Translations under genes and position numbers: made by a program | Assembly: GCA_014804695.1 (NCBI GenBank) | Contig: JAAUZJ010000010.1 | Location: forward strand, 56,120 to 120,119 | Direction of reading: 5' to 3' | DNA: 64,000 nucleotides | Source of the DNA: Lachnospiraceae bacterium | GTDB taxonomy: Bacteria; Bacillota; Clostridia; Lachnospirales; Lachnospiraceae | Shown: positions 1 through 64,000 of the stretch, piece by piece | Position numbering within the stretch: the first letter of the stretch is position 1 | Layout: each line of letters starts with the position of its first letter | The notes under the pieces: generated by a model | Seen by the model: only the letters and a program-made list of their open reading frames with translations | What the model was told of the DNA's origin: nothing | The model's database searches: none

Positions 1-1
1 T

Positions 2-1093
2 GAAAAGTGCGGTTATGTGCCGATTGATGAAAGCGAGCTTCCTTTGGAGCTTCCGGAGGTAGAAAGCTATATGCCTACCGATAACGGAGAATCGCCACTT
101 TCGACAATGACTGATTGGGTCAATACAACCTGCCCGTGCTGTGGCGGCCCTGCTAAGAGGGAAACCGATACTATGCCGCAATGGGCCGGTTCATCATGGT
201 ATTTCCTGCGTTATACGGATCCTGATAATAAAGACGCACTTGCAAGCAAAGAGGCTCTTGATTATTGGATGCCTGTAGATTGGTATAACGGCGGTATGGA
301 GCATACGACACTGCATCTGTTGTATTCCCGTTTCTGGCATAAGTTTTTATATGACGAGAAAGTAGTGCCTTGTCCGGAACCGTATTTAAAGAGAACCTCA
401 CATGGCATGATTCTTGGTTCCAATGGGGAAAAAATGAGTAAATCGCGCGGTAATGTCGTAAATCCCGACGATATTGTTACGGAATACGGCGCAGACACCA
501 TGCGTACCTATGAGATGTTTATCGGGGCTTTCGAACTTTCAGCAGCATGGTCTGATGACGGTGTAAAGGGCTGTAGACGTTTCCTGGAAAGAGTCTGGAA
601 ACTGCAGGATATTATGAGCGACAGCATGGAATATTCCAAGGATTTAGAGACCAAGATGCACCAGACAATCAAGAAGGTCAGCAATGACTTTGAGAGTCTT
701 AAATACAATACTGCAATAGCGGCCATGATGGCGCTTATCAATGATTTTTATAAAAAGAACGAAGTGACTAAAGCCGAGTTTAAGACACTGATCACGCTTT
801 TAAATCCGGTAGCTCCTCATATTACGGAAGAGTTGTGGCAGCTTGCAGGCTTTGAAGGAAGGGTATATCAGGCAGAGTGGCCAACGTTCGACGAAGAAAA
901 GACAATAGAGGCGACCATAGAAATAGCTGTTCAGATTAACGGAAAGACCAGGGCAACCCTTGATATCGGTAAAGAAGACGCTAAAGAAGACGTTATTGCA
1001 AGGGCAAAGGAGAAGATTGCCGATAAACTCACCGGAACAATTGTAAAAGAAATTTACGTTCCGGGAAGAATTGTGAATATAGTGCAAAAGTAG
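2..1093 (+). CDS. leuS: Leucyl-tRNA synthetase, C-terminal part (5' end outside window)
   Basis: Contains [16 protein letters not shown] (KMSKS signature), WFGG-like editing/catalytic core remnants and a class I anticodon-binding domain; open at window start. Confidence 0.95.
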
Positions 1094-1167
1094 TATGTGG
1101 AGAATTACAGTTTAAGCATTTTGCAAGTAATGATACAAGTATGGAAGTGAAAAAAATAAACACAAGT

Positions 1168-1206
1168 ATAAAGCGCAAGCCATGATGTAACGGGCTTGCG
1201 CTTTGT
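1168..1206. terminator. Bidirectional hairpin terminator after leuS
   Basis: AAAGCGCAAGCC...GGGCTTGCGCTTT hairpin between convergent genes. Confidence 0.7.
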
Positions 1207-1208
1207 AT

Positions 1209-1478
1209 TTAACGTTTTTTATAAAACATAGCTACCATCTTATCCATTTTTGCACAGTCTTCTTCGGAAGCGTATTTTTTAATCGTTTTTACGATAATAT
1301 CTATCTCATCATCCGTAAAGCTGACATTATTATCTTTTCCACGCTTGGCAACGGCCATCAGAAAAGGAAGCATCTGCTCCTTGGACAGACCATTGCTCTC
1401 AAAGACAAGCATTTGTAAAAAATCCAGTTTACTTCTTTCAATATGTGCAACATCAGGATCATCTAACCAAGATGCCAT
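1209..1478 (-). CDS. Small hypothetical protein (89 aa)
   Basis: Intact ORF with upstream AGGAGG-like RBS (reverse complement of cctcct at ~1489); helical, acidic/basic composition. Confidence 0.65.
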   Translation of the reverse strand: MASWLDDPDVAHIERSKLDFLQMLVFESNGLSKEQMLPFLMAVAKRGKDNNVSFTDDEIDIIVKTIKKYASEEDCAKMDKMVAMFYKKR

Positions 1479-1532
1479 AACCCTAACCTCCTATATGGTT
1501 TAATACATAAGTATTTATTTGAATTTAATACA

Positions 1533-2012
1533 TTATGCCTGCGTATTGCTAAAAGCCTCAAACATTGTTTTTTGCTCAGGCGTGAGCATGCCCATAAGCA
1601 TATCTGTCATGGATGTATCAGAAGTATTATTGGAGCCATCGGAGCCCATATCTGGAAACATTTCCTGCATGGCGCTCATGGTCTGGCTCATTTCCTGATA
1701 CATTTCCATAGTCTGGAACATGGATTCCATCTGCTCTAACTGCCGTATTTCCTGTTCGCTGCTATAAGGCTTTAGTTCATGAATCAGTTTTTTTATGTCG
1801 GGTTTTTCATTTTCTCTTGAAGCGGAGTGGACCTGAAAGGGGTGCTTTTTGAACAAGTCTATTGTATACCTAAGTTCCATGTATTTAATATAAATTGCAA
1901 TATTTTTTTGCATGGACGGTTCTATATAGGGGAGAAGAACCTTGAGCTTTTGTATTTGGTTGTTAGTATACAAGGCATCAAATGCCATGACGCTTGAGGA
2001 ATCATCTTTCAT
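1533..2012 (-). CDS. Hypothetical protein, Met/Gln-rich C-terminal half (159 aa)
   Basis: Intact ORF; TPEQKTMFEAF tail; same orientation as flanking small genes. Confidence 0.65.
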   Translation of the reverse strand: MKDDSSSVMAFDALYTNNQIQKLKVLLPYIEPSMQKNIAIYIKYMELRYTIDLFKKHPFQVHSASRENEKPDIKKLIHELKPYSSEQEIRQLEQMESMFQTMEMYQEMSQTMSAMQEMFPDMGSDGSNNTSDTSMTDMLMGMLTPEQKTMFEAFSNTQA

Positions 2013-2105
2013 TATTCATATGCCTTTCGATGCCTGCAAATCAACTTTATCAAAGTATATGCGTTACAGAATAGAAAATTTACTTTACAGTAAATACTCT
2101 ATAGA

Positions 2106-2134
2106 AAAATAGGCTCAAATAATGAGCCTATTTT
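2106..2134. terminator. Hairpin terminator
   Basis: AAAATAGGCTCA-AATAA-TGAGCCTATTTT. Confidence 0.7.
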
Positions 2135-2165
2135 CCAGATGTGAACGCAAGAAGTGGTGTAAAAC

Positions 2166-2414
2166 TTAGAAGATAGAGTTACCGTTGCCGCAGCAGCTGG
2201 AAAGAAGTAACAACCAGATTAAAGCGTTGCATCCGCAACCGCCGTCATTATTGTTGTTAAAAAGGCTGATTCCGCTGCCACCGCATCCGCAGCCATCATT
2301 ATTGTTGTTACCGCAGATAGAGAATAAGATGATAAGCCATATTAAAGAGCAGCATCCGTTGTTACCCTCTCTTGTGTTATTGCATCCGCATTGAGTTGCT
2401 GATAAATCACTCAT
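2166..2414 (-). CDS. Cys/Gly/Asn-rich small protein with two hydrophobic segments (chorion/high-cysteine-like annotation class)
   Basis: Two copies of a Cys-flanked hydrophobic block: GCCSLIWLIILFSICGNNNNDGCGCGG and NNNNDGGCGCNALIWLLLLSSCCGNGN; RBS ggaggc upstream. Confidence 0.7.
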   Translation of the reverse strand: MSDLSATQCGCNNTREGNNGCCSLIWLIILFSICGNNNNDGCGCGGSGISLFNNNNDGGCGCNALIWLLLLSSCCGNGNSIF

Positions 2415-2924
2415 TTTTATGCCTCCATATTTTTATTTGTTTTGTTTTATGGTTTATCTTATGTGCATAGCAGGTCCAGGGTTCCGTAGGAAATAAAAAA
2501 ATATATATTGGCTTGTAAATGTTGGAAAAGTAGAATATGTAAAATGCAATCCAAAGACAAATTATACTATTTAATAAAAAGTGCACAATACAATATATGG
2601 TAGTGTATTTAATCAAAATTAAAATTATATCCAATATATTGCTATACTATTTTTTGTTAACGTAATTTCGTATATATTTTTTCTAAATCTATAATAAATA
2701 AAACATTTGTAATTATATTTTAGATATGATATAAATCTTCTATAATCTTTAAATCTTTGTAAATTATACAGATTCTATGTACTATCTGAGCATTAGTTTA
2801 TATATTATCGTGCTCAATTATTATCCATGAAAATATAAGCAAATATTAGGTGATGGTGAAATTCCGTCTTGCTTAGGCTGGAGTTTATCCATTATACCAA
2901 ATCAAAATAAAGAGAGGATCAATT

Positions 2925-3980
2925 ATGAAAAAAATACTAACAATAATATTAACAGCAGTAACAATATGCATAGGCGCGGCAGCCACAAAACTCCCAGCCT
3001 TTGCCAATTCAAATATTGATATTAACAGTACCGGCTGCCTGACTTTAGAAGGCGGCGATGTCTTATTTGATTCCAAAGATATTGAAGATATTAATACACA
3101 GGTGAAGACTCTTTCTGAGGATTTTTCTGAGGGGAATTATGTCTCTTCTAAGGAAGGAACGTTAAAGAATGTTTTTAATTCTAAAGGAATCATTAATTAC
3201 GATTCGGGAAAAGTTATTTTTGATTCATCGGATCTTATTAAACTTGCAAATGGAATTGATAATTTAAAGACCTGTTATCAGTCTGAGGTGGTAAAATCAC
3301 TTAACAGTATTCACACCTACTATAAGCCTGACGGTACTGTTACGCATATTGAATCGGATGCGATCTCTTCGGATGAAGCTTCAAATCTTACCTTTGCTCA
3401 AATTTGCAATGGTATACTTAAATCCCAGTCGTTGGAACATTTGGCAGGAGAAAATATTATGCCGGCATCCGCGGATAATTTAAGTGAAGGAAGCGCTGCA
3501 TGGGTTGACGGCGATATTGTAATCGGTACAGGTAACGACAATAAGGCCAGTTACGAACAGGGATATGAGAAAGGCTATGAAGATGGCGAAGCCGCTAATT
3601 CAGGTGGAAAATGCTACTATTTAGGAAATATCAGAACTATTTCCCAGGGGCAGTTTTGCTGTGATGTTAAAACAAAGGTACCTGATATCGATTATACGAA
3701 GCTCACTAGGAATAATTTTATTATATGCCCATCTATAATAAATGCAAATACCGAGACGGCTTCATCATCTGCTTCAGGTAGTGGAAAGCCATATTGCACT
3801 ATACCTGAACAAGAGTTGAAATTGCGCAGTATTGCTTATGATAAGGAAAATGGTATTCTGTATTTTAGTGCTCTTCAAATATCCGCGAATGGGGGACTTA
3901 ATAGTGGATCTACTAAAACTGTAGAAACAAATGTGACAGTAAGTATATATCTTTATACCGGTGATATTATCCAGCCTTAG
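2925..3980 (+). CDS. Secreted hypothetical protein with signal peptide
   Basis: N-terminal MKKILTIILTAVTICIGAAATKLPAFA signal peptide; YEQGYEKGYEDGEAA motif; RBS aagagagg. Confidence 0.75.
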   Translation: MKKILTIILTAVTICIGAAATKLPAFANSNIDINSTGCLTLEGGDVLFDSKDIEDINTQVKTLSEDFSEGNYVSSKEGTLKNVFNSKGIINYDSGKVIFDSSDLIKLANGIDNLKTCYQSEVVKSLNSIHTYYKPDGTVTHIESDAISSDEASNLTFAQICNGILKSQSLEHLAGENIMPASADNLSEGSAAWVDGDIVIGTGNDNKASYEQGYEKGYEDGEAANSGGKCYYLGNIRTISQGQFCCDVKTKVPDIDYTKLTRNNFIICPSIINANTETASSSASGSGKPYCTIPEQELKLRSIAYDKENGILYFSALQISANGGLNSGSTKTVETNVTVSIYLYTGDIIQP

Positions 3981-4037
3981 ACATTGTGGCTGCTATGCAG
4001 ATTTAATGAATAAAATTCAGAATATAACAAAAACTAT

Positions 4038-4066
4038 AAGAGAATCGGGAATACCGGTTCTCTTTT
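4038..4066 (+). terminator. Hairpin terminator
   Basis: AAGAGAATCGG-GAATA-CCGGTTCTCTTTT. Confidence 0.65.
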
Positions 4067-4169
4067 AACTTATAGGATATCCGCCGTTAGATGGATATGC
4101 GGTTTAACGTATGTTTTCGATTTTAAATTTGAATAATCCATATAAATAAAATTAAGGAGAGATATTATA

Positions 4170-4973
4170 ATGGGAAATAAACAGGAGAATAAGAAAGAGC
4201 AGAATAAGGATAAAAGTAATAAGAATGAGGATAACACTGCGCGAAAAAACGTAAAAAATGATGAGGAAACTAAAGAAAGAAAAGAAGCCAAGGCAGATGC
4301 AGAAAAGCATAGGGATCAGCGGATTGAATCTACAGGTCAGCTTACGCTTGATGAAAGCGAATCTGAGCATAATATACATCTGATCACGATCATAGGGGAG
4401 ATAGAGGGACATGATAATCTCGGAAGTTCTTCTAAAACCACTAAATATGAGCATATACTGCCGCAGCTTGCTGCGATTGAGGACAGTAAGAAAATTGACG
4501 GAGTGCTTATTTTATTAAATACAATGGGTGGCGATGTGGAAGCAGGTCTTGCAATTGCAGAAATGATCGCATCGCTTAGTAAGCCGACTGTATCACTTGT
4601 GCTTGGAGGAAGTCATTCAATTGGTGTGCCTATAGCTGCAAGTACAGATTATTCATATATTGTGCCGACAGGTACAATGGTTATACATCCGGTACGGCTA
4701 AATGGCATGGTAATAGGGGTACAGCAGACTTTTGACTATTTTAAACAGATTCAGAACCGTATTACAGGTTTTGTATGTGAACATTGTAAAATTTCCAAAT
4801 CAAGACTTGAGGAACTTATGATGGAAACAGGCATGCTGACTAAAGATGTCGGAACGGTTTTGGTCGGAAAAGAAGCTGTAGAAGAGGGAATCATAAACGA
4901 AGTTGGCGGAATCAAGGATGCGATAAGTCATCTTCATGATATGGTAGAGAAGAAAAAATCAGATACAAAATAA
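4170..4973 (+). CDS. tepA: ClpP-family serine protease, TepA (translocation-enhancing)-like
   Basis: ClpP fold motifs: GGDVEAGLAIAEMI, GGSHSIGVPIAA (Ser), VIHPV (His); lies immediately upstream of ftsK/spoIIIE as in Bacillus; Lys/Glu-rich N-terminal extension. Confidence 0.85.
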   Translation: MGNKQENKKEQNKDKSNKNEDNTARKNVKNDEETKERKEAKADAEKHRDQRIESTGQLTLDESESEHNIHLITIIGEIEGHDNLGSSSKTTKYEHILPQLAAIEDSKKIDGVLILLNTMGGDVEAGLAIAEMIASLSKPTVSLVLGGSHSIGVPIAASTDYSYIVPTGTMVIHPVRLNGMVIGVQQTFDYFKQIQNRITGFVCEHCKISKSRLEELMMETGMLTKDVGTVLVGKEAVEEGIINEVGGIKDAISHLHDMVEKKKSDTK

Positions 4974-5083
4974 AGGATGACAAGTAAATCCGAAGATGCT
5001 ATACTATATATTGATATATAATGCTTGTATGAAAAGTGGAATTTTTTACCATTTCATAAAAACATAAAGCATGGAGGTTATAC

Positions 5084-7852
5084 ATGGCATCGAATCAGGG
5101 AAGAGGAGCAGGAACGAAGAAAGCCTCCGCAGCTTCCGGAAGAAAATCATCTACAAAAAAATCATCAATGGAAACATCAGGCAGAAGAAATTACCAATCC
5201 AAGGACATGGATAGAAGCAGACGCAATGAGCCTATGGATTTGGCAATCCGTAACGAAATTTTATTTATTGCCATGCTGGCGCTCGCCATTTTTCTGTTTT
5301 TATGTAATTTCGGTGTTGTCGGTAAGGTCGGCGATGTAGTCAGCGCTTGTATGTTTGGTATATTCGGACTTATGGCATATGTAGCCCCTTTGATCATCTT
5401 TTTAGGGATTGCTTTTGGCATGTCCAATATAGGAAATAGTATTGCAACAAGAAAGCTGATTGCTGCGGTTGTGCTTGTTTTAATGTTAGGAATAGTTTTT
5501 GAACTTATAAGCGCCGGATATACAAAGGATGCTGTTTATAATATGGGCGGAATTTATACAAGATGCAGTCAGAACAAAAGCGGCGGCGGGATAATTGCAG
5601 GCTCTCTTGCATTTGCTCTTTATAAGATGCTTGGCATGGTGGGAACCGTACTTGCGATAATTGTTATAGGTATTATCTGTGCTGTAATTATGACAGAAAG
5701 GTCATTTATCGGCGGCGTAAAAGTGCAGGGCAAGAGGGTATATGAACGTTCCATCGAGGATGCTGCTTACAGGCGCGAGCGTGCTAAAGAAAGACGTGAG
5801 GCAAGAGAAGAGCGTCGGATAATGGAAGAGGAACGAAGAAGGGCGCAGGAGGAAGAAAAGGAGAACGAAAAAATTCTCAGAATGGATAAAAAGGTCTCCG
5901 GAGTTATGCTTGATACCGCGCTTGGTCATGAAAAACCAAAAACTGATGCGGAAAATATCAGGGATGATGTTCATGAGATTATCATAAATAGTGAAGTCGA
6001 AGAAGAACCTGTTATAAGGAACAGCAGACCTTATCATTTTATTGAGAATGAATCAGATGAACTTGACGAAATCCATATATCGGAAGAACCGTTTTATGGA
6101 AAAACTAATAACGCCGATATTAGTCCGGTAATACATAAAGAATTGAGAGAAGAAGCAGTCGAGAAAACATATGATACAGTAGATACATATGAGCCGCTAA
6201 AACCACAGGATTCATATACCACTCAGATAGGTAATACCATGTCTTTGGGAACAGGTGTTAACCGAGAGCGTCCTGTAGCCAAAGCGTCAGATAAGGAAGA
6301 ACGAGGCTTATCAAAAGCAGCAGACAGCTTGGGAAATGTTACACAGGTGTCCAATAAACCACCTAAGCAGTATCGTTTTCCCTCACTCAATCTTCTTGCC
6401 AAAGGGAAGAGAAAAAGCGGAGATAATTCCGACATGGAATTAAAAGAGACCGCACATAGATTACAGCAAACCCTTAGTACATTTGGAGTCAAGGTTGCTA
6501 TAACCGAAATAAGTCAGGGACCGTCTGTAACAAGATATGAGCTTCAACCTGAACAGGGCGTTAAGGTAAGTAAGATTGTGGGACTTGCTGATGATATTAA
6601 GCTTAATCTTGCGGCCACGGATATACGTATTGAAGCGCCTATTCCCGGTAAGGCGGCGGTAGGAATAGAGGTACCTAATAAAGAGAATTCTGCAGTTGCG
6701 CTAAGGGATTTATTAGAAACCAGAGAATTCAAAGAGTTTCCGTCCAATCTTGCTTTTGCGGTTGGAAAGGATATCGGCGGTAAAATAGTGGTTGCGGATA
6801 TTGCAAAGATGCCGCATATGCTTATTGCAGGAGCCACAGGTTCAGGTAAATCGGTATGTATTAATACAATTATCATGGGAATCCTGTACAAAGCACACCC
6901 TGATGATGTAAAATTAATTATGATAGATCCTAAGGTAGTAGAATTAAGCGTGTATAACGGAATTCCGCACTTGCTTATACCGGTTGTTACAGATCCGAAG
7001 AAAGCGGCGGCTGCGCTGCATTGGGGTGTAGCAGAAATGACCGAACGTTATAAGAAATTTGCAGATTATAATGTGCGTGATCTAAATGGCTATAACAAGA
7101 AATTAGAGAGTATGAGAGAACAGGGCGAGTCTGATGTGCCGGATAAATTACCACAGATTTTGATCATAGTGGACGAGCTTGCGGATTTGATGATGGTTGC
7201 ACCGGGAGAAGTTGAAGAATCAATATGCCGCTTGGCCCAGCTGGCAAGGGCGTGTGGAATTCATCTTATTATAGCGACACAAAGACCGTCTGTAGATGTT
7301 ATCACAGGTCTTATTAAAGCAAATATGCCAAGCCGTGTTGCATTTGCGGTATCCAGCGGAGTGGATTCAAGAACTATTCTGGATATGGTTGGTGCGGAGA
7401 AGCTGCTAGGTAAGGGAGATATGCTTTTTTACCCGCAGGGCTATCCTAAGCCTGCAAGAGTTCAGGGGGCCTTTGTCTCCGATAAAGAGGTATCCGATGT
7501 AGTTGATTTCCTTAAGAATCAGGAAATAGGTAATGTATACAGTGAGGATATAGAAGAAAAAATTAAAAATATCGGAAGTACGGCATCATCCGGTGCAGTC
7601 GGCGGCTCTTCAGATTCCGATTCAAAATATGACCAATACTTTGCTGAGGCAGGACGGTTTATTATTGATAAGGATAAAGCGTCTATTGGAATGTTGCAGA
7701 GGGTATTTAAGATTGGTTTTAACCGGGCGGCAAGAATCATGGATCAGTTGTGCGAAGCCGGAGTTGTCGGTGAGGAAGAGGGCACAAAGCCGCGTAAGGT
7801 ACTTATGAGTATGGAACAGTTTGAGCAGATGGTAGAAGAGGGAGATTTATGA
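5084..7852 (+). CDS. ftsK: DNA translocase FtsK/SpoIIIE
   Basis: TM region, Walker [25 protein letters not shown]-terminal gamma winged helix ([18 protein letters not shown]). Confidence 0.96.
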
Positions 7853-9519
7853 AGTCAGATATAGAAATTGCAAGAGAAGCGGTTTTAGAGCCTGTTACGA
7901 TGGTTGCAGGACGGCTTGGGATTACCCAGGATGATCTGGAATTATACGGAAAATATAAGGCGAAGATTTCAGATGAATATATGGAAAGAATTAAGGATGA
8001 TCCGGATGGTAAGCTTGTTCTTGTAACGGCGATAAATCCTACGCCCGCAGGAGAAGGAAAGACAACCGTGAGCATCGGTTTGGGACAGGCTCTTTGTAAG
8101 ATGGGGAAGAACGCTGTTTTAGCACTTAGAGAGCCGTCTCTTGGGCCATGCTTTGGCATAAAGGGCGGTGCGGCAGGCGGCGGCTATTCTCAGGTTGTGC
8201 CTATGGAGGACTTAAACCTGCATTTTACGGGAGATTTTCATGCGGTCACCTCTGCAAATAATCTACTGGCGGCTATCCTTGATAATCATATTCAGCAGGG
8301 AAATGAGCTTGGCATTGATACAAGGCAGGTAGTGTGGAAAAGATGTCTGGATATGAATGACAGGGTGCTTAGAAATATAGTTGTAGGGCTTGGACACAAA
8401 ACAGACGGTACGGTAAGGGAGGACCATTTTGTAATTACGGTAGCGTCTGAGATTATGGCGATACTTTGTCTGGCGTCGGATATTAAGGATTTAAAAGAAA
8501 GGCTTGGTAAAATAATTGTAGCTTATAATTACGAGGGCAAGCCCGTTACAGCTGCAGATTTACATGCGGTTGGAGCTATGGCAGCGTTACTTAAGGATGC
8601 AATGAAACCAAATCTGATCCAGACGCTCGAACATACTCCCGCGCTTGTTCATGGCGGTCCTTTTGCCAACATTGCGCATGGCTGCAATTCAATAAGGGCA
8701 ACCAAGACCGCGCTTAAAATGGCGGATTATGTAATTACGGAAGCCGGTTTTGGCGCAGATCTTGGCGCGGAGAAGTTTTTTGACATAAAGTGCCGTATGG
8801 CAGACTTAAAACCTGATGCCGTTGTGCTTGTGGCAACGATCAGAGCGCTTAAATATAACGGCGGAATAGAAAAATCAGAACTTTCAACAGAGAATCTTGA
8901 GGCCTTGAAAAAGGGAATAGTAAATCTGGAAAAACATATTGAAAATATACAAAAATACGGCGTGCCGGTTGTCGTTACGCTAAATTCTTTTGTGACGGAT
9001 ACGGCGGCTGAAATTGAATATGTAAAAGGGTTCTGCGAAAATAGAAACTGTGAGTTTGCCCTTGCAAACGTTTGGGAAAAAGGCGGCGAAGGCGGCATAA
9101 AACTTGCAGAAAAACTGCTTAATCTTCTTGAAACCAGGAACTCTGATTTTCATCTGATTTATGAGTCTGAGTTACCTATAAAGGATAAAATTAAGCGGGT
9201 GGCTGAAGAAATTTATGGAGCAGATAATGTAGCGTATACCGTTGAAGCATCGGCGCAGATAAGTAAACTGGAAAAATTGGGATTCGGAGATATGCCGGTC
9301 TGCATTGCGAAAACTCAGTATTCTTTATCAGACAACCCGGCGCTTCTAGGCAGACCTGAAGGCTTTGAGATAGTGGTGAGAGAAGCTTATGTCTGTGCCG
9401 GTGCCGGTTTTATAGTGGTTCTTACAGGAAATGTAATGACAATGCCGGGACTTCCTAAAACACCTGCGGCTTACGGAATAGATGTAACTGACACTGGTGT
9501 CATAACTGGACTGTTCTGA
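7849..9519 (+). CDS. fhs: Formate--tetrahydrofolate ligase
   Basis: [10 protein letters not shown]-loop, [22 protein letters not shown] signature; 4-bp overlap with ftsK. Confidence 0.97.
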
Positions 9520-9550
9520 TAATTTCGAAACTCAGTTTTTTAAGACGACC

Positions 9551-9687
9551 GTTGTGAAATATAGACAAATCAACGCAGGGCACACTTGCGCTACTTGTCG
9601 CTCGCAGCGGTACTAAGCTCGAAAATACCTCGCTAAGTACCGGCGGCTCCAAAGTACCCTGCTTATGATTTGTCTATATTGCACAAC
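9551..9687. repeat. Imperfect long palindromic intergenic element (MITE/BIME-like)
   Basis: Arms GTTGTGAAATATAGACAAATCAACGCAGGGCAC and (reverse complement of right arm) GTTGTGCAATATAGACAAATCATAAGCAGGGTAC; nested GGTACTAAGC...GCTAAGTACC. Confidence 0.75.
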
Positions 9688-9756
9688 TAGGTTTTAGAAA
9701 TAGGAAATTTTACAATTATCTAAGATGAGGAGATAAAGAAAGGAGATTACACTAAG

Positions 9757-10602
9757 ATGGCTCAGATAATAGACGGAAAAGCGATTTCAGCGCAGATTAA
9801 GGATGAATTAAAAGAAAAGGTTGCCAATATTAAAAAGGATGGTATAACATTATGTCTTGCAGTTATTCAGGTTGGCAATGATCCTGCGTCCAGCGTTTAT
9901 GTTGGCAATAAGAAGAAGGCCTGTGAATATATTGGGATTGAATCTTTGGCATATGAACTTGAGGAGAACACTACACAGGAAGAATTGCTGGATTTGATAC
10001 ATGAACTTAATAAACGTCAGGATGTAAACGGTATTTTGGTGCAGCTTCCGCTGCCTAAACATATAGATGAGGATATGATCATACGCGCTATAGATCCAAG
10101 TAAAGACGTGGACGGTTTTCATCCTCAGAGTGTTGGTGCGCTCTGCATAGGGCAGAAAGGTTTTATCTCATGTACACCGGCCGGAATAATACAGCTTTTA
10201 AAACGCTCAGGTATTGAAATTGCAGGTAAGGAGTGTGTTATAATTGGCAGGAGTAATATTGTAGGCAAGCCTATGGCGCTTTTGCTGCTTCGTGAAAATG
10301 GTACTGTTACCGTAGCCCATTCCAAGACAGAAAATCTTAAAGAAGTGACAAAAAGGGCAGACATTCTTGTTGTTGCCGTTGGCAGGCCTAAAATGATAAC
10401 CAGAGAGTATGTGAAAGAGGGTGCGGTTGTCATAGATGTAGGAATTCATAGAAATGAAAATAATAAATTGTGTGGAGATGTGGATTATGATGATGTCGCT
10501 CCAATCTGCAGTGCAATAACACCGGTACCGGGAGGAGTGGGACCGATGACGATTGCAATGCTTATGAATAACTGCGTGGAGTCGGCTCATTTAAACAGTT
10601 AG
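9757..10602 (+). CDS. folD: Bifunctional methylenetetrahydrofolate dehydrogenase/cyclohydrolase
   Basis: YVGNKKKACEYIGI, QLPLPKHID, PGGVGPMTIAML signatures. Confidence 0.97.
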   Translation: MAQIIDGKAISAQIKDELKEKVANIKKDGITLCLAVIQVGNDPASSVYVGNKKKACEYIGIESLAYELEENTTQEELLDLIHELNKRQDVNGILVQLPLPKHIDEDMIIRAIDPSKDVDGFHPQSVGALCIGQKGFISCTPAGIIQLLKRSGIEIAGKECVIIGRSNIVGKPMALLLLRENGTVTVAHSKTENLKEVTKRADILVVAVGRPKMITREYVKEGAVVIDVGIHRNENNKLCGDVDYDDVAPICSAITPVPGGVGPMTIAMLMNNCVESAHLNS

Positions 10603-10615
10603 AAAGGGAACCCAT

Positions 10616-12070
10616 ATGAAATGCCCAAAGTGTTCAAATGAAATGAAAGAGGGCCAGTTGATCTGCGAAGCATGCGGACATGAGATTAGGATTGTACCTG
10701 ATTTTGAACCTGAAATAGAAAACAGCATAACGGAAACTCTCTCAACGCTTGCAGCGCTGCAGGATGAAGATAAGCCTGATGCGGACAACCATAAAGATAC
10801 TGAAAATATAGAGAAAGAAAAGGACAGTGAAAAAAAGAGAGCGGATAAAAGCCGTAAAATGGGAACAAGGATTGGCATTATTGTATCCGCAGTGTTAATA
10901 CTTTTTCTTTTTGTATATATGTTTTATACTTACCATGTGGGAAGCGTATCTTATCAGGTAGATAAAGCCAAAGAATATGCTGCGCAGGGAGAATACGAAA
11001 AAGCGATCAACTGTCTTGATATTGCTTATAAAAAGGATGATACCCAACCGCAGATTTTGTTCTTAAAAGCGGATTATTATTATCTTTTATTCGATAATGA
11101 ATCTGCGCTTTTGGAATTAAAGAAAATAATTGATAATGGAAGCTATCCTTATGAAGCCGTAGAAGAAGCCTATGATAAAATGGTAGCGATATACTCTAAA
11201 GAAGAACGGTATGAGGATATTAACGAGCTGTTACTTAATTGTAAAGAAGACACGATTGTAAACATGTTTCAGAGCTATCTTGCAAAAGCTCCGGAATTCA
11301 GTTATACGGAAGGAAATTATGAAGAAGTAATTCCGCTTAAGTTAAGCTCTAATACCTCGGGAACCATATATTATACTTCGGACGGCTCCATACCTGATGA
11401 AAAAAGCCGGATTTATACTGCTCCGCTTTTTTTGGAGAGCGGTGATTATACAATAAGCGCTGTCTTTGTCAATGATTATGGGATAAAGAGTGAAGTTGTA
11501 AGCAAAAGTTATCATATAGACATAGAGATACCAAATGAGCCTGAGGTGAATTTAAATAGTGGGGAGTACAATGAGCCAATGCGTATTTCCGTAAGTGCCG
11601 AAAATGGCTGTGATATATTCTATACAACAGATGGAACAGAACCCACTAAGGACAGCGTACCTTATACCGGACCGATTCCAATGCCTCTTGGCACTACGCA
11701 TTTTAAGTTTGTAAATATAAGTGAGGAAGGCGTAGCCAGTGAAGTGACTATGCGTACATATGTACTTAAGCTGGAGGGAACGATTTCTACGGATGAGGCG
11801 GTGGAGGTGCTTATTGACTGCTTGGTAGAAACCGGATATCTGGAGGATAAGAACGGTAATATACCACAGCAGAACGTAACCTACAGTTATCAGTTCAGCT
11901 CCGTGATCAGTATAGACGGAGAGGTTTATTTTACCGTAAATGAATACTATGATGACGGAACCGGCATCTTAAGCAGAACAGATAAAGTTTTTATAGTTCA
12001 GGCGTATACCAAGGAAGTGGCAAAACTTGGATATGGCGAAAATGGAGAATTTAAGGCACTTTTGCTATAA
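10616..12070 (+). CDS. Membrane protein: zinc-ribbon, TM, TPR-like, two chitobiase/hexosaminidase C-terminal-like (CHB_HEX_C_1) repeats
   Basis: MKCPKCSNEMKEGQLICEACG; TM IIVSAVLILFLFVYMFY; repeats SGTIYYTSDGSIPDEKSRIYTAPLFLESG and GCDIFYTTDGTEPTKDSVPYTGPIPMPLG. Confidence 0.8.
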   Translation: MKCPKCSNEMKEGQLICEACGHEIRIVPDFEPEIENSITETLSTLAALQDEDKPDADNHKDTENIEKEKDSEKKRADKSRKMGTRIGIIVSAVLILFLFVYMFYTYHVGSVSYQVDKAKEYAAQGEYEKAINCLDIAYKKDDTQPQILFLKADYYYLLFDNESALLELKKIIDNGSYPYEAVEEAYDKMVAIYSKEERYEDINELLLNCKEDTIVNMFQSYLAKAPEFSYTEGNYEEVIPLKLSSNTSGTIYYTSDGSIPDEKSRIYTAPLFLESGDYTISAVFVNDYGIKSEVVSKSYHIDIEIPNEPEVNLNSGEYNEPMRISVSAENGCDIFYTTDGTEPTKDSVPYTGPIPMPLGTTHFKFVNISEEGVASEVTMRTYVLKLEGTISTDEAVEVLIDCLVETGYLEDKNGNIPQQNVTYSYQFSSVISIDGEVYFTVNEYYDDGTGILSRTDKVFIVQAYTKEVAKLGYGENGEFKALLL

Positions 12071-12140
12071 AAAGTGTTGCAAATTAAATAGATATGAGTT
12101 ATTGTGAAAAAGCACAAGGGAATTTAGGAGGATGGGAGTA

Positions 12141-13022
12141 ATGTATAAGATTTTAGAAGCAAAAGAGCTGACAACTAATATTTACCTCATGGTAGTCGAG
12201 GCAGAGCGTGTTGCCAGATCCTGTCAGCCGGGGCAGTTTATTATCGTAAGAATGGATGATGATGGAGAGAGAATTCCTCTTACTATCTGTGATTACGACC
12301 GGACTAAGGGAACGATTACAATTGTATTTCAGGTTGTTGGAGCTGCAACCCATAAGATGGCTGTACTTAAAGCCGGTGACAGTTTCCATGACTTTGTAGG
12401 TCCGCTGGGCTGTCCGTCGGAGTTTGTAAATGAAGATTTAGAAGCTCTTAAAGCTAAAAAAATGCTTTTTGTGGCAGGCGGTGTTGGAACCGCGCCTGTA
12501 TATCCGCAGGTTAAATGGCTTCATGAAAAAGGAATTGATGCGGATGTTATTGTAGGTGCAAAGACAAAAGATTTATTGATTCTTGAAAAAGAAATGGAAG
12601 CTGTTGCAGGTAATTTATATATCACAACGGATGACGGTTCTTACGGAAGAAGCGGTATGGTAACACAGACAATTAAAGACCTTGTTGAAGAGGGCAAAAA
12701 ATATGATGTCTGTGTAGCTATCGGACCTATGATCATGATGAAATTCGTCTGCAAGATGACGGAAGAACTTAACATACCAACTATAGTCAGTCTGAATCCT
12801 ATTATGGTAGATGGTACAGGCATGTGCGGAGCTTGTCGTGTTACGGTTGGCGGAGAAGTGAAATTTGCCTGTGTTGACGGACCGGAATTTGACGGACACA
12901 AAGTTGATTTCGATCAGGCAATGAAACGCCAGCAGATGTATAAGACCGAAGAGGGAAGAGCTTTCTTAAAAGCTAAGGAAGGCGATACCCATCATGGCGG
13001 CTGTGGAAATTGCGCGGGATAA
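12141..13022 (+). CDS. nfnA: Ferredoxin-NADP+ reductase subunit alpha-like (NfnA; sulfide/dihydroorotate dehydrogenase-type FAD/NAD-binding)
   Basis: GQFIIVRMDDDGERIPLTI, FVAGGVGTAPVYPQ, CGACRVTVGGEVKFACVDGPEFDGHKVDF. Confidence 0.88.
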   Translation: MYKILEAKELTTNIYLMVVEAERVARSCQPGQFIIVRMDDDGERIPLTICDYDRTKGTITIVFQVVGAATHKMAVLKAGDSFHDFVGPLGCPSEFVNEDLEALKAKKMLFVAGGVGTAPVYPQVKWLHEKGIDADVIVGAKTKDLLILEKEMEAVAGNLYITTDDGSYGRSGMVTQTIKDLVEEGKKYDVCVAIGPMIMMKFVCKMTEELNIPTIVSLNPIMVDGTGMCGACRVTVGGEVKFACVDGPEFDGHKVDFDQAMKRQQMYKTEEGRAFLKAKEGDTHHGGCGNCAG

Positions 13023-13128
13023 ACATATATAGACGTTTGCGCAAAAGTGCTATCTGGATTGACGAACTTATACAGAGGTTCGTAATGATTTAATAATCAT
13101 GGACTGAGAAAGGAGCAAAATTATTATT

Positions 13129-14511
13129 ATGGATGTTTTAAATAAAGTGCCTGTACGTGAGCAGGATGCTAAAGTGCGTGCTACAAATTTCGAGGAAGTA
13201 TGCCTTGGATATAATAAAGAAGAGGCAATGAGCGAAGCGGAGAGATGTATAAACTGTAAAAATGCGCAGTGTATAAAAGGCTGTCCGGTTGCAATCAATA
13301 TTCCGGGCTTCATTGAAAAGGTAAAAACCGGTGATATTGAGGCTGCATATCAGGTAATCAGCGAAGCCTCAGCGCTTCCGGCAGTTTGTGGACGTGTATG
13401 TCCGCAGGAAAGCCAGTGTGAGGGTAAGTGTATCCGCGGTATTAAAGGCGAGCCAATTTCAATTGGTAAGCTGGAACGTTTCGTGGCAGACTGGGCAAGA
13501 GAGAATGATGTTAAGCCTGAGGGAGCTAAAGAAAAGAAGGGGAAAAAGGTCGCAATTATCGGTTCCGGTCCTGCAGGACTTACCTGTGCAGGTGACCTTG
13601 CCAAAATGGGCTATGACGTAACTATTTTTGAAGCGTTGCATGAAGCGGGCGGCGTTCTTGTGTATGGTATTCCGGAATTCCGTCTTCCTAAGAAAGATGT
13701 TGTTGAAAAAGAGATTGAAAATGTAAAATCACTTGGCGTAAAAATAGAGACAAACGTTGTTATCGGTAAGTCGGTAACAATTGACGAATTGATGCAAAAC
13801 GAAGGTTTTGACGCCGTATTTATCGGCTCAGGCGCAGGACTTCCTAAATTCATGGGTATTCCGGGCGAGCAGTCTAACGGTGTATTTTCAGCTAATGAAT
13901 ACTTAACAAGAAGTAATCTTATGAAGGCATTTAATGAAGATTCCAATACTCCGATCATGAGAGGTAAGGAAGTAGCAGTTGTAGGCGGCGGCAACGTTGC
14001 TATGGATGCTGCAAGAACCGCACTCAGACTTGGTGCAAAAGTGCATATTGTATACAGAAGAAGTGAGGAAGAGTTACCTGCCCGTGTGGAAGAAGTACAT
14101 CATGCAAAAGAAGAAGGGATTATTTTTGACTTACTTACAAATCCGACAGAGATCATTGCCGACGAGAACGGCTGGGTCTGCGGCATGAAATGTATTAAGA
14201 TGGAGTTAGGAGAGCCTGATGCGTCCGGCAGAAGACGTCCTGTAGAAATTCCGGGTTCTGAATTTGTAATGGATGTGGATACGGTTATCATGTCTCTTGG
14301 AACCTCACCTAATCCGCTGATTTCTTCTACTACCGAAGGTTTGGAAGTGAATAAGTGGAAATGTATCGTTGCCGACGAAGAGCATGGAAAAACTACCAAA
14401 GAAGGTGTGTATGCCGGCGGTGATGCGGTAACAGGAGCAGCTACGGTTATCCTTGCAATGGGAGCAGGTAAGGCTGCGGCGAAAGGAATTGATGAGTATT
14501 TGTCAAAGTAA
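13129..14511 (+). CDS. gltA: NADPH-dependent glutamate synthase small-chain-like / NfnB
   Basis: CINCKNAQCIKGCPV Fe-S motif, GSGPAGLTCAGDLAKMGYDVTIFEA, GGGNVAMDAARTALRLGA; downstream of nfnA-like gene. Confidence 0.9.
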   Translation: MDVLNKVPVREQDAKVRATNFEEVCLGYNKEEAMSEAERCINCKNAQCIKGCPVAINIPGFIEKVKTGDIEAAYQVISEASALPAVCGRVCPQESQCEGKCIRGIKGEPISIGKLERFVADWARENDVKPEGAKEKKGKKVAIIGSGPAGLTCAGDLAKMGYDVTIFEALHEAGGVLVYGIPEFRLPKKDVVEKEIENVKSLGVKIETNVVIGKSVTIDELMQNEGFDAVFIGSGAGLPKFMGIPGEQSNGVFSANEYLTRSNLMKAFNEDSNTPIMRGKEVAVVGGGNVAMDAARTALRLGAKVHIVYRRSEEELPARVEEVHHAKEEGIIFDLLTNPTEIIADENGWVCGMKCIKMELGEPDASGRRRPVEIPGSEFVMDVDTVIMSLGTSPNPLISSTTEGLEVNKWKCIVADEEHGKTTKEGVYAGGDAVTGAATVILAMGAGKAAAKGIDEYLSK

Positions 14512-14564
14512 TGGCTAAAATGCTTTTTTTGGAATTGTGTATCTGTTAAAATTACATTATATAT

Positions 14565-14602
14565 AAATGTCCCGGCGCTTACTTACAACGCCGGGGCATT
14601 TA
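14565..14602. terminator. Bidirectional hairpin terminator between convergent gltA/nfnB and flagellin
   Basis: AAATGTCCCGGCGC...GCCGGGGCATTT. Confidence 0.8.
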
Positions 14603-14627
14603 TTGCTTTGCCGTTATGAAAATCTGT

Positions 14628-17600
14628 TTATTGTAAAAGATTTAAAAGCTTTTTAATGTTTTCGTTTGACTGTGCAAGCATTTTATGCCCAGCCTGCAAG
14701 AGTATACTTAAGTTGGAATATCTTATCATTTCTGTTGAAAGATCCGTATCGCGGATACGGGATTCGCTTGCCTGGACACGGTCAATAATAATATCATTGT
14801 TATTAATTGTGTGTTCCAAACGATTCTGTATTGCACCGTAAGTGCTTCGTTTGGAGCTTAACAGATTAATAGCCTCTTTTATACGGACGTTCGCTTTCTC
14901 AGCATATTTTTGCTTGCTGATAGTAATGGAATTAATACCCAAGGCAGTGGAACTGACGCTTATGCGTGGTATTTCCATAGTTTGGTTTGCCTCGGAACCG
15001 ACTTGAATCACTAATGGATCAAGGGAATCTCTGCCTTCCTCCTCCAAGAATAGCGTGCTCCTCGCACTTCCACCGATATCAGTTATCGAGTGGGATCCCA
15101 AAGCTTTATAGGCAATTTGCAGGTGTCCATTCTCAATAGATGCTTTCAGAGGCGCGGATTTGCCGTTATCATCCCCATTTTCAAACTTTTCATTCAAGAG
15201 ATTGGCGAACTCTTCTGTAGTGTAGTACGTATTCTCCGGAAATGTGTATTGATAAGGAACTGAGTCCGCAGAAAGTGTAAGTACATTCTGTCCCGGCTTA
15301 AAAGTAATGCCGTTTGACAGATTTTTTGTTCCTTCTATATAAGTCGCATTGGGATTGATTGTTGTCTTGTAGAAAAGAAAGCCTGCCGCGCTGCCGCGTA
15401 CACCGTCTATAATGTATTGTCCTACATGAGGTTCCGCACCGTCCTTTTTTGTTAGTTTGATCTGTAGCGCAACATCATCAATGGCACCAACAACCTCTGT
15501 ATTCTTTCCACCGATAGAGACCTCTATATTAAAGTCATAAAATCCCTTTGCCTCAAATTCTTTCTGTATTTCTTCTTGCAGTTTTTCGGCAATTTCATCA
15601 CCGGTATAAGTGCCTTCAGGAATCTTTATATTCATATCAATTGTATGACTGCCATTGGAGTCTGGATAAGTAAAATCAAAAGTAAAAATGTCATTAGCTC
15701 CATCTATAATTTCAACAGTCTCTGTGCTCAAATCCTTGCGTCCGATAATATAGGCATCATCAAAGCCATAGTATTGGCCTTTTGTTACGCTTACATTTTT
15801 GTTCATACTCTGGGTGATGAGTACGTTTTCATAAAAGCTGTCTGATGCAGTAATAGAGCCTGCGGAAGAGGAGAACTCAAGCCTTCCGTCCGTTGTAATA
15901 TCAACAGTGATTTTTCCATTTAAAGCGCTGTCAGCGTCAATAGCAGCCTGTACTGCATTTTTCAAAGAGTCTTTGTCATATTTGCCTTCAGCAATTGTAA
16001 TCTCGGCAGAAATCCTAGAAGAACCTTGACCAATTGTTAAGTTCAGCTTATTGTTGCTGCTGTCTAACGTTATCGAATCAGAAACAGCGTAGCGGGTACG
16101 TAAAATGGACTTACTTGCAGGCTGGGAGTAAGGATCGCTAGTGGAAGTCGTCGTTCCATGAATAGCGCTCCAGGCGGAACTGCTTTGATCAAAGTAAATA
16201 TGGTAGCGGCCAGCTTTGTCCTCATTAGGTATAGCAGTCAGGGTAAGCTTATTATTCTTATATTCAGCTGTTATGCTGCTAAAGTAGATATTGTTTGATG
16301 ATTTCATTTGGTTATTTATTTGTGTAACAATATCATTTATACTATAAGTTCCTACAGGCAGGGTAACGGTTTGAGTAACGGTGCTTTGACCTTCGATGTA
16401 AGAATAGAAGGTGATTTGATTCGCGTTGCTCGTAATCTTTATATCATTCTGTCTGTTAGCGGAAATTGAAACGGAAGCCGATGCAAAATCTGTTATCTGT
16501 GTCTCCGTAGTTCCCTCTTTTGATATTACCCTTCCTGCGCTAGAGCTATAAGTTGCGCTGTTTATACTTGTCGTAGTGCCTACGAACAGTTTTTCATAGG
16601 TATCGTTTTTATGGTCGTTATCAACCTCAATGGTCTGGACATCAGCAGTCTGTGCAACGATGGAAATTCTTCCGGAAGAAGAGTTGTACTGAAACTCAAT
16701 CGCAATCTTATCTTTTATCTCAGCAAAGGAAGAATTTTCTTTAAGTTTGTTTATAAAGTCCTGTCCATTTGTATAATGTCCGCTAATACCGCTTATGGTA
16801 TAAGTCTGTCCGTTATTGATATTTAAAGTCAAGGTATCATTAGGCAGTGTAAATTCGTTCCTTAGATTGGCATACCCAGTAAAATGCGCAGTATTTCCGG
16901 TACTTGTAGTAGGTAACCAATTTGTGATACAAAATAGAGCATTATAAGTATTGACAGCGACAGAATCCGTCGTATCAAATTCCAGAGAGCTGTTGCTGCC
17001 ATATAGCAGGCTGGATAGTGTTAAATAATAACCACCTCCACTATAAGTAGTATAGGCTTTTACGGCGTCTTTAAGTCCTTTCGCTTCAAGCTGATTATTG
17101 ATTTCATCACGGATCTCCGAAATGGTATACCCACCATCCTTATCCTCAAACTTAATTTCCGTATATTCCGACGCACCGTTTACTTTAAAACGCAGGATAT
17201 TATTCCCATTTTCACTGGATAATTTGAAATTACCAGTAGACGAAGAACTGTAGTAAGCCGTGCCTGTGATAGAAGCGGCAGTGCTGCTTGAGAAACCATA
17301 CTGTACGTTATCATAAAATACAGAAGAATACTTAATCTCTGCATTTGAATCATCCACTTTAAACATGTTTCCTTTCAGACCGACAATACTTACCGAGTCT
17401 CCGCCAGTGATCTGGATGCAGGAGTCTTCATACTCTTTTGCAACAATACCGGCTGCATCAGAATTTCGAGACAGCAATCTATTGATCTCGTTGATCATCT
17501 CGGAACGAGAGTAATACCCGGGAGAAAGGGTTATGGAAATATATTTGGGACCGCTAGCTCTTTCCACATAGAATTCAAGCCGGTCATTTTCTCCGCTTTT

Positions 17601-18422
17601 TATTTCCAACTTAGTTCCTACACTAAATACAGTGGTACCCAGCAGACTGGAAGAAGCGCTGCCATTAAAAGAGTCGAAAAGGAGATAGGAAAGAGAACCA
17701 TCTACAAAATCGATCTTCGTTGGCGTTCCGTCAGCTTTTTCAAAATTCAGATTGCAGTAGCCGTCGCTGGTGAGTTCCAATACAAAGCCGGGATTAGAAG
17801 GTATCATGTTGCTTAAAGCATCATCTATTTCATCGATTAACTCCTGTGTAGTATAAACTCCTGCAGGAACCGTAATCGTATAATCGCTGGGCTCATAAGA
17901 GTCAGGCAGATGTATGTTAAGTTCATTGTTCATTTCAGAAACGGTATGAAGCTGGTTGTCATCCCATCTTTTACTTCCGGAAATTTGATAATAAGAAGGT
18001 TCGTGTTGCTCAAATAGAGGAATGCCGGTGCCGAAATCAGATGTGTTATTGATCCGGTCAATTTCTGTGCGGAGCTGGTCAAATTCAACATTCATTGCCA
18101 TACGGTCACTATCGGACCAGGTTCCGTTAAGTGCTTTAATCGTCAATTCATTCATGCGCTGCAGCATAGTATGTATTTCGTCCATAGCGCCGTCTGCAGA
18201 CTGTACGAAAGCAACACCGTCTTTTGTGTTGTTGGTTGCCTGCATCAGCCCCCTGATCTGTCTGCGCATAATTTCGGAAATACCAAGACCGGCTGGATCA
18301 TCGGCAGCGCTATTTATTTTATATCCGGAGGAAACTTTTCTTGTGGATTCCGCATAGGATTCGATGTTGACATTAACGAGACGGATAGCATTCAGTGATT
18401 GAATATTATGTGTAACTTTCAT
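14628..18422 (-). CDS. Giant flagellin (1264 aa) with large repetitive central insert
   Basis: N-term MKVTHNIQSLNAIRLVNVN...KVSSGYKINSAADDPAGLGISEIMRRQIRGL and C-term NVRIKEAINLLSSKRSTYGAIQNRLEHTINN...ASESRIRDTDLSTEMIRYS...QAGHKMLAQSNENIKKLLNLLQ are classic flagellin D0/D1. Confidence 0.93.
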   Translation of the reverse strand: MKVTHNIQSLNAIRLVNVNIESYAESTRKVSSGYKINSAADDPAGLGISEIMRRQIRGLMQATNNTKDGVAFVQSADGAMDEIHTMLQRMNELTIKALNGTWSDSDRMAMNVEFDQLRTEIDRINNTSDFGTGIPLFEQHEPSYYQISGSKRWDDNQLHTVSEMNNELNIHLPDSYEPSDYTITVPAGVYTTQELIDEIDDALSNMIPSNPGFVLELTSDGYCNLNFEKADGTPTKIDFVDGSLSYLLFDSFNGSASSSLLGTTVFSVGTKLEIKSGENDRLEFYVERASGPKYISITLSPGYYSRSEMINEINRLLSRNSDAAGIVAKEYEDSCIQITGGDSVSIVGLKGNMFKVDDSNAEIKYSSVFYDNVQYGFSSSTAASITGTAYYSSSSTGNFKLSSENGNNILRFKVNGASEYTEIKFEDKDGGYTISEIRDEINNQLEAKGLKDAVKAYTTYSGGGYYLTLSSLLYGSNSSLEFDTTDSVAVNTYNALFCITNWLPTTSTGNTAHFTGYANLRNEFTLPNDTLTLNINNGQTYTISGISGHYTNGQDFINKLKENSSFAEIKDKIAIEFQYNSSSGRISIVAQTADVQTIEVDNDHKNDTYEKLFVGTTTSINSATYSSSAGRVISKEGTTETQITDFASASVSISANRQNDIKITSNANQITFYSYIEGQSTVTQTVTLPVGTYSINDIVTQINNQMKSSNNIYFSSITAEYKNNKLTLTAIPNEDKAGRYHIYFDQSSSAWSAIHGTTTSTSDPYSQPASKSILRTRYAVSDSITLDSSNNKLNLTIGQGSSRISAEITIAEGKYDKDSLKNAVQAAIDADSALNGKITVDITTDGRLEFSSSAGSITASDSFYENVLITQSMNKNVSVTKGQYYGFDDAYIIGRKDLSTETVEIIDGANDIFTFDFTYPDSNGSHTIDMNIKIPEGTYTGDEIAEKLQEEIQKEFEAKGFYDFNIEVSIGGKNTEVVGAIDDVALQIKLTKKDGAEPHVGQYIIDGVRGSAAGFLFYKTTINPNATYIEGTKNLSNGITFKPGQNVLTLSADSVPYQYTFPENTYYTTEEFANLLNEKFENGDDNGKSAPLKASIENGHLQIAYKALGSHSITDIGGSARSTLFLEEEGRDSLDPLVIQVGSEANQTMEIPRISVSSTALGINSITISKQKYAEKANVRIKEAINLLSSKRSTYGAIQNRLEHTINNNDIIIDRVQASESRIRDTDLSTEMIRYSNLSILLQAGHKMLAQSNENIKKLLNLLQ

Positions 18423-18508
18423 TTTTATACCTATCTGCGCACTGCGATGCGCATTTGAACTACTTAGGTTGAAAACGCATTTTTATTCAACCTTATATCA
18501 TATATAAT

Positions 18509-18536
18509 GTATCGGAAATGTTTCAAAAAAAGTTTA
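18509..18536 (-). promoter_or_regulatory. Sigma-D/sigma-28-type promoter of giant flagellin
   Basis: On - strand TAAA-N16-TCCGATAC, close to TAAA-N14-16-GCCGATAT consensus, ~90 nt upstream of start. Confidence 0.75.
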
Positions 18537-18602
18537 GCGGATATTACCGGATATCGCAGGTTGCTTTGGTAAAATAGAAATATGTTTACAAAGAGGTGCA
18601 TT

Positions 18603-18799
18603 ATGGCAGAACAGGTTTTGATTCAATTTAGAGCAGACAAAGCGTTGAAACAGGAAGTAACTGAAATATATGAGAGACTTGGAATGGATTTACCTACAAT
18701 GAAGATTCAGCTACCGTTAAGGTATTGAATACTGTTTTTGAAGGGAAGATTATTCCATTGTATCATCAGGACATTTTAATTGAATATAATGATATATAG
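18603..18799 (+). pseudogene. Remnant of RelB/DinJ-type antitoxin fused by deletion to PIN-domain toxin remnant
   Basis: Frame 1: MAEQVLIQFRADKALKQEVTEIYERLGMDLPT..., stops after 41 aa; another frame: DSATVKVLNTVFEGKIIPLYHQDILIEYNDI*, resembling the N-terminal part of COG1569 PIN toxins. Confidence 0.6.
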
Positions 18800-18821
18800 T
18801 AAACGTTAGGATAAAGAAGCA

Positions 18822-19979
18822 TCAGTAAACTGTCTCCACATCTTTAATCAAATTATCTTCCACCTGAAATTTCCATAGAGAGTGCCCTGGCAGACGGTGT
18901 TCTGTGAGATAGTAAGCGCCGTCTAAGGCAGTGATATAGTAAGGCGTACCGCCGCCTATGAAATTGTTATAGATGTCTTCGTAACCGCCATCCATTAAAG
19001 TGGACAGGTCTCTTGTGCGGATGATGGTGGCATAATCCTGATTGCCGGTAATGTCTGTAGAAATAGTAATATAGAAGTAATCTTGAATCGGTGTCAATTG
19101 TATCATGCCCGCCATGCTGTCAGGAACGGGGTAGGTATCAAGAATCTCAAAGCTGTCAAGGGAAGCTCGGATGATAGAAGAGTTACCCGAAACAAAATAT
19201 ATTTCATCATCAACGATGGTGAAAGAGCGCACATAGACATTATTAAGTGTTTCAATACGGCGGATTTCAGTCAGATACATTCGGGTATCGTCCGGGTTAT
19301 GGCGAAACAGATACATCTCACCACTCATGGAGCTCCATGCATAGAAGGTGTCGGTGGGGGCGTCGTAGATGATATAATGCGGTCTGTTTCCGATATTGTC
19401 AAAAGTCTGTGTGTGAACATAAGCATCTTCTTTTTTCTCAAAAATCAGAATGCGGTGCCGCTCTGTATCGTCAATCAGATATACGGTGCCGTCACTTGCG
19501 AGGGTATGTCCCTTGTCTATATCGTCTGTCATGACTTTCCATTCATTAATTGGGCCTGTCAGATTGTCGTTATATATTACCTGATCATGATAGCAGTCTA
19601 CAAGAAAATAAGTACCATCTACTTTGGTGATGTAAGTGGGAACACATAAATCTGTACAGGGATTGGTTTTGATATTTGTGACATTTGTGTCAGAAATGAT
19701 GCCGGATGCACGTATGTACTCTGTAATGAAGTTGGGGGTTCGTGCATCATCTGAGGATACAGCGGAGACGTTCATATCTGTTTTCTTGGATAAATTGTAT
19801 TTGATAATCAAGCCAAGCAGGCAGACGCATAATGTGACTATGAGAAAAATTACTTTTGCTGCAGGGTGGAATATATCTTTTCTTTGTCTTTCTTGAGTGT
19901 TTTTCATTTCGGCGGCTCCTGTGTATTGTTTTCCTGTTGACTGAGTAAGAATGTCTTTTATATATGCTGATATCTCCAC
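18822..19979 (-). CDS. Membrane-anchored protein, probable extracellular beta-propeller-like domain
   Basis: Single TM VIFLIVTLCVCLLGLIIKY, followed by repeated blade-like segments (TYFLVDCYHDQVIYNDNLTG, TVYLIDDTERHRILIFEK, TFYAWSSMSGEMYLFRH); start overlaps end of araC-type gene. Confidence 0.6.
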   Translation of the reverse strand: MEISAYIKDILTQSTGKQYTGAAEMKNTQERQRKDIFHPAAKVIFLIVTLCVCLLGLIIKYNLSKKTDMNVSAVSSDDARTPNFITEYIRASGIISDTNVTNIKTNPCTDLCVPTYITKVDGTYFLVDCYHDQVIYNDNLTGPINEWKVMTDDIDKGHTLASDGTVYLIDDTERHRILIFEKKEDAYVHTQTFDNIGNRPHYIIYDAPTDTFYAWSSMSGEMYLFRHNPDDTRMYLTEIRRIETLNNVYVRSFTIVDDEIYFVSGNSSIIRASLDSFEILDTYPVPDSMAGMIQLTPIQDYFYITISTDITGNQDYATIIRTRDLSTLMDGGYEDIYNNFIGGGTPYYITALDGAYYLTEHRLPGHSLWKFQVEDNLIKDVETVY

Positions 19980-20800
19980 TGTCTCGGCGAACTCCCATAT
20001 ACATTCTTAAAAGCGCGTGAAAAATGAAGCGGATTGGGATATCCCACCGCATTGCTGATATCTGTAATGGATAAATCGGTAAGTTTTAAAAGTTCGGCGG
20101 CTTTGGTCATACGGTAGGAGATAAGGAAGTCCTGAGGAGATTTTCCCATACTCTCGTGAAAAATCTTGCCGAAATAGCTGCGGTTTAAGCCACAGCAGGC
20201 GGCGATATCTTCTACGGAAATAGCATTTTGGAAGTTCTGCTCTATAAAAGATATTGCTTCCTTTATGTAAAAATCGCGCAGACTGTTTCCCTTATTTAAC
20301 TGTGCAAAGCTGCATGAACGTACGAGACTGTCTATAAATAAATAGAGGTGTCCGATTAAGTGAAAAGGGGATTCTTCTTTGTGATTTACAATATATAACA
20401 TTTCCGATTTCATTGTTTCGGCAATATCTTTATACCGTGCCTTATAAATTGGCTGGTCCATACTAAGACCGGCCATTTCTATTGTTTCTTTTACACGCAG
20501 TCCGTCAAATTCAAGCCAGACATATTCCCAGGGAATCTCATAATCGGCAATATAGGTGCAGACCTGATTAGGAAAAAGCATAAAGCCCTGCCCGCTTTTG
20601 ATTTGATAGGTGATAGATTCGCCTTTGGAATTGTTGGCAATTAAAGTACCTGTACCCGATAGGCATAAATGGAATAGGTAGTGATTTCGTGCAGCGGGCC
20701 CAAAGGAATGGGATGGATCGCACTTTTCCCAGCCAAACTGGTATAGTCCTAAATCTATAAAATTTTCACTTGGGAATACTGAAAAGATCACTTCGCTCAT
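19958..20800 (-). CDS. AraC-family transcriptional regulator
   Basis: C-terminal HTH: SVEDIAACCGLNRSYFGKIFHESMGKSPQDFLISYRMTKAAELLKLTDLSITDISNAVGYPNPLHFSRAFKNVYGSSPRQWR; N-terminal cupin-type sugar-binding domain. Confidence 0.95.
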   Translation of the reverse strand: MSEVIFSVFPSENFIDLGLYQFGWEKCDPSHSFGPAARNHYLFHLCLSGTGTLIANNSKGESITYQIKSGQGFMLFPNQVCTYIADYEIPWEYVWLEFDGLRVKETIEMAGLSMDQPIYKARYKDIAETMKSEMLYIVNHKEESPFHLIGHLYLFIDSLVRSCSFAQLNKGNSLRDFYIKEAISFIEQNFQNAISVEDIAACCGLNRSYFGKIFHESMGKSPQDFLISYRMTKAAELLKLTDLSITDISNAVGYPNPLHFSRAFKNVYGSSPRQWRYQHI

Positions 20801-20884
20801 TTAATTTTCCACCCGGCTTCTATGTATTTCTTTATTTATATTTTTGATACAAAAATTGTTGCTTTTTATAGTGTTAAAATCATT

Positions 20885-20958
20885 ATATACCAAAATGCTA
20901 GATGACTTCAACTAAAGAGAATAAAAATAGCATTAAGGCATAAAATATACAAAATGCT
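20885..20958. promoter_or_regulatory. Direct-repeat candidate AraC-family operator (two ~14-15 bp copies, 60-bp start spacing)
   Basis: ATATACCAAAATGCT (20885-20899) and ATATACAAAATGCT (20945-20958) in the divergent araC/ABC intergenic region. Confidence 0.5.
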
Positions 20959-21026
20959 GACATTTACTGATAGCATAATGATATGTTAGAGTGTATATAT
21001 CAAAAATATGGGAAGGAGAAATAACT

Positions 21027-22301
21027 ATGAAAGGAAAAGGAATAAGGTACTTAGGCCTAGCATTATGCTGTATTGTAACTGCATTAGGCGTTCAAGGCTG
21101 TGGGAATTCCGGTGACGGCGGCAAGACCAAAATTGAGATTGTTCAGTATAAACCGGAAGCGGCAGGCTATTTTGATGCTTTGGAAGAGGAATTTAATGCA
21201 GCACATGATGACATAGAATTGAAGATCATGTCCCCAAACGATGCGATGGTTATTTTGAAAACAAGGTTTATCCGTGAGGATTATCCGGATATTATAGGAA
21301 TCGGCGGGGATATCAATTACTCCTATTTTGTGGATGCGGAAATATTAGCAGATATTTCAGATTATGAGGGACTTAAAGATATCAAGCAGGCATATCTTGA
21401 CATTGATGAGGCGCTTGAACTGGTTCCGACGGAAGGTACATATGCAATTCCGTATGTGGCAAATGCGGCAGGTATTCTTTACAATAAGGATATGTTTGAA
21501 GAGCATGGCTGGGAAATCCCGGAAAACTGGGGAGAATTGCAGTCTTTATGTGCAGATATCCAGTCGGAAGGAATTCTTCCTTTTTACTTTGGATTTAAGG
21601 ATACATGGACCTGTCTGGCACCTTGGAATTCTATGGCGGTAAGTCTTGCACCTGCAGATGTGACCAAACAAGTCAATAAAGGTGAAACGACATTTGCCAA
21701 AGAATATGAGGAAGTGTCCGAGAAATATTTGGATCTTTTACAGTATGGCGTAGACGATCCGTTTGCTTATGGCTACAATGACGCATGTACTGCTTTTGCA
21801 AGGGGAGAAGCAGCAATGTATCCGATTGGAAGTTATGCGATTCCGCAGATATTATCTGTAAATCCTGATTTGAATATTGACTCATTTGTTATGCCGGCAA
21901 ACGATGAAGCGGATAAAAACACACTTAATTCCGGAATTGATCTTCAGTTTTGCGTGACGGCTGAGTGTAAGAATAAAGAGGCGGCTTATGAGGTTTTAGA
22001 CTTCCTCTATGAACAGGAAAATATGCAGAAATATATTGATGCACAGAATGCGGTTCCATGTAAGGAAGGTGATTTTGAAATATCACCTATGCTTGCCGGT
22101 ATGAAAGAATATATTGATGCGGGCAATATGACGGATTTCCAGGATCACTATTATCCGTCCGAAATGGCTGTAGATGCGCAGATTCAGACTTTCTTAATAC
22201 AAAAGGATGTGGACGCCTTTTTACAGAAATTCGATAAGGACTGGCTGCGGTATAACAGGGATATTATCCGCATGGTACAGGAGTATGAAAAGCAGCATTG
22301 A
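21027..22301 (+). CDS. Sugar ABC transporter substrate-binding lipoprotein
   Basis: Lipobox LGVQGCGNSG; SBP type-1 fold motifs; RBS ggaaggag. Confidence 0.92.
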   Translation: MKGKGIRYLGLALCCIVTALGVQGCGNSGDGGKTKIEIVQYKPEAAGYFDALEEEFNAAHDDIELKIMSPNDAMVILKTRFIREDYPDIIGIGGDINYSYFVDAEILADISDYEGLKDIKQAYLDIDEALELVPTEGTYAIPYVANAAGILYNKDMFEEHGWEIPENWGELQSLCADIQSEGILPFYFGFKDTWTCLAPWNSMAVSLAPADVTKQVNKGETTFAKEYEEVSEKYLDLLQYGVDDPFAYGYNDACTAFARGEAAMYPIGSYAIPQILSVNPDLNIDSFVMPANDEADKNTLNSGIDLQFCVTAECKNKEAAYEVLDFLYEQENMQKYIDAQNAVPCKEGDFEISPMLAGMKEYIDAGNMTDFQDHYYPSEMAVDAQIQTFLIQKDVDAFLQKFDKDWLRYNRDIIRMVQEYEKQH

Positions 22302-23206
22302 ATATAGAAAAAATTATAAGGAGAGAAGAAGATATGGATATGCCAAATGAGAGAAAAAGAACTTTTTTACTTATTACAATTCCCATTTTAGCGTTGTTTA
22401 TCTGTTTTAATACAATTCCTCTTATCAGGGGTGTTATATACAGTTTTACGAATTTTAAGGGTTTTGGAAAATATGACTGGGTAGGACTTCGTAATTACAT
22501 TGATTTGTTTTCGGATTTGCGTGTGGGTAAATCTTACTGGTTTACATTTAAGCTGGCAATTGTGTCAACAGTTGTGGTAAATGTATTAAGTCTGGTTTTA
22601 GCGCTTGCTCTTAACAGTCAGATACGGGCTAAAAGCTTTTTCAGAGGAGCATACTTTCTGCCTAATATATTAGGCGCACTGGTTGTAGGTTATATATTTA
22701 ATTATTTTTTTACATATATTCTTCCTGCACTGGGTTCCATGATAGGTTCAGAGGCCTTAAGCGCAAGTATATTGTCAAATCCTAAGACAGCATGGCTGGG
22801 AATTCTTGCGGTGTGCGCATGGCAGGCCGTTGCAATGAATACTATAATTTATATTTCAGGTTTACAGACGGTGCCGGAAGATGTATATGAGGCAGGCGGC
22901 TTAGACGGGGCAACCGGATTTAAACAATTCCGTTATTTAACTTTTCCATTGATTATTCCGTTCTTTTCGATTAATATGGTCTTGTGTGTAAAGAATTTTT
23001 TAATGGTGTTCGATCAGGTCATGGCTTTGACAAAAGGAGGCCCTGCACAGAGTACGGAATCTATTTCTTATCTGATATACAACAACGGTATGTCAGGCGG
23101 ACAGTTTGGATTCCAGAGTGCTAATGCCGTAATATTCTTTTTGGTAATTGTAACGCTTTCCGTTGCACAGATGAGATTTTCCGGTAAAAAGGAGGAACAG
23201 CTATGA
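22298..23206 (+). CDS. Sugar ABC transporter permease (MalF/MsmF-like)
   Basis: Six-TM permease with EAGGLDGATGFKQFRYLTFPLI EAA loop. Confidence 0.93.
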   Translation: MNIEKIIRREEDMDMPNERKRTFLLITIPILALFICFNTIPLIRGVIYSFTNFKGFGKYDWVGLRNYIDLFSDLRVGKSYWFTFKLAIVSTVVVNVLSLVLALALNSQIRAKSFFRGAYFLPNILGALVVGYIFNYFFTYILPALGSMIGSEALSASILSNPKTAWLGILAVCAWQAVAMNTIIYISGLQTVPEDVYEAGGLDGATGFKQFRYLTFPLIIPFFSINMVLCVKNFLMVFDQVMALTKGGPAQSTESISYLIYNNGMSGGQFGFQSANAVIFFLVIVTLSVAQMRFSGKKEEQL

Positions 23207-24036
23207 TCGAGAAAAAAACGAATTGGGCAGCAATGGTTGTGTTGATTCTTGGATTGAGCGCTATTGTTTTCCCGCTGTATTTGACTGTTATTATTGCATT
23301 TAAACAGCCTTCAGAAATGACAAACAGTATAAGCGGTATTTTATCTTTGCCAAAGACATGGAGTTTAAGTAACTTTAAGGAAGCAATGAGGGTAACTGAT
23401 TTCTGGCGTTCACTGCGAAACAGTTTGCTTATTACTACAATAACAGTTGCTTTATCTATTGTAATTCACTCTATTATGGGTTATGTACTGGGAAGAAATA
23501 AGGGAAGCAGTAAATTTTACAACTTTGTATATTTATTTATTGTGAGCGGTATGTTTGTACCTTTTGCCATTTTAATGATGCCTCTTGCAAAACAGACGGC
23601 AGAGCTGGGGCTGGCAAACTGGTTCGGTGTAATTATCTTATATGTAGTGTTCTATATGCCTATGAATATATTACTTTATTCCGGATACCTTGTTAATATT
23701 CCGATGGCTCTTGAGGAAGCAGCAAGAGTGGACGGAGCGTCAACATGGAGAACATACTGGAAGATCATATTTCCGATAATGAAGCCTATGCATGCAACGG
23801 TTGCGGTTTTAACAGCCCTTGCCGTATGGAATGATGTAATGACGCCGCTTGTTATTATGGCAGGTTCAGATCAGAATACCCTGCCGCTTGCTCAGTTGAA
23901 TTTCCAGTCGCAGTTTGGAACTAACTACAATTTAGCATTTGCATCATACCTGCTGGCACTGATTCCAATTCTGATTTTCTATGTAATCTGCCAGAAACAG
24001 ATTTTGAACGGTGTAGTAAATGGTGCGGTAAAATAG
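23203..24036 (+). CDS. Sugar ABC transporter permease (MalG/MsmG-like)
   Basis: EEAARVDGASTWRTYWKIIFPIMKP EAA loop. Confidence 0.94.
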   Translation: MIEKKTNWAAMVVLILGLSAIVFPLYLTVIIAFKQPSEMTNSISGILSLPKTWSLSNFKEAMRVTDFWRSLRNSLLITTITVALSIVIHSIMGYVLGRNKGSSKFYNFVYLFIVSGMFVPFAILMMPLAKQTAELGLANWFGVIILYVVFYMPMNILLYSGYLVNIPMALEEAARVDGASTWRTYWKIIFPIMKPMHATVAVLTALAVWNDVMTPLVIMAGSDQNTLPLAQLNFQSQFGTNYNLAFASYLLALIPILIFYVICQKQILNGVVNGAVK

Positions 24037-24046
24037 GAGAAACGAA

Positions 24047-26224
24047 ATGGCGATTTACTATCAGCACGAAGAACGAATTTTTACATTGAATACTGATAAT
24101 ACAACATATCAGATTAAAGTGGATAAGTATGGTTTTGTCCTGCATTTGTACTATGGGAAAAAAATATCCGGTAACATGGATTATCTATTGACTTATTATG
24201 ATAGAGGTTTTTCGGGAAATCCAGCGGATGCGGGCGATGACAGAACATATTCCATGGATGCACTTCCACAGGAATATCCGGTAATGGGTATGGGTGATTA
24301 TCGTAACAGCGCTGTTATTATACGTAACGCAGACTGTTCTGAGTGCTGTGACCTTCGCTATGTCAGTCACGAAATAAAAGAAGGAAAATATTCATTAAAG
24401 GGTCTTCCGGCGGTGTATGCAGCAGAAGATGAAGCGCAGACATTGGAAATTTTATTGGAAGACCCTGTAAGTAAAGTGCAGGTAAAGCTTCTGTATGGTG
24501 TGCTTGAAAAAGAAGACATCATTACAAGGAGCGCAGTGATCACAAATGACGGTGAAGACCGTATCATTGTGGAAAAGGCGGCATCGGCATGTTTGGATTT
24601 TATTAGCGGAGACTATGATTTTATCAGTTTCTATGGCAGGCATGCTATGGAGCGCAATTTTCAGAGGACGGAAATTGCACATGGAAGCCATACGATCGGA
24701 AGCCGCAGAGGAGCTTCCAGTCATCAATATAATCCGGCAGTAATAATTTCCGGAAAAGATACTACCGAAGATAACGGAAGCTGTTACGGACTTGCTTTTG
24801 TATACAGCGGTAATTTTATGTGTGAAGCGGAAAAGGACCAGTATGGCCAGACGAGAGTGATAATGGGACTGCAAAGCGATTTATTCCACTATCCGCTTAG
24901 TAAGGATGAAAGCCTAATTGTTCCTGAAACGATTCTATGTTATTCCTCACAAGGCTTTGGAACATTGTCAAAAAAATATCATACTTGTATCAGGAAACAT
25001 ATATGCAGGGGAAAATACAGTAATAAACCAAGACCGATATTAATTAACAGCTGGGAAGCCGCATATTTTAATTTTAATGGAGAAACTATCTATAAGCTGG
25101 CAAAAGATGCTGTAGAGCTTGGCTTGGATATGGTTGTTATGGACGACGGCTGGTTTGGAAACAGGGAAGATGATAACAGCAGTTTAGGTGACTGGCAGGT
25201 AAATGAGAAAAAACTTGGCTGCACTTTAGGCGGGCTGATTCAAAAAATTAATGCTCTGGGAATAAAGTTTGGAATCTGGATAGAGCCGGAAATGGTATCG
25301 GAGAAAAGCAGTTTCTATAAAGATCATCCGGACTGGGTTATGAAGATACCAAAAAGGCAGCCTGTAAGGGGAAGAAATCAGCTTGTGCTTGACTTTTCAA
25401 GAGAAGAAGTGAGAACGCATGTTTTTAAACAGATATGTGATATATTGGATCAGGGAAATGTTGAATATATAAAATGGGATATGAATAGAAGTCTTGCGGA
25501 TATATATTCCATGGATAAGGAACAGGGCAGGGTCACTTATGATTATGTGCTTGGAGTTTATGACTTTTTGGAAAAATTGACGGGGAGATATCCGGATATA
25601 CTTATAGAAGGATGCTGCGGCGGCGGCGGAAGATTTGACGCGGGTATGCTATATTATGCGCCTCAGATATGGTGCAGTGATAATACGGATGCACTGGACC
25701 GCATAAAGATTCAGTATGGAACATCTTTCTTTTATCCTGTTTCTGCGGTCGGAGCCCATGTATCGGCATCGCCGAATCATCAGACCGGAAGAAGTATAAG
25801 TATACATACCAAGGGTGTTGTAGCGATGGCTGGTACTTTTGGGTATGAGCTTAATCCGGATGTGCTTACCAAAGAAGAAAAAGAAGAGATCAAGGAGCAG
25901 ATTGCCTGCTTTAAGAAAAATGAGGCTTTGATCAGTACAGGAGATTATTACCGCTTATCCAATCCTTACAAAGATGAGTATGCGGCATGGATGTTTGTGT
26001 CGGAAGATGCGAATGAAGCGTTATTAAGTGTTGTAATGCTAAAGATGCATGGGAATATGACGGTTAATTATGTGAAATTAAGAGGATTAAAAGCGGATGC
26101 AATATATAAGAATGAGGAGACAGGGCAGTGTTATTACGGCTCTGCGCTTATGGAAGCGGGGCTTCCTATGCCGGCGGAGCTGGTGGAGTATCCGGCTTAT
26201 CAATTTAGGTTTGTGAGGTGTTAA
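24047..26224 (+). CDS. Alpha-galactosidase, GH36
   Basis: MVVMDDGWFGNREDDNSSLGDW, YIKWDMNRSL, ILIEGCCGGGGRFDAGMLYYAPQIWCSDNTDALDR catalytic signatures. Confidence 0.95.
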   Translation: MAIYYQHEERIFTLNTDNTTYQIKVDKYGFVLHLYYGKKISGNMDYLLTYYDRGFSGNPADAGDDRTYSMDALPQEYPVMGMGDYRNSAVIIRNADCSECCDLRYVSHEIKEGKYSLKGLPAVYAAEDEAQTLEILLEDPVSKVQVKLLYGVLEKEDIITRSAVITNDGEDRIIVEKAASACLDFISGDYDFISFYGRHAMERNFQRTEIAHGSHTIGSRRGASSHQYNPAVIISGKDTTEDNGSCYGLAFVYSGNFMCEAEKDQYGQTRVIMGLQSDLFHYPLSKDESLIVPETILCYSSQGFGTLSKKYHTCIRKHICRGKYSNKPRPILINSWEAAYFNFNGETIYKLAKDAVELGLDMVVMDDGWFGNREDDNSSLGDWQVNEKKLGCTLGGLIQKINALGIKFGIWIEPEMVSEKSSFYKDHPDWVMKIPKRQPVRGRNQLVLDFSREEVRTHVFKQICDILDQGNVEYIKWDMNRSLADIYSMDKEQGRVTYDYVLGVYDFLEKLTGRYPDILIEGCCGGGGRFDAGMLYYAPQIWCSDNTDALDRIKIQYGTSFFYPVSAVGAHVSASPNHQTGRSISIHTKGVVAMAGTFGYELNPDVLTKEEKEEIKEQIACFKKNEALISTGDYYRLSNPYKDEYAAWMFVSEDANEALLSVVMLKMHGNMTVNYVKLRGLKADAIYKNEETGQCYYGSALMEAGLPMPAELVEYPAYQFRFVRC

Positions 26225-26241
26225 GAGGGAGAGTAATTGGT

Positions 26242-27252
26242 ATGAACCAAAGTTATGAAAAAATTATGGCACTAACTAAAGATGTAGAGAAAATGCTTAA
26301 GGATTATATTCTCATGCAGCCGGACATTTTAGCCGCTAGTGTAAATATAAATGAATTGAATAATATTCCACAAGGAGATGTGCCGGGAGAGAGGGTTGAG
26401 ATTAAGGAAAAACAGGTAATGAAGACTGGGCTTCTTTTTCAGGAAACTGCAAAAGCGTTAATACCATTGCTATCAAAGAATACTTATAAAAGAGCTGTAA
26501 TTACCATATGCGGAGGTTCGGGAGTTGGGAAGACCGGAATTGCGTCAATTTTTGCACATTATTTCAAATGTGCTGGGGTGGGCTGCTATATTCTTTCGGG
26601 AGACAATTATCCGCACCGGATTCCTAAGTATAATGATGCGGAAAGACTGTGGGTTTTTCGTGAGGGCGGTATACAGGGAATGGTTGAAGATGGTGTTTAT
26701 ACTGAGGAAAATTTTGATATTATAAATAAGTGGCAAAAGGAAGATGAAGATGCAAATCCGGCGCACCTTAATGATGCGGTGTGGTTTGCATCTTATCTTA
26801 ACGGAGGAAGGAAAGCGCTTGAAGCTTATCTTGGCACAGAAAAGGAGATTGCATTTAATGAGGTCGGAAGCATTGTTTCAGCTTTTAAGGATGGCGCGAA
26901 AGATATCTGGCTAAGGAGAATGGGGAGAGAAGAGACTGAATTATGGTATGAGAAGGTAGATTTTAGAGATACTAATATTCTGTTGATAGAATGGACACAT
27001 GGGAACAGTGATTATTATAAAGGAGTGGATTTCCCGATTTTATTAAACAGTACCCCAAGAGAAACATTGGCATACCGTAAATCAAGAAACAGGGACGGTC
27101 AGACCGATAGTGCGTTTACGACGCTTGTTTTGGAAATTGAGCAGGAAATGCTGCACCGTCAGGCTAAAAAAGCTAAGTTGATTCTTTCTAAATCAGGGCA
27201 GCTATTAAGTTATGATGAATATTGTAAAATAATGGAAGAAGGCGGAATGTAA
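26242..27252 (+). CDS. P-loop kinase-like protein, candidate stand-alone sucrose kinase
   Basis: Walker A GGSGVGKT; DNYPHRIPKYNDAERLWVFREGG; directly downstream of GH36, matching AgaSK kinase-domain context; ORF open from 26218. Confidence 0.7.
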   Translation: MNQSYEKIMALTKDVEKMLKDYILMQPDILAASVNINELNNIPQGDVPGERVEIKEKQVMKTGLLFQETAKALIPLLSKNTYKRAVITICGGSGVGKTGIASIFAHYFKCAGVGCYILSGDNYPHRIPKYNDAERLWVFREGGIQGMVEDGVYTEENFDIINKWQKEDEDANPAHLNDAVWFASYLNGGRKALEAYLGTEKEIAFNEVGSIVSAFKDGAKDIWLRRMGREETELWYEKVDFRDTNILLIEWTHGNSDYYKGVDFPILLNSTPRETLAYRKSRNRDGQTDSAFTTLVLEIEQEMLHRQAKKAKLILSKSGQLLSYDEYCKIMEEGGM

Positions 27253-27255
27253 GTT

Positions 27256-28959
27256 ATGAGTAAAGAAAAATATGTTGATAACGGACCTATGCTAAATGCT
27301 TATCCGGATAGTCTGGGAGGAAAATTGTCGGATATCGTATCACTGCTTGAAAAATCTGAGTTTCAGGATGTATTTCAGTCCTTTTATATACTTCCAAGCA
27401 TTTATCATTCTGACCTTGACCGCGGATTTTCGGTTATTGACTATGGGCTAAATGAACGGTTTGCCGATAAAAAAGATTTGGAAAATCTGAAAGAATTAGG
27501 CTTTAATTTTAAGTTGGATTTTATTTTGAATCATGCCTCGGTACTTTCCAAGCAGTTTCAGGATGTTATCAAAAACGGAGAAAAGTCGGAGTATAAAGAC
27601 TTTTTTATTAACTGGAACAAGTTTTGGGAAGGCTTGGGAGAGATGACTCCTGAAGGCTATATTTTGCCTGAGAAAAAACTTATACAGGACATGTTTTTCA
27701 GAAAACAGGGACTTCCGATTCTTATGGTGCGCTTTCCGGACGGAACGGAGGTGCCTTATTGGAATACTTTTTATCAGGAAATAAGATATGATCATATAGA
27801 GGCGCAGGATTTGATAGATCGTCTTGATATATCAGGTAAAGAGGCAGTAGAGTTTGCTGCCATTGTCAACAAAAATCTGGATGCAGGTAAGAAACCTGTG
27901 GATATAGAATTCGGCAAGTATGATAAGTACAAACAGTCTGTTGTATCTATGCTGGAATCCGCAAGAAACTACTTAGGACAGATGGATTTGAATATTAAAT
28001 CTCCTCTTGTTTGGAGCTTTTATGAAGATACATTAAATCAGCTTGCCGAATACGGAGCTAAGATTGTAAGGCTGGATGCATTTGCTTATGCACCTAAAGA
28101 ACCGGGGGAGAAAAATTTTATGAACGAACCCGGAACCTGGGAGCTGCTGGCCCGCGTACAGGAATTGGCGGATAAGAATCAATTGGAGTTGCTTCCGGAG
28201 ATTCATGCAGGCTATGAAGAGAAGGTTTATGAGACTCTGGCAAAGAAAGGATACATGATATATGATTTCTTTTTGCCGGGCTTAATTATAGATGCTATGG
28301 AGAGAAAAAACGGTGAGGTCCTGGCAGCATGGGCTGAAGAAATCAGGGAAAAAAAGATGCGCACCGTTAATATGCTGGGGTGCCACGACGGTATTCCACT
28401 GCTTGATTTAAAGGGGCTGATTCCCGAAAAAGAGATATTAGCTTTGATAGGTATCATTGTAGAGCGAGGTGGGTTTATAAAGAATCTTCATGGGCAGCAA
28501 AATGTCTATTATCAGGTTAACGCCACGTATTACAGTGCCTTGGGCGAAGATGATGGTAAGATGCTCTTGGCGAGGGCATTACAGTTATTCATGCCGGGAA
28601 AACCTCAAATTTGGTATCTTGATCTATTTGCCGGGAAAAACGATTACGAAGCGGTTGAAAAAGCCGGAGCGGGCGGTCATAAGGAGATTAACAGGACCAA
28701 TCTGTCTTTGGAAGAAATAGAAGAGAGAATGAAACTTGATGTTGTAAAAAAACAGATATCGATGCTGCAATTTAGAAATACATTTCCGGCATTTGGGTTT
28801 GAGGCTGAATTTTCGGTCAACTGTAATAACAGTAGTCTGGAAATGTGCTGGAAAAATCAGGGATGCAGCGCAGCTCTTAGTGTGGATTTTGAGGATGGTT
28901 CTTTTCGGATGGAAGGTAAAAATGAAGATGGGGCGGTGGTTTATTCGGAAAGTAATTGA
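27256..28959 (+). CDS. gtfA: GH13 sucrose phosphorylase-like enzyme
   Basis: MLNAYPDSLGGKLSDI, FYILPSIYHSDLDRGFSVIDY, LDFILNHASVLSKQFQ, VRLDAFAYAPKEPG, LPEIHAGYEEK, LGCHDGIPLLDLKGL. Confidence 0.88.
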   Translation: MSKEKYVDNGPMLNAYPDSLGGKLSDIVSLLEKSEFQDVFQSFYILPSIYHSDLDRGFSVIDYGLNERFADKKDLENLKELGFNFKLDFILNHASVLSKQFQDVIKNGEKSEYKDFFINWNKFWEGLGEMTPEGYILPEKKLIQDMFFRKQGLPILMVRFPDGTEVPYWNTFYQEIRYDHIEAQDLIDRLDISGKEAVEFAAIVNKNLDAGKKPVDIEFGKYDKYKQSVVSMLESARNYLGQMDLNIKSPLVWSFYEDTLNQLAEYGAKIVRLDAFAYAPKEPGEKNFMNEPGTWELLARVQELADKNQLELLPEIHAGYEEKVYETLAKKGYMIYDFFLPGLIIDAMERKNGEVLAAWAEEIREKKMRTVNMLGCHDGIPLLDLKGLIPEKEILALIGIIVERGGFIKNLHGQQNVYYQVNATYYSALGEDDGKMLLARALQLFMPGKPQIWYLDLFAGKNDYEAVEKAGAGGHKEINRTNLSLEEIEERMKLDVVKKQISMLQFRNTFPAFGFEAEFSVNCNNSSLEMCWKNQGCSAALSVDFEDGSFRMEGKNEDGAVVYSESN

Positions 28960-28973
28960 TAGTGCATCCGAAA

Positions 28974-29492
28974 TTATTGACTATCGCCCAGCATCTTATG
29001 ATATATTTTTCGTAAATTACAAGGAAAGCATATAATAACCCCTACAATAGCACCGACAGCCGCCTGAAGAATCTCATAGGGCAGTTTAATTATTGCATAT
29101 TCCGGCGTGCTGTATACATAGGCACGCCCAAGCGTATAGCCGATTATCATTATGACAGCACCGATAGAAACGCCGATAATTGCTCCGGCTTTATGGTTTT
29201 TGGTAAAAAGTTTATTAGCAAATAAGGAAATAACTATGGCTTGGATTCCATGTGTAACCAGTGATACAAACATAGGTGCAGGATAGAAGAAAAAGTCACC
29301 CAGAAATGAGCCTATGCCGCCCACAACAAAGGCATAAAAAGGATCCAAAAGGATTGCCGCACTGCATATGGCAACATCACATAAGTAAAAATGTCCGCCG
29401 GGCACAGGAATTCCAAAGGAGCTTAAAGCTATGTTCAGAGCCATAAAAAGACCCGCAAATGTAAGTTTTTTGGTAGTTGTGCTAGTCTGCAT
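28974..29492 (-). CDS. ECF transporter S component
   Basis: Multi-TM S-component family; GGIGSFLGDFFFYPAPMFVSLVTHGIQA motif. Confidence 0.85.
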   Translation of the reverse strand: MQTSTTTKKLTFAGLFMALNIALSSFGIPVPGGHFYLCDVAICSAAILLDPFYAFVVGGIGSFLGDFFFYPAPMFVSLVTHGIQAIVISLFANKLFTKNHKAGAIIGVSIGAVIMIIGYTLGRAYVYSTPEYAIIKLPYEILQAAVGAIVGVIICFPCNLRKIYHKMLGDSQ

Positions 29493-29578
29493 GATGTAAT
29501 TCTCCTGTTGATATGTATTGTATAGTGTTAGCTAAAATGTTTATTTGCTACTTAGTCGGTAGGAATAATATGGATTTA

Positions 29579-29607
29579 ATAATATACTTATATTATATAT
29601 GTGTCAA
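29579..29607 (-). promoter_or_regulatory. Sigma-A promoter for ECF S-component gene
   Basis: On - strand TTGACA-N17-TATTAT. Confidence 0.6.
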
Positions 29608-29706
29608 GTATATTTTAGGTACATCATAAGAAAAACTTAATAAATCTCATACTATTTTTTTAAAAAAGTGTATGTAAAATAAAAATAACGAAAGGAACGA
29701 AGAAAA

Positions 29707-30006
29707 ATGGTACATCATATTGTTTTATGGAATCTTAAAGAGGAGTTATCCGAGGCAGAAAAGAAGGAAGCGGCTAATAGGATTAAGAAAGAGTTAGAAG
29801 CAGTTAAAAAAGAAGTTTCAGGCGTGGTTTCACTCAATGTTGTTACAAACGGACTTGAGTCAAGCAATAAGGAAATCGGACTTATTTCGGTTTTTGAGTC
29901 GGAGGAAGCCTTAAAGGCATATCAGGTGCATCCGGCGCATGTTGCGGCAGGCGGCTTTATTAAAACTGTTACGTCCGGAAGATGCTGCCTTGATTATGAA
30001 GAATAG
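29707..30006 (+). CDS. Dabb (stress-responsive alpha/beta-barrel) family protein
   Basis: MVHHIVLWNLKEE...YQVHPAHVAA signature; RBS aaagga. Confidence 0.85.
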   Translation: MVHHIVLWNLKEELSEAEKKEAANRIKKELEAVKKEVSGVVSLNVVTNGLESSNKEIGLISVFESEEALKAYQVHPAHVAAGGFIKTVTSGRCCLDYEE

Positions 30007-30030
30007 GGTGAAAAATAAATTTTTCACCCT
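30005..30030 (+). terminator. Hairpin terminator
   Basis: AGGGTGAAAAATAAATTTTTCACCCT. Confidence 0.65.
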
Positions 30031-30059
30031 TTGAGAGAATGGCATGGAGGGCTATGTTA

Positions 30060-31127
30060 ATGGATGAGAACAAAAATGAGCATAAGAAGTTATTTGACAA
30101 AAACAGTCCGGTAATTTGGGTTATTATTGGGGGAATATCTGCTATTTTGGCAGGGGTGATCATCCTGTTTTTTGTAAAGATATTTACTGTTTCGCCCGCC
30201 AGCCGAGATAAAAATACGGATTTACAACAAAAAATTACCGATTATGCGAATGAACAGCAACAGAATGATATGGTTAACATGCCGCAGGCTATTACCGCAG
30301 ACTCATCCGATGTAACGACCGGAATAGAGGATGGGGGGACTGTCAGCGGGAACGAGGAAGTTGAAGAATCAGGTGAAGAAAAAGCCGTAACATCCGATAC
30401 AATAGATAAAGTGGCGGTTGTTGTGGATGTTGAGGATGAAACTGACGTTTCTTATACCAAGGAATATATTTTAAAAGAAATGACGCCTTATTTTGAGGCA
30501 AATAATTTGGAAGCAGTATGGGATTTGTCTCACTTAAAGCGTTATGTGAAACTCTCCGAGAGCCTTAAAGGCAGTGATACCTATTATTATCAGGGCGATA
30601 TTGACAGCGCAGGGCTGCCTGACGGAAAAGGGCTCGCAATTTATGAAGCCAATACCTATTATTATGGCGAATGGTCGCATGGCGTGCGTGAGGGTAACGG
30701 CAGATGGTGTCGTTTTTATATCAATGCATCGGATAAACTGACTCAGAATAAAAAGTATCAGGCACACAGCTATGCGGGCAATTGGAAAAATGATCTGCCA
30801 AACGGAAGCGGTGCCGAGCATTATGATGTGGATACCAGTAAGTTAGAGACAAATGAGAGAATCATTCAGAATGTTGTCGGCAATTTTACGGATGGTCTTT
30901 ATGACGACTACATGTATGCAAATACCGTCAATTATATAGGGGTTGTAGAAGAGTGGTACGGCACCGCAAAAAAGGGTGTATTTGAGTCATGGGAGGATAT
31001 AGGCCGCCGGGGGGAATATTATGCATGGCAGAATAAAGACGATAATAATGTCTATATGGCAATTTATAGGGCTGATAATAAAAACCAGGGCATACGCGAG
31101 ATGTTAGACTTAAGTACAGGGAAGTGA
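30060..31127 (+). CDS. Membrane-anchored MORN-repeat protein
   Basis: TM VIWVIIGGISAILAGVIILFFV; MORN-like YYYGEWSHGVREGNGRW and YAGNWKNDLPNGSGAEHY. Confidence 0.75.
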   Translation: MDENKNEHKKLFDKNSPVIWVIIGGISAILAGVIILFFVKIFTVSPASRDKNTDLQQKITDYANEQQQNDMVNMPQAITADSSDVTTGIEDGGTVSGNEEVEESGEEKAVTSDTIDKVAVVVDVEDETDVSYTKEYILKEMTPYFEANNLEAVWDLSHLKRYVKLSESLKGSDTYYYQGDIDSAGLPDGKGLAIYEANTYYYGEWSHGVREGNGRWCRFYINASDKLTQNKKYQAHSYAGNWKNDLPNGSGAEHYDVDTSKLETNERIIQNVVGNFTDGLYDDYMYANTVNYIGVVEEWYGTAKKGVFESWEDIGRRGEYYAWQNKDDNNVYMAIYRADNKNQGIREMLDLSTGK

Positions 31128-31195
31128 TAAGCCATACAAAGCTTGTGCCCGATGACTGCAACACCGAATGCTAAGGAAGGAGCATTGTCATAAAA

Positions 31196-31735
31196 ATGAA
31201 GTGGATGATCGCATCTGATATTCATGGTTCGGAATATTATTGTAAACAATTACTTAAAGCATATGAAAAAGAAGAGGCAGGCCGTTTACTCCTGCTTGGG
31301 GATATCTTATATCATGGCCCGAGAAATGACCTGCCAAAAGACTATAACCCCAAGCAGGTAATCGAGATGTTAAATAATCGTAAACAGGATATAGTATGCG
31401 TGCGTGGGAACTGCGATACGGAAGTGGATCAAATGGTGTTGGAATTCCCTATTTTGGCAGATTACTGCGTAATTACGGAGGGCGAGCGGCTGATTTATGC
31501 CACACATGGACATAATTACAACGAACAGAACCTGCCGCCGTTACATAATGGCGATATCCTGCTGCACGGTCATACCCACATCCCTAAATGTACCGAACAT
31601 GAAAACTATACCTATATGAATCCGGGCTCAGTATCTATCCCGAAGGAGGATAGCTGGCGTGGATATATTATTTATGAAAAAGAAACGTTTGTGTGGAAGG
31701 ATTTGGACGGACACGAAAAAATGCGCTATCGATAA
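31196..31735 (+). CDS. yfcE: Phosphodiesterase YfcE-like metallophosphoesterase
   Basis: SDIHGSEYYCKQLL, GDILYHGPRNDLP, VRGNCDTEVDQ, HGHTHIP. Confidence 0.93.
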   Translation: MKWMIASDIHGSEYYCKQLLKAYEKEEAGRLLLLGDILYHGPRNDLPKDYNPKQVIEMLNNRKQDIVCVRGNCDTEVDQMVLEFPILADYCVITEGERLIYATHGHNYNEQNLPPLHNGDILLHGHTHIPKCTEHENYTYMNPGSVSIPKEDSWRGYIIYEKETFVWKDLDGHEKMRYR

Positions 31736-31817
31736 TCATTTCTCTTTTCTATATGTTAAAATTCTGCTATACTTATCTATATAAATTACCAAATTTATAC
31801 ATAAGGAGAAAACCTAT

Positions 31818-32285
31818 ATGTCATATCAGGACAGTGCACAAAAAGCAGAAGAAAACAGAACCTCCGCATACACCCTGTTAATTGTAGGAATTATAGGCCT
31901 TGCAGCTGATATCCTTGTTTTTGCCGGAGTAATTCCGATATACCAAAACGCAGGTATTACCAGATATCTTGTCTGCGGGGTTATGGGCGCACTGTTTGTG
32001 CTTTTTATTATATTCGGAATTGTGTCTATGAAAAGCTTTAAGATATTGTCTGTTAAAGCTGAATCGGAGAGCAATCTGGTGCGTGAAATGACTAAGTGGT
32101 GCGAAGAAAACTTAAGTGCGAAGCTGATTGACGAAGGCTTATTTGAAACGGATGATATAGCCGAGGAACAGAAATATTTTAAACGTACGGATAAGATGAG
32201 AAATATTATTCAGGACAAATTTATGAACTTAGGGGAAGATTTTCTGGATCATTTCATTGATGATTATTATCAGAATCTGTTTTAG
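31818..32285 (+). CDS. Two-TM membrane protein of unknown function
   Basis: Two TM helices in N-terminal half and conserved-looking C-terminal cytosolic domain; RBS aaggag. Confidence 0.7.
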
Positions 32286-32287
32286 TT

Positions 32288-32767
32288 ATGAAAATAACAA
32301 TTATTTCAGTGGGAAAAATTAAGGAAAAATATTACCGCGATGCAATAAAAGAGTATGAAAAAAGACTCAGCCGCTACTGCAAGTTAGAAATCATTGAAGT
32401 AGAGGATGAAAAAACTCCGGATAAAGCAAGCGATGCACTGGAAGACCAGATAAAAGCCAAAGAAGCAGAACGCATACTAAAGCATATAAAAGATGACGCT
32501 TATCTGATAACACTCGAAATCGCAGGTGAAATGCATAACTCAGAGGAACTTGCACAGAAGATTGAAAAGCTTGGAACACAAGGCGTAAGCCACATTCAAT
32601 TCGTAATCGGCGGCTCGTTAGGTTTACATAACAATGTTTGTAGTCGTGCGGACTTTCCTCTTAGCTTTTCTAAAATGACTTTTCCACATCAACTCATGCG
32701 TGTCATCTTGCTTGAGCAGATATACAGAAGCTATAGAATAATTAATGGCGAACCCTATCACAAGTAG
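32288..32767 (+). CDS. rlmH: 23S rRNA (pseudouridine1915-N3)-methyltransferase
   Basis: [55 protein letters not shown]. Confidence 0.97.
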
Positions 32768-32783
32768 ATATAATAGAATGTGG

Positions 32784-33098
32784 GATTCGGGTGTCAAAAG
32801 GTACATTTTAAATTTTGTGGGGGCAAGCTGAACAAAAATTAATCTGTACCTATACCGTTGTGCGGAAATAAGAAATTCTAAACATTCCTATTTAGGTTGT
32901 GAGATCCGGACGCAATCGGGGCAAATTCGCCATCCATGGCTCAGTTGCCCCTTTTCGGAACATCGTGTTCCGAAATTGCTGAATATCGGAATAGGAATGT
33001 TAAGAAGTTCTAATTTCCTTCCAAAGGCATAGTTACAGATTAATTTTTGTACAGCTTGCCATATCAGTTTTAAAAATGTACCTTTTGCCACCCGAATC
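32784..33098. repeat. ~315-bp long imperfect palindrome (MITE-like non-coding element)
   Basis: GATTCGGGTGTCAAAAGGTACATTTT pairs with AAAAATGTACCTTTTGCCACCCGAATC; CAAGCTGAACAAAAATTAATCTGTACCTAT pairs with ATAGTTACAGATTAATTTTTGTACAGCTTG; nested GGGGCAA...TTGCCCC and TTCGGAACATCGTGTTCCGAA hairpins. Confidence 0.85.
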
Positions 33099-33200
33099 AA
33101 TGTAGGTATTGCAAATCTAATAGTTTGATACAGTAACGTATGACTTAGTATCGGAATAATAAAATATGGCTGATTGCAAGGTGCATTTTCCAATACCCAG

Positions 33201-33280
33201 AACTTAGGAAATATAAATAAAAAAGGGGCGACCTTCGCTCCCGCGACCCGAGCCCCTTTTTTATTTATATTGCCTAAGTT
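33201..33280. repeat. Long-stem hairpin / possible bidirectional terminator
   Basis: AACTTAGGAAATATAAATAAAAAAGGGGC ... GCCCCTTTTTTATTTATATTGCCTAAGTT, one mismatch in a 29-bp stem. Confidence 0.8.
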
Positions 33281-33335
33281 CGTCCCATTGAAACACCCCC
33301 CGCAATCACCAAAACCTTTATAGGAGACCACCACC

Positions 33336-34646
33336 ATGAGAATGTACGACCTTATTATGAAAAAACGAAGCGGAATCGAACTAACCAGCGACGAAATCGA
33401 CTTCATGATTTCCAACTACACCGCCGACCAAATCCCCGACTACCAAATGTCCGCAATGATGATGGCCATTTTTTTCCAGGGAATGAACGAACAAGAGACA
33501 GCGGCGCTTACAATGGCAATGGCACGCAGCGGTGATATGCTCGATCTGTCAGCTATTGACGGAATCAAAGTAGATAAGCACTCAACCGGCGGTGTCGGCG
33601 ATAAAACTTCGATTGCGCTTACGCCTATGGTGGCCGCCTGTGGAATTAAAATAGCCAAAATGAGCGGCAGAGGTTTAGGACATACGGGCGGAACTATAGA
33701 TAAACTTGAAAGTTTTAATGGCTTTTCCACAGGAATTACCTCAGAACATTTTATTTCACAGGTAAATAATATAGGAATTGCGATAATGGGGCAGACACTT
33801 GATATCGCACCTGCGGATAAGAAGCTGTATGCACTTAGGGATGTGACGGCAACTGTAGATAACATGTCCTTAATTGCAAGCTCAATTATGAGTAAGAAAC
33901 TCGCCTCCGGAGCTGACGCTATTGTGTTGGATGTAAAAACAGGCAGCGGTGCATTTATGAAAAAGGAAGAGGACGCATTTGCGCTTGCAAGGGAAATGAC
34001 CGCGCTTGGTAAACATGCCGGAAGAAATACAATTGCCATCGTATCTGACATGGATCAGCCGCTTGGCTTTGCAGTGGGCAACGCTTTAGAGGTAAAAGAA
34101 GCCATTGAAACCCTGCAGGGAAAAGGGCCTGATGATTTTACGCAGTTGTGTATGACCTTAGGCGCTCATATGATAGTGGCCGGAGGTAAAGCTAAGGATG
34201 AAGAAGAAGCTCGGGTTATGCTTAAAGGCGTTATAGAGGATGGAAGTGCGCTTAAGAAGCTGGCTGAATTTGTAGAGGCACAGGGCGGAGACGCGGCTGC
34301 GGTTTATGATACTTCGCTTTTACCTAAAGCCTCTATAATAGAAGAGATAATATCAAAAGAGGAAGGTTATGTAAACCAAATTATCTGCGATGAAATCGGA
34401 ATATGTTCGCTTATTCTTGGCGGAGGCAGGGAGACTAAAGAGAGTGAAATTGATCTGTCGGTAGGTCTTATCTTACATAAAAAGGTAGGAGACTACGTTA
34501 AATGCGGCGAATCGCTTGCCACCATCCATGCCAATGATAAAGATAAGTTAGAGACTGCAAAAGAGCGCTTTTTAAGTGCATATTCGATTGGAAAGGAGCC
34601 TGTTGCACCTTCAAAATTGATCAAAGGAACTATTTCCTGTTATTAA
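33336..34646 (+). CDS. pdp: Pyrimidine-nucleoside phosphorylase
   Basis: KHSTGGVGDKTSIALTPMVAACG, MSGRGLGHTGGTIDKLES signatures. Confidence 0.95.
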   Translation: MRMYDLIMKKRSGIELTSDEIDFMISNYTADQIPDYQMSAMMMAIFFQGMNEQETAALTMAMARSGDMLDLSAIDGIKVDKHSTGGVGDKTSIALTPMVAACGIKIAKMSGRGLGHTGGTIDKLESFNGFSTGITSEHFISQVNNIGIAIMGQTLDIAPADKKLYALRDVTATVDNMSLIASSIMSKKLASGADAIVLDVKTGSGAFMKKEEDAFALAREMTALGKHAGRNTIAIVSDMDQPLGFAVGNALEVKEAIETLQGKGPDDFTQLCMTLGAHMIVAGGKAKDEEEARVMLKGVIEDGSALKKLAEFVEAQGGDAAAVYDTSLLPKASIIEEIISKEEGYVNQIICDEIGICSLILGGGRETKESEIDLSVGLILHKKVGDYVKCGESLATIHANDKDKLETAKERFLSAYSIGKEPVAPSKLIKGTISCY

Positions 34647-34673
34647 TTTCACGTATTTGTCATATAGTTTAAT

Positions 34674-34961
34674 ATGAGAAAAAATGCGAGATTGTCTTTA
34701 TCCAGACAAAAGGAAATAATTGTAGAGTCTTTAAAGCTGCCTAAGGATTCCATGCTTGGCGCCTCCATAGTTTCCGTAACGGGAAATAAGGAGGCATTTA
34801 TCGAAAATTATAAGGGTATTTTGGAATACACCAGTGATTCTATTGTACTGCAGGGAAAAAACTGCAGGATCTGTTTTCAGGGCAAACAGCTTTCTATAGA
34901 TTATTATACCAATGAAGACATGAAAATAAGCGGCGTTATTGAGGCTGTCCGCTATCTTTAG
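34674..34961 (+). CDS. yqfC: YabP/YqfC family sporulation protein
   Basis: Size, KLPKDSMLGASIVSVTGNKEAFIENYKGILEYT pattern and position directly before yqfD. Confidence 0.85.
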   Translation: MRKNARLSLSRQKEIIVESLKLPKDSMLGASIVSVTGNKEAFIENYKGILEYTSDSIVLQGKNCRICFQGKQLSIDYYTNEDMKISGVIEAVRYL

Positions 34962-34991
34962 ATTTATAAAATTGGAAAGGCATGACAATTT

Positions 34992-36272
34992 ATGCTTCAT
35001 TGGATTCAATATGTTAAAGGATATGTTTCCATTAAGGTGTGGGGCTATTCGACGGAAAGATTTTTAAATTTATGCGGAAATCATGACATTCTGGTCTGGG
35101 ATATAGAGAATCATGGCGATCATTATACGATGAAAGTAAGTGTTAAAGGTTTTTTTGCACTTAAGACACTGCTTAAAAAAACCGGAACCAGGGCGTCTGT
35201 ATTAGAACGATATGGACTGCCTTTTTTTGTGTCCGGAATAAAAAAACGTAAAATCTTCGTCACAGGATTATTAGTCTGTCTGCTGTTTTGGATGCTTACA
35301 ACGCGATTTATCTGGGATATTAAGATCACAGGAAACTATTCGCTGACAGAAGACGTTCTTATGGACTACCTGAATGACCAAAACGTGCATACAGCGATGA
35401 AAAAATCGAATTTGCAGATTGAAGAATTGGAAAGAAATCTGCGGGAAGAATATGATATAATCACATGGGCATCATTAAAAGTGGATGGAACTACCTTGAT
35501 CATACAGATTCGTGAAAACGAAATGCCAGAATATGACACTGGTGTCGGAAATGAGCAGGACAGTGCATTTCCAGATGATGATATGCGTTCCGGCAAGGAT
35601 ATTGTAGCCACTAAGGACGGAACGATCGTCTATATGATCACAAGAAAGGGAGTTCCGCAGGCTGCGCTTGGAGACAGCGTTGAAAAAGGCCAGCTTCTTG
35701 TAAGCGGAGCTGTACCTGTATATAATGAAGATGCAACGATAAGAAGATACCAGTACTATGAAGCCGATGCGGATATTATGATTTCTTATGATAAATCAAT
35801 TAAGGTAGAGAAAGAAACCGCTTATGAGGATAAGGTTTATTCCGGAAATGAGAAAAAAATTCTGCTTCTTGGATTTAAAGACAGGGAATGGGATCTTTCA
35901 TTTGGAAAGGTTAAGTATGAGGAGTATGACATCTCAGGAGAAAAGAAACAGGTACAGCTATTAGACCACCTTTTTCTGCCTGCTTACTATGGAGTGAAGT
36001 ACGCCAAAGAGTACACGTTGGTGGAGAAAAAGCATACGGAAGATGAGATGCAGCAGATCATGGAGGCGGAGTGGAGTAAAATATTACAGACTTTAGAAGA
36101 AAAAGGGGTAGAAATAACGGAAAAAAATGGTAAAATAATAAAGAATGAGGATAAATGGGTATTGAATGTCAGGATGAATCTGGTTGAAGAGGCAGTTAAG
36201 AAAGTAAGCAGTACCACGCAGCAAATCCCCATTACGGAAAGTGAAGAGGAAACGGAAATATCGGATGAATGA
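34992..36272 (+). CDS. yqfD: Sporulation protein YqfD
   Basis: GYVSIKVWGYSTERFLNLC, single TM, POTRA-like FIWDIKITGNYSLTEDVL segment. Confidence 0.9.
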   Translation: MLHWIQYVKGYVSIKVWGYSTERFLNLCGNHDILVWDIENHGDHYTMKVSVKGFFALKTLLKKTGTRASVLERYGLPFFVSGIKKRKIFVTGLLVCLLFWMLTTRFIWDIKITGNYSLTEDVLMDYLNDQNVHTAMKKSNLQIEELERNLREEYDIITWASLKVDGTTLIIQIRENEMPEYDTGVGNEQDSAFPDDDMRSGKDIVATKDGTIVYMITRKGVPQAALGDSVEKGQLLVSGAVPVYNEDATIRRYQYYEADADIMISYDKSIKVEKETAYEDKVYSGNEKKILLLGFKDREWDLSFGKVKYEEYDISGEKKQVQLLDHLFLPAYYGVKYAKEYTLVEKKHTEDEMQQIMEAEWSKILQTLEEKGVEITEKNGKIIKNEDKWVLNVRMNLVEEAVKKVSSTTQQIPITESEEETEISDE

Positions 36273-37257
36273 ATTTACGATAAGAATGGATCTTCCAATG
36301 GAGCATATGAAAAATCTCTTTGGAGAATATGATGCTTATATTAAAAAGATTGAAAAAGATTTTCATGTGATTATAATTAATAGAGACGGCGCGGTAAAGA
36401 TAAGCGGCGATAAGGAAGATGTAGAGAAGGCGGCAAGAACCGTTGAGGAGCTTGTAACCTTATCAAAAAGAGGGAATGTTTTGCAGGAGCAGAATATTGA
36501 TTACGCAATAGAAATGGAAAAAGAGAGCAAGGGCGACGTCCTGCTTACAATAGACGGGGACTGTATATGCCATACTATTAACGGAAAACCGATAAAACCT
36601 AAAACATTAGGACAGAAACAATATGTGGACGCCATACGGAACAATATGATAGTGTTCGGAATAGGTCCCGCCGGAACAGGCAAGACCTATCTTGCAATGG
36701 CAATGGCGATCACTGCTTTTAAAAGTAACGAAGTAAGCAGGATCATACTCACAAGACCGGCGATAGAAGCGGGAGAGAAACTGGGGTTTTTACCGGGCGA
36801 TCTGCAAAGTAAGGTAGATCCTTATCTCAGACCATTGTACGACGCTCTTTATCAGATCATGGGTGCGGAGAGTTTTGCAAAGAATATGGAAAAGGGGCTT
36901 ATTGAGGTTGCGCCGCTTGCATATATGCGCGGACGAACTTTGGACAACGCCTATATTATTCTTGATGAAGCGCAGAATACAACACCGGCGCAGATGAAGA
37001 TGTTCCTTACAAGAATAGGATTTGGCTCTAAAGTTGTAATTACGGGCGATGCCTCACAGAAAGATCTTGCACCGGATGCTAAGTCGGGACTTGACGTTGC
37101 GATGAAGGTATTGTCTAAGATTGAAGATATAGCTTTTTGTAACCTTACAAGTAAAGACGTTGTAAGGCATCCGCTTGTACAAAAAATTGTCAAAGCATAT
37201 GAAACATATGAGACAAGGGAAAAAACTTACGATAAAAAACATAGAAACAGGCGCTGA
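36265..37257 (+). CDS. phoH: PhoH family ATPase
   Basis: GIGPAGTGKTYLAMAMA, LTRPAIEAGEKLGFLPGDL, IILDEAQNTTPAQMKMFLTRIGFGSKVVITGD. Confidence 0.96.
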   Translation: MNEFTIRMDLPMEHMKNLFGEYDAYIKKIEKDFHVIIINRDGAVKISGDKEDVEKAARTVEELVTLSKRGNVLQEQNIDYAIEMEKESKGDVLLTIDGDCICHTINGKPIKPKTLGQKQYVDAIRNNMIVFGIGPAGTGKTYLAMAMAITAFKSNEVSRIILTRPAIEAGEKLGFLPGDLQSKVDPYLRPLYDALYQIMGAESFAKNMEKGLIEVAPLAYMRGRTLDNAYIILDEAQNTTPAQMKMFLTRIGFGSKVVITGDASQKDLAPDAKSGLDVAMKVLSKIEDIAFCNLTSKDVVRHPLVQKIVKAYETYETREKTYDKKHRNRR

Positions 37258-37306
37258 GTGGGAATGGAAGAATAAGATTGAAAATAAAATTTTCAATCTT
37301 GAGTTT

Positions 37307-37346
37307 GTGTCTCAAATGAATGTGCAAGCGCATTCGCTTGAGACAC
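37307..37346 (+). promoter_or_regulatory. Strong hairpin in the leader of the HD-domain gene
   Basis: GTGTCTCAA-AT-GAATG...CATTCGC-TTGAGACAC ending ~13 nt before the start codon; preceded by AAGATTGAAAATAAAATTTTCAATCTT (37274-37300). Confidence 0.6.
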
Positions 37347-37359
37347 TAGGAGACAAATT

Positions 37360-38577
37360 ATGGAAGAAAATAACAATGTACAAACAACAAAACAGAAAAT
37401 GGTCCGGATGGCGCAGTTTATATTTTTATTTTGCATGTCCGGCGTGATCGCAGGGATCGGAAGCTCTTTTTACGATTGTAAAAGCGGTGAGATCATCCGT
37501 AATACGATAATGGTTTTTCTTGGCACAGGAGTGGTAATTTTTGCACTTGTGGCAAGTGAACTTTATGACCTCTATTTTTATAAAAATAAAGGCAGATATG
37601 GCAAATTCATTTTATTCTATTTGAGCGGACTTATACTGGCACTGTTATTTCCGCTTATTCCGGTTGGTGGCTGGCCGTTTTTGGTTATTTTCGTGCTTCT
37701 TAGCCTGTTTAGCAACAGTATCTGTGGTCTTATTGCGGGAAGCGTGTGCCTGATGTTGTCCATAATGCTTGAAAACGGCGGCGGCTATCAGGAATTTTTC
37801 TTATATTTTCTCAGCGGTTTAGTAGGAATTATGGTGTTTAGCAGACTTAATACGGAGTTTAAAGTCGGACTACCGATTTTTATTTCGCTTGTCTGTCTTG
37901 CGGTCTGCTTACTTGCGGGCACTGTCCTTAATGCAAACGGGAATGTTACGATATCGCATTTTACGGTAATTGGGATTAATATTATGATAAGCCTTATTCT
38001 TCTGCTTATTATTTTAAAGGTATTCAGCAATACCATGATCCATAAATACAGTGAAAAATACATGGAAATTAACGACCCTGAGTGTCCTCTGCTTGTGCAG
38101 CTAAAGGAACTGTCTAAGGACGAATATTATCATGCAGTGCATACCGCATATCTTGGAGATAAAATTGCCAAGAAACTGGGGCTTAATGAAAGGGCAATTA
38201 AGGCGTGCGGGTATTATCACAGGATCGGCATATTAAAAGGCGAAAATACCTGGGAAAATATAGACAAAATCTGTAAAGAGTACCGTATACCTCCGGATGC
38301 GCGAATGGCTCTTAAAGAGTACGTAGATCCTGAGCAGGATTCGCTTTCTAAGGAAGCGACGGTAGTGTTGTTTACCGATTGTATAGTCACCTCAATTACC
38401 AAACTTTTTAAGAAGGATCCCAAGGCGGAGTTAAATTATGAGAAGATTATTGATACCATATTCAATAACAAAATGGAATCCGGCGAGTTACTAAAAAGCG
38501 ATATATCAATTGCGCAGCTTCGCAAGATGAGAAAGATTTTCAGTGAGGAGAAATTATACTATGACTTTCTACGTTGA
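37360..38577 (+). CDS. Multi-TM HD-domain protein (PgpH/YqfF-like position, shortened, degenerate HD motif)
   Basis: Six or more TM helices then EYYHAVHTAYLGDKIAKKL...ACGYYHRIGIL; between phoH and ybeY like yqfF in Bacillus. Confidence 0.8.
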   Translation: MEENNNVQTTKQKMVRMAQFIFLFCMSGVIAGIGSSFYDCKSGEIIRNTIMVFLGTGVVIFALVASELYDLYFYKNKGRYGKFILFYLSGLILALLFPLIPVGGWPFLVIFVLLSLFSNSICGLIAGSVCLMLSIMLENGGGYQEFFLYFLSGLVGIMVFSRLNTEFKVGLPIFISLVCLAVCLLAGTVLNANGNVTISHFTVIGINIMISLILLLIILKVFSNTMIHKYSEKYMEINDPECPLLVQLKELSKDEYYHAVHTAYLGDKIAKKLGLNERAIKACGYYHRIGILKGENTWENIDKICKEYRIPPDARMALKEYVDPEQDSLSKEATVVLFTDCIVTSITKLFKKDPKAELNYEKIIDTIFNNKMESGELLKSDISIAQLRKMRKIFSEEKLYYDFLR

Positions 38578-39061
38578 AAATGAAACGGATAAGGAGTTTT
38601 CATTTTCAGTGCAGGAGATTTCTGAAAAGGTAGCAGACGAAGTACTGAAGATGGAAAACTGCCCTTATGGGACATGTATCAACCTCCTTTTGACAGATAA
38701 TGAAGGTATTCGTACTTATAACAGGGAGTATCGGGATATAGACAGGGAAACTGATGTTCTCTCTTTTCCAAATGTCGAGTATGAATGCGCCGGAGATTTT
38801 TCAGCAGCTGAGAAGGCCAGGGCACAGTGCTTTGACTTAGACAGTGGGGAATTAATTCTTGGCGATATAATTATCAGTGTAGAAAAGGTAGAAGAACAGG
38901 CGAAGGAGTACGGACATAGCAGCTTGCGTGAATTTGCGTTTCTGGTGGCACACAGTATGCTTCATTTGTGCGGATATGACCACATGAGCGAGGATGAAGC
39001 TGCTGTTATGGAAGAGAAACAGGAAATGGTTCTTAACGGACTTGGGATAGTCCGCAACTAG
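38561..39061 (+). CDS. ybeY: Endoribonuclease YbeY
   Basis: FLVAHSMLHLCGYDHMSEDEAAVMEEKQE (HxxxHxxGxDH). Confidence 0.96.
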   Translation: MTFYVENETDKEFSFSVQEISEKVADEVLKMENCPYGTCINLLLTDNEGIRTYNREYRDIDRETDVLSFPNVEYECAGDFSAAEKARAQCFDLDSGELILGDIIISVEKVEEQAKEYGHSSLREFAFLVAHSMLHLCGYDHMSEDEAAVMEEKQEMVLNGLGIVRN

Positions 39062-39079
39062 ACAAGAAAGGTACTATTT

Positions 39080-40720
39080 ATGAAAATACGTAAGAATTCT
39101 CAGCGGGAATTTAAAGGCAATATGACGGCATATGCGGGAATTATTGCTTATATAATATGCCTTGTACTCAGGATTCCCCTATGTAGGTTTATAGGGGATG
39201 AAGGCGTTGGACTCTATGCTATGGCATTTGAGATATTTATATTAATTATGCTTTTGTTTTCGCATGGTATTTCAAGGACAATAACAGGCATGATACGCTA
39301 TCGTGTAAAGAGAGCACAGTATAAGAGTGCAAGGAAGGTTTTTGGCACCGCTTTCAGATTTTCCTTTATTGCAAGCGTAGTATTTGCAGTCGTAGTGGCG
39401 GCAGCATCAGAATTGATCGCAGATACGTTAGTCTTAGAGCCTATGAGTAAAAAAGCAGTGCTTGCAGTTTCGCCGGTGATCATACTGGCCGCGCTTGTAA
39501 ATGTATTCAGGGGATATTATAACGGAAACGGTTATGGCGTATTAGGTGCACATTCACAGTATATTGAAAAAATAGCAATTGTTATCTTTTCCGTCATATG
39601 CGGTAGATTTATGTATGACTATGGACTTAAAGTATCGGCTCTGCTTAAAAACGATATGGCGGCGTATTCCTATGGTGCATTGGGAGCTGTAATTGGTATG
39701 ATGTTAGCCGAACTTATTACGCTTATTTACCTTCTTGTTATTTTTATAATTTATTCCGGAACATGGAAAAAGCAGCTTGCACAGGACGGTGCAAGAAGAG
39801 TTGAAAGTGATGGGGAAATATCAAGGCTTATTCTTGGCAATGCGTTTCCTACAGCTGTTATTGCCGTTATCTGCAATTCTTTTATGCTGATTGACCAGCG
39901 TTTTTTTAACTATTGCATGAACCGGATGGAGCTTGGAGCACAGAGAGCCGGAATTTGGGGGGCGTATTATGGTAAATTTGCAGCCCTTACAGGAATAGGC
40001 GCTGCATTTGTATGTCTGGCATTATATGGTTTTATCGGTAAGATCGGAAGCGCATATGACAAAGAAGAGTATCGCATGATGAAGGACCGCATGGGCAGCG
40101 CGGTTAAGACGTTGTGCGTTATTGCAATTCCGATCGTAGTATTTATGACGGTCATGGCACAGGCTCTTGTTAACGGGCTGTATAAAGGTGAAAATGAACT
40201 GGCTATAAGCCTGGTCAGGTGCGGGAGCGTTATAATCTTCCTGTATGGTGCAGCTTATTTATTTGGACAGCTTATGTTGAAAGTGCATATGGGAAAGGAA
40301 TTTATAATATCACTTGTTATTTCATTTGCGTTACATATAGCCGCGCTTTTTCTGATGGAAAGAGTTCTCTTAATGGGAGCTGCTGGGATATTATACTCTA
40401 CGATTATTTTTATAGGTCTGCTTGCAGTGTTGTGCTTTGTATTTACGATAAAAAGGTTAAAATACCGGCAGGAACTTATTTATTCGGTTCTGCTTCCGGC
40501 GTTGGCTGCGTGTATAGTGGGGCTTATAGTAATGCTGCTTAATAAGCTGCTTTTGCCGGTAGTCGGAAATCTGCCAACACTTTTAATAACGGCAGTTATT
40601 GGATTTGCTTTATATATATTGATATTAATAGCGCTTCGTGTATTGAATGAGGGGGAACTGTCAAAACTGCCTTTTGGAAACTTATGGATTAAACTTGGAA
40701 GAACGGTAGGGCTGATGTAA
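39080..40720 (+). CDS. Polysaccharide biosynthesis/flippase family protein (SpoVB/MurJ-like MATE superfamily)
   Basis: 14-TM-like protein; GISRTITGMIRYRVKR, VFRGYYNGNGYGV. Confidence 0.87.
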   Translation: MKIRKNSQREFKGNMTAYAGIIAYIICLVLRIPLCRFIGDEGVGLYAMAFEIFILIMLLFSHGISRTITGMIRYRVKRAQYKSARKVFGTAFRFSFIASVVFAVVVAAASELIADTLVLEPMSKKAVLAVSPVIILAALVNVFRGYYNGNGYGVLGAHSQYIEKIAIVIFSVICGRFMYDYGLKVSALLKNDMAAYSYGALGAVIGMMLAELITLIYLLVIFIIYSGTWKKQLAQDGARRVESDGEISRLILGNAFPTAVIAVICNSFMLIDQRFFNYCMNRMELGAQRAGIWGAYYGKFAALTGIGAAFVCLALYGFIGKIGSAYDKEEYRMMKDRMGSAVKTLCVIAIPIVVFMTVMAQALVNGLYKGENELAISLVRCGSVIIFLYGAAYLFGQLMLKVHMGKEFIISLVISFALHIAALFLMERVLLMGAAGILYSTIIFIGLLAVLCFVFTIKRLKYRQELIYSVLLPALAACIVGLIVMLLNKLLLPVVGNLPTLLITAVIGFALYILILIALRVLNEGELSKLPFGNLWIKLGRTVGLM

Positions 40721-40798
40721 GGAGTTATTATGTTAAGAAAAACTGAATAAAATATAAAATTTGACTGATACTGATTATATAGTATTTTTGGAAAGGAC

Positions 40799-41527
40799 AT
40801 GGGCTTACCGGAAATGAAGGTTTTTAAACGTATCAGTCTTTTTTTGTTTACAGCGGGTGTGATGTTTGGCGCGGGAAGCTATGCCACGCTTAAGGCGGAG
40901 CATTTTTTTTACCCTAATAAATATGAGAATGATAATGATAAGATCATAGAGAATTCTTTGGAAAAGGTATTTGAGGATGAAAGTGCATCAGATGAATCAG
41001 ACAATACGAATCTTATAGGTGAAGATGATGAGGTAAAAGAGGCAGATGAGGAGCGTGTGATTGAAGCCGCGGTCGAAGAAATTCCGGTAATTACGGCTGA
41101 TACCGTTTATCTGGTTGGCGAAATAAATTTATCCGACGGAAGTATTGACGAAAAGGAAGAGGAGGTTCCAACCAAATATATCGGACTTGACAGGATAAGC
41201 CTTCTTGACGAACTTGAGGAATATAATAAAAATCCGCCGCTTGCCGAACTTAAGCAGGGTTTTACTAATATTGAACTTACGGCCTTTTCCAAGGAAAGAG
41301 TGGTTATATGCAAGTATTACCAGCCGGAGCCCGAAGAAGAGGGGTTTTATTTAATGGTGGCGGATCATTATGTGATCGTATATAAGGAAGACAAGCAGAG
41401 TATTTATATGAATACGGACATTTTATTGGAGAGTCTGAATTCACAGCTTCAAGATGAGATAATAAAAGGCAAGTATATTGAAAACGAACAGGAGTTATAT
41501 AATTTTCTTGAGTCTTATTCCAGTTAG
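40799..41527 (+). CDS. Hypothetical TM-anchored protein with BofC C-terminal-like domain
   Basis: N-terminal TM; acidic linker; EEEGFYLMVADHYVIVYKEDKQSIYMNTDI...ENEQELYNFLESYSS resembles BofC_C. Confidence 0.6.
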   Translation: MGLPEMKVFKRISLFLFTAGVMFGAGSYATLKAEHFFYPNKYENDNDKIIENSLEKVFEDESASDESDNTNLIGEDDEVKEADEERVIEAAVEEIPVITADTVYLVGEINLSDGSIDEKEEEVPTKYIGLDRISLLDELEEYNKNPPLAELKQGFTNIELTAFSKERVVICKYYQPEPEEEGFYLMVADHYVIVYKEDKQSIYMNTDILLESLNSQLQDEIIKGKYIENEQELYNFLESYSS

Positions 41528-41531
41528 TGTT

Positions 41532-41642
41532 ATAGTGTGAAGAGAAGTTCTAAGGCTCATACAGCAAAAGTCTGATTCTCAGACTTGGCTGATTTCGCAA
41601 AGTCAGCATAGCTGACTTAGAACTTCTATAGCTTCACACTAT
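41532..41642. repeat. Palindromic intergenic element with nested hairpins
   Basis: ATAGTGTGAAG-AG-AAGTTCTAAG ... CTTAGAACTT-CTATAG-CTTCACACTAT; nested AAGTCTGA-TTC-TCAGACTT and AGTCAGC-ATA-GCTGACT. Confidence 0.8.
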
Positions 41643-41668
41643 GAAAGATTTGTATCGCCAGAGGTGGC

Positions 41669-42970
41669 ATGAGGATTGAGATGAGTAGGAAAGTTGCGGT
41701 AATAGGCGGCGGCGCGGCTGGGATGATGTCAGCGGTTCAGGCGGCTCTTCTCGGAGCGCAGGTAGAGCTTTATGAGAAAAATAACAGGGTTGGAAAGAAA
41801 CTTCTTGCTACCGGAAACGGCAAGTGCAATTTTTCCAACATGAATATGGAACAAAGCGTTTATTATGGCAGCATGGCGGCTTATTATGATGAGATGTTTT
41901 CTAAGTTTGGCGTCAGGGACACGATTGACTTCTTCAGTCAATGCGGGATGCTTATAAAAGATAAAAACGGCTACCTTTATCCCCGCTCCGAACAGGCTGC
42001 TACCGTACTGGATGTACTGCGATTTGAGCTGGAGAAATGTAAAGTGACTGTCTATACGGACATGAGCGTGAAAGGTATTCAGATAGGACAAAGTGGCAGT
42101 AAGAATAATGAAAAAAACTGCGAAAATAGCAATGAAAGTAAAAAAATTGGAGTAATCACTGTTAGCGCGGCATCAGGCGGTAACGCAGTTAAGTTCTACG
42201 ACGCAGTGATCCTCGCCTGCGGTGGAATGGCGGCTCCTAAGACCGGCTCCGACGGAAGCGGACTTAAAATAGCGCAGGATTTAGGGCATCAGCTCATAAA
42301 AGCAGTGCCTGCTTTAGTCCAGCTTCGCTGCAGTGATCCTTTTTTTAAAAGCGTGGCAGGCGTTAGAACGGACGCAGGAGTGACGCTGTATATTGATGGA
42401 CAAAAAGAGGCTTATGAGCGGGGGGAGTTACAGCTTACCGATTATGGCATCTCCGGTATACCGGTTTTTCAATTCAGCAGAAAGGCAGCTTACGGCCTTT
42501 TACATAAAAGAAAAGTTGAAGCATATATTAATTTCCTGCCGGATTACACTGATGACGAGTACGGGAAGTTATGGGAGATGAGGTGGAAAAGCCAGTCATC
42601 CGGGTATTTGGAGCAGTTTTTAACAGGGATTGCCAATAAAAAAATCAATCAGCTTATTATAAAATTGGCGGGATGCGGACCTCATGATAAAGTGAGTGAT
42701 ATTCCGGCAAAGAAGCGCAAGAAGATTGAAGATCTGTACCGAAGTCTTAAGGTTACGGTATGCAAAACCAACGGTTTTGAATATTCACAGGTCAGTGCCG
42801 GGGGGATTTTAGCAGAGGAACTTACATTGGATTTAGAGTCCAAGATAGTACCGAATCTTTACTTCGCAGGAGAAATCATAGATATGGATGGAATCTGCGG
42901 CGGATATAACTTGCAGTGGGCATGGACAAGCGGTGCGGTTGCGGGGCGTGCTGCAGCCACAAAACATTGA
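41669..42970 (+). CDS. NAD(P)/FAD-dependent oxidoreductase (HI0933/YhiN family)
   Basis: VAVIGGGAAGMMSAVQAALLGAQVELYEKNNRVGKKLLATGNGKCNFSN; GEIIDMDGICGGYNLQWAWTSG. Confidence 0.94.
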   Translation: MRIEMSRKVAVIGGGAAGMMSAVQAALLGAQVELYEKNNRVGKKLLATGNGKCNFSNMNMEQSVYYGSMAAYYDEMFSKFGVRDTIDFFSQCGMLIKDKNGYLYPRSEQAATVLDVLRFELEKCKVTVYTDMSVKGIQIGQSGSKNNEKNCENSNESKKIGVITVSAASGGNAVKFYDAVILACGGMAAPKTGSDGSGLKIAQDLGHQLIKAVPALVQLRCSDPFFKSVAGVRTDAGVTLYIDGQKEAYERGELQLTDYGISGIPVFQFSRKAAYGLLHKRKVEAYINFLPDYTDDEYGKLWEMRWKSQSSGYLEQFLTGIANKKINQLIIKLAGCGPHDKVSDIPAKKRKKIEDLYRSLKVTVCKTNGFEYSQVSAGGILAEELTLDLESKIVPNLYFAGEIIDMDGICGGYNLQWAWTSGAVAGRAAATKH

Positions 42971-43017
42971 ATAAGTTTTCACACTTTGAGAGAAAGGCAT
43001 GGTTATTGATATAGAAA

Positions 43018-44661
43018 ATGATAAGAATAAATCAGATAAAGCTGCCTATATCCCATACAGATAAAGAACTTATTAAAAAAGCAGCAAACTTATTAGACGT
43101 TGAACCGGACAAGATTTTATCCTGTAAAATTGTCAAAAAGTCCATAGATGCCAGAAAGAAACCGGAAATATATTTTATATATGCAATAGATATAGAAACC
43201 GAAAATGAGGACGGAATTCTCGGTCGCTTAAGTTCGGGACGTTCACACCGAAACAGAAGTGTTCAGATCACTAAAGCTAAGGAGCAGGGATATAGTTTTC
43301 CTGATTCCGGAGAAATTAAGATAAATAAACGCCCTGTAATAATCGGCACCGGGCCGGCCGGGCTTTTCTGCGGATATTATTTATCACTTTACGGTTATCG
43401 CCCTATCCTGCTTGAACGTGGAAAAGCGGTGGATGAGAGGCGTAAGGATGTTGAAAAGTTCTGGGAAAGCGGCGTGCTTAACACAGATTCTAACGTCCAG
43501 TTTGGAGAGGGCGGAGCGGGAACCTTTTCGGATGGGAAGCTCAACACCCTTATTAAGGATAAAACCGGAAGAAATAAAGAGGTGCTTAAGGTTTTTGTAC
43601 GATCAGGTGCACCGGAAGAAATTTTATATGAAGCCAAACCGCATATCGGCACCGACATACTGATGAATGTGGTGAAAAATATGCGAAACGAGATAACCGC
43701 GCATGGCGGTGAGGTACGCTTTGAGAGCAAAGTAACTGATATTATAATAGATAAGGATAGAATAACAGGGGTTATTATTAATGACAGCGAGCAGCTTTCA
43801 ACTGATATAGTAGTATTTGCCATCGGCCATAGTGCAAGAGATACCTTTTATATGCTTAATAGGCATGGCGTACCAATGGAAGCGAAGGCATTTGCGGTCG
43901 GACTTAGAGTTGAGCATCCGCGAAAGTTTATTAATAACACCCAGTATGGAATGGAAGAAAATAAGCATCTTCCGACGGCAAACTATAAGTTGACCGCTAA
44001 AGCCACAAATGGCAGGGGAGTCTATTCATTTTGCATGTGTCCCGGAGGTTATGTGGTAAATGCCTCTTCTGAGGAGGGGCGGCTTGCAATAAACGGCATG
44101 AGTTACAGTAAAAGAAATGGTGATAATTCCAACAGCGCCATAATAATTACCGTAACGCCGGAGGATTTTGAAAGTACGCATCCGTTTTCCGGAGTGGAAT
44201 TTCAGCGCCTTTTAGAAAAAAAAGCCTTTGAGGTCGGGAAAGGGCAGGTCCCTGTGGAAACTTACGGTGATTTTAGACAGGCTGTTACAGGCGCGATGCC
44301 GTCTATATCGGTGATTGCCGGTGAGTATCCGGATTTTAAGCCACAAATAAAGGGAGCCTATAGTTTTGCACCTGTTCATAAAATTTTGCCGGAGGTTCTT
44401 AATCAATCGTTTGTAGAAGGAATGGAGCAGTTTAACAGGATGATGCCGGGTTTCGCGGATAGCGGCGTTTATGTATCCGGTGTTGAAAGCAGGACTTCTT
44501 CGCCGGTACGCATACATAGGGATGAACTTGGACAGTCGCAGATTCGCGGGCTTTACCCATGCGGTGAAGGTGCGGGATATGCAGGCGGAATTACATCGGC
44601 AGCTATGGACGGCATGGCTATTGCTGAAAAAATTGCAAGTGTTTATAAGGGTGAAAAATGA
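43018..44661 (+). CDS. FAD-dependent dehydrogenase (COG2509-like)
   Basis: VIIGTGPAGLFCGYYLSLYGYRPILLERG; QFGEGGAGTFSDGKLNT; CPGGYVVNASSEEGRLAINGMS. Confidence 0.93.
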   Translation: MIRINQIKLPISHTDKELIKKAANLLDVEPDKILSCKIVKKSIDARKKPEIYFIYAIDIETENEDGILGRLSSGRSHRNRSVQITKAKEQGYSFPDSGEIKINKRPVIIGTGPAGLFCGYYLSLYGYRPILLERGKAVDERRKDVEKFWESGVLNTDSNVQFGEGGAGTFSDGKLNTLIKDKTGRNKEVLKVFVRSGAPEEILYEAKPHIGTDILMNVVKNMRNEITAHGGEVRFESKVTDIIIDKDRITGVIINDSEQLSTDIVVFAIGHSARDTFYMLNRHGVPMEAKAFAVGLRVEHPRKFINNTQYGMEENKHLPTANYKLTAKATNGRGVYSFCMCPGGYVVNASSEEGRLAINGMSYSKRNGDNSNSAIIITVTPEDFESTHPFSGVEFQRLLEKKAFEVGKGQVPVETYGDFRQAVTGAMPSISVIAGEYPDFKPQIKGAYSFAPVHKILPEVLNQSFVEGMEQFNRMMPGFADSGVYVSGVESRTSSPVRIHRDELGQSQIRGLYPCGEGAGYAGGITSAAMDGMAIAEKIASVYKGEK

Positions 44662-44677
44662 TTGGAGAGTGATATAA

Positions 44678-45541
44678 ATGTCAGGAATCAGGGAAACACT
44701 TAAGGATAAAAAGAGAATTGTTATAAAAATAGGTTCATCATCCCTACAGCATGTAGAAACAGGGAATTTGGACTATGCAAAACTTGATATGCTTGTCAGG
44801 GAGCTTTGTGATTTAAGAAATCAGGGTAAGGATGTGGTGCTTGTTACGTCAGGCGCAATCGCTGTCGGAAAAAGAGCTGTTAACTTTAACGACGTAAAAG
44901 AAGAAAACCCTATAGCCGTTAAGCAGGCATATGCGGCAATAGGGCAGGCAAGGCTTATGATGACCTATCAGAAGATTTTTGCGGAATATAATCAGGTTGC
45001 AGCTCAGATTCTTATGACCAAATATACGATAGTGGATAACCTCAATCGTTTTAATGCAAGGAATACATTTGCAGAGTTATTTAAGCTTGGCGTTATTCCG
45101 ATAGTAAATGAAAATGATACCGTAGCGACCCATGAAATTGAGATTGGAGATAACGATACACTCTCGGCAATCGTAGCTTCGTTGGTCGGTGCCGATCTGC
45201 TCATCCTTTTATCCGATATCGACGGACTCTATACGGATGATCCGCACAGTAATCCGGACGCTAAGTATATAGAAGTGGTAGAAGAACTTACGGAAGAACT
45301 CCTTGAAATGGGAAAAGAATCCACTGGAAGCGATTCGGGAACCGGCGGTATGAATACCAAGCTTCAGGCGGCTAAGATCGCAAGCAGCGTCGGTATCGAT
45401 ATGGTTATTGCCAACAGCAGGGAAATTAAGAATATCCGAAGGATTTTAGATGGGAAAAATATCGGAACGCTGTTTGTGGCAAACAGAGATGAGCAGTTTG
45501 ATCTTCCGTTGTATGTGCAGCAGATGCATATTAAGGGATAG
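44678..45541 (+). CDS. proB: Glutamate 5-kinase
   Basis: IVIKIGSSSLQ, VTSGAIAVGKRAV, GTGGMNTKLQAAKIA; no PUA domain. Confidence 0.97.
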   Translation: MSGIRETLKDKKRIVIKIGSSSLQHVETGNLDYAKLDMLVRELCDLRNQGKDVVLVTSGAIAVGKRAVNFNDVKEENPIAVKQAYAAIGQARLMMTYQKIFAEYNQVAAQILMTKYTIVDNLNRFNARNTFAELFKLGVIPIVNENDTVATHEIEIGDNDTLSAIVASLVGADLLILLSDIDGLYTDDPHSNPDAKYIEVVEELTEELLEMGKESTGSDSGTGGMNTKLQAAKIASSVGIDMVIANSREIKNIRRILDGKNIGTLFVANRDEQFDLPLYVQQMHIKG

Positions 45542-45607
45542 CGGGATAGGATATTGGAAATGTTTGAGCAATTGATTGGTAATATATGAGAAAGGCGGAT
45601 AACTTAT

Positions 45608-45841
45608 ATGGGCGAAGACAATGCGAAGTATACAATGGATGAAATGGTCAAGCGAATTAATGAACTGTATCATAAATCACAGGCGGAAGGTTTGACGGAT
45701 GCCGAAAAAGAAGAACAGGATAAGCTAAGGCATGCCTATGCAGCGAATATAAGGAATAACCTTCGCGGGCAGCTTGATAATATTTCAATTGTGGAAAAGG
45801 ACGGTTCGATCACTAATTTAGGAGAAAAACATGGACGTTAG
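45608..45841 (+). CDS. DUF896 (YnzC-like) domain protein
   Basis: RINELYHKSQAEGLTDAEKEEQDKLRHAYAANIRNNLRGQLDNI. Confidence 0.93.
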   Translation: MGEDNAKYTMDEMVKRINELYHKSQAEGLTDAEKEEQDKLRHAYAANIRNNLRGQLDNISIVEKDGSITNLGEKHGR

Positions 45842-46490
45842 TTTAAATGATGGAAAAGATTTGGCTGACGAAAAAAAGCGGATCAGAAGAGAGGCATTAT
45901 CTGTCCGAGATATGCTTTCGCAGGAACTTCGGCAAGAGAAGAGCAGTAAAATCTTACAGACTATATATGAAATGGAAATATATAAAATAACAAACGTTAT
46001 ATTATGCTATGTGGATTACCAAAGCGAAGTTATAACTACGCCTCTGATTGAGCGGGCGATTGCAGATGGGAAAAAAGTCTTTTGCCCGAAAGTATCCGGA
46101 ACTGATATGGAGTTTTACCGTATAATAGGTGTGGGCGAACTTAAGGCAGGATACAAGGGAATAAAAGAACCGGTGGGCAGTCAAGACTTTTTGGATTTTT
46201 TATGTGAGAGAGATGACTTGTCGGACGATCCGGATGCCGGGAATAGGGTAAATAACAAAACGCTTGTTATTATACCGGGGTCAGCTTTTGATAAAGGCTG
46301 TCACAGGATGGGATATGGAAAGGGTTTTTATGATAAATATCTGACACGGCTGTTGGAAAATAATATTGATGTTTATATGCTTGGATTAGGATATGAATGT
46401 CAGTTAATTGATAAGGTGCCATGTGAGGCGCATGATATTGTTCTTGATATGCTGGTGACAGAAGAAAATATATATAGGAGGAAGATATAG
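45831..46490 (+). CDS. 5-formyltetrahydrofolate cyclo-ligase
   Basis: KKRIRREALSVRD; LVIIPGSAFDKGCHRMGYGKGFYDKYL. Confidence 0.95.
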   Translation: MDVSLNDGKDLADEKKRIRREALSVRDMLSQELRQEKSSKILQTIYEMEIYKITNVILCYVDYQSEVITTPLIERAIADGKKVFCPKVSGTDMEFYRIIGVGELKAGYKGIKEPVGSQDFLDFLCERDDLSDDPDAGNRVNNKTLVIIPGSAFDKGCHRMGYGKGFYDKYLTRLLENNIDVYMLGLGYECQLIDKVPCEAHDIVLDMLVTEENIYRRKI

Positions 46491-46492
46491 TT

Positions 46493-47740
46493 ATGTGTAA
46501 TTTAGAAGAAATCGGAAAAAGGGCGGTGGATGCCAAATATGTTTTGCAGATGCTTCCCACTGTAAAAAAGGATGAGGCGCTTAAGGCAGTAGCGGATGCC
46601 CTGTTGGAAAGGCGTAAAGAAATTCTTGAAGCCAATGAAAAAGATTTGGTTATAGCGCAGGACAACGGTATGCATGAGGGAATGCTTGACCGGTTAAAAC
46701 TTACGTCTGAGCGTATTGAGGCAATGGCGCAGGGGCTTGTGCAGATTGCGGGCTTAACCGACCCTCTGGGTGAGGTGTTGGATAGATTTAACAGACCAAA
46801 CGGCCTTCAGATCACAAAGATTCGTGTACCGCTCGGAGTTGTTGGGATTATTTATGAATCCAGGCCTAATGTTACTGCGGATGCTTTTGGACTGTGTTTT
46901 AAGACCGGTAATGCGGTTATATTAAAAGGTGGTAAGGATGCAATTAATTCAAACATTGCAATAACAGATGTTATTAGAGAGGCACTTGCCAAAGAAGGAA
47001 TAACCGAGGACGCCATACAGCTTATTACTGATAACGATAGAAGCGTAACTAATGAATTTATGAAGATGAATAAATACATAGATGTGCTGATTCCAAGAGG
47101 CGGTGCGGGGCTGATCCGTGCGGTTGTGGAGAATAGTACAGTTCCTGTAATTGAGACAGGCAGCGGAAATTGTCATATTTATATTGATGAGGATGCGGAT
47201 ATAATGAAGATAATCCTGATCGTTATGAATGCCAAGATACAGCGCATCGGAGTGTGCAATGCCTGCGAGTCTTTAGTTATTCATGAGAAGATAGTTGACA
47301 AGGTGCTTCCGGCGCTTGGAAAGGCCCTTCGTGAGAAAAATGTGGAAATAAGGGGCGATGAGAGAGTACAGAAGGTGCTTTCAAATTGTGTGCCTGCATC
47401 GGATGAAGATTATGGAACGGAGTATCTGGATTACATTATTTCTATTAAAACCGTATCATCAATAGAAGAGGCAATTGAACATATCAATCGTTATTCAACC
47501 GGACATTCCGAGGCTATTATTACCGAGAATGACGAACATGCCCAGATGTTTTTGCATGGAATTGACTCTGCCTGCGTTTATGTAAATGCTTCCACCAGAT
47601 TTACTGACGGTTTTGAGTTTGGGTTCGGTGCGGAAATCGGAATAAGCACACAGAAACTCCATGCAAGGGGACCTATGGGCTTAAAAGAACTTACGACATA
47701 TAAATATGGTATAATTGGCGATGGACAGATAAGACAGTAA
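46493..47740 (+). CDS. proA: Gamma-glutamyl phosphate reductase
   Basis: VPLGVVGIIYESRPNVTADAFGLCFKTGNAVILKGGKDA; FGFGAEIGISTQKLHARGPMGL. Confidence 0.97.
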   Translation: MCNLEEIGKRAVDAKYVLQMLPTVKKDEALKAVADALLERRKEILEANEKDLVIAQDNGMHEGMLDRLKLTSERIEAMAQGLVQIAGLTDPLGEVLDRFNRPNGLQITKIRVPLGVVGIIYESRPNVTADAFGLCFKTGNAVILKGGKDAINSNIAITDVIREALAKEGITEDAIQLITDNDRSVTNEFMKMNKYIDVLIPRGGAGLIRAVVENSTVPVIETGSGNCHIYIDEDADIMKIILIVMNAKIQRIGVCNACESLVIHEKIVDKVLPALGKALREKNVEIRGDERVQKVLSNCVPASDEDYGTEYLDYIISIKTVSSIEEAIEHINRYSTGHSEAIITENDEHAQMFLHGIDSACVYVNASTRFTDGFEFGFGAEIGISTQKLHARGPMGLKELTTYKYGIIGDGQIRQ

Positions 47741-47853
47741 GCTTTTTATATACTTTTTTAGTATATTTAGTATGCTTTTATTCACATTTTCTGTATTTTG
47801 CTTGCATTTTTTATCTTTTTTTAAATTTTTTTGTTTATTTTTATACAAATGTG

Positions 47854-47862
47854 TGATATAAT
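47854..47862 (+). promoter_or_regulatory. Extended -10 promoter upstream of MCP gene
   Basis: TGATATAAT in AT-rich region. Confidence 0.45.
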
Positions 47863-47958
47863 GAAGTCGAATTTTTATGCTATTGAAAAGAAATTACATA
47901 AAGCATCAATGATATGCTGATTTCCAAAAAATATCTACAGTAAAGAGAGGGCAAAATT

Positions 47959-49701
47959 GTGGACAAAAAGAAGAAAAAAGGATTAAGCGTTTTAACCAAA
48001 ATAATACTTATGTGTTCTCTTCCCATGATCATCCTGAGCGTGATAATTACGGTTTATTCGGTTGAAGTGCTTATATCAGGAATGCAAAGTGAGGCAATAA
48101 AATCATTGAGTTACCTGTGTCAGAGTGTTTCGGCATCTTATGATGCACTTGATCCCGGAGATTATTATATGGATGGCGATCAACTTTATAAAGGTGAGTT
48201 TTGTATTTCAGGTAATGAGGATATAATTGATAGTTATACCAAAGGCTATGATGTTGATATTACACTTTTCTACGGTGACACCAGGCGGGCTACTTCTTTA
48301 AAGGATTCTCAGACAGGAGAGCGTATTATAGGAACTACGGCTTCTGACGCAGTAGTAGATAAGGTTATTAATAAAGGAGAAAGTTATACTTCTACTGACA
48401 TTACAATTAATAATAAGAATTACTATGCTTACTACCAACCGTTACAGAATAGCAACGGACAGATAGTCGGTATGATATTTGCGGGAGAACCGAGTGAAGA
48501 TATTGATAAAACAATAAGCCAGAGAAGACTTAGCATAATCGGAATTTCGTTATTTATTTTGATCATATCTATAGGAATATGTTCAGTTCTTATAAAAGGT
48601 ATAGTGAGTATTATAACTCATGCCGGAGGAATGGTTGATGGAATTTCAAATGGTGATTTACGTATACAACTGAGTGACAGGGCTGCCAGACTTAGTGAGA
48701 AAGCTAAAACCAGAGATGATGAAATAGGCATTATGATCAATTCTATGTATAGTCTGGTGGATAAACTTCAGGGGACGATAAGGAGAATTAAAGAGACAAC
48801 GGAAAATCTGCTTCAGGCGGGTGATTCACTTGAAGGAATGGCAAACCAGACCAGCAACACTACGGATGAGATCAGCAGGGCGATAGAAGAGGTTTCTAAA
48901 GGCGCCGTTATACAGGCGGAAGAGATTGAGTCTGCAACCATGCAGGTGGCTACTATCGGTAATATGATTGAAAGCATAGTTATAAGCGTAAAAGAATTAG
49001 ATGAGGTATCCAGAAATATGAAGCAGGCGGATGATGAATCCGAGCAGATCATTGATGAACTTGGCAGGTCTAATGACAGAACGATTGAAGCAATTAAAAA
49101 GATAGACGAATCCGTACATACTACGAATGATTCCGTTGGAAAGATTCAGGAAGCTGTTAATCTGATCACATCGATTGCCAGCGAGACAAGCCTTCTTGCA
49201 CTTAATGCTAGTATTGAGGCTGCAAGGGCAGGAGAGGCAGGACGTGGTTTTGCAGTTGTTGCATCCCAGATTTCTAAACTGTCCGAGGATTCCAATAATT
49301 CTGCTAAGACAATTGAGGATATTATTAATCAGCTTTCTGTTGATTCGGAAGCTTCCGTACAGATTATGGCAGAGGTGAGCGACATTATAGCTGAGCAGCA
49401 GAGTAAACTGAATGAAACAAGAATTAAATTTAACGATGTGAGCAAGGGCATTGATTCATCTATGGTAGAGTCCAAGAATATTTATGATCAGATTCAGGAA
49501 TGTGATGCGGCAAGAGTTAAAGTAACAGATGTTATTGAAAATCTGTCTGCGGTTTCCGAAGAAAATGCAGCTTCAACGCAACAGACAAATTCCTCTATGC
49601 AGGAACTTAATTACACTGTTAACCAACTTGCTGATGCTGCTAAGGAGCTTAAGAATATTGCAGATGCTCTTGGCGAAGATATTTCATTCTTCACTGTTTA
49701 G
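47959..49701 (+). CDS. Methyl-accepting chemotaxis protein with periplasmic Cache-type domain
   Basis: TM-extracellular ([35 protein letters not shown])-TM-HAMP; hairpin tip [38 protein letters not shown]. Confidence 0.96.
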
Positions 49702-49740
49702 TGATGATGCCTGTATTGGGTTTTGAATGGGAATAGAATT

Positions 49741-49989
49741 ATGAATAATGAGTTAGAAATGTCTGTTTCTCCAATATGCACTAAGGATGCACAGAAATAT
49801 GCGTTTGTATCCTTTACCGATGGAGTAAGAACCGCAGAAGGTAAAATTCCCGATTGCGTAATTATAAACAATAATGGTTTTGGCGAAGACGAAGTACAGC
49901 AATTGGAGGCTTACATGAAACAGGAACTGCCACAGCTTAAAAAGATGGCTGCTGGGATAAATGTATTAAAGAATTTTTTAACAACGTAA
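49741..49989 (+). CDS. Small hypothetical protein (82 aa)
   Basis: ORF just downstream of MCP; MNNELEMSVSPICTKDAQKYAFVSFTDGVRTAEGKIPDCVI. Confidence 0.65.
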   Translation: MNNELEMSVSPICTKDAQKYAFVSFTDGVRTAEGKIPDCVIINNNGFGEDEVQQLEAYMKQELPQLKKMAAGINVLKNFLTT

Positions 49990-49993
49990 TTAA

Positions 49994-50029
49994 AAGGGTA
50001 TGTCCGAAAGCATATTTGGGCATACCCTT
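49994..50029. terminator. Bidirectional hairpin terminator
   Basis: AAGGGTATGTCC...GGGCATACCCTT followed by ATTTTT. Confidence 0.75.
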
Positions 50030-50065
50030 ATTTTTACATTATAGGAAATTACGCCACATTGTATA

Positions 50066-50566
50066 TTATTTCAACTCTATATAATAGGGACAGATATCTT
50101 CATATTCCCCATTTTTTAAAAGAAATCCCTTCGGTATAACCCCTAACTGTTTGAATCCGATTCTCTCATACAAATGGCGTGCATGGATATTGGTTGATAC
50201 AACAGCATTAAATTGAAGTATTCTAAAGCCTGATTCTTTTCCCCTTGCTATGCAGTCTAAGACCAGTTTTTCTCCAATGTGCAGTCCGCGGCTTGTGGAA
50301 GTCACAGCATAGCTTGCATTGCAAATATGTCCGCATCTGCCCACGTTGTTAGGATGTAGTATGTATAACCCCAGAATCTCACCAGTGTCGCTATTCTCGG
50401 CTACTCCACAGTAGCTTTGTCCTTCAAAAAACTCTTTTCCGGTTACGGAGTCCAGTAATTCTAACTGCGGAAATGCAATACCGTCTTCGACAACTTCATT
50501 CCATATTTTAACCATAGGTTCAATATCTGCTGGGGTGTATTTTCTGATTAGAATATTATTTTTCAT
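50066..50566 (-). CDS. GNAT family N-acetyltransferase
   Basis: ILGLYILHPNNVGRCGHICNASYAVTSTSRGLHIGEKLV...GFRILQFNAVVSTNIHARHLYERIGFK. Confidence 0.93.
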   Translation of the reverse strand: MKNNILIRKYTPADIEPMVKIWNEVVEDGIAFPQLELLDSVTGKEFFEGQSYCGVAENSDTGEILGLYILHPNNVGRCGHICNASYAVTSTSRGLHIGEKLVLDCIARGKESGFRILQFNAVVSTNIHARHLYERIGFKQLGVIPKGFLLKNGEYEDICPYYIELK

Positions 50567-50773
50567 GATCGTTCCTCCTCGTATTTGTTACAATAGCATA
50601 AAAATCACAGTATATGGAGTCCACCTAAGCCTGTGCCTGCACTTGCACTATAATTAGAAGTATACTACATTTTCGTTCATATGGGATAAAGTTCAGCAAA
50701 ATTTTTTATAATCAGGTTTGTCTCTATTTTTCATACTTTTTATATAAAAATAGTGTAAATGTTTAAATTACAG

Positions 50774-50802
50774 TTGACATATATATTAAAATGTAATATT
50801 AT
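50774..50802 (+). promoter_or_regulatory. Sigma-A promoter of arsR-type metal operon
   Basis: TTGACA-N17-TATTAT. Confidence 0.75.
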
Positions 50803-50826
50803 ACATATGAACAGATGAACATATGT
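50803..50826. promoter_or_regulatory. Candidate ArsR/SmtB operator
   Basis: ACATATGAACAGATGAACATATGT: ACATATG...CATATGT inverted repeat with tandem ATGAACA, abutting the -10. Confidence 0.6.
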
Positions 50827-50845
50827 TAAACGAAAGGAGAGAAAT

Positions 50846-51223
50846 GTGGAAACCAATAAAGAAATGGAAGTATCAGAGATTCCTGAAACTGAGTTTCTGG
50901 CGGCAAGAGAAGATGTTGTAAAAAGAGTTCTTTCACAACAGCCTGATGACGAAATCTTATATGACTTGGCAGAATTATTTAAAGTATTCGGAGATTCGAC
51001 CAGGATTAAAATATTGTATTCCCTGTTTGAAAACGAATTATGCGTATACGATATTGCAAGACTTCTTAATTTGAGCCAGTCATCGGTAAGCCATCAGCTT
51101 AGAATCCTGAAAACCTCTAAACTGGTTAAATTCAGGCGTGAAGGAAAATCAATTTTTTATTCCCTTGATGATGAACATGTACGCGAGATCATAAGTATGG
51201 GAATGGAACATGTGGAAGAGTAA
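50846..51223 (+). CDS. ArsR/SmtB-family metalloregulator
   Basis: LFKVFGDSTRIKILYSLFENELCVYDIARLLNLSQSSVSHQLRILKTSKLVKFRREGKSIFYSLDDEHV. Confidence 0.95.
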   Translation: METNKEMEVSEIPETEFLAAREDVVKRVLSQQPDDEILYDLAELFKVFGDSTRIKILYSLFENELCVYDIARLLNLSQSSVSHQLRILKTSKLVKFRREGKSIFYSLDDEHVREIISMGMEHVEE

Positions 51224-51288
51224 GTGAAATGAGTCAATTGCAAAATGCCTAAGTGAATAAAATAAGTGAAAGGAAAGAGGTAAGTAAA

Positions 51289-51507
51289 ATGGAAAAAACA
51301 TATAAGATTGAGGTGGATTGTGCAAACTGCGCAGAGAAGATGGAAGATGCGGCAAAGAAGACTGAGGGCGTGGCTGATGCTACGGTTAGTTTTATGACAC
51401 AGAAAATGAAGGTTGTGTTTGCAGATGGCGCTGACGAGAAGGCAGTTATGAAGAAGGTTTTAAAGGCATGTAGGAAGGTAGAGCCTGATTGTGATATTGA
51501 ACTATAA
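51289..51507 (+). CDS. Stand-alone heavy-metal-associated (HMA) domain protein
   Basis: MEKTYKIEVDCANCAEKMEDAAKKTEGVADATVSFMTQKMKVVF; CxxC motif (CANC). Confidence 0.9.
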   Translation: MEKTYKIEVDCANCAEKMEDAAKKTEGVADATVSFMTQKMKVVFADGADEKAVMKKVLKACRKVEPDCDIEL

Positions 51508-51571
51508 AAATTGTTGCCCGACGGCGACAATTCAGAATACACAATATTGAAGGCTAAAGAGGTATTAAACA

Positions 51572-53470
51572 ATGACTAGAAAACAGAAAAAAGTATTATT
51601 CAGAATAATAATCTCAGCAATATTGTTAGTTATAGTACGCTTGATCAATCCGCAAGGATGGCTGTCCTTGTTATATCTTATCCCGTATTTTGTTATAGGC
51701 TATGATATTTTAAGAAAGGCCGTACTTGGCATTATACATGGTGAAGTGTTTGATGAAAATTTCCTGATGGCGGTTGCTACGGTAGGCGCAATCGGATTAG
51801 GAGAATTTTCAGAAGGCGTGGCGGTAATGCTTTTTTACCAGATTGGAGAATTGTTCCAGAGCTACGCAGTTGGAAAAAGCCGTAAGAATATAACGGCGCT
51901 TATGGATATAAGACCGGATTATGCCAATATTGAAAAAGACGGGGAGTTAGAGCAGGTTGCACCGGATGATGTTAAGGTGGGGCAGATCATAGTTGTACGA
52001 CCTGGGGAAAAGATTCCTTTGGACGGCGTGATCATCGAAGGCAGCTCTACCATAAACACCAGCGCGCTTACAGGCGAGAGCGTACCAAGGGATGCGCTTA
52101 CGGGCGATGAGGTAATCAGTGGCTGCGTGAATATGACAGGCTTAATCAAGGTCAGAACTACCAAAGAATTTGGAGAATCAACAGTAAGTAAGATCCTTGA
52201 TCTTGTTGAAAATTCAAGTATGAAGAAGTCGCGCTCGGAGAATTTTATATCTAAATTCGCCAAGGTATATACTCCGGCAGTCTGTTACGGGGCCGTAGCG
52301 CTGGCTGTTTTACCTCCACTTGTACGTATGCTGTTTTTAAATATGGAGCCGGCATGGGGTGATTGGGTATTCAGGGCGTTGACATTCTTAGTCATTAGTT
52401 GTCCCTGTGCACTGGTTATTTCCATTCCGCTTAGTTTCTTTGGAGGAATCGGGGCTGCGTCTAAGTGCGGTATTCTGGTTAAGGGTTCTAATTATCTGGA
52501 AGCCTTGGCGGACAGCGGATATATAGTTTTTGATAAAACCGGAACATTGACAGAGGGTGTTTTTCGTGTTAAAAATGTATATGCGGAGGATAATGCAGCC
52601 GTAGAAGACGCAGCAGAGACTAATGCAGAAAATTATGTGTTGGAGATTGCAGCGCTGGCAGAGAGCTATTCCTCACACCCTATAAGCACAAGCCTTAGGG
52701 AAGCGTGTGTAAATCCTCTTGATAAAGAGCGGGTTGCGCAGGTCGAAGAAATAAGCGGTCATGGCGTAACTGCGATTATTGACGGCAAAGCGGCGGCAGT
52801 TGGCAATGCTAAATTAATGAAGAAATTACAGATTGCCTATAAAGAATGCACGGAACCGGGAACAGTAGTTTATGTTGCGCTGGAGCAAAAGTACTTAGGC
52901 CGCATACTTATATCGGATGTAGTTAAAGAAGATGCAAAAGATGCGATTGAAGCGTTTAAAACGGTAGGAATAAAGAAAACAGTGATGCTTACCGGAGATA
53001 ATAAAGCAGTAGCAGAGTCTGTAGGAAAAGAGCTTGGAATTGACGAGCTTCACAGTGAACTTCTTCCGGCGGATAAAGTGACGCGAGTAGAGGAGCTTTT
53101 AAAAGAAAAAGCGGAAAAAGACAAATTAATCTTTGTTGGAGACGGAATTAACGATGCGCCGGTACTTACAAGGGCTGATATCGGCATTGCAATGGGTGCG
53201 CTTGGCTCGGATGCAGCAATAGAAGCGGCTGATGTGGTTCTTATGGACGATGATCCTGTAAAGATTGCGCTGGCGATTAAGATTTCCAGAAAATGTTTAA
53301 GAATCGTTTACCAGAACATTGTGTTTGCACTTGCCGTAAAAGCACTCTGCCTGATTTTAGGCGCACTTGGTATTGCTAATATGTGGATTGCTATTTTTGC
53401 GGACGTCGGGGTTATGGTAATCGCGGTTCTCAATGCGACACGTACATTATATACTAAGAAGTTAACATAA
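51572..53470 (+). CDS. Heavy-metal-translocating P1B-type ATPase (Cd/Zn/Co type)
   Basis: TGES, ISCPCALVISIP (CPC), DKTGTLTEG, SSHPIS (HP), GDGINDAPVLTRADIGIAMG; no N-terminal HMA domain. Confidence 0.96.
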   Translation: MTRKQKKVLFRIIISAILLVIVRLINPQGWLSLLYLIPYFVIGYDILRKAVLGIIHGEVFDENFLMAVATVGAIGLGEFSEGVAVMLFYQIGELFQSYAVGKSRKNITALMDIRPDYANIEKDGELEQVAPDDVKVGQIIVVRPGEKIPLDGVIIEGSSTINTSALTGESVPRDALTGDEVISGCVNMTGLIKVRTTKEFGESTVSKILDLVENSSMKKSRSENFISKFAKVYTPAVCYGAVALAVLPPLVRMLFLNMEPAWGDWVFRALTFLVISCPCALVISIPLSFFGGIGAASKCGILVKGSNYLEALADSGYIVFDKTGTLTEGVFRVKNVYAEDNAAVEDAAETNAENYVLEIAALAESYSSHPISTSLREACVNPLDKERVAQVEEISGHGVTAIIDGKAAAVGNAKLMKKLQIAYKECTEPGTVVYVALEQKYLGRILISDVVKEDAKDAIEAFKTVGIKKTVMLTGDNKAVAESVGKELGIDELHSELLPADKVTRVEELLKEKAEKDKLIFVGDGINDAPVLTRADIGIAMGALGSDAAIEAADVVLMDDDPVKIALAIKISRKCLRIVYQNIVFALAVKALCLILGALGIANMWIAIFADVGVMVIAVLNATRTLYTKKLT

Positions 53471-53493
53471 TATATTTTGGCAGGAGAGTACAA

Positions 53494-54222
53494 ATGAAGG
53501 GACTTGGAACAATACTGAACGTAACTGCGGTTATATTGGGCAGTATGCTTGGTATCTTAATTAAGGGCGGAATTAAGGAAAAAATGCAGAATGTTTTAAT
53601 ACAGGCCTGCGGACTTGCCACCCTTTTTATAGGAATCAGCGGAGCTCTTGAAAATATGATCGTTATATCTGACGGCGCAGTAAGTATACAGGGAACCCTT
53701 CTTCTCATCTGCTCGCTTGTAATCGGAAGTTTGATAGGAGAATGGATAGATATAGAGGCAAGATTAGAAAGTGCCGGAGAGAGATTAAAAGTAATTGTAA
53801 AGTCTAAAAATGACAGCAGATTTGTAGACGGTTTTGTTACGGCGTCTTTGGTAATCTGTATCGGTGCAATGGCAGTTGTCGGCTCGTTGCAGGACGGCCT
53901 TACGGGCGACTACAGTATGCTCCTTTCCAAATCAATTTTGGACTTTATCATTATAATTGTCTTTGCATCAACAATGGGAATCGGAGTGCTGTTTTCGGCG
54001 CTGCCGCTTGGTATATATCAGGGACTTATAACCTTACTTGCAGTTTTCATAGCCCCCTATATGACCGACTCCATGATTTCCAGCCTATCCCTTGTCGGTT
54101 CAGCGCTTATATTCGGTGTAGGTGTAAACCTGATTTGGGAAAACAAATTGCGTGTGGGTAATATGCTTCCATCCCTGTTAGTGCCGATTATATATGAATT
54201 GATCATGCAGTTTTTGGCTTGA
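53494..54222 (+). CDS. DUF554 membrane protein
   Basis: LGTILNVTAVILGSMLGILIKGGIKEKMQNVLIQACGLATLFIGISGAL. Confidence 0.93.
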   Translation: MKGLGTILNVTAVILGSMLGILIKGGIKEKMQNVLIQACGLATLFIGISGALENMIVISDGAVSIQGTLLLICSLVIGSLIGEWIDIEARLESAGERLKVIVKSKNDSRFVDGFVTASLVICIGAMAVVGSLQDGLTGDYSMLLSKSILDFIIIIVFASTMGIGVLFSALPLGIYQGLITLLAVFIAPYMTDSMISSLSLVGSALIFGVGVNLIWENKLRVGNMLPSLLVPIIYELIMQFLA

Positions 54223-54274
54223 TATGCTTGACCTATCAATAGCATAATATTTGACTTGATGTGTAGTTTATGAT

Positions 54275-54343
54275 AACATTCTTAGAGCGGAATATATAAA
54301 TAGATATATTATCTATTTGAACATATTCCGCTCTGAGAATGTT
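54275..54343. terminator. Very long hairpin (~32-bp arms), probable terminator
   Basis: AACATTCTTAGAGCGGAATATATAAATAGATA...TCTATTTGAACATATTCCGCTCTGAGAATGTT then TTT. Confidence 0.75.
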
Positions 54344-54432
54344 TTTAATTATTTAGAATCATGATTAAGTTCGCGCTGCTGAACAACAGTTTCGCAATCG
54401 CTGATCATTCATCCACATACAGGAGAAAACAC

Positions 54433-55938
54433 ATGCTATTTAATTCCACGCAGTTTTTGATTTTCTTCCCAATCGTTTTGCTGATTTATTATATACTGCC
54501 ATCCAAAATCCGTTATGTATGGCTTTTGATATCAAGCTACTATTTTTATATGTGTTGGAATCCTGTATACATTGTACTGATTCTTATTTCAACAGTTATT
54601 ACCTATATTTGCGCAAGACTTGTAGAAATGTTGAAAGGGGCTTCATATGGCGGTGCAGAGGGTAAGAAATTATGGATGAAACTTACCATTGCCGTATGTT
54701 TTATAGCAAATTTAGGTATCCTGATCTATTTTAAATATACTAATTTTTTAATAGATATAGCAAATCAGCTATTAAAGCCGTTAAATATTGCAGTCCCTTC
54801 TTTTGATATTTTACTTCCTGTCGGTATATCATTTTATACATTTCAGGCGCTTGGATATACTATAGATGTGTATAGGGGGCAGTGTAAGGCGGAGAAAAAC
54901 ATATTAAAATATGCCTTATTTGTCTCGTTTTTTCCACAACTGGTAGCAGGACCGATAGAGCGTTCGGAAAACTTGCTTAACCAGATCCGGTCTGAGCATA
55001 AACATAAACTATGGGATTATGAAAAAATCACTACCGGTTTGATCACCATGCTTTGGGGATTTTTTATAAAAATCGTAATTGCCGACAGGGTAGCTATTTT
55101 GGTAGATACGGTATTTAATTCGTATGAAAAATATCAAATGACGGCGTTAGTGGCAGGAGCGATTGGATTTGCGTTGCAGATATACTGTGATTTCGCAGGA
55201 TATTCCACCATTGCGATAGGCGCGGCTAAGGTGCTTGGATTTGAGCTGATGGAGAACTTTGATACGCCTTATTTTGCAGAAAGTGTTGCAGATTTCTGGC
55301 GAAGATGGCATATTTCCTTAAGCAGTTGGTTTAAAGACTACTTATACATTCCGCTTGGAGGAAGCCGGTGCAGTAAGCTAAAGCATTACCGCAATATTCT
55401 GATCACGTTTACGGTAAGCGGTTTATGGCATGGCGCAGGATTAAATTATGTTGTATGGGGGCTATGCCATGGAGTATATCAGATTGTGGAAAATGAATTA
55501 CACCCGTTATTTTATAAGATAAATGAAAAGTTAGGAACAAAAGTTAAGTCATTTGGTTACCGTTTATTTAAAGTTGCCGTAACGTTTGTATTAGTTGATA
55601 TAGCGTGGATTTTTTTCAGGGCGGATTCGCTTTACCAGGCGCTGCATTATATACAAAGAATGTTTAAATACAGAGATTGGTGGTCGCTTTTTGATCTAAG
55701 TATTTATGAACTTGGTTTGGACATACAGGAAATGAATATTTTGATTTCAAGTGTTATTTTATTGTTCCTGGTGGATCTGATACAGTATAAAAAGAAAATG
55801 AGCTTAGCCGGATTTTTAAGTAAGCAGTGGATTGTATTTCGCTGGGGCGTGCTGTTTGTCTTGTTGTTCTGTTGTATAGTATTCGGATGTTATGGACCGG
55901 GATTTAATTCGGCTCAGTTTATTTATTTCCAGTTTTAG
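54433..55938 (+). CDS. MBOAT family O-acyltransferase (AlgI/DltB-like)
   Basis: MLFNSTQFLIFFPIVLLIYY; FFPQLVAGPIERSENLL; DFWRRWHISLSSWFKDYLYIPLGGSR; SGLWHGAGLNYVVWGLCHG. Confidence 0.95.
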   Translation: MLFNSTQFLIFFPIVLLIYYILPSKIRYVWLLISSYYFYMCWNPVYIVLILISTVITYICARLVEMLKGASYGGAEGKKLWMKLTIAVCFIANLGILIYFKYTNFLIDIANQLLKPLNIAVPSFDILLPVGISFYTFQALGYTIDVYRGQCKAEKNILKYALFVSFFPQLVAGPIERSENLLNQIRSEHKHKLWDYEKITTGLITMLWGFFIKIVIADRVAILVDTVFNSYEKYQMTALVAGAIGFALQIYCDFAGYSTIAIGAAKVLGFELMENFDTPYFAESVADFWRRWHISLSSWFKDYLYIPLGGSRCSKLKHYRNILITFTVSGLWHGAGLNYVVWGLCHGVYQIVENELHPLFYKINEKLGTKVKSFGYRLFKVAVTFVLVDIAWIFFRADSLYQALHYIQRMFKYRDWWSLFDLSIYELGLDIQEMNILISSVILLFLVDLIQYKKKMSLAGFLSKQWIVFRWGVLFVLLFCCIVFGCYGPGFNSAQFIYFQF

Positions 55939-55959
55939 TCAGAAGGGAATACTTAGAGT

Positions 55960-57438
55960 ATGAATAAGCGTAAGTTATGGATAAATATATGTAAGTCGGT
56001 ATTGTTCATAGGACTGTTGTGTGTTATGCTGCATACCATATTTACTGTTTTAAACTATAAGGATATGGGCGGCGGTGCAGGCTGGCAGAGGCTTTATCAG
56101 GCTAAAAAGAATTCCATCGATGTGATGTTTTTTGGGAGCAGTCATGCTCACTGTACCATAGACCATAAACTTTTGTGGGACGATTACGGAATTGCGGGGT
56201 ATACGCTTTCATCGGGTTCACAAAATATAGATAGCACCTATTATTTTATTAAAGAAAGTTTACCGTTGCAAAAGCCTGAAGTTATAGTGATAGAAGCATA
56301 TAGCGTAATAGGAGACGGAATGTATAATTCCGATGTGGCGGCGTATCGGGCTACACTGGGTGTGAAATGGTCCAGTGAATACATGGAATGTTTAAACTAT
56401 TTCGCAGACGAGCTTAATATGGATGAGACGCAGAAACAGGAACTTTTTTTAAAATTTCCTTTAATTCATTCGCGCTATAAAGAATTGACCAGAGATGATT
56501 TCGAGGATTCGCTTCCTTTTATGAGGGGATACCGCGGCGGTTTCGAGACTATGGCGTATGAAAAGCCCGTAGTTATAGAAAATGATACTGCAGAGCTTGA
56601 TTCCCATAGACAGGAAATGATGCAAAACATTATTGATCTGTCTAAAGAAAAAAATATACCGTTATTAATTTTTGCATCACCGTTTGTTTTAAGTGATAAA
56701 CAGCAGATGATGTATAATAAAATCTCAGAAATTGCAGAAGAAAACCAAGTGCAGTTCCTTGATTTTAATCATCTTTATAATGAAACAGGACTTGATTTTG
56801 AACGTGATTTTCGCGATAAGGATCATTTAAATAATTACGGTGCGGCTAAGGTGACGAATTATCTGGCCTGCTATTTGAAAGAAAATTATGATATACCAGA
56901 TAGAAGAGAAGAAACAGGTTATGAGTTATGGAACCAGAATTCACTGTATCTTAGGAATAAAGAATTAAGCCACGAACTTAGGTCAACCGAAGATATAAAT
57001 GCTTATCTGCAAAAAATGTCAAAAATGGAAGATGATCAGCTTGTTATATTGGCGTTAACCGGAAACTATACAGCACTTGGGGATGCTTATCTGGAGAACC
57101 TTAAACTGCTTGGGATTACGGATGAAGAATATCAAAATGGCGGAATCTGGGTATGGAAAGAAGGAAAGAGGCTGTTATATTTGTCCGGAAGGGAATATAA
57201 TGAGCATATAGCTCTTAAGAAGGGCGAAATACACATAGATTCTTCGTTAATAGAAAATAAAGACGGGAACGTTGTGGATGAGACACACTTTTTAATTGAC
57301 GGAAATGATTATAAAATGGTGGAAAACGGAATTAATATTATTATATATAATGAAAGTTTAAATCAGTTAATAGATGCCGCAGGAGATGATGTTTATGCCG
57401 GCTTATCTGTAACACACTGCGAAAGAGCAGATGAATAA
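55960..57438 (+). CDS. SGNH-like membrane-anchored protein, probable MBOAT partner
   Basis: N-terminal TM; VMFFGSSHAHCTIDHKLLWDDYGIAGYTLSSGSQ (GSSH/SGNH block I-like); adjacent to MBOAT. Confidence 0.78.
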   Translation: MNKRKLWINICKSVLFIGLLCVMLHTIFTVLNYKDMGGGAGWQRLYQAKKNSIDVMFFGSSHAHCTIDHKLLWDDYGIAGYTLSSGSQNIDSTYYFIKESLPLQKPEVIVIEAYSVIGDGMYNSDVAAYRATLGVKWSSEYMECLNYFADELNMDETQKQELFLKFPLIHSRYKELTRDDFEDSLPFMRGYRGGFETMAYEKPVVIENDTAELDSHRQEMMQNIIDLSKEKNIPLLIFASPFVLSDKQQMMYNKISEIAEENQVQFLDFNHLYNETGLDFERDFRDKDHLNNYGAAKVTNYLACYLKENYDIPDRREETGYELWNQNSLYLRNKELSHELRSTEDINAYLQKMSKMEDDQLVILALTGNYTALGDAYLENLKLLGITDEEYQNGGIWVWKEGKRLLYLSGREYNEHIALKKGEIHIDSSLIENKDGNVVDETHFLIDGNDYKMVENGINIIIYNESLNQLIDAAGDDVYAGLSVTHCERADE

Positions 57439-57468
57439 TAACGAAAAAACGCACCTAAGGATTGTCTA

Positions 57469-58038
57469 TTGGAGGATAAAATGTTTAAAAACATAAAAAT
57501 TCTATCTTCTATATACTTGCTTTTCATATGTATGTTATGTCTTACCGGCTGCGGTGAAGACGAAGCATTAGAGACATATAAAGCTGATATGGAAACTTTT
57601 TTTAGTAATATTTCTGAAATTAATGACAATATGAATTCCATAGATGTATCGGAAGACGGCTATGTTGCCCAGATATTGGAATATCTGGACGAGCTTGATG
57701 AAGAAGTGACATGGATGGCGGAGCTTGAAGTGCCGGAGGAGTTTTCGGCAGTAGAAAGCCTTGCCGATGAAGCAAGCGAGAATATGGCACAGGCAGTTTC
57801 TTATTATCATGTGGCTTATGAAGGCGAAGAATATGATGCCAATATGGAAGAGGCGGCGCATGAGTATTATGACAGGGCTAATGCGATGATCCAGTATATA
57901 ATTACAATTCTGCATGGTGGAATACCGGAAGGAGAGGGTATTACATATACGCAGGAGGATAAGATTTTTGGCAGTGGATATATGAATAAGACAGAAGATG
58001 ATGATATAGAAGATAATAATACAGAAAATGGGAATTAA
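57469..58038 (+). CDS. Small lipoprotein of unknown function
   Basis: Lipobox CLTGCGEDE; acidic helical domain. Confidence 0.75.
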   Translation: MEDKMFKNIKILSSIYLLFICMLCLTGCGEDEALETYKADMETFFSNISEINDNMNSIDVSEDGYVAQILEYLDELDEEVTWMAELEVPEEFSAVESLADEASENMAQAVSYYHVAYEGEEYDANMEEAAHEYYDRANAMIQYIITILHGGIPEGEGITYTQEDKIFGSGYMNKTEDDDIEDNNTENGN

Positions 58039-58072
58039 ATCATAAGGTAAAAGAATACAGGGGATATAAGTA

Positions 58073-60559
58073 ATGAATAAACAGCAATTTTTAGACATGA
58101 TAAAAGAACATCCAATATTTCTTGACGGTGCAACAGGCAGTAATCTTTTAAAAAGAGGGATGCCTGTAGGCGTATGTCCGGAAAAATGGATACTGGAAAA
58201 TAAAGATGTCCTGATCGGACTGCAAAGAGAATATATCGAGGCGGGAAGCAATATAGTCTATGCACCGACTTTTTCCGCTAACCGTATTAAATTAAAAGAA
58301 TACGGACTTGAGTCACAGATTAAGGAAATGAACCATGACCTTGTAGCCGTTTCCAAAGAAGCGGCGGATGGAAGGGCTTTTGTAGCAGGCGATATTACCA
58401 TGACAGGCGAGCAGCTTGCACCAATGGGGAAACTGGATTTTGAAGAGCTTATTACAATCTATAAAGAACAGATAGGCTATCTTGTGGAGGCAGGAGTTGA
58501 TCTGCTGGTCGTGGAGACGATGATGAGCCTTCAGGAGACAAGGGCTGCGCTGATAGCGGCCGGGGAAGTCTGCGATTTACCGGTTATGGCAACTATGACA
58601 TTTGAAACAGATGCAAGAACCCTATACGGAACCGATGCAAGGACTGCGGCGATTGTGTTAGAGAGCCTTGGTGCGGCAGCAATTGGAGCAAACTGCTCAA
58701 CCGGACCGGATAAAATGGTTGACATAATTCGGAGTATGGCGGAGGTGACAAGCATACCGATCATTGCTAAGCCAAATGCAGGACTTCCGTCACTTGATGA
58801 AAATGGACAAACTGTTTATGATATGGGAGAAGAGGAATTTGCCCAGGGCATGAAAGAAATAATAGAGGCAGGGGCTTCCATAGTCGGCGGCTGCTGCGGA
58901 ACCGCGCCGTCATATATCGGTGCGCTTAAGGCCTCTGTAGGAAATATGAGGCTTAGTGAGAGAAAAGTGCCAACGCACAGATATCTTACAAGTGAGCGAA
59001 AAACCGTTCAGTTTGGGCTTGATGATAATTTCATGATCGTAGGGGAGCGCATCAATCCTACCGGAAAAAAGAAGCTACAGGCCGAACTTAAAGAAGGTTC
59101 TATGGAAATGGTGATGTCATTTGCAGAAGAACAGGAACTTTGCGGAGCAGGTATTTTGGATGTAAATATGGGTATGAGCGGAATTGACGAGAAGAAGATG
59201 ATGCTTAAGGCGCTTGATACCATAAGTGGAGTAACAAGTCTGCCGATTTCGATTGATTCAAGCCACGTGGACGTTATAGAAGAGGCTTTGCGCAGATACC
59301 CGGGGCGTGCGTTAATTAATTCGATTTCGTATGAAAAGGCTAAGTTTGAGGCACTCTTGCCGATTGCTAAAAAGTATGGGGCTATGTTTATACTCCTTCC
59401 TTTATCAGATGAAGGCTTACCTAAGAACTTAGAAGAAAAAATAGATATAATAGAAAAAATTGAAAGCCGTGCCTACGAGCTTGGCTTTCGCAAGGAAGAT
59501 ATAATTGTTGATGGTCTTGTCGCTACAGTGGGCGCTAATAAAACCGCGGCCATTGAGACATTAGATACCATCCGTTATTGTAAGGAAAAAGGACTTGCAA
59601 CGATCTGTGGTCTGTCCAATATTTCTTTTGGATTGCCGGAGAGAAGTTATGTAAACTCAGCTTTTCTTACAATGGCGATACAAGCGGGGCTTACTATGGC
59701 AATTGCAAATCCTTCACAGGAGTTGCTTGTGAGTCTTGCATTTGCAGCCGATCTGCTTTTAAATAAAGAAGGTGCGGATATACGCTATATTGAGCTTATG
59801 GATGCCGTTAAGAAGAAACGTGAGGCGCTTGGCGAAACTGATAATAATAAACCTATGGGAATCCATTTTGCAGGAAATACTGCAAAAGAACAGGCTTCGG
59901 CTGCAAATTCAGTTTCAGCTTCAATTATGGATAAACTGCACTTGGATGTGCTTAAAGGAAAGCAGGACAGCATTGTTGCAGACACGAAAAAGGCGCTGGA
60001 AGAGGGAAATGATCCAAAAAAACTCTTGGATGAGGCGCTACTTCCGGCGATTAACGAAGTGGGAGAGCTTTTTGATAAGGGCAAATATTTTCTGCCACAG
60101 CTAATAGCAAGCGCTGAAGCCATGAAAGCTTCTATTGAATATTTAGAGCCGCTTCTTGTGGAAAATAATTCGGCTAAGGACATGCCCACCGTAGTTATAG
60201 CGACAGTGGAGGGGGATATTCATGATATAGGCAAGAATCTGGTTACCCTTATGCTTAAGAATTACGGTTTTAAAGTTATAGACCTTGGAAAAGATGTTCC
60301 AAAGGAGAAAATCATTGAAGCCGCAAAGGAGCATAATGCACAGATCATAGCCCTGTCGGCGCTTATGACAACAACCATGCAGCAGATGAAAAAAGTTGTT
60401 GACTATGCTAAGGAAAAAGAAGTAGATGCAAAAATCATAATCGGCGGGGCCGTCATAACGCAGGACTATGCCGATGAAATCGGTGCAGACGGTTATTCTA
60501 AGGATGCAGCCGACGCAGTAAAAGTGACTAAGAGAATATTGGGAATAGAGAATAATTAG
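58073..60559 (+). CDS. metH: Cobalamin-dependent methionine synthase lacking reactivation domain
   Basis: Hcy-binding (GANCSTGPDKM, GGCCGTAPSYI), pterin-binding, B12-binding DIHDIGKNLVTLMLKNYGF; ends after B12 domain at 828 aa. Confidence 0.93.
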   Translation: MNKQQFLDMIKEHPIFLDGATGSNLLKRGMPVGVCPEKWILENKDVLIGLQREYIEAGSNIVYAPTFSANRIKLKEYGLESQIKEMNHDLVAVSKEAADGRAFVAGDITMTGEQLAPMGKLDFEELITIYKEQIGYLVEAGVDLLVVETMMSLQETRAALIAAGEVCDLPVMATMTFETDARTLYGTDARTAAIVLESLGAAAIGANCSTGPDKMVDIIRSMAEVTSIPIIAKPNAGLPSLDENGQTVYDMGEEEFAQGMKEIIEAGASIVGGCCGTAPSYIGALKASVGNMRLSERKVPTHRYLTSERKTVQFGLDDNFMIVGERINPTGKKKLQAELKEGSMEMVMSFAEEQELCGAGILDVNMGMSGIDEKKMMLKALDTISGVTSLPISIDSSHVDVIEEALRRYPGRALINSISYEKAKFEALLPIAKKYGAMFILLPLSDEGLPKNLEEKIDIIEKIESRAYELGFRKEDIIVDGLVATVGANKTAAIETLDTIRYCKEKGLATICGLSNISFGLPERSYVNSAFLTMAIQAGLTMAIANPSQELLVSLAFAADLLLNKEGADIRYIELMDAVKKKREALGETDNNKPMGIHFAGNTAKEQASAANSVSASIMDKLHLDVLKGKQDSIVADTKKALEEGNDPKKLLDEALLPAINEVGELFDKGKYFLPQLIASAEAMKASIEYLEPLLVENNSAKDMPTVVIATVEGDIHDIGKNLVTLMLKNYGFKVIDLGKDVPKEKIIEAAKEHNAQIIALSALMTTTMQQMKKVVDYAKEKEVDAKIIIGGAVITQDYADEIGADGYSKDAADAVKVTKRILGIENN

Positions 60560-60576
60560 TGGGAGGAATAAACACA

Positions 60577-62190
60577 ATGATAGGTGCAGAGGCAATAGTT
60601 AAATGTCTGGAAAAGGAAGGCGTAGAATATGTATTCGGATATCCGGGCGTTGCAATTTGTCCGTTTTATAACAGTATACTGAATTCCGATATAAAAACTA
60701 TTTTGATCCGTACAGAGCAAAATGCGGCACACGCAGCAAGCGGACTTGCGAGAGTAAGCGGCAAAGTAGGCGTCTGTGCAGTAACATCGGGACCTGGGGC
60801 AACTAATGTAATTACCGGTATAGCAACTGCTTTTGCCGACAGTATCCCGCTTATATGCATAACAGGGCAGGTAAACAGTGAACTGCTTGGTTCCGACGTG
60901 TTTCAGGAGGCGGATATCACGGGGGCCGTGGAGTCTTTTGTCAAATACAGTTATCTGGTAAAAGACGCCAATCAGATACCGAGAATTTTTAAAGAAGCCT
61001 TCTATATTGCAAATTCGGGCAGAAAAGGACCGGTACTCATTGATATACCGATAGATGTGCAGAATTCGGCGCTTAAGAAGTTTGACTATCCGGAGGAAGT
61101 CAACCTAAGAACATATAAACCTACGATCAAGGGTCATGCAGTACAGATTAAGAAGGTTGTAAGTGAGCTTGCAAAAGCAAAGCGCCCCATTATCTGTGCC
61201 GGTGGCGGCGTGCTTCTCAGCGGTGCGGAAAAGGAACTTCGTGCACTTGCAGAAAAATACAGTATTCCCGTTGTATCTACAATGATGGGAATAGGCGTCA
61301 TGCCCACCAACCATCCCATGTATTACGGTATGGTTGGAAATAACGGTAAACCTTATGCCAACAGGGCTATGAACGAGTCAGATCTGCTTATAATGGTAGG
61401 TGCAAGAGTGGCTGACCGTGCAGTCAGTCAGCCCGACCTTATTACTGAAAATAAGATTTTAGTACATATAGATGTGGATCCTGCGGAAATCGGTAAAAAT
61501 GTCGGCCCGACAATACCGCTTGTCGGTGATGCAAAGCATATTTTTGAAGATTTCGCGAAAGAAGAAATAACCTGTAATCATGAGGATTGGATACAAACTT
61601 TAAATGAATATAGGGAAACAATGAAGCGGAAGAGAAATCCGAATCCTGATTATGTGGATCCGGCGGAATTTATCAGAATGTTATCCGAAGAGATGAACGA
61701 CGATGCGGTGTATGTTGCCGATGTCGGACAGAACCAAATCTGGTCCTGCTCTTATCATATAGTGAAAAACGGACGCTTTTTAACAACCGGGGGAATGGGC
61801 ACAATGGGTTATTCCATTCCGGCAGCTATGGGCGCCAAGCTTGCATGCAGGGACAAACAGGTGGTCGCCGTATGCGGTGACGGTTCTTTCCAGATGTCGA
61901 TGATGGAGCTTGCTACCATGCGCCAGTTCAATGTGCCTGTCAAAATTATTGTGCTAAAGAATACTTACTTGGGAATGGTCAGAGAGTATCAGCACTATAA
62001 CTACAAAGACAATTATTCAGTAGTGGATTTGTCAGGAAGTCCAGATTTAGAGAAACTGGCTATGGCGTATGATATGAAATTTATGAGACTTCTTACTATG
62101 GATAAGGCACAGGAGACTATTAAGGAATTTTTAAAGGATGATGAGTCGGTTCTTTTAGAGTGCGTTATTGATCCAATGGATTTGGTTTAG
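60577..62190 (+). CDS. ilvB: Acetolactate synthase large subunit (TPP enzyme)
   Basis: GYPGVAICPFYN, EQNAAHAASGLARVSGKVGVCAVTSGPGATN, GDGSFQMSMMELATMRQFNVPVKIIVLKN. Confidence 0.9.
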   Translation: MIGAEAIVKCLEKEGVEYVFGYPGVAICPFYNSILNSDIKTILIRTEQNAAHAASGLARVSGKVGVCAVTSGPGATNVITGIATAFADSIPLICITGQVNSELLGSDVFQEADITGAVESFVKYSYLVKDANQIPRIFKEAFYIANSGRKGPVLIDIPIDVQNSALKKFDYPEEVNLRTYKPTIKGHAVQIKKVVSELAKAKRPIICAGGGVLLSGAEKELRALAEKYSIPVVSTMMGIGVMPTNHPMYYGMVGNNGKPYANRAMNESDLLIMVGARVADRAVSQPDLITENKILVHIDVDPAEIGKNVGPTIPLVGDAKHIFEDFAKEEITCNHEDWIQTLNEYRETMKRKRNPNPDYVDPAEFIRMLSEEMNDDAVYVADVGQNQIWSCSYHIVKNGRFLTTGGMGTMGYSIPAAMGAKLACRDKQVVAVCGDGSFQMSMMELATMRQFNVPVKIIVLKNTYLGMVREYQHYNYKDNYSVVDLSGSPDLEKLAMAYDMKFMRLLTMDKAQETIKEFLKDDESVLLECVIDPMDLV

Positions 62191-62207
62191 GTTGGAGGGT
62201 ATGTATA

Positions 62208-62696
62208 ATGAAGAAAAAAATATATTCGGTGCAGGTAGAGAATAGATCTGGTGTGCTTTGTAAGGTGTCGGGGCTGTTTTCAAGAAGATGTTTTAACATT
62301 GATTCGCTGGCTGTTGGTGAGACTGATGATCCGCATGTTTCATGCATGACGATTGTCAGCAGCGGAGACCAGAGGACCATAGAGCAGATTGAGAAACAGC
62401 TTAATAAGAAGATAGATGTAATTAAGGTTAAGACCTTTGATGAAACTGAGAGTGTAAGCAGGGAGTTAATGCTTATTAAGGTAAAATATAACAGGAGCAA
62501 CAGGCGTGATATAATGGAAACCTGCGAAATCCTTAAGGCTGATATTGTGGATATGTCTAAGAATCAGATGATGATTCAAATTTGTGACGTTCCGGAGAAG
62601 ATTGCGCTGCTTATTAATATGCTACAGTCCATAAGTGTGATTGAAGTAGCAAGAACTGGAACCCTGGCGCTGCCTAAGTGTGTGGATACGGAGTAG
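62208..62696 (+). CDS. ilvN: Acetolactate synthase small subunit, copy 1
   Basis: ACT domain VENRSGVLCKVSGLFSRRCFNIDSLAVGETDD; directly after ilvB. Confidence 0.93.
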   Translation: MKKKIYSVQVENRSGVLCKVSGLFSRRCFNIDSLAVGETDDPHVSCMTIVSSGDQRTIEQIEKQLNKKIDVIKVKTFDETESVSRELMLIKVKYNRSNRRDIMETCEILKADIVDMSKNQMMIQICDVPEKIALLINMLQSISVIEVARTGTLALPKCVDTE

Positions 62697-62706
62697 TTAT
62701 AGACAG

Positions 62707-62735
62707 TTGACTTTTTTACTTATAATTGCTACAAT
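62707..62735 (+). promoter_or_regulatory. Internal sigma-A promoter before second ilvN
   Basis: TTGACT-N17-TACAAT. Confidence 0.6.
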
Positions 62736-62781
62736 TATTGACAGTGTTTATAAGGTTGTTTTATAGAAAGGTAGGATTGTG

Positions 62782-63279
62782 ATGCATAGAAAGGTGTTTC
62801 AGCTTTTAGTTGATAATACATCAGGTGTACTTAGCCGTATTTCCGGTCTTTTTTCAAGGCGCGGATACAATATAGAGAGCATTACAGCAGGTGTGACCGC
62901 GGATGCGCGTTATACCCGCATTACGATTGTGACATCAGGCGATGATGAGATTCTTGATCAGATTGAGAAGCAGGTGGCGAAGCTTGTAGATGTCAAGGAT
63001 ATCAAGGAGCTTGAGCCGAATGACAGCGTATACCGCGAGTTGGCGCTGATTAAAGTTAAGGTGTCTGCGGAACAAAGAGAGGGTGTTATTTCGGTAGCTA
63101 ATATTTTCCGTGCTAATATTATTGATGTATCTCCGGATAGCCTGATAATCGAACTTACAGGTAATCAGAATAAGATAGAGGCATTTATCAGCCTGCTTGA
63201 TGGATACGAGATTCTGGAACTTGCAAGAACTGGTATTGCAGGACTTGGACGCGGAACGGATAATGTAACGTATTTATAA
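62782..63279 (+). CDS. ilvN: Acetolactate synthase small subunit, copy 2
   Basis: ACT domain VDNTSGVLSRISGLFSRRGYNIESITAGVT. Confidence 0.94.
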   Translation: MHRKVFQLLVDNTSGVLSRISGLFSRRGYNIESITAGVTADARYTRITIVTSGDDEILDQIEKQVAKLVDVKDIKELEPNDSVYRELALIKVKVSAEQREGVISVANIFRANIIDVSPDSLIIELTGNQNKIEAFISLLDGYEILELARTGIAGLGRGTDNVTYL

Positions 63280-63344
63280 TTAAGTTAGCTCTGAGAGGTT
63301 TTCCTCTTTCAGTTATAAAAACAATAACAAATGTTATATAATAA

Positions 63345-64000
<656 letters not shown>

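Follow-up and report, generated by a model that had tools for sequence, protein, structure and literature searches.

A giant Lachnospiraceae flagellin with a central chain of eight degenerate modules

We characterized a giant flagellin gene in a 64,000-nt stretch of a Lachnospiraceae genome (hereafter the window). Between its flagellin ends, the encoded protein contains a central region of ~1000 aa that consists of exactly eight modules of ~120 aa each, as delimited with an iterated HMM. The explanation that we favour, with some reservation, is that of an accessory flagellin whose eight-module chain would run out from the filament and back, giving a thick and variable coat. The features of the locus are as follows.

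14628–18422, minus strand: giant flagellin gene, one intact ORF of 1264 aa
18030–18422, minus strand: N-terminal D0/D1 helical part, aa 1–131 (Flagellin_N; helices at the start of the AlphaFold model)
17619–17969, minus strand: module 1, aa 152–268
17244–17624, minus strand: module 2, aa 267–393
16857–17234, minus strand: module 3, aa 397–522
16518–16871, minus strand: module 4, aa 518–635 (with module 5, the least conserved)
16137–16460, minus strand: module 5, aa 655–762 (with module 4, the least conserved)
15762–16088, minus strand: module 6, aa 779–887
15348–15737, minus strand: module 7, aa 896–1025
14982–15326, minus strand: module 8, aa 1033–1147
14634–14882, minus strand: C-terminal D1/D0 helical part, aa 1181–1263 (Flagellin_C, Pfam)
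18510–18536, minus strand: sigma-28-like putative promoter, TAAA-N16-TCCGATAC, 114 nt upstream of the start codon
14571–14595, minus strand: terminator-like hairpin past the stop codon, with a weak T-run

Pfam recovered the typical D0/D1 ends that an earlier note on this DNA had described around a huge central region: Flagellin_N at aa 3–131 (E = 3.6e-34; 118.2 bits, gathering score 26.6) and Flagellin_C at aa 1181–1263 (E = 5.1e-18; 65.6 bits, gathering score 23), with no significant domain between them in the scan of the 1264-aa protein. The ORF combines flagellin ends with a length above 1000 aa, which places its product among the giant flagellins. The best flagellin model for the protein was Hag (173.5 bits), and the hook–filament junction protein FlgL was rejected (TIGR02550, 80.4 bits; cut-off, 127.2). 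Residues R89, L93 and E113 appear equivalent to R90, L94 and E114 of Salmonella FliC, the residues of that protein in contact with TLR5. The earlier note had suggested checking for a normal-length flagellin; besides the giant, the source genome encodes shorter members of the flagellin family with lengths of 382, 494 and 282 aa, a FlgL-like ORF and a fragment lying at the end of a contig. Shorter Flagellin_N ORFs, some FlgL-like, were likewise found in 15 of 15 positive genomes checked. The giant protein is probably an accessory flagellin, and its polymerisation is putative. An enzymatic insert, which the earlier note had entertained, was rejected, as Pfam detected no catalytic domain and the protein contains no HExxH motif. 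Flagellinolysin is also a flagellin with an enlarged central insert, but it has a metallopeptidase domain with HExxH (PMC5595980), and the giant flagellin has neither; the flagellinolysin model stayed below its cut-off (41.3 versus 205 bits), with its best stretch at aa 1133–1194, in the flagellin C-terminal part.

The sigma-28-like site is suggestive of regulation by a promoter of this type. It alone in the window matches TAAA-N14..17-CCGATA exactly, where chance would give 0.93 such matches. The site is kept in the ortholog L027, and a good site lies upstream of only some orthologs. Just upstream of the start codon, the leader contains an inverted repeat (GCGCA-TCGCAG-TGCGC, 18437–18452, minus strand) that is also present in L027, and no strong ribosome-binding site was found in the leader. 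The gene is solitary. Its neighbours are conserved in just a few relatives and not outside them, for which reason an operon partner was rejected. One neighbour (18822–19979, minus strand), which encodes a 385-aa protein with a likely membrane segment and no Pfam match, is conserved next to the giant gene in L027 only, and the genes at 19958–28959 (AraC-type regulator, ABC sugar importer and alpha-galactosidase) form an ordinary sugar-uptake locus.

The repeated structure of the central region, proposed from a core recurring about eight times, was borne out by profile self-comparison, held-out HMMs and the iterated HMM (the E-values of which are in-sample). All eight cores given in the earlier note were found verbatim, with their first residues at aa 180, 293, 420, 539, 681, 803, 926 and 1057 with a core-to-core spacing of 113–142 aa, and identity between modules is only about 20%, consistent with the description of the modules as degenerate. 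A profile built from five orthologs of equal length and aligned with itself (hhalign) gave a clear repeat signal, with long off-diagonal alignments at shifts of one, two, three or more modules (E = 1.5e-32 to 1.4e-8; up to 770 columns). In a non-circular design, an HMM trained on modules 1–2 of other species only and run over aa 395–1140 yielded six matches, on modules 3–8 (2.0–29.2 bits; five of the six at 6.0–29.2 bits and module 4 at just 2.0); the best of 200 shuffles reached 8.2 bits, so that by this measure neither module 4 nor module 8 is significant singly. The reverse design, with an HMM from the last two modules, gave six matches on modules 1–6 (5.1–27.3 bits; best of 200 shuffles, 4.3 bits). 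Module 4 scored weakly in both designs and module 8 in the first.

AlphaFold modelling of aa 45–1235 from an alignment of 15 orthologs (mean pLDDT 81, pTM 0.49) predicted long D1 helices at each end and repeated strands–helix–strands (beta-alpha-beta) units between them, in agreement with the repeated beta-rich domains anticipated earlier. The domains are confident, but with a pTM of only 0.49 the path and arrangement of the chain are not predicted. The best PDB fold matches of this long model, with scores partly owed to D1, were flagellins with outer domains (including Pseudomonas aeruginosa FliC and Vibrio cholerae FlaA–D) and FliD. The best match across the long chain was the Geovibrio thiophilus flagellin (PDB 9au6; E = 7.8e-14, 12% structural-alignment identity), which has 792 aa and an insert much shorter than that of the giant flagellin. 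A two-module model (pLDDT 70) matched flagellin outer domains and FliD weakly (best E = 7e-3), and sequence-profile matches in the PDB were also weak (FliD 6sih, E = 0.018; P. aeruginosa flagellin 8erm, E = 0.02). Comparison of the Flagellin_IN regions of FliD with the module profile gave a moderate match (hhalign, 88.6% probability; E = 2.6e-6 for one comparison; reversed control, 1.1%). The resemblance to Flagellin_IN noted earlier thus holds as a remote one, whereas no module here reaches the Pfam family: PF07196 (gathering score, 22.7 bits) had no match in the giant protein or its genome, and 2 of the 54 modules of the giant-flagellin family matched it at no better than E = 0.019. The module is likely to be remotely akin to the Flagellin_IN/D2-type outer domains of flagellins and FliD, given its remote profile and fold likeness to those of FliD and of the P. 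aeruginosa and V. cholerae flagellins; the giant flagellin has a chain of eight.

Phages and plasmids were rejected as a source of the modules, as tblastn searches with the modules gave no match in phages (E 0.01) or plasmids and viral contigs held no confirmed module relative. The family phrog_19400, of unknown function (119 aa), matched 17 of the 54 modules (best E = 6e-11), a flagellin of Brevibacillus phage Sundance matched one module (27%, E = 0.03), and adenovirus-penton, tail-sheath and similar matches occurred among the module comparisons; we read these likenesses as reflecting a G-x-Y-[ST]-helix fold of wide occurrence rather than descent.

Related giant flagellins occur in 12 of 396 Lachnospiraceae genomes (10 of 333 genera sampled); within the source genus, 22 of 78 genomes carry one, and a class-wide sample taken mostly outside the Lachnospiraceae contained two in 388 genomes, both in the source genus. 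Uncultured Lachnospiraceae and Bacterium C-53 make up most of the named carriers. Across 298 genomes of the family, the significant module matches all fall in giant flagellin ORFs. Two different giant flagellins are present per genome in two cases (L028 and L030 in G465; L110 and L111 in G430), and one genome that carries a modular giant has a second long flagellin ORF of 1071 aa (G272:C39:35037–35447). The ortholog L032 consists of two ORFs (712 and 981 aa) split by a single in-frame stop (L032:7119–7121), reflecting either a pseudogene or a sequencing error.

The number of modules varies among orthologs, from 8 to 11 by HMM count, a point that the earlier note had raised for checking. Eight modules were counted in 14 genes from 13 genomes (1249–1306 aa) and 9–11 in genes of 1519–1909 aa; for the longest of these, counts of 9–10 may be too low, with diverged modules missed. 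Position-specific profiles of the eight-module genes map onto the 11-module genes in order (modules 1–4 onto 1–4, 5 onto 8 (or 7) and 6–8 onto 9–11), the extra modules of the long type sit mid-chain, and its most alike pair is modules 7 and 8. This mapping indicates that the array is old, that the modules have kept their positional identity and that length differs mid-chain.

Sequence conservation is also lowest mid-chain. Between the source protein and L027, identities of modules 1–8 are.92,.67,.60,.42,.42,.55,.83 and.88. Identity drops toward the middle of the chain in 91 of 91 eight-module pairs (permutation p = 0.0015) and 55 of 55 eleven-module pairs (permutation p = 0.00055), the pairs being non-independent and alignment harder where modules diverge. 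For the source gene and L027, dN/dS was 0.11–0.13 in the flanks and 0.16–0.67 in the modules, and it remained below 1 in all modules for which it was computable (0.04–0.67). Mid-chain, dS is also raised in two of the three close pairs, the source gene and L027 among them (0.22–0.32 in the flanks and end modules versus 0.6–0.9 in modules 2–6). This rise fits exchange and suggests, at the level of sequence comparison, that the middle of the chain is swapped by recombination between strains.

The module chain is probably an arm protruding from the filament, with its middle changing fastest. Because D1 halves flank the array, the chain must begin and finish at the filament surface, and the conservation gradient makes a path out and back, with the middle outermost, the simplest one. 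We infer this hairpin from the gradient, which weak constraint or recombination mid-chain would equally yield. In the proposed architecture, the D0/D1 ends would polymerise into an ordinary filament core, alongside or replacing the shorter flagellins of the cell, and each subunit would carry eight separately folding, D2/Flagellin_IN-like beta-alpha-beta modules between the two D1 halves. The chain would depart from D1 at module 1 and rejoin it at module 8, placing modules 1–2 and 7–8 near the filament surface and modules 4–5 outermost. The outer part would vary through divergence, between-strain exchange of the middle and, in relatives, about three more middle modules. The likely outcome would be a thick coat that displays a variable outer face and changes how the cell swims through viscous gut contents; giant flagellins (PMC6248924) and outer-domain sheaths (PMC8931119) provide the analogy from which such thickness is expected.

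Narrower readings of the modules were also weighed. A mechanical role only, with a thick layer of outer domains for swimming in viscous surroundings, is a doubtful candidate: published giant flagellins assemble into filaments measuring 30 nm or more (PMC6248924), but the shorter flagellin-family genes kept in all 15 carrier genomes checked mean that the giant is not necessarily the principal subunit of the propeller. We consider it unlikely that the filament is adhesive, with modules that bind mucin, glycans or other cells at a reach set by chain length. The domains are exposed, repeated and variable, several carriers named in records appear host-associated and S, T, N and Y are abundant in the module region; however, no known binding domain scored above cut-off in any module, the single match to Mucin_bdg (1 of 54 modules, E = 0.035) is at chance level over 54 scans, and the outer domains that the modules resemble belong to flagellins that are not known chiefly for adhesion. 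A shield with a constant base, whose outer modules vary to evade antibodies or flagellum-binding phages, seems improbable: divergence is fastest in the middle modules and the raised mid-chain dS suggests recombinational import, yet dN/dS reveals no net positive selection in the computable modules (0.04–0.67) and relaxed constraint accounts for the pattern equally well. Although assembly can go wrong over repeats, a fusion of separate genes or an assembly artefact was rejected on the basis of the ~20% inter-module identity, the identical eight-module layout in 14 genes from 13 genomes, with length and module number shared by L027 (71% identical) and others, and dN/dS below 1.

Read as an accessory flagellin with an out-and-back chain, the protein can be set beside known systems. 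Thomson et al. (2018) described giant flagellins, in some of which two outer regions lie in tandem, and named Eubacterium plexicaudatum (Firmicutes) among the carriers (PMC6248924). The 'distinct type' proposed in the earlier note is reasonable as regards chain length and not as regards kind. Flagellin ends, a length of more than 1000 aa and an insert grown by internal domain duplication are shared with the giants of Thomson et al.; those of Oceanospirillales have two tandem DE regions and a DX insert (PMC6248924), whereas the Lachnospiraceae giants have 8–11 units of one module type. A flagellin chain of 8–11 domains of one module type appears to be new among giant flagellins. More tentatively, it may represent a new class of filament architecture, a hairpin arm of 8–11 like domains with both ends on D1, in which the distal middle is lengthened or swapped and the base stays fixed. 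Thomson et al. left unsettled whether the folding units of duplicated outer domains are continuous or interleaved (PMC6248924); the three-module difference between the size classes favours continuous units for the outer modules. Outer domains were missing from 53 of 54 Bacillota flagellins in one published sample (PMC12445082), yet part of a common gut family carries 8–11 outer domains of one type, in a chain longer than any that we found described, and the two size classes in related species, with a constant base and a variable middle, would offer a natural series for studying swimming, adhesion and immune recognition.
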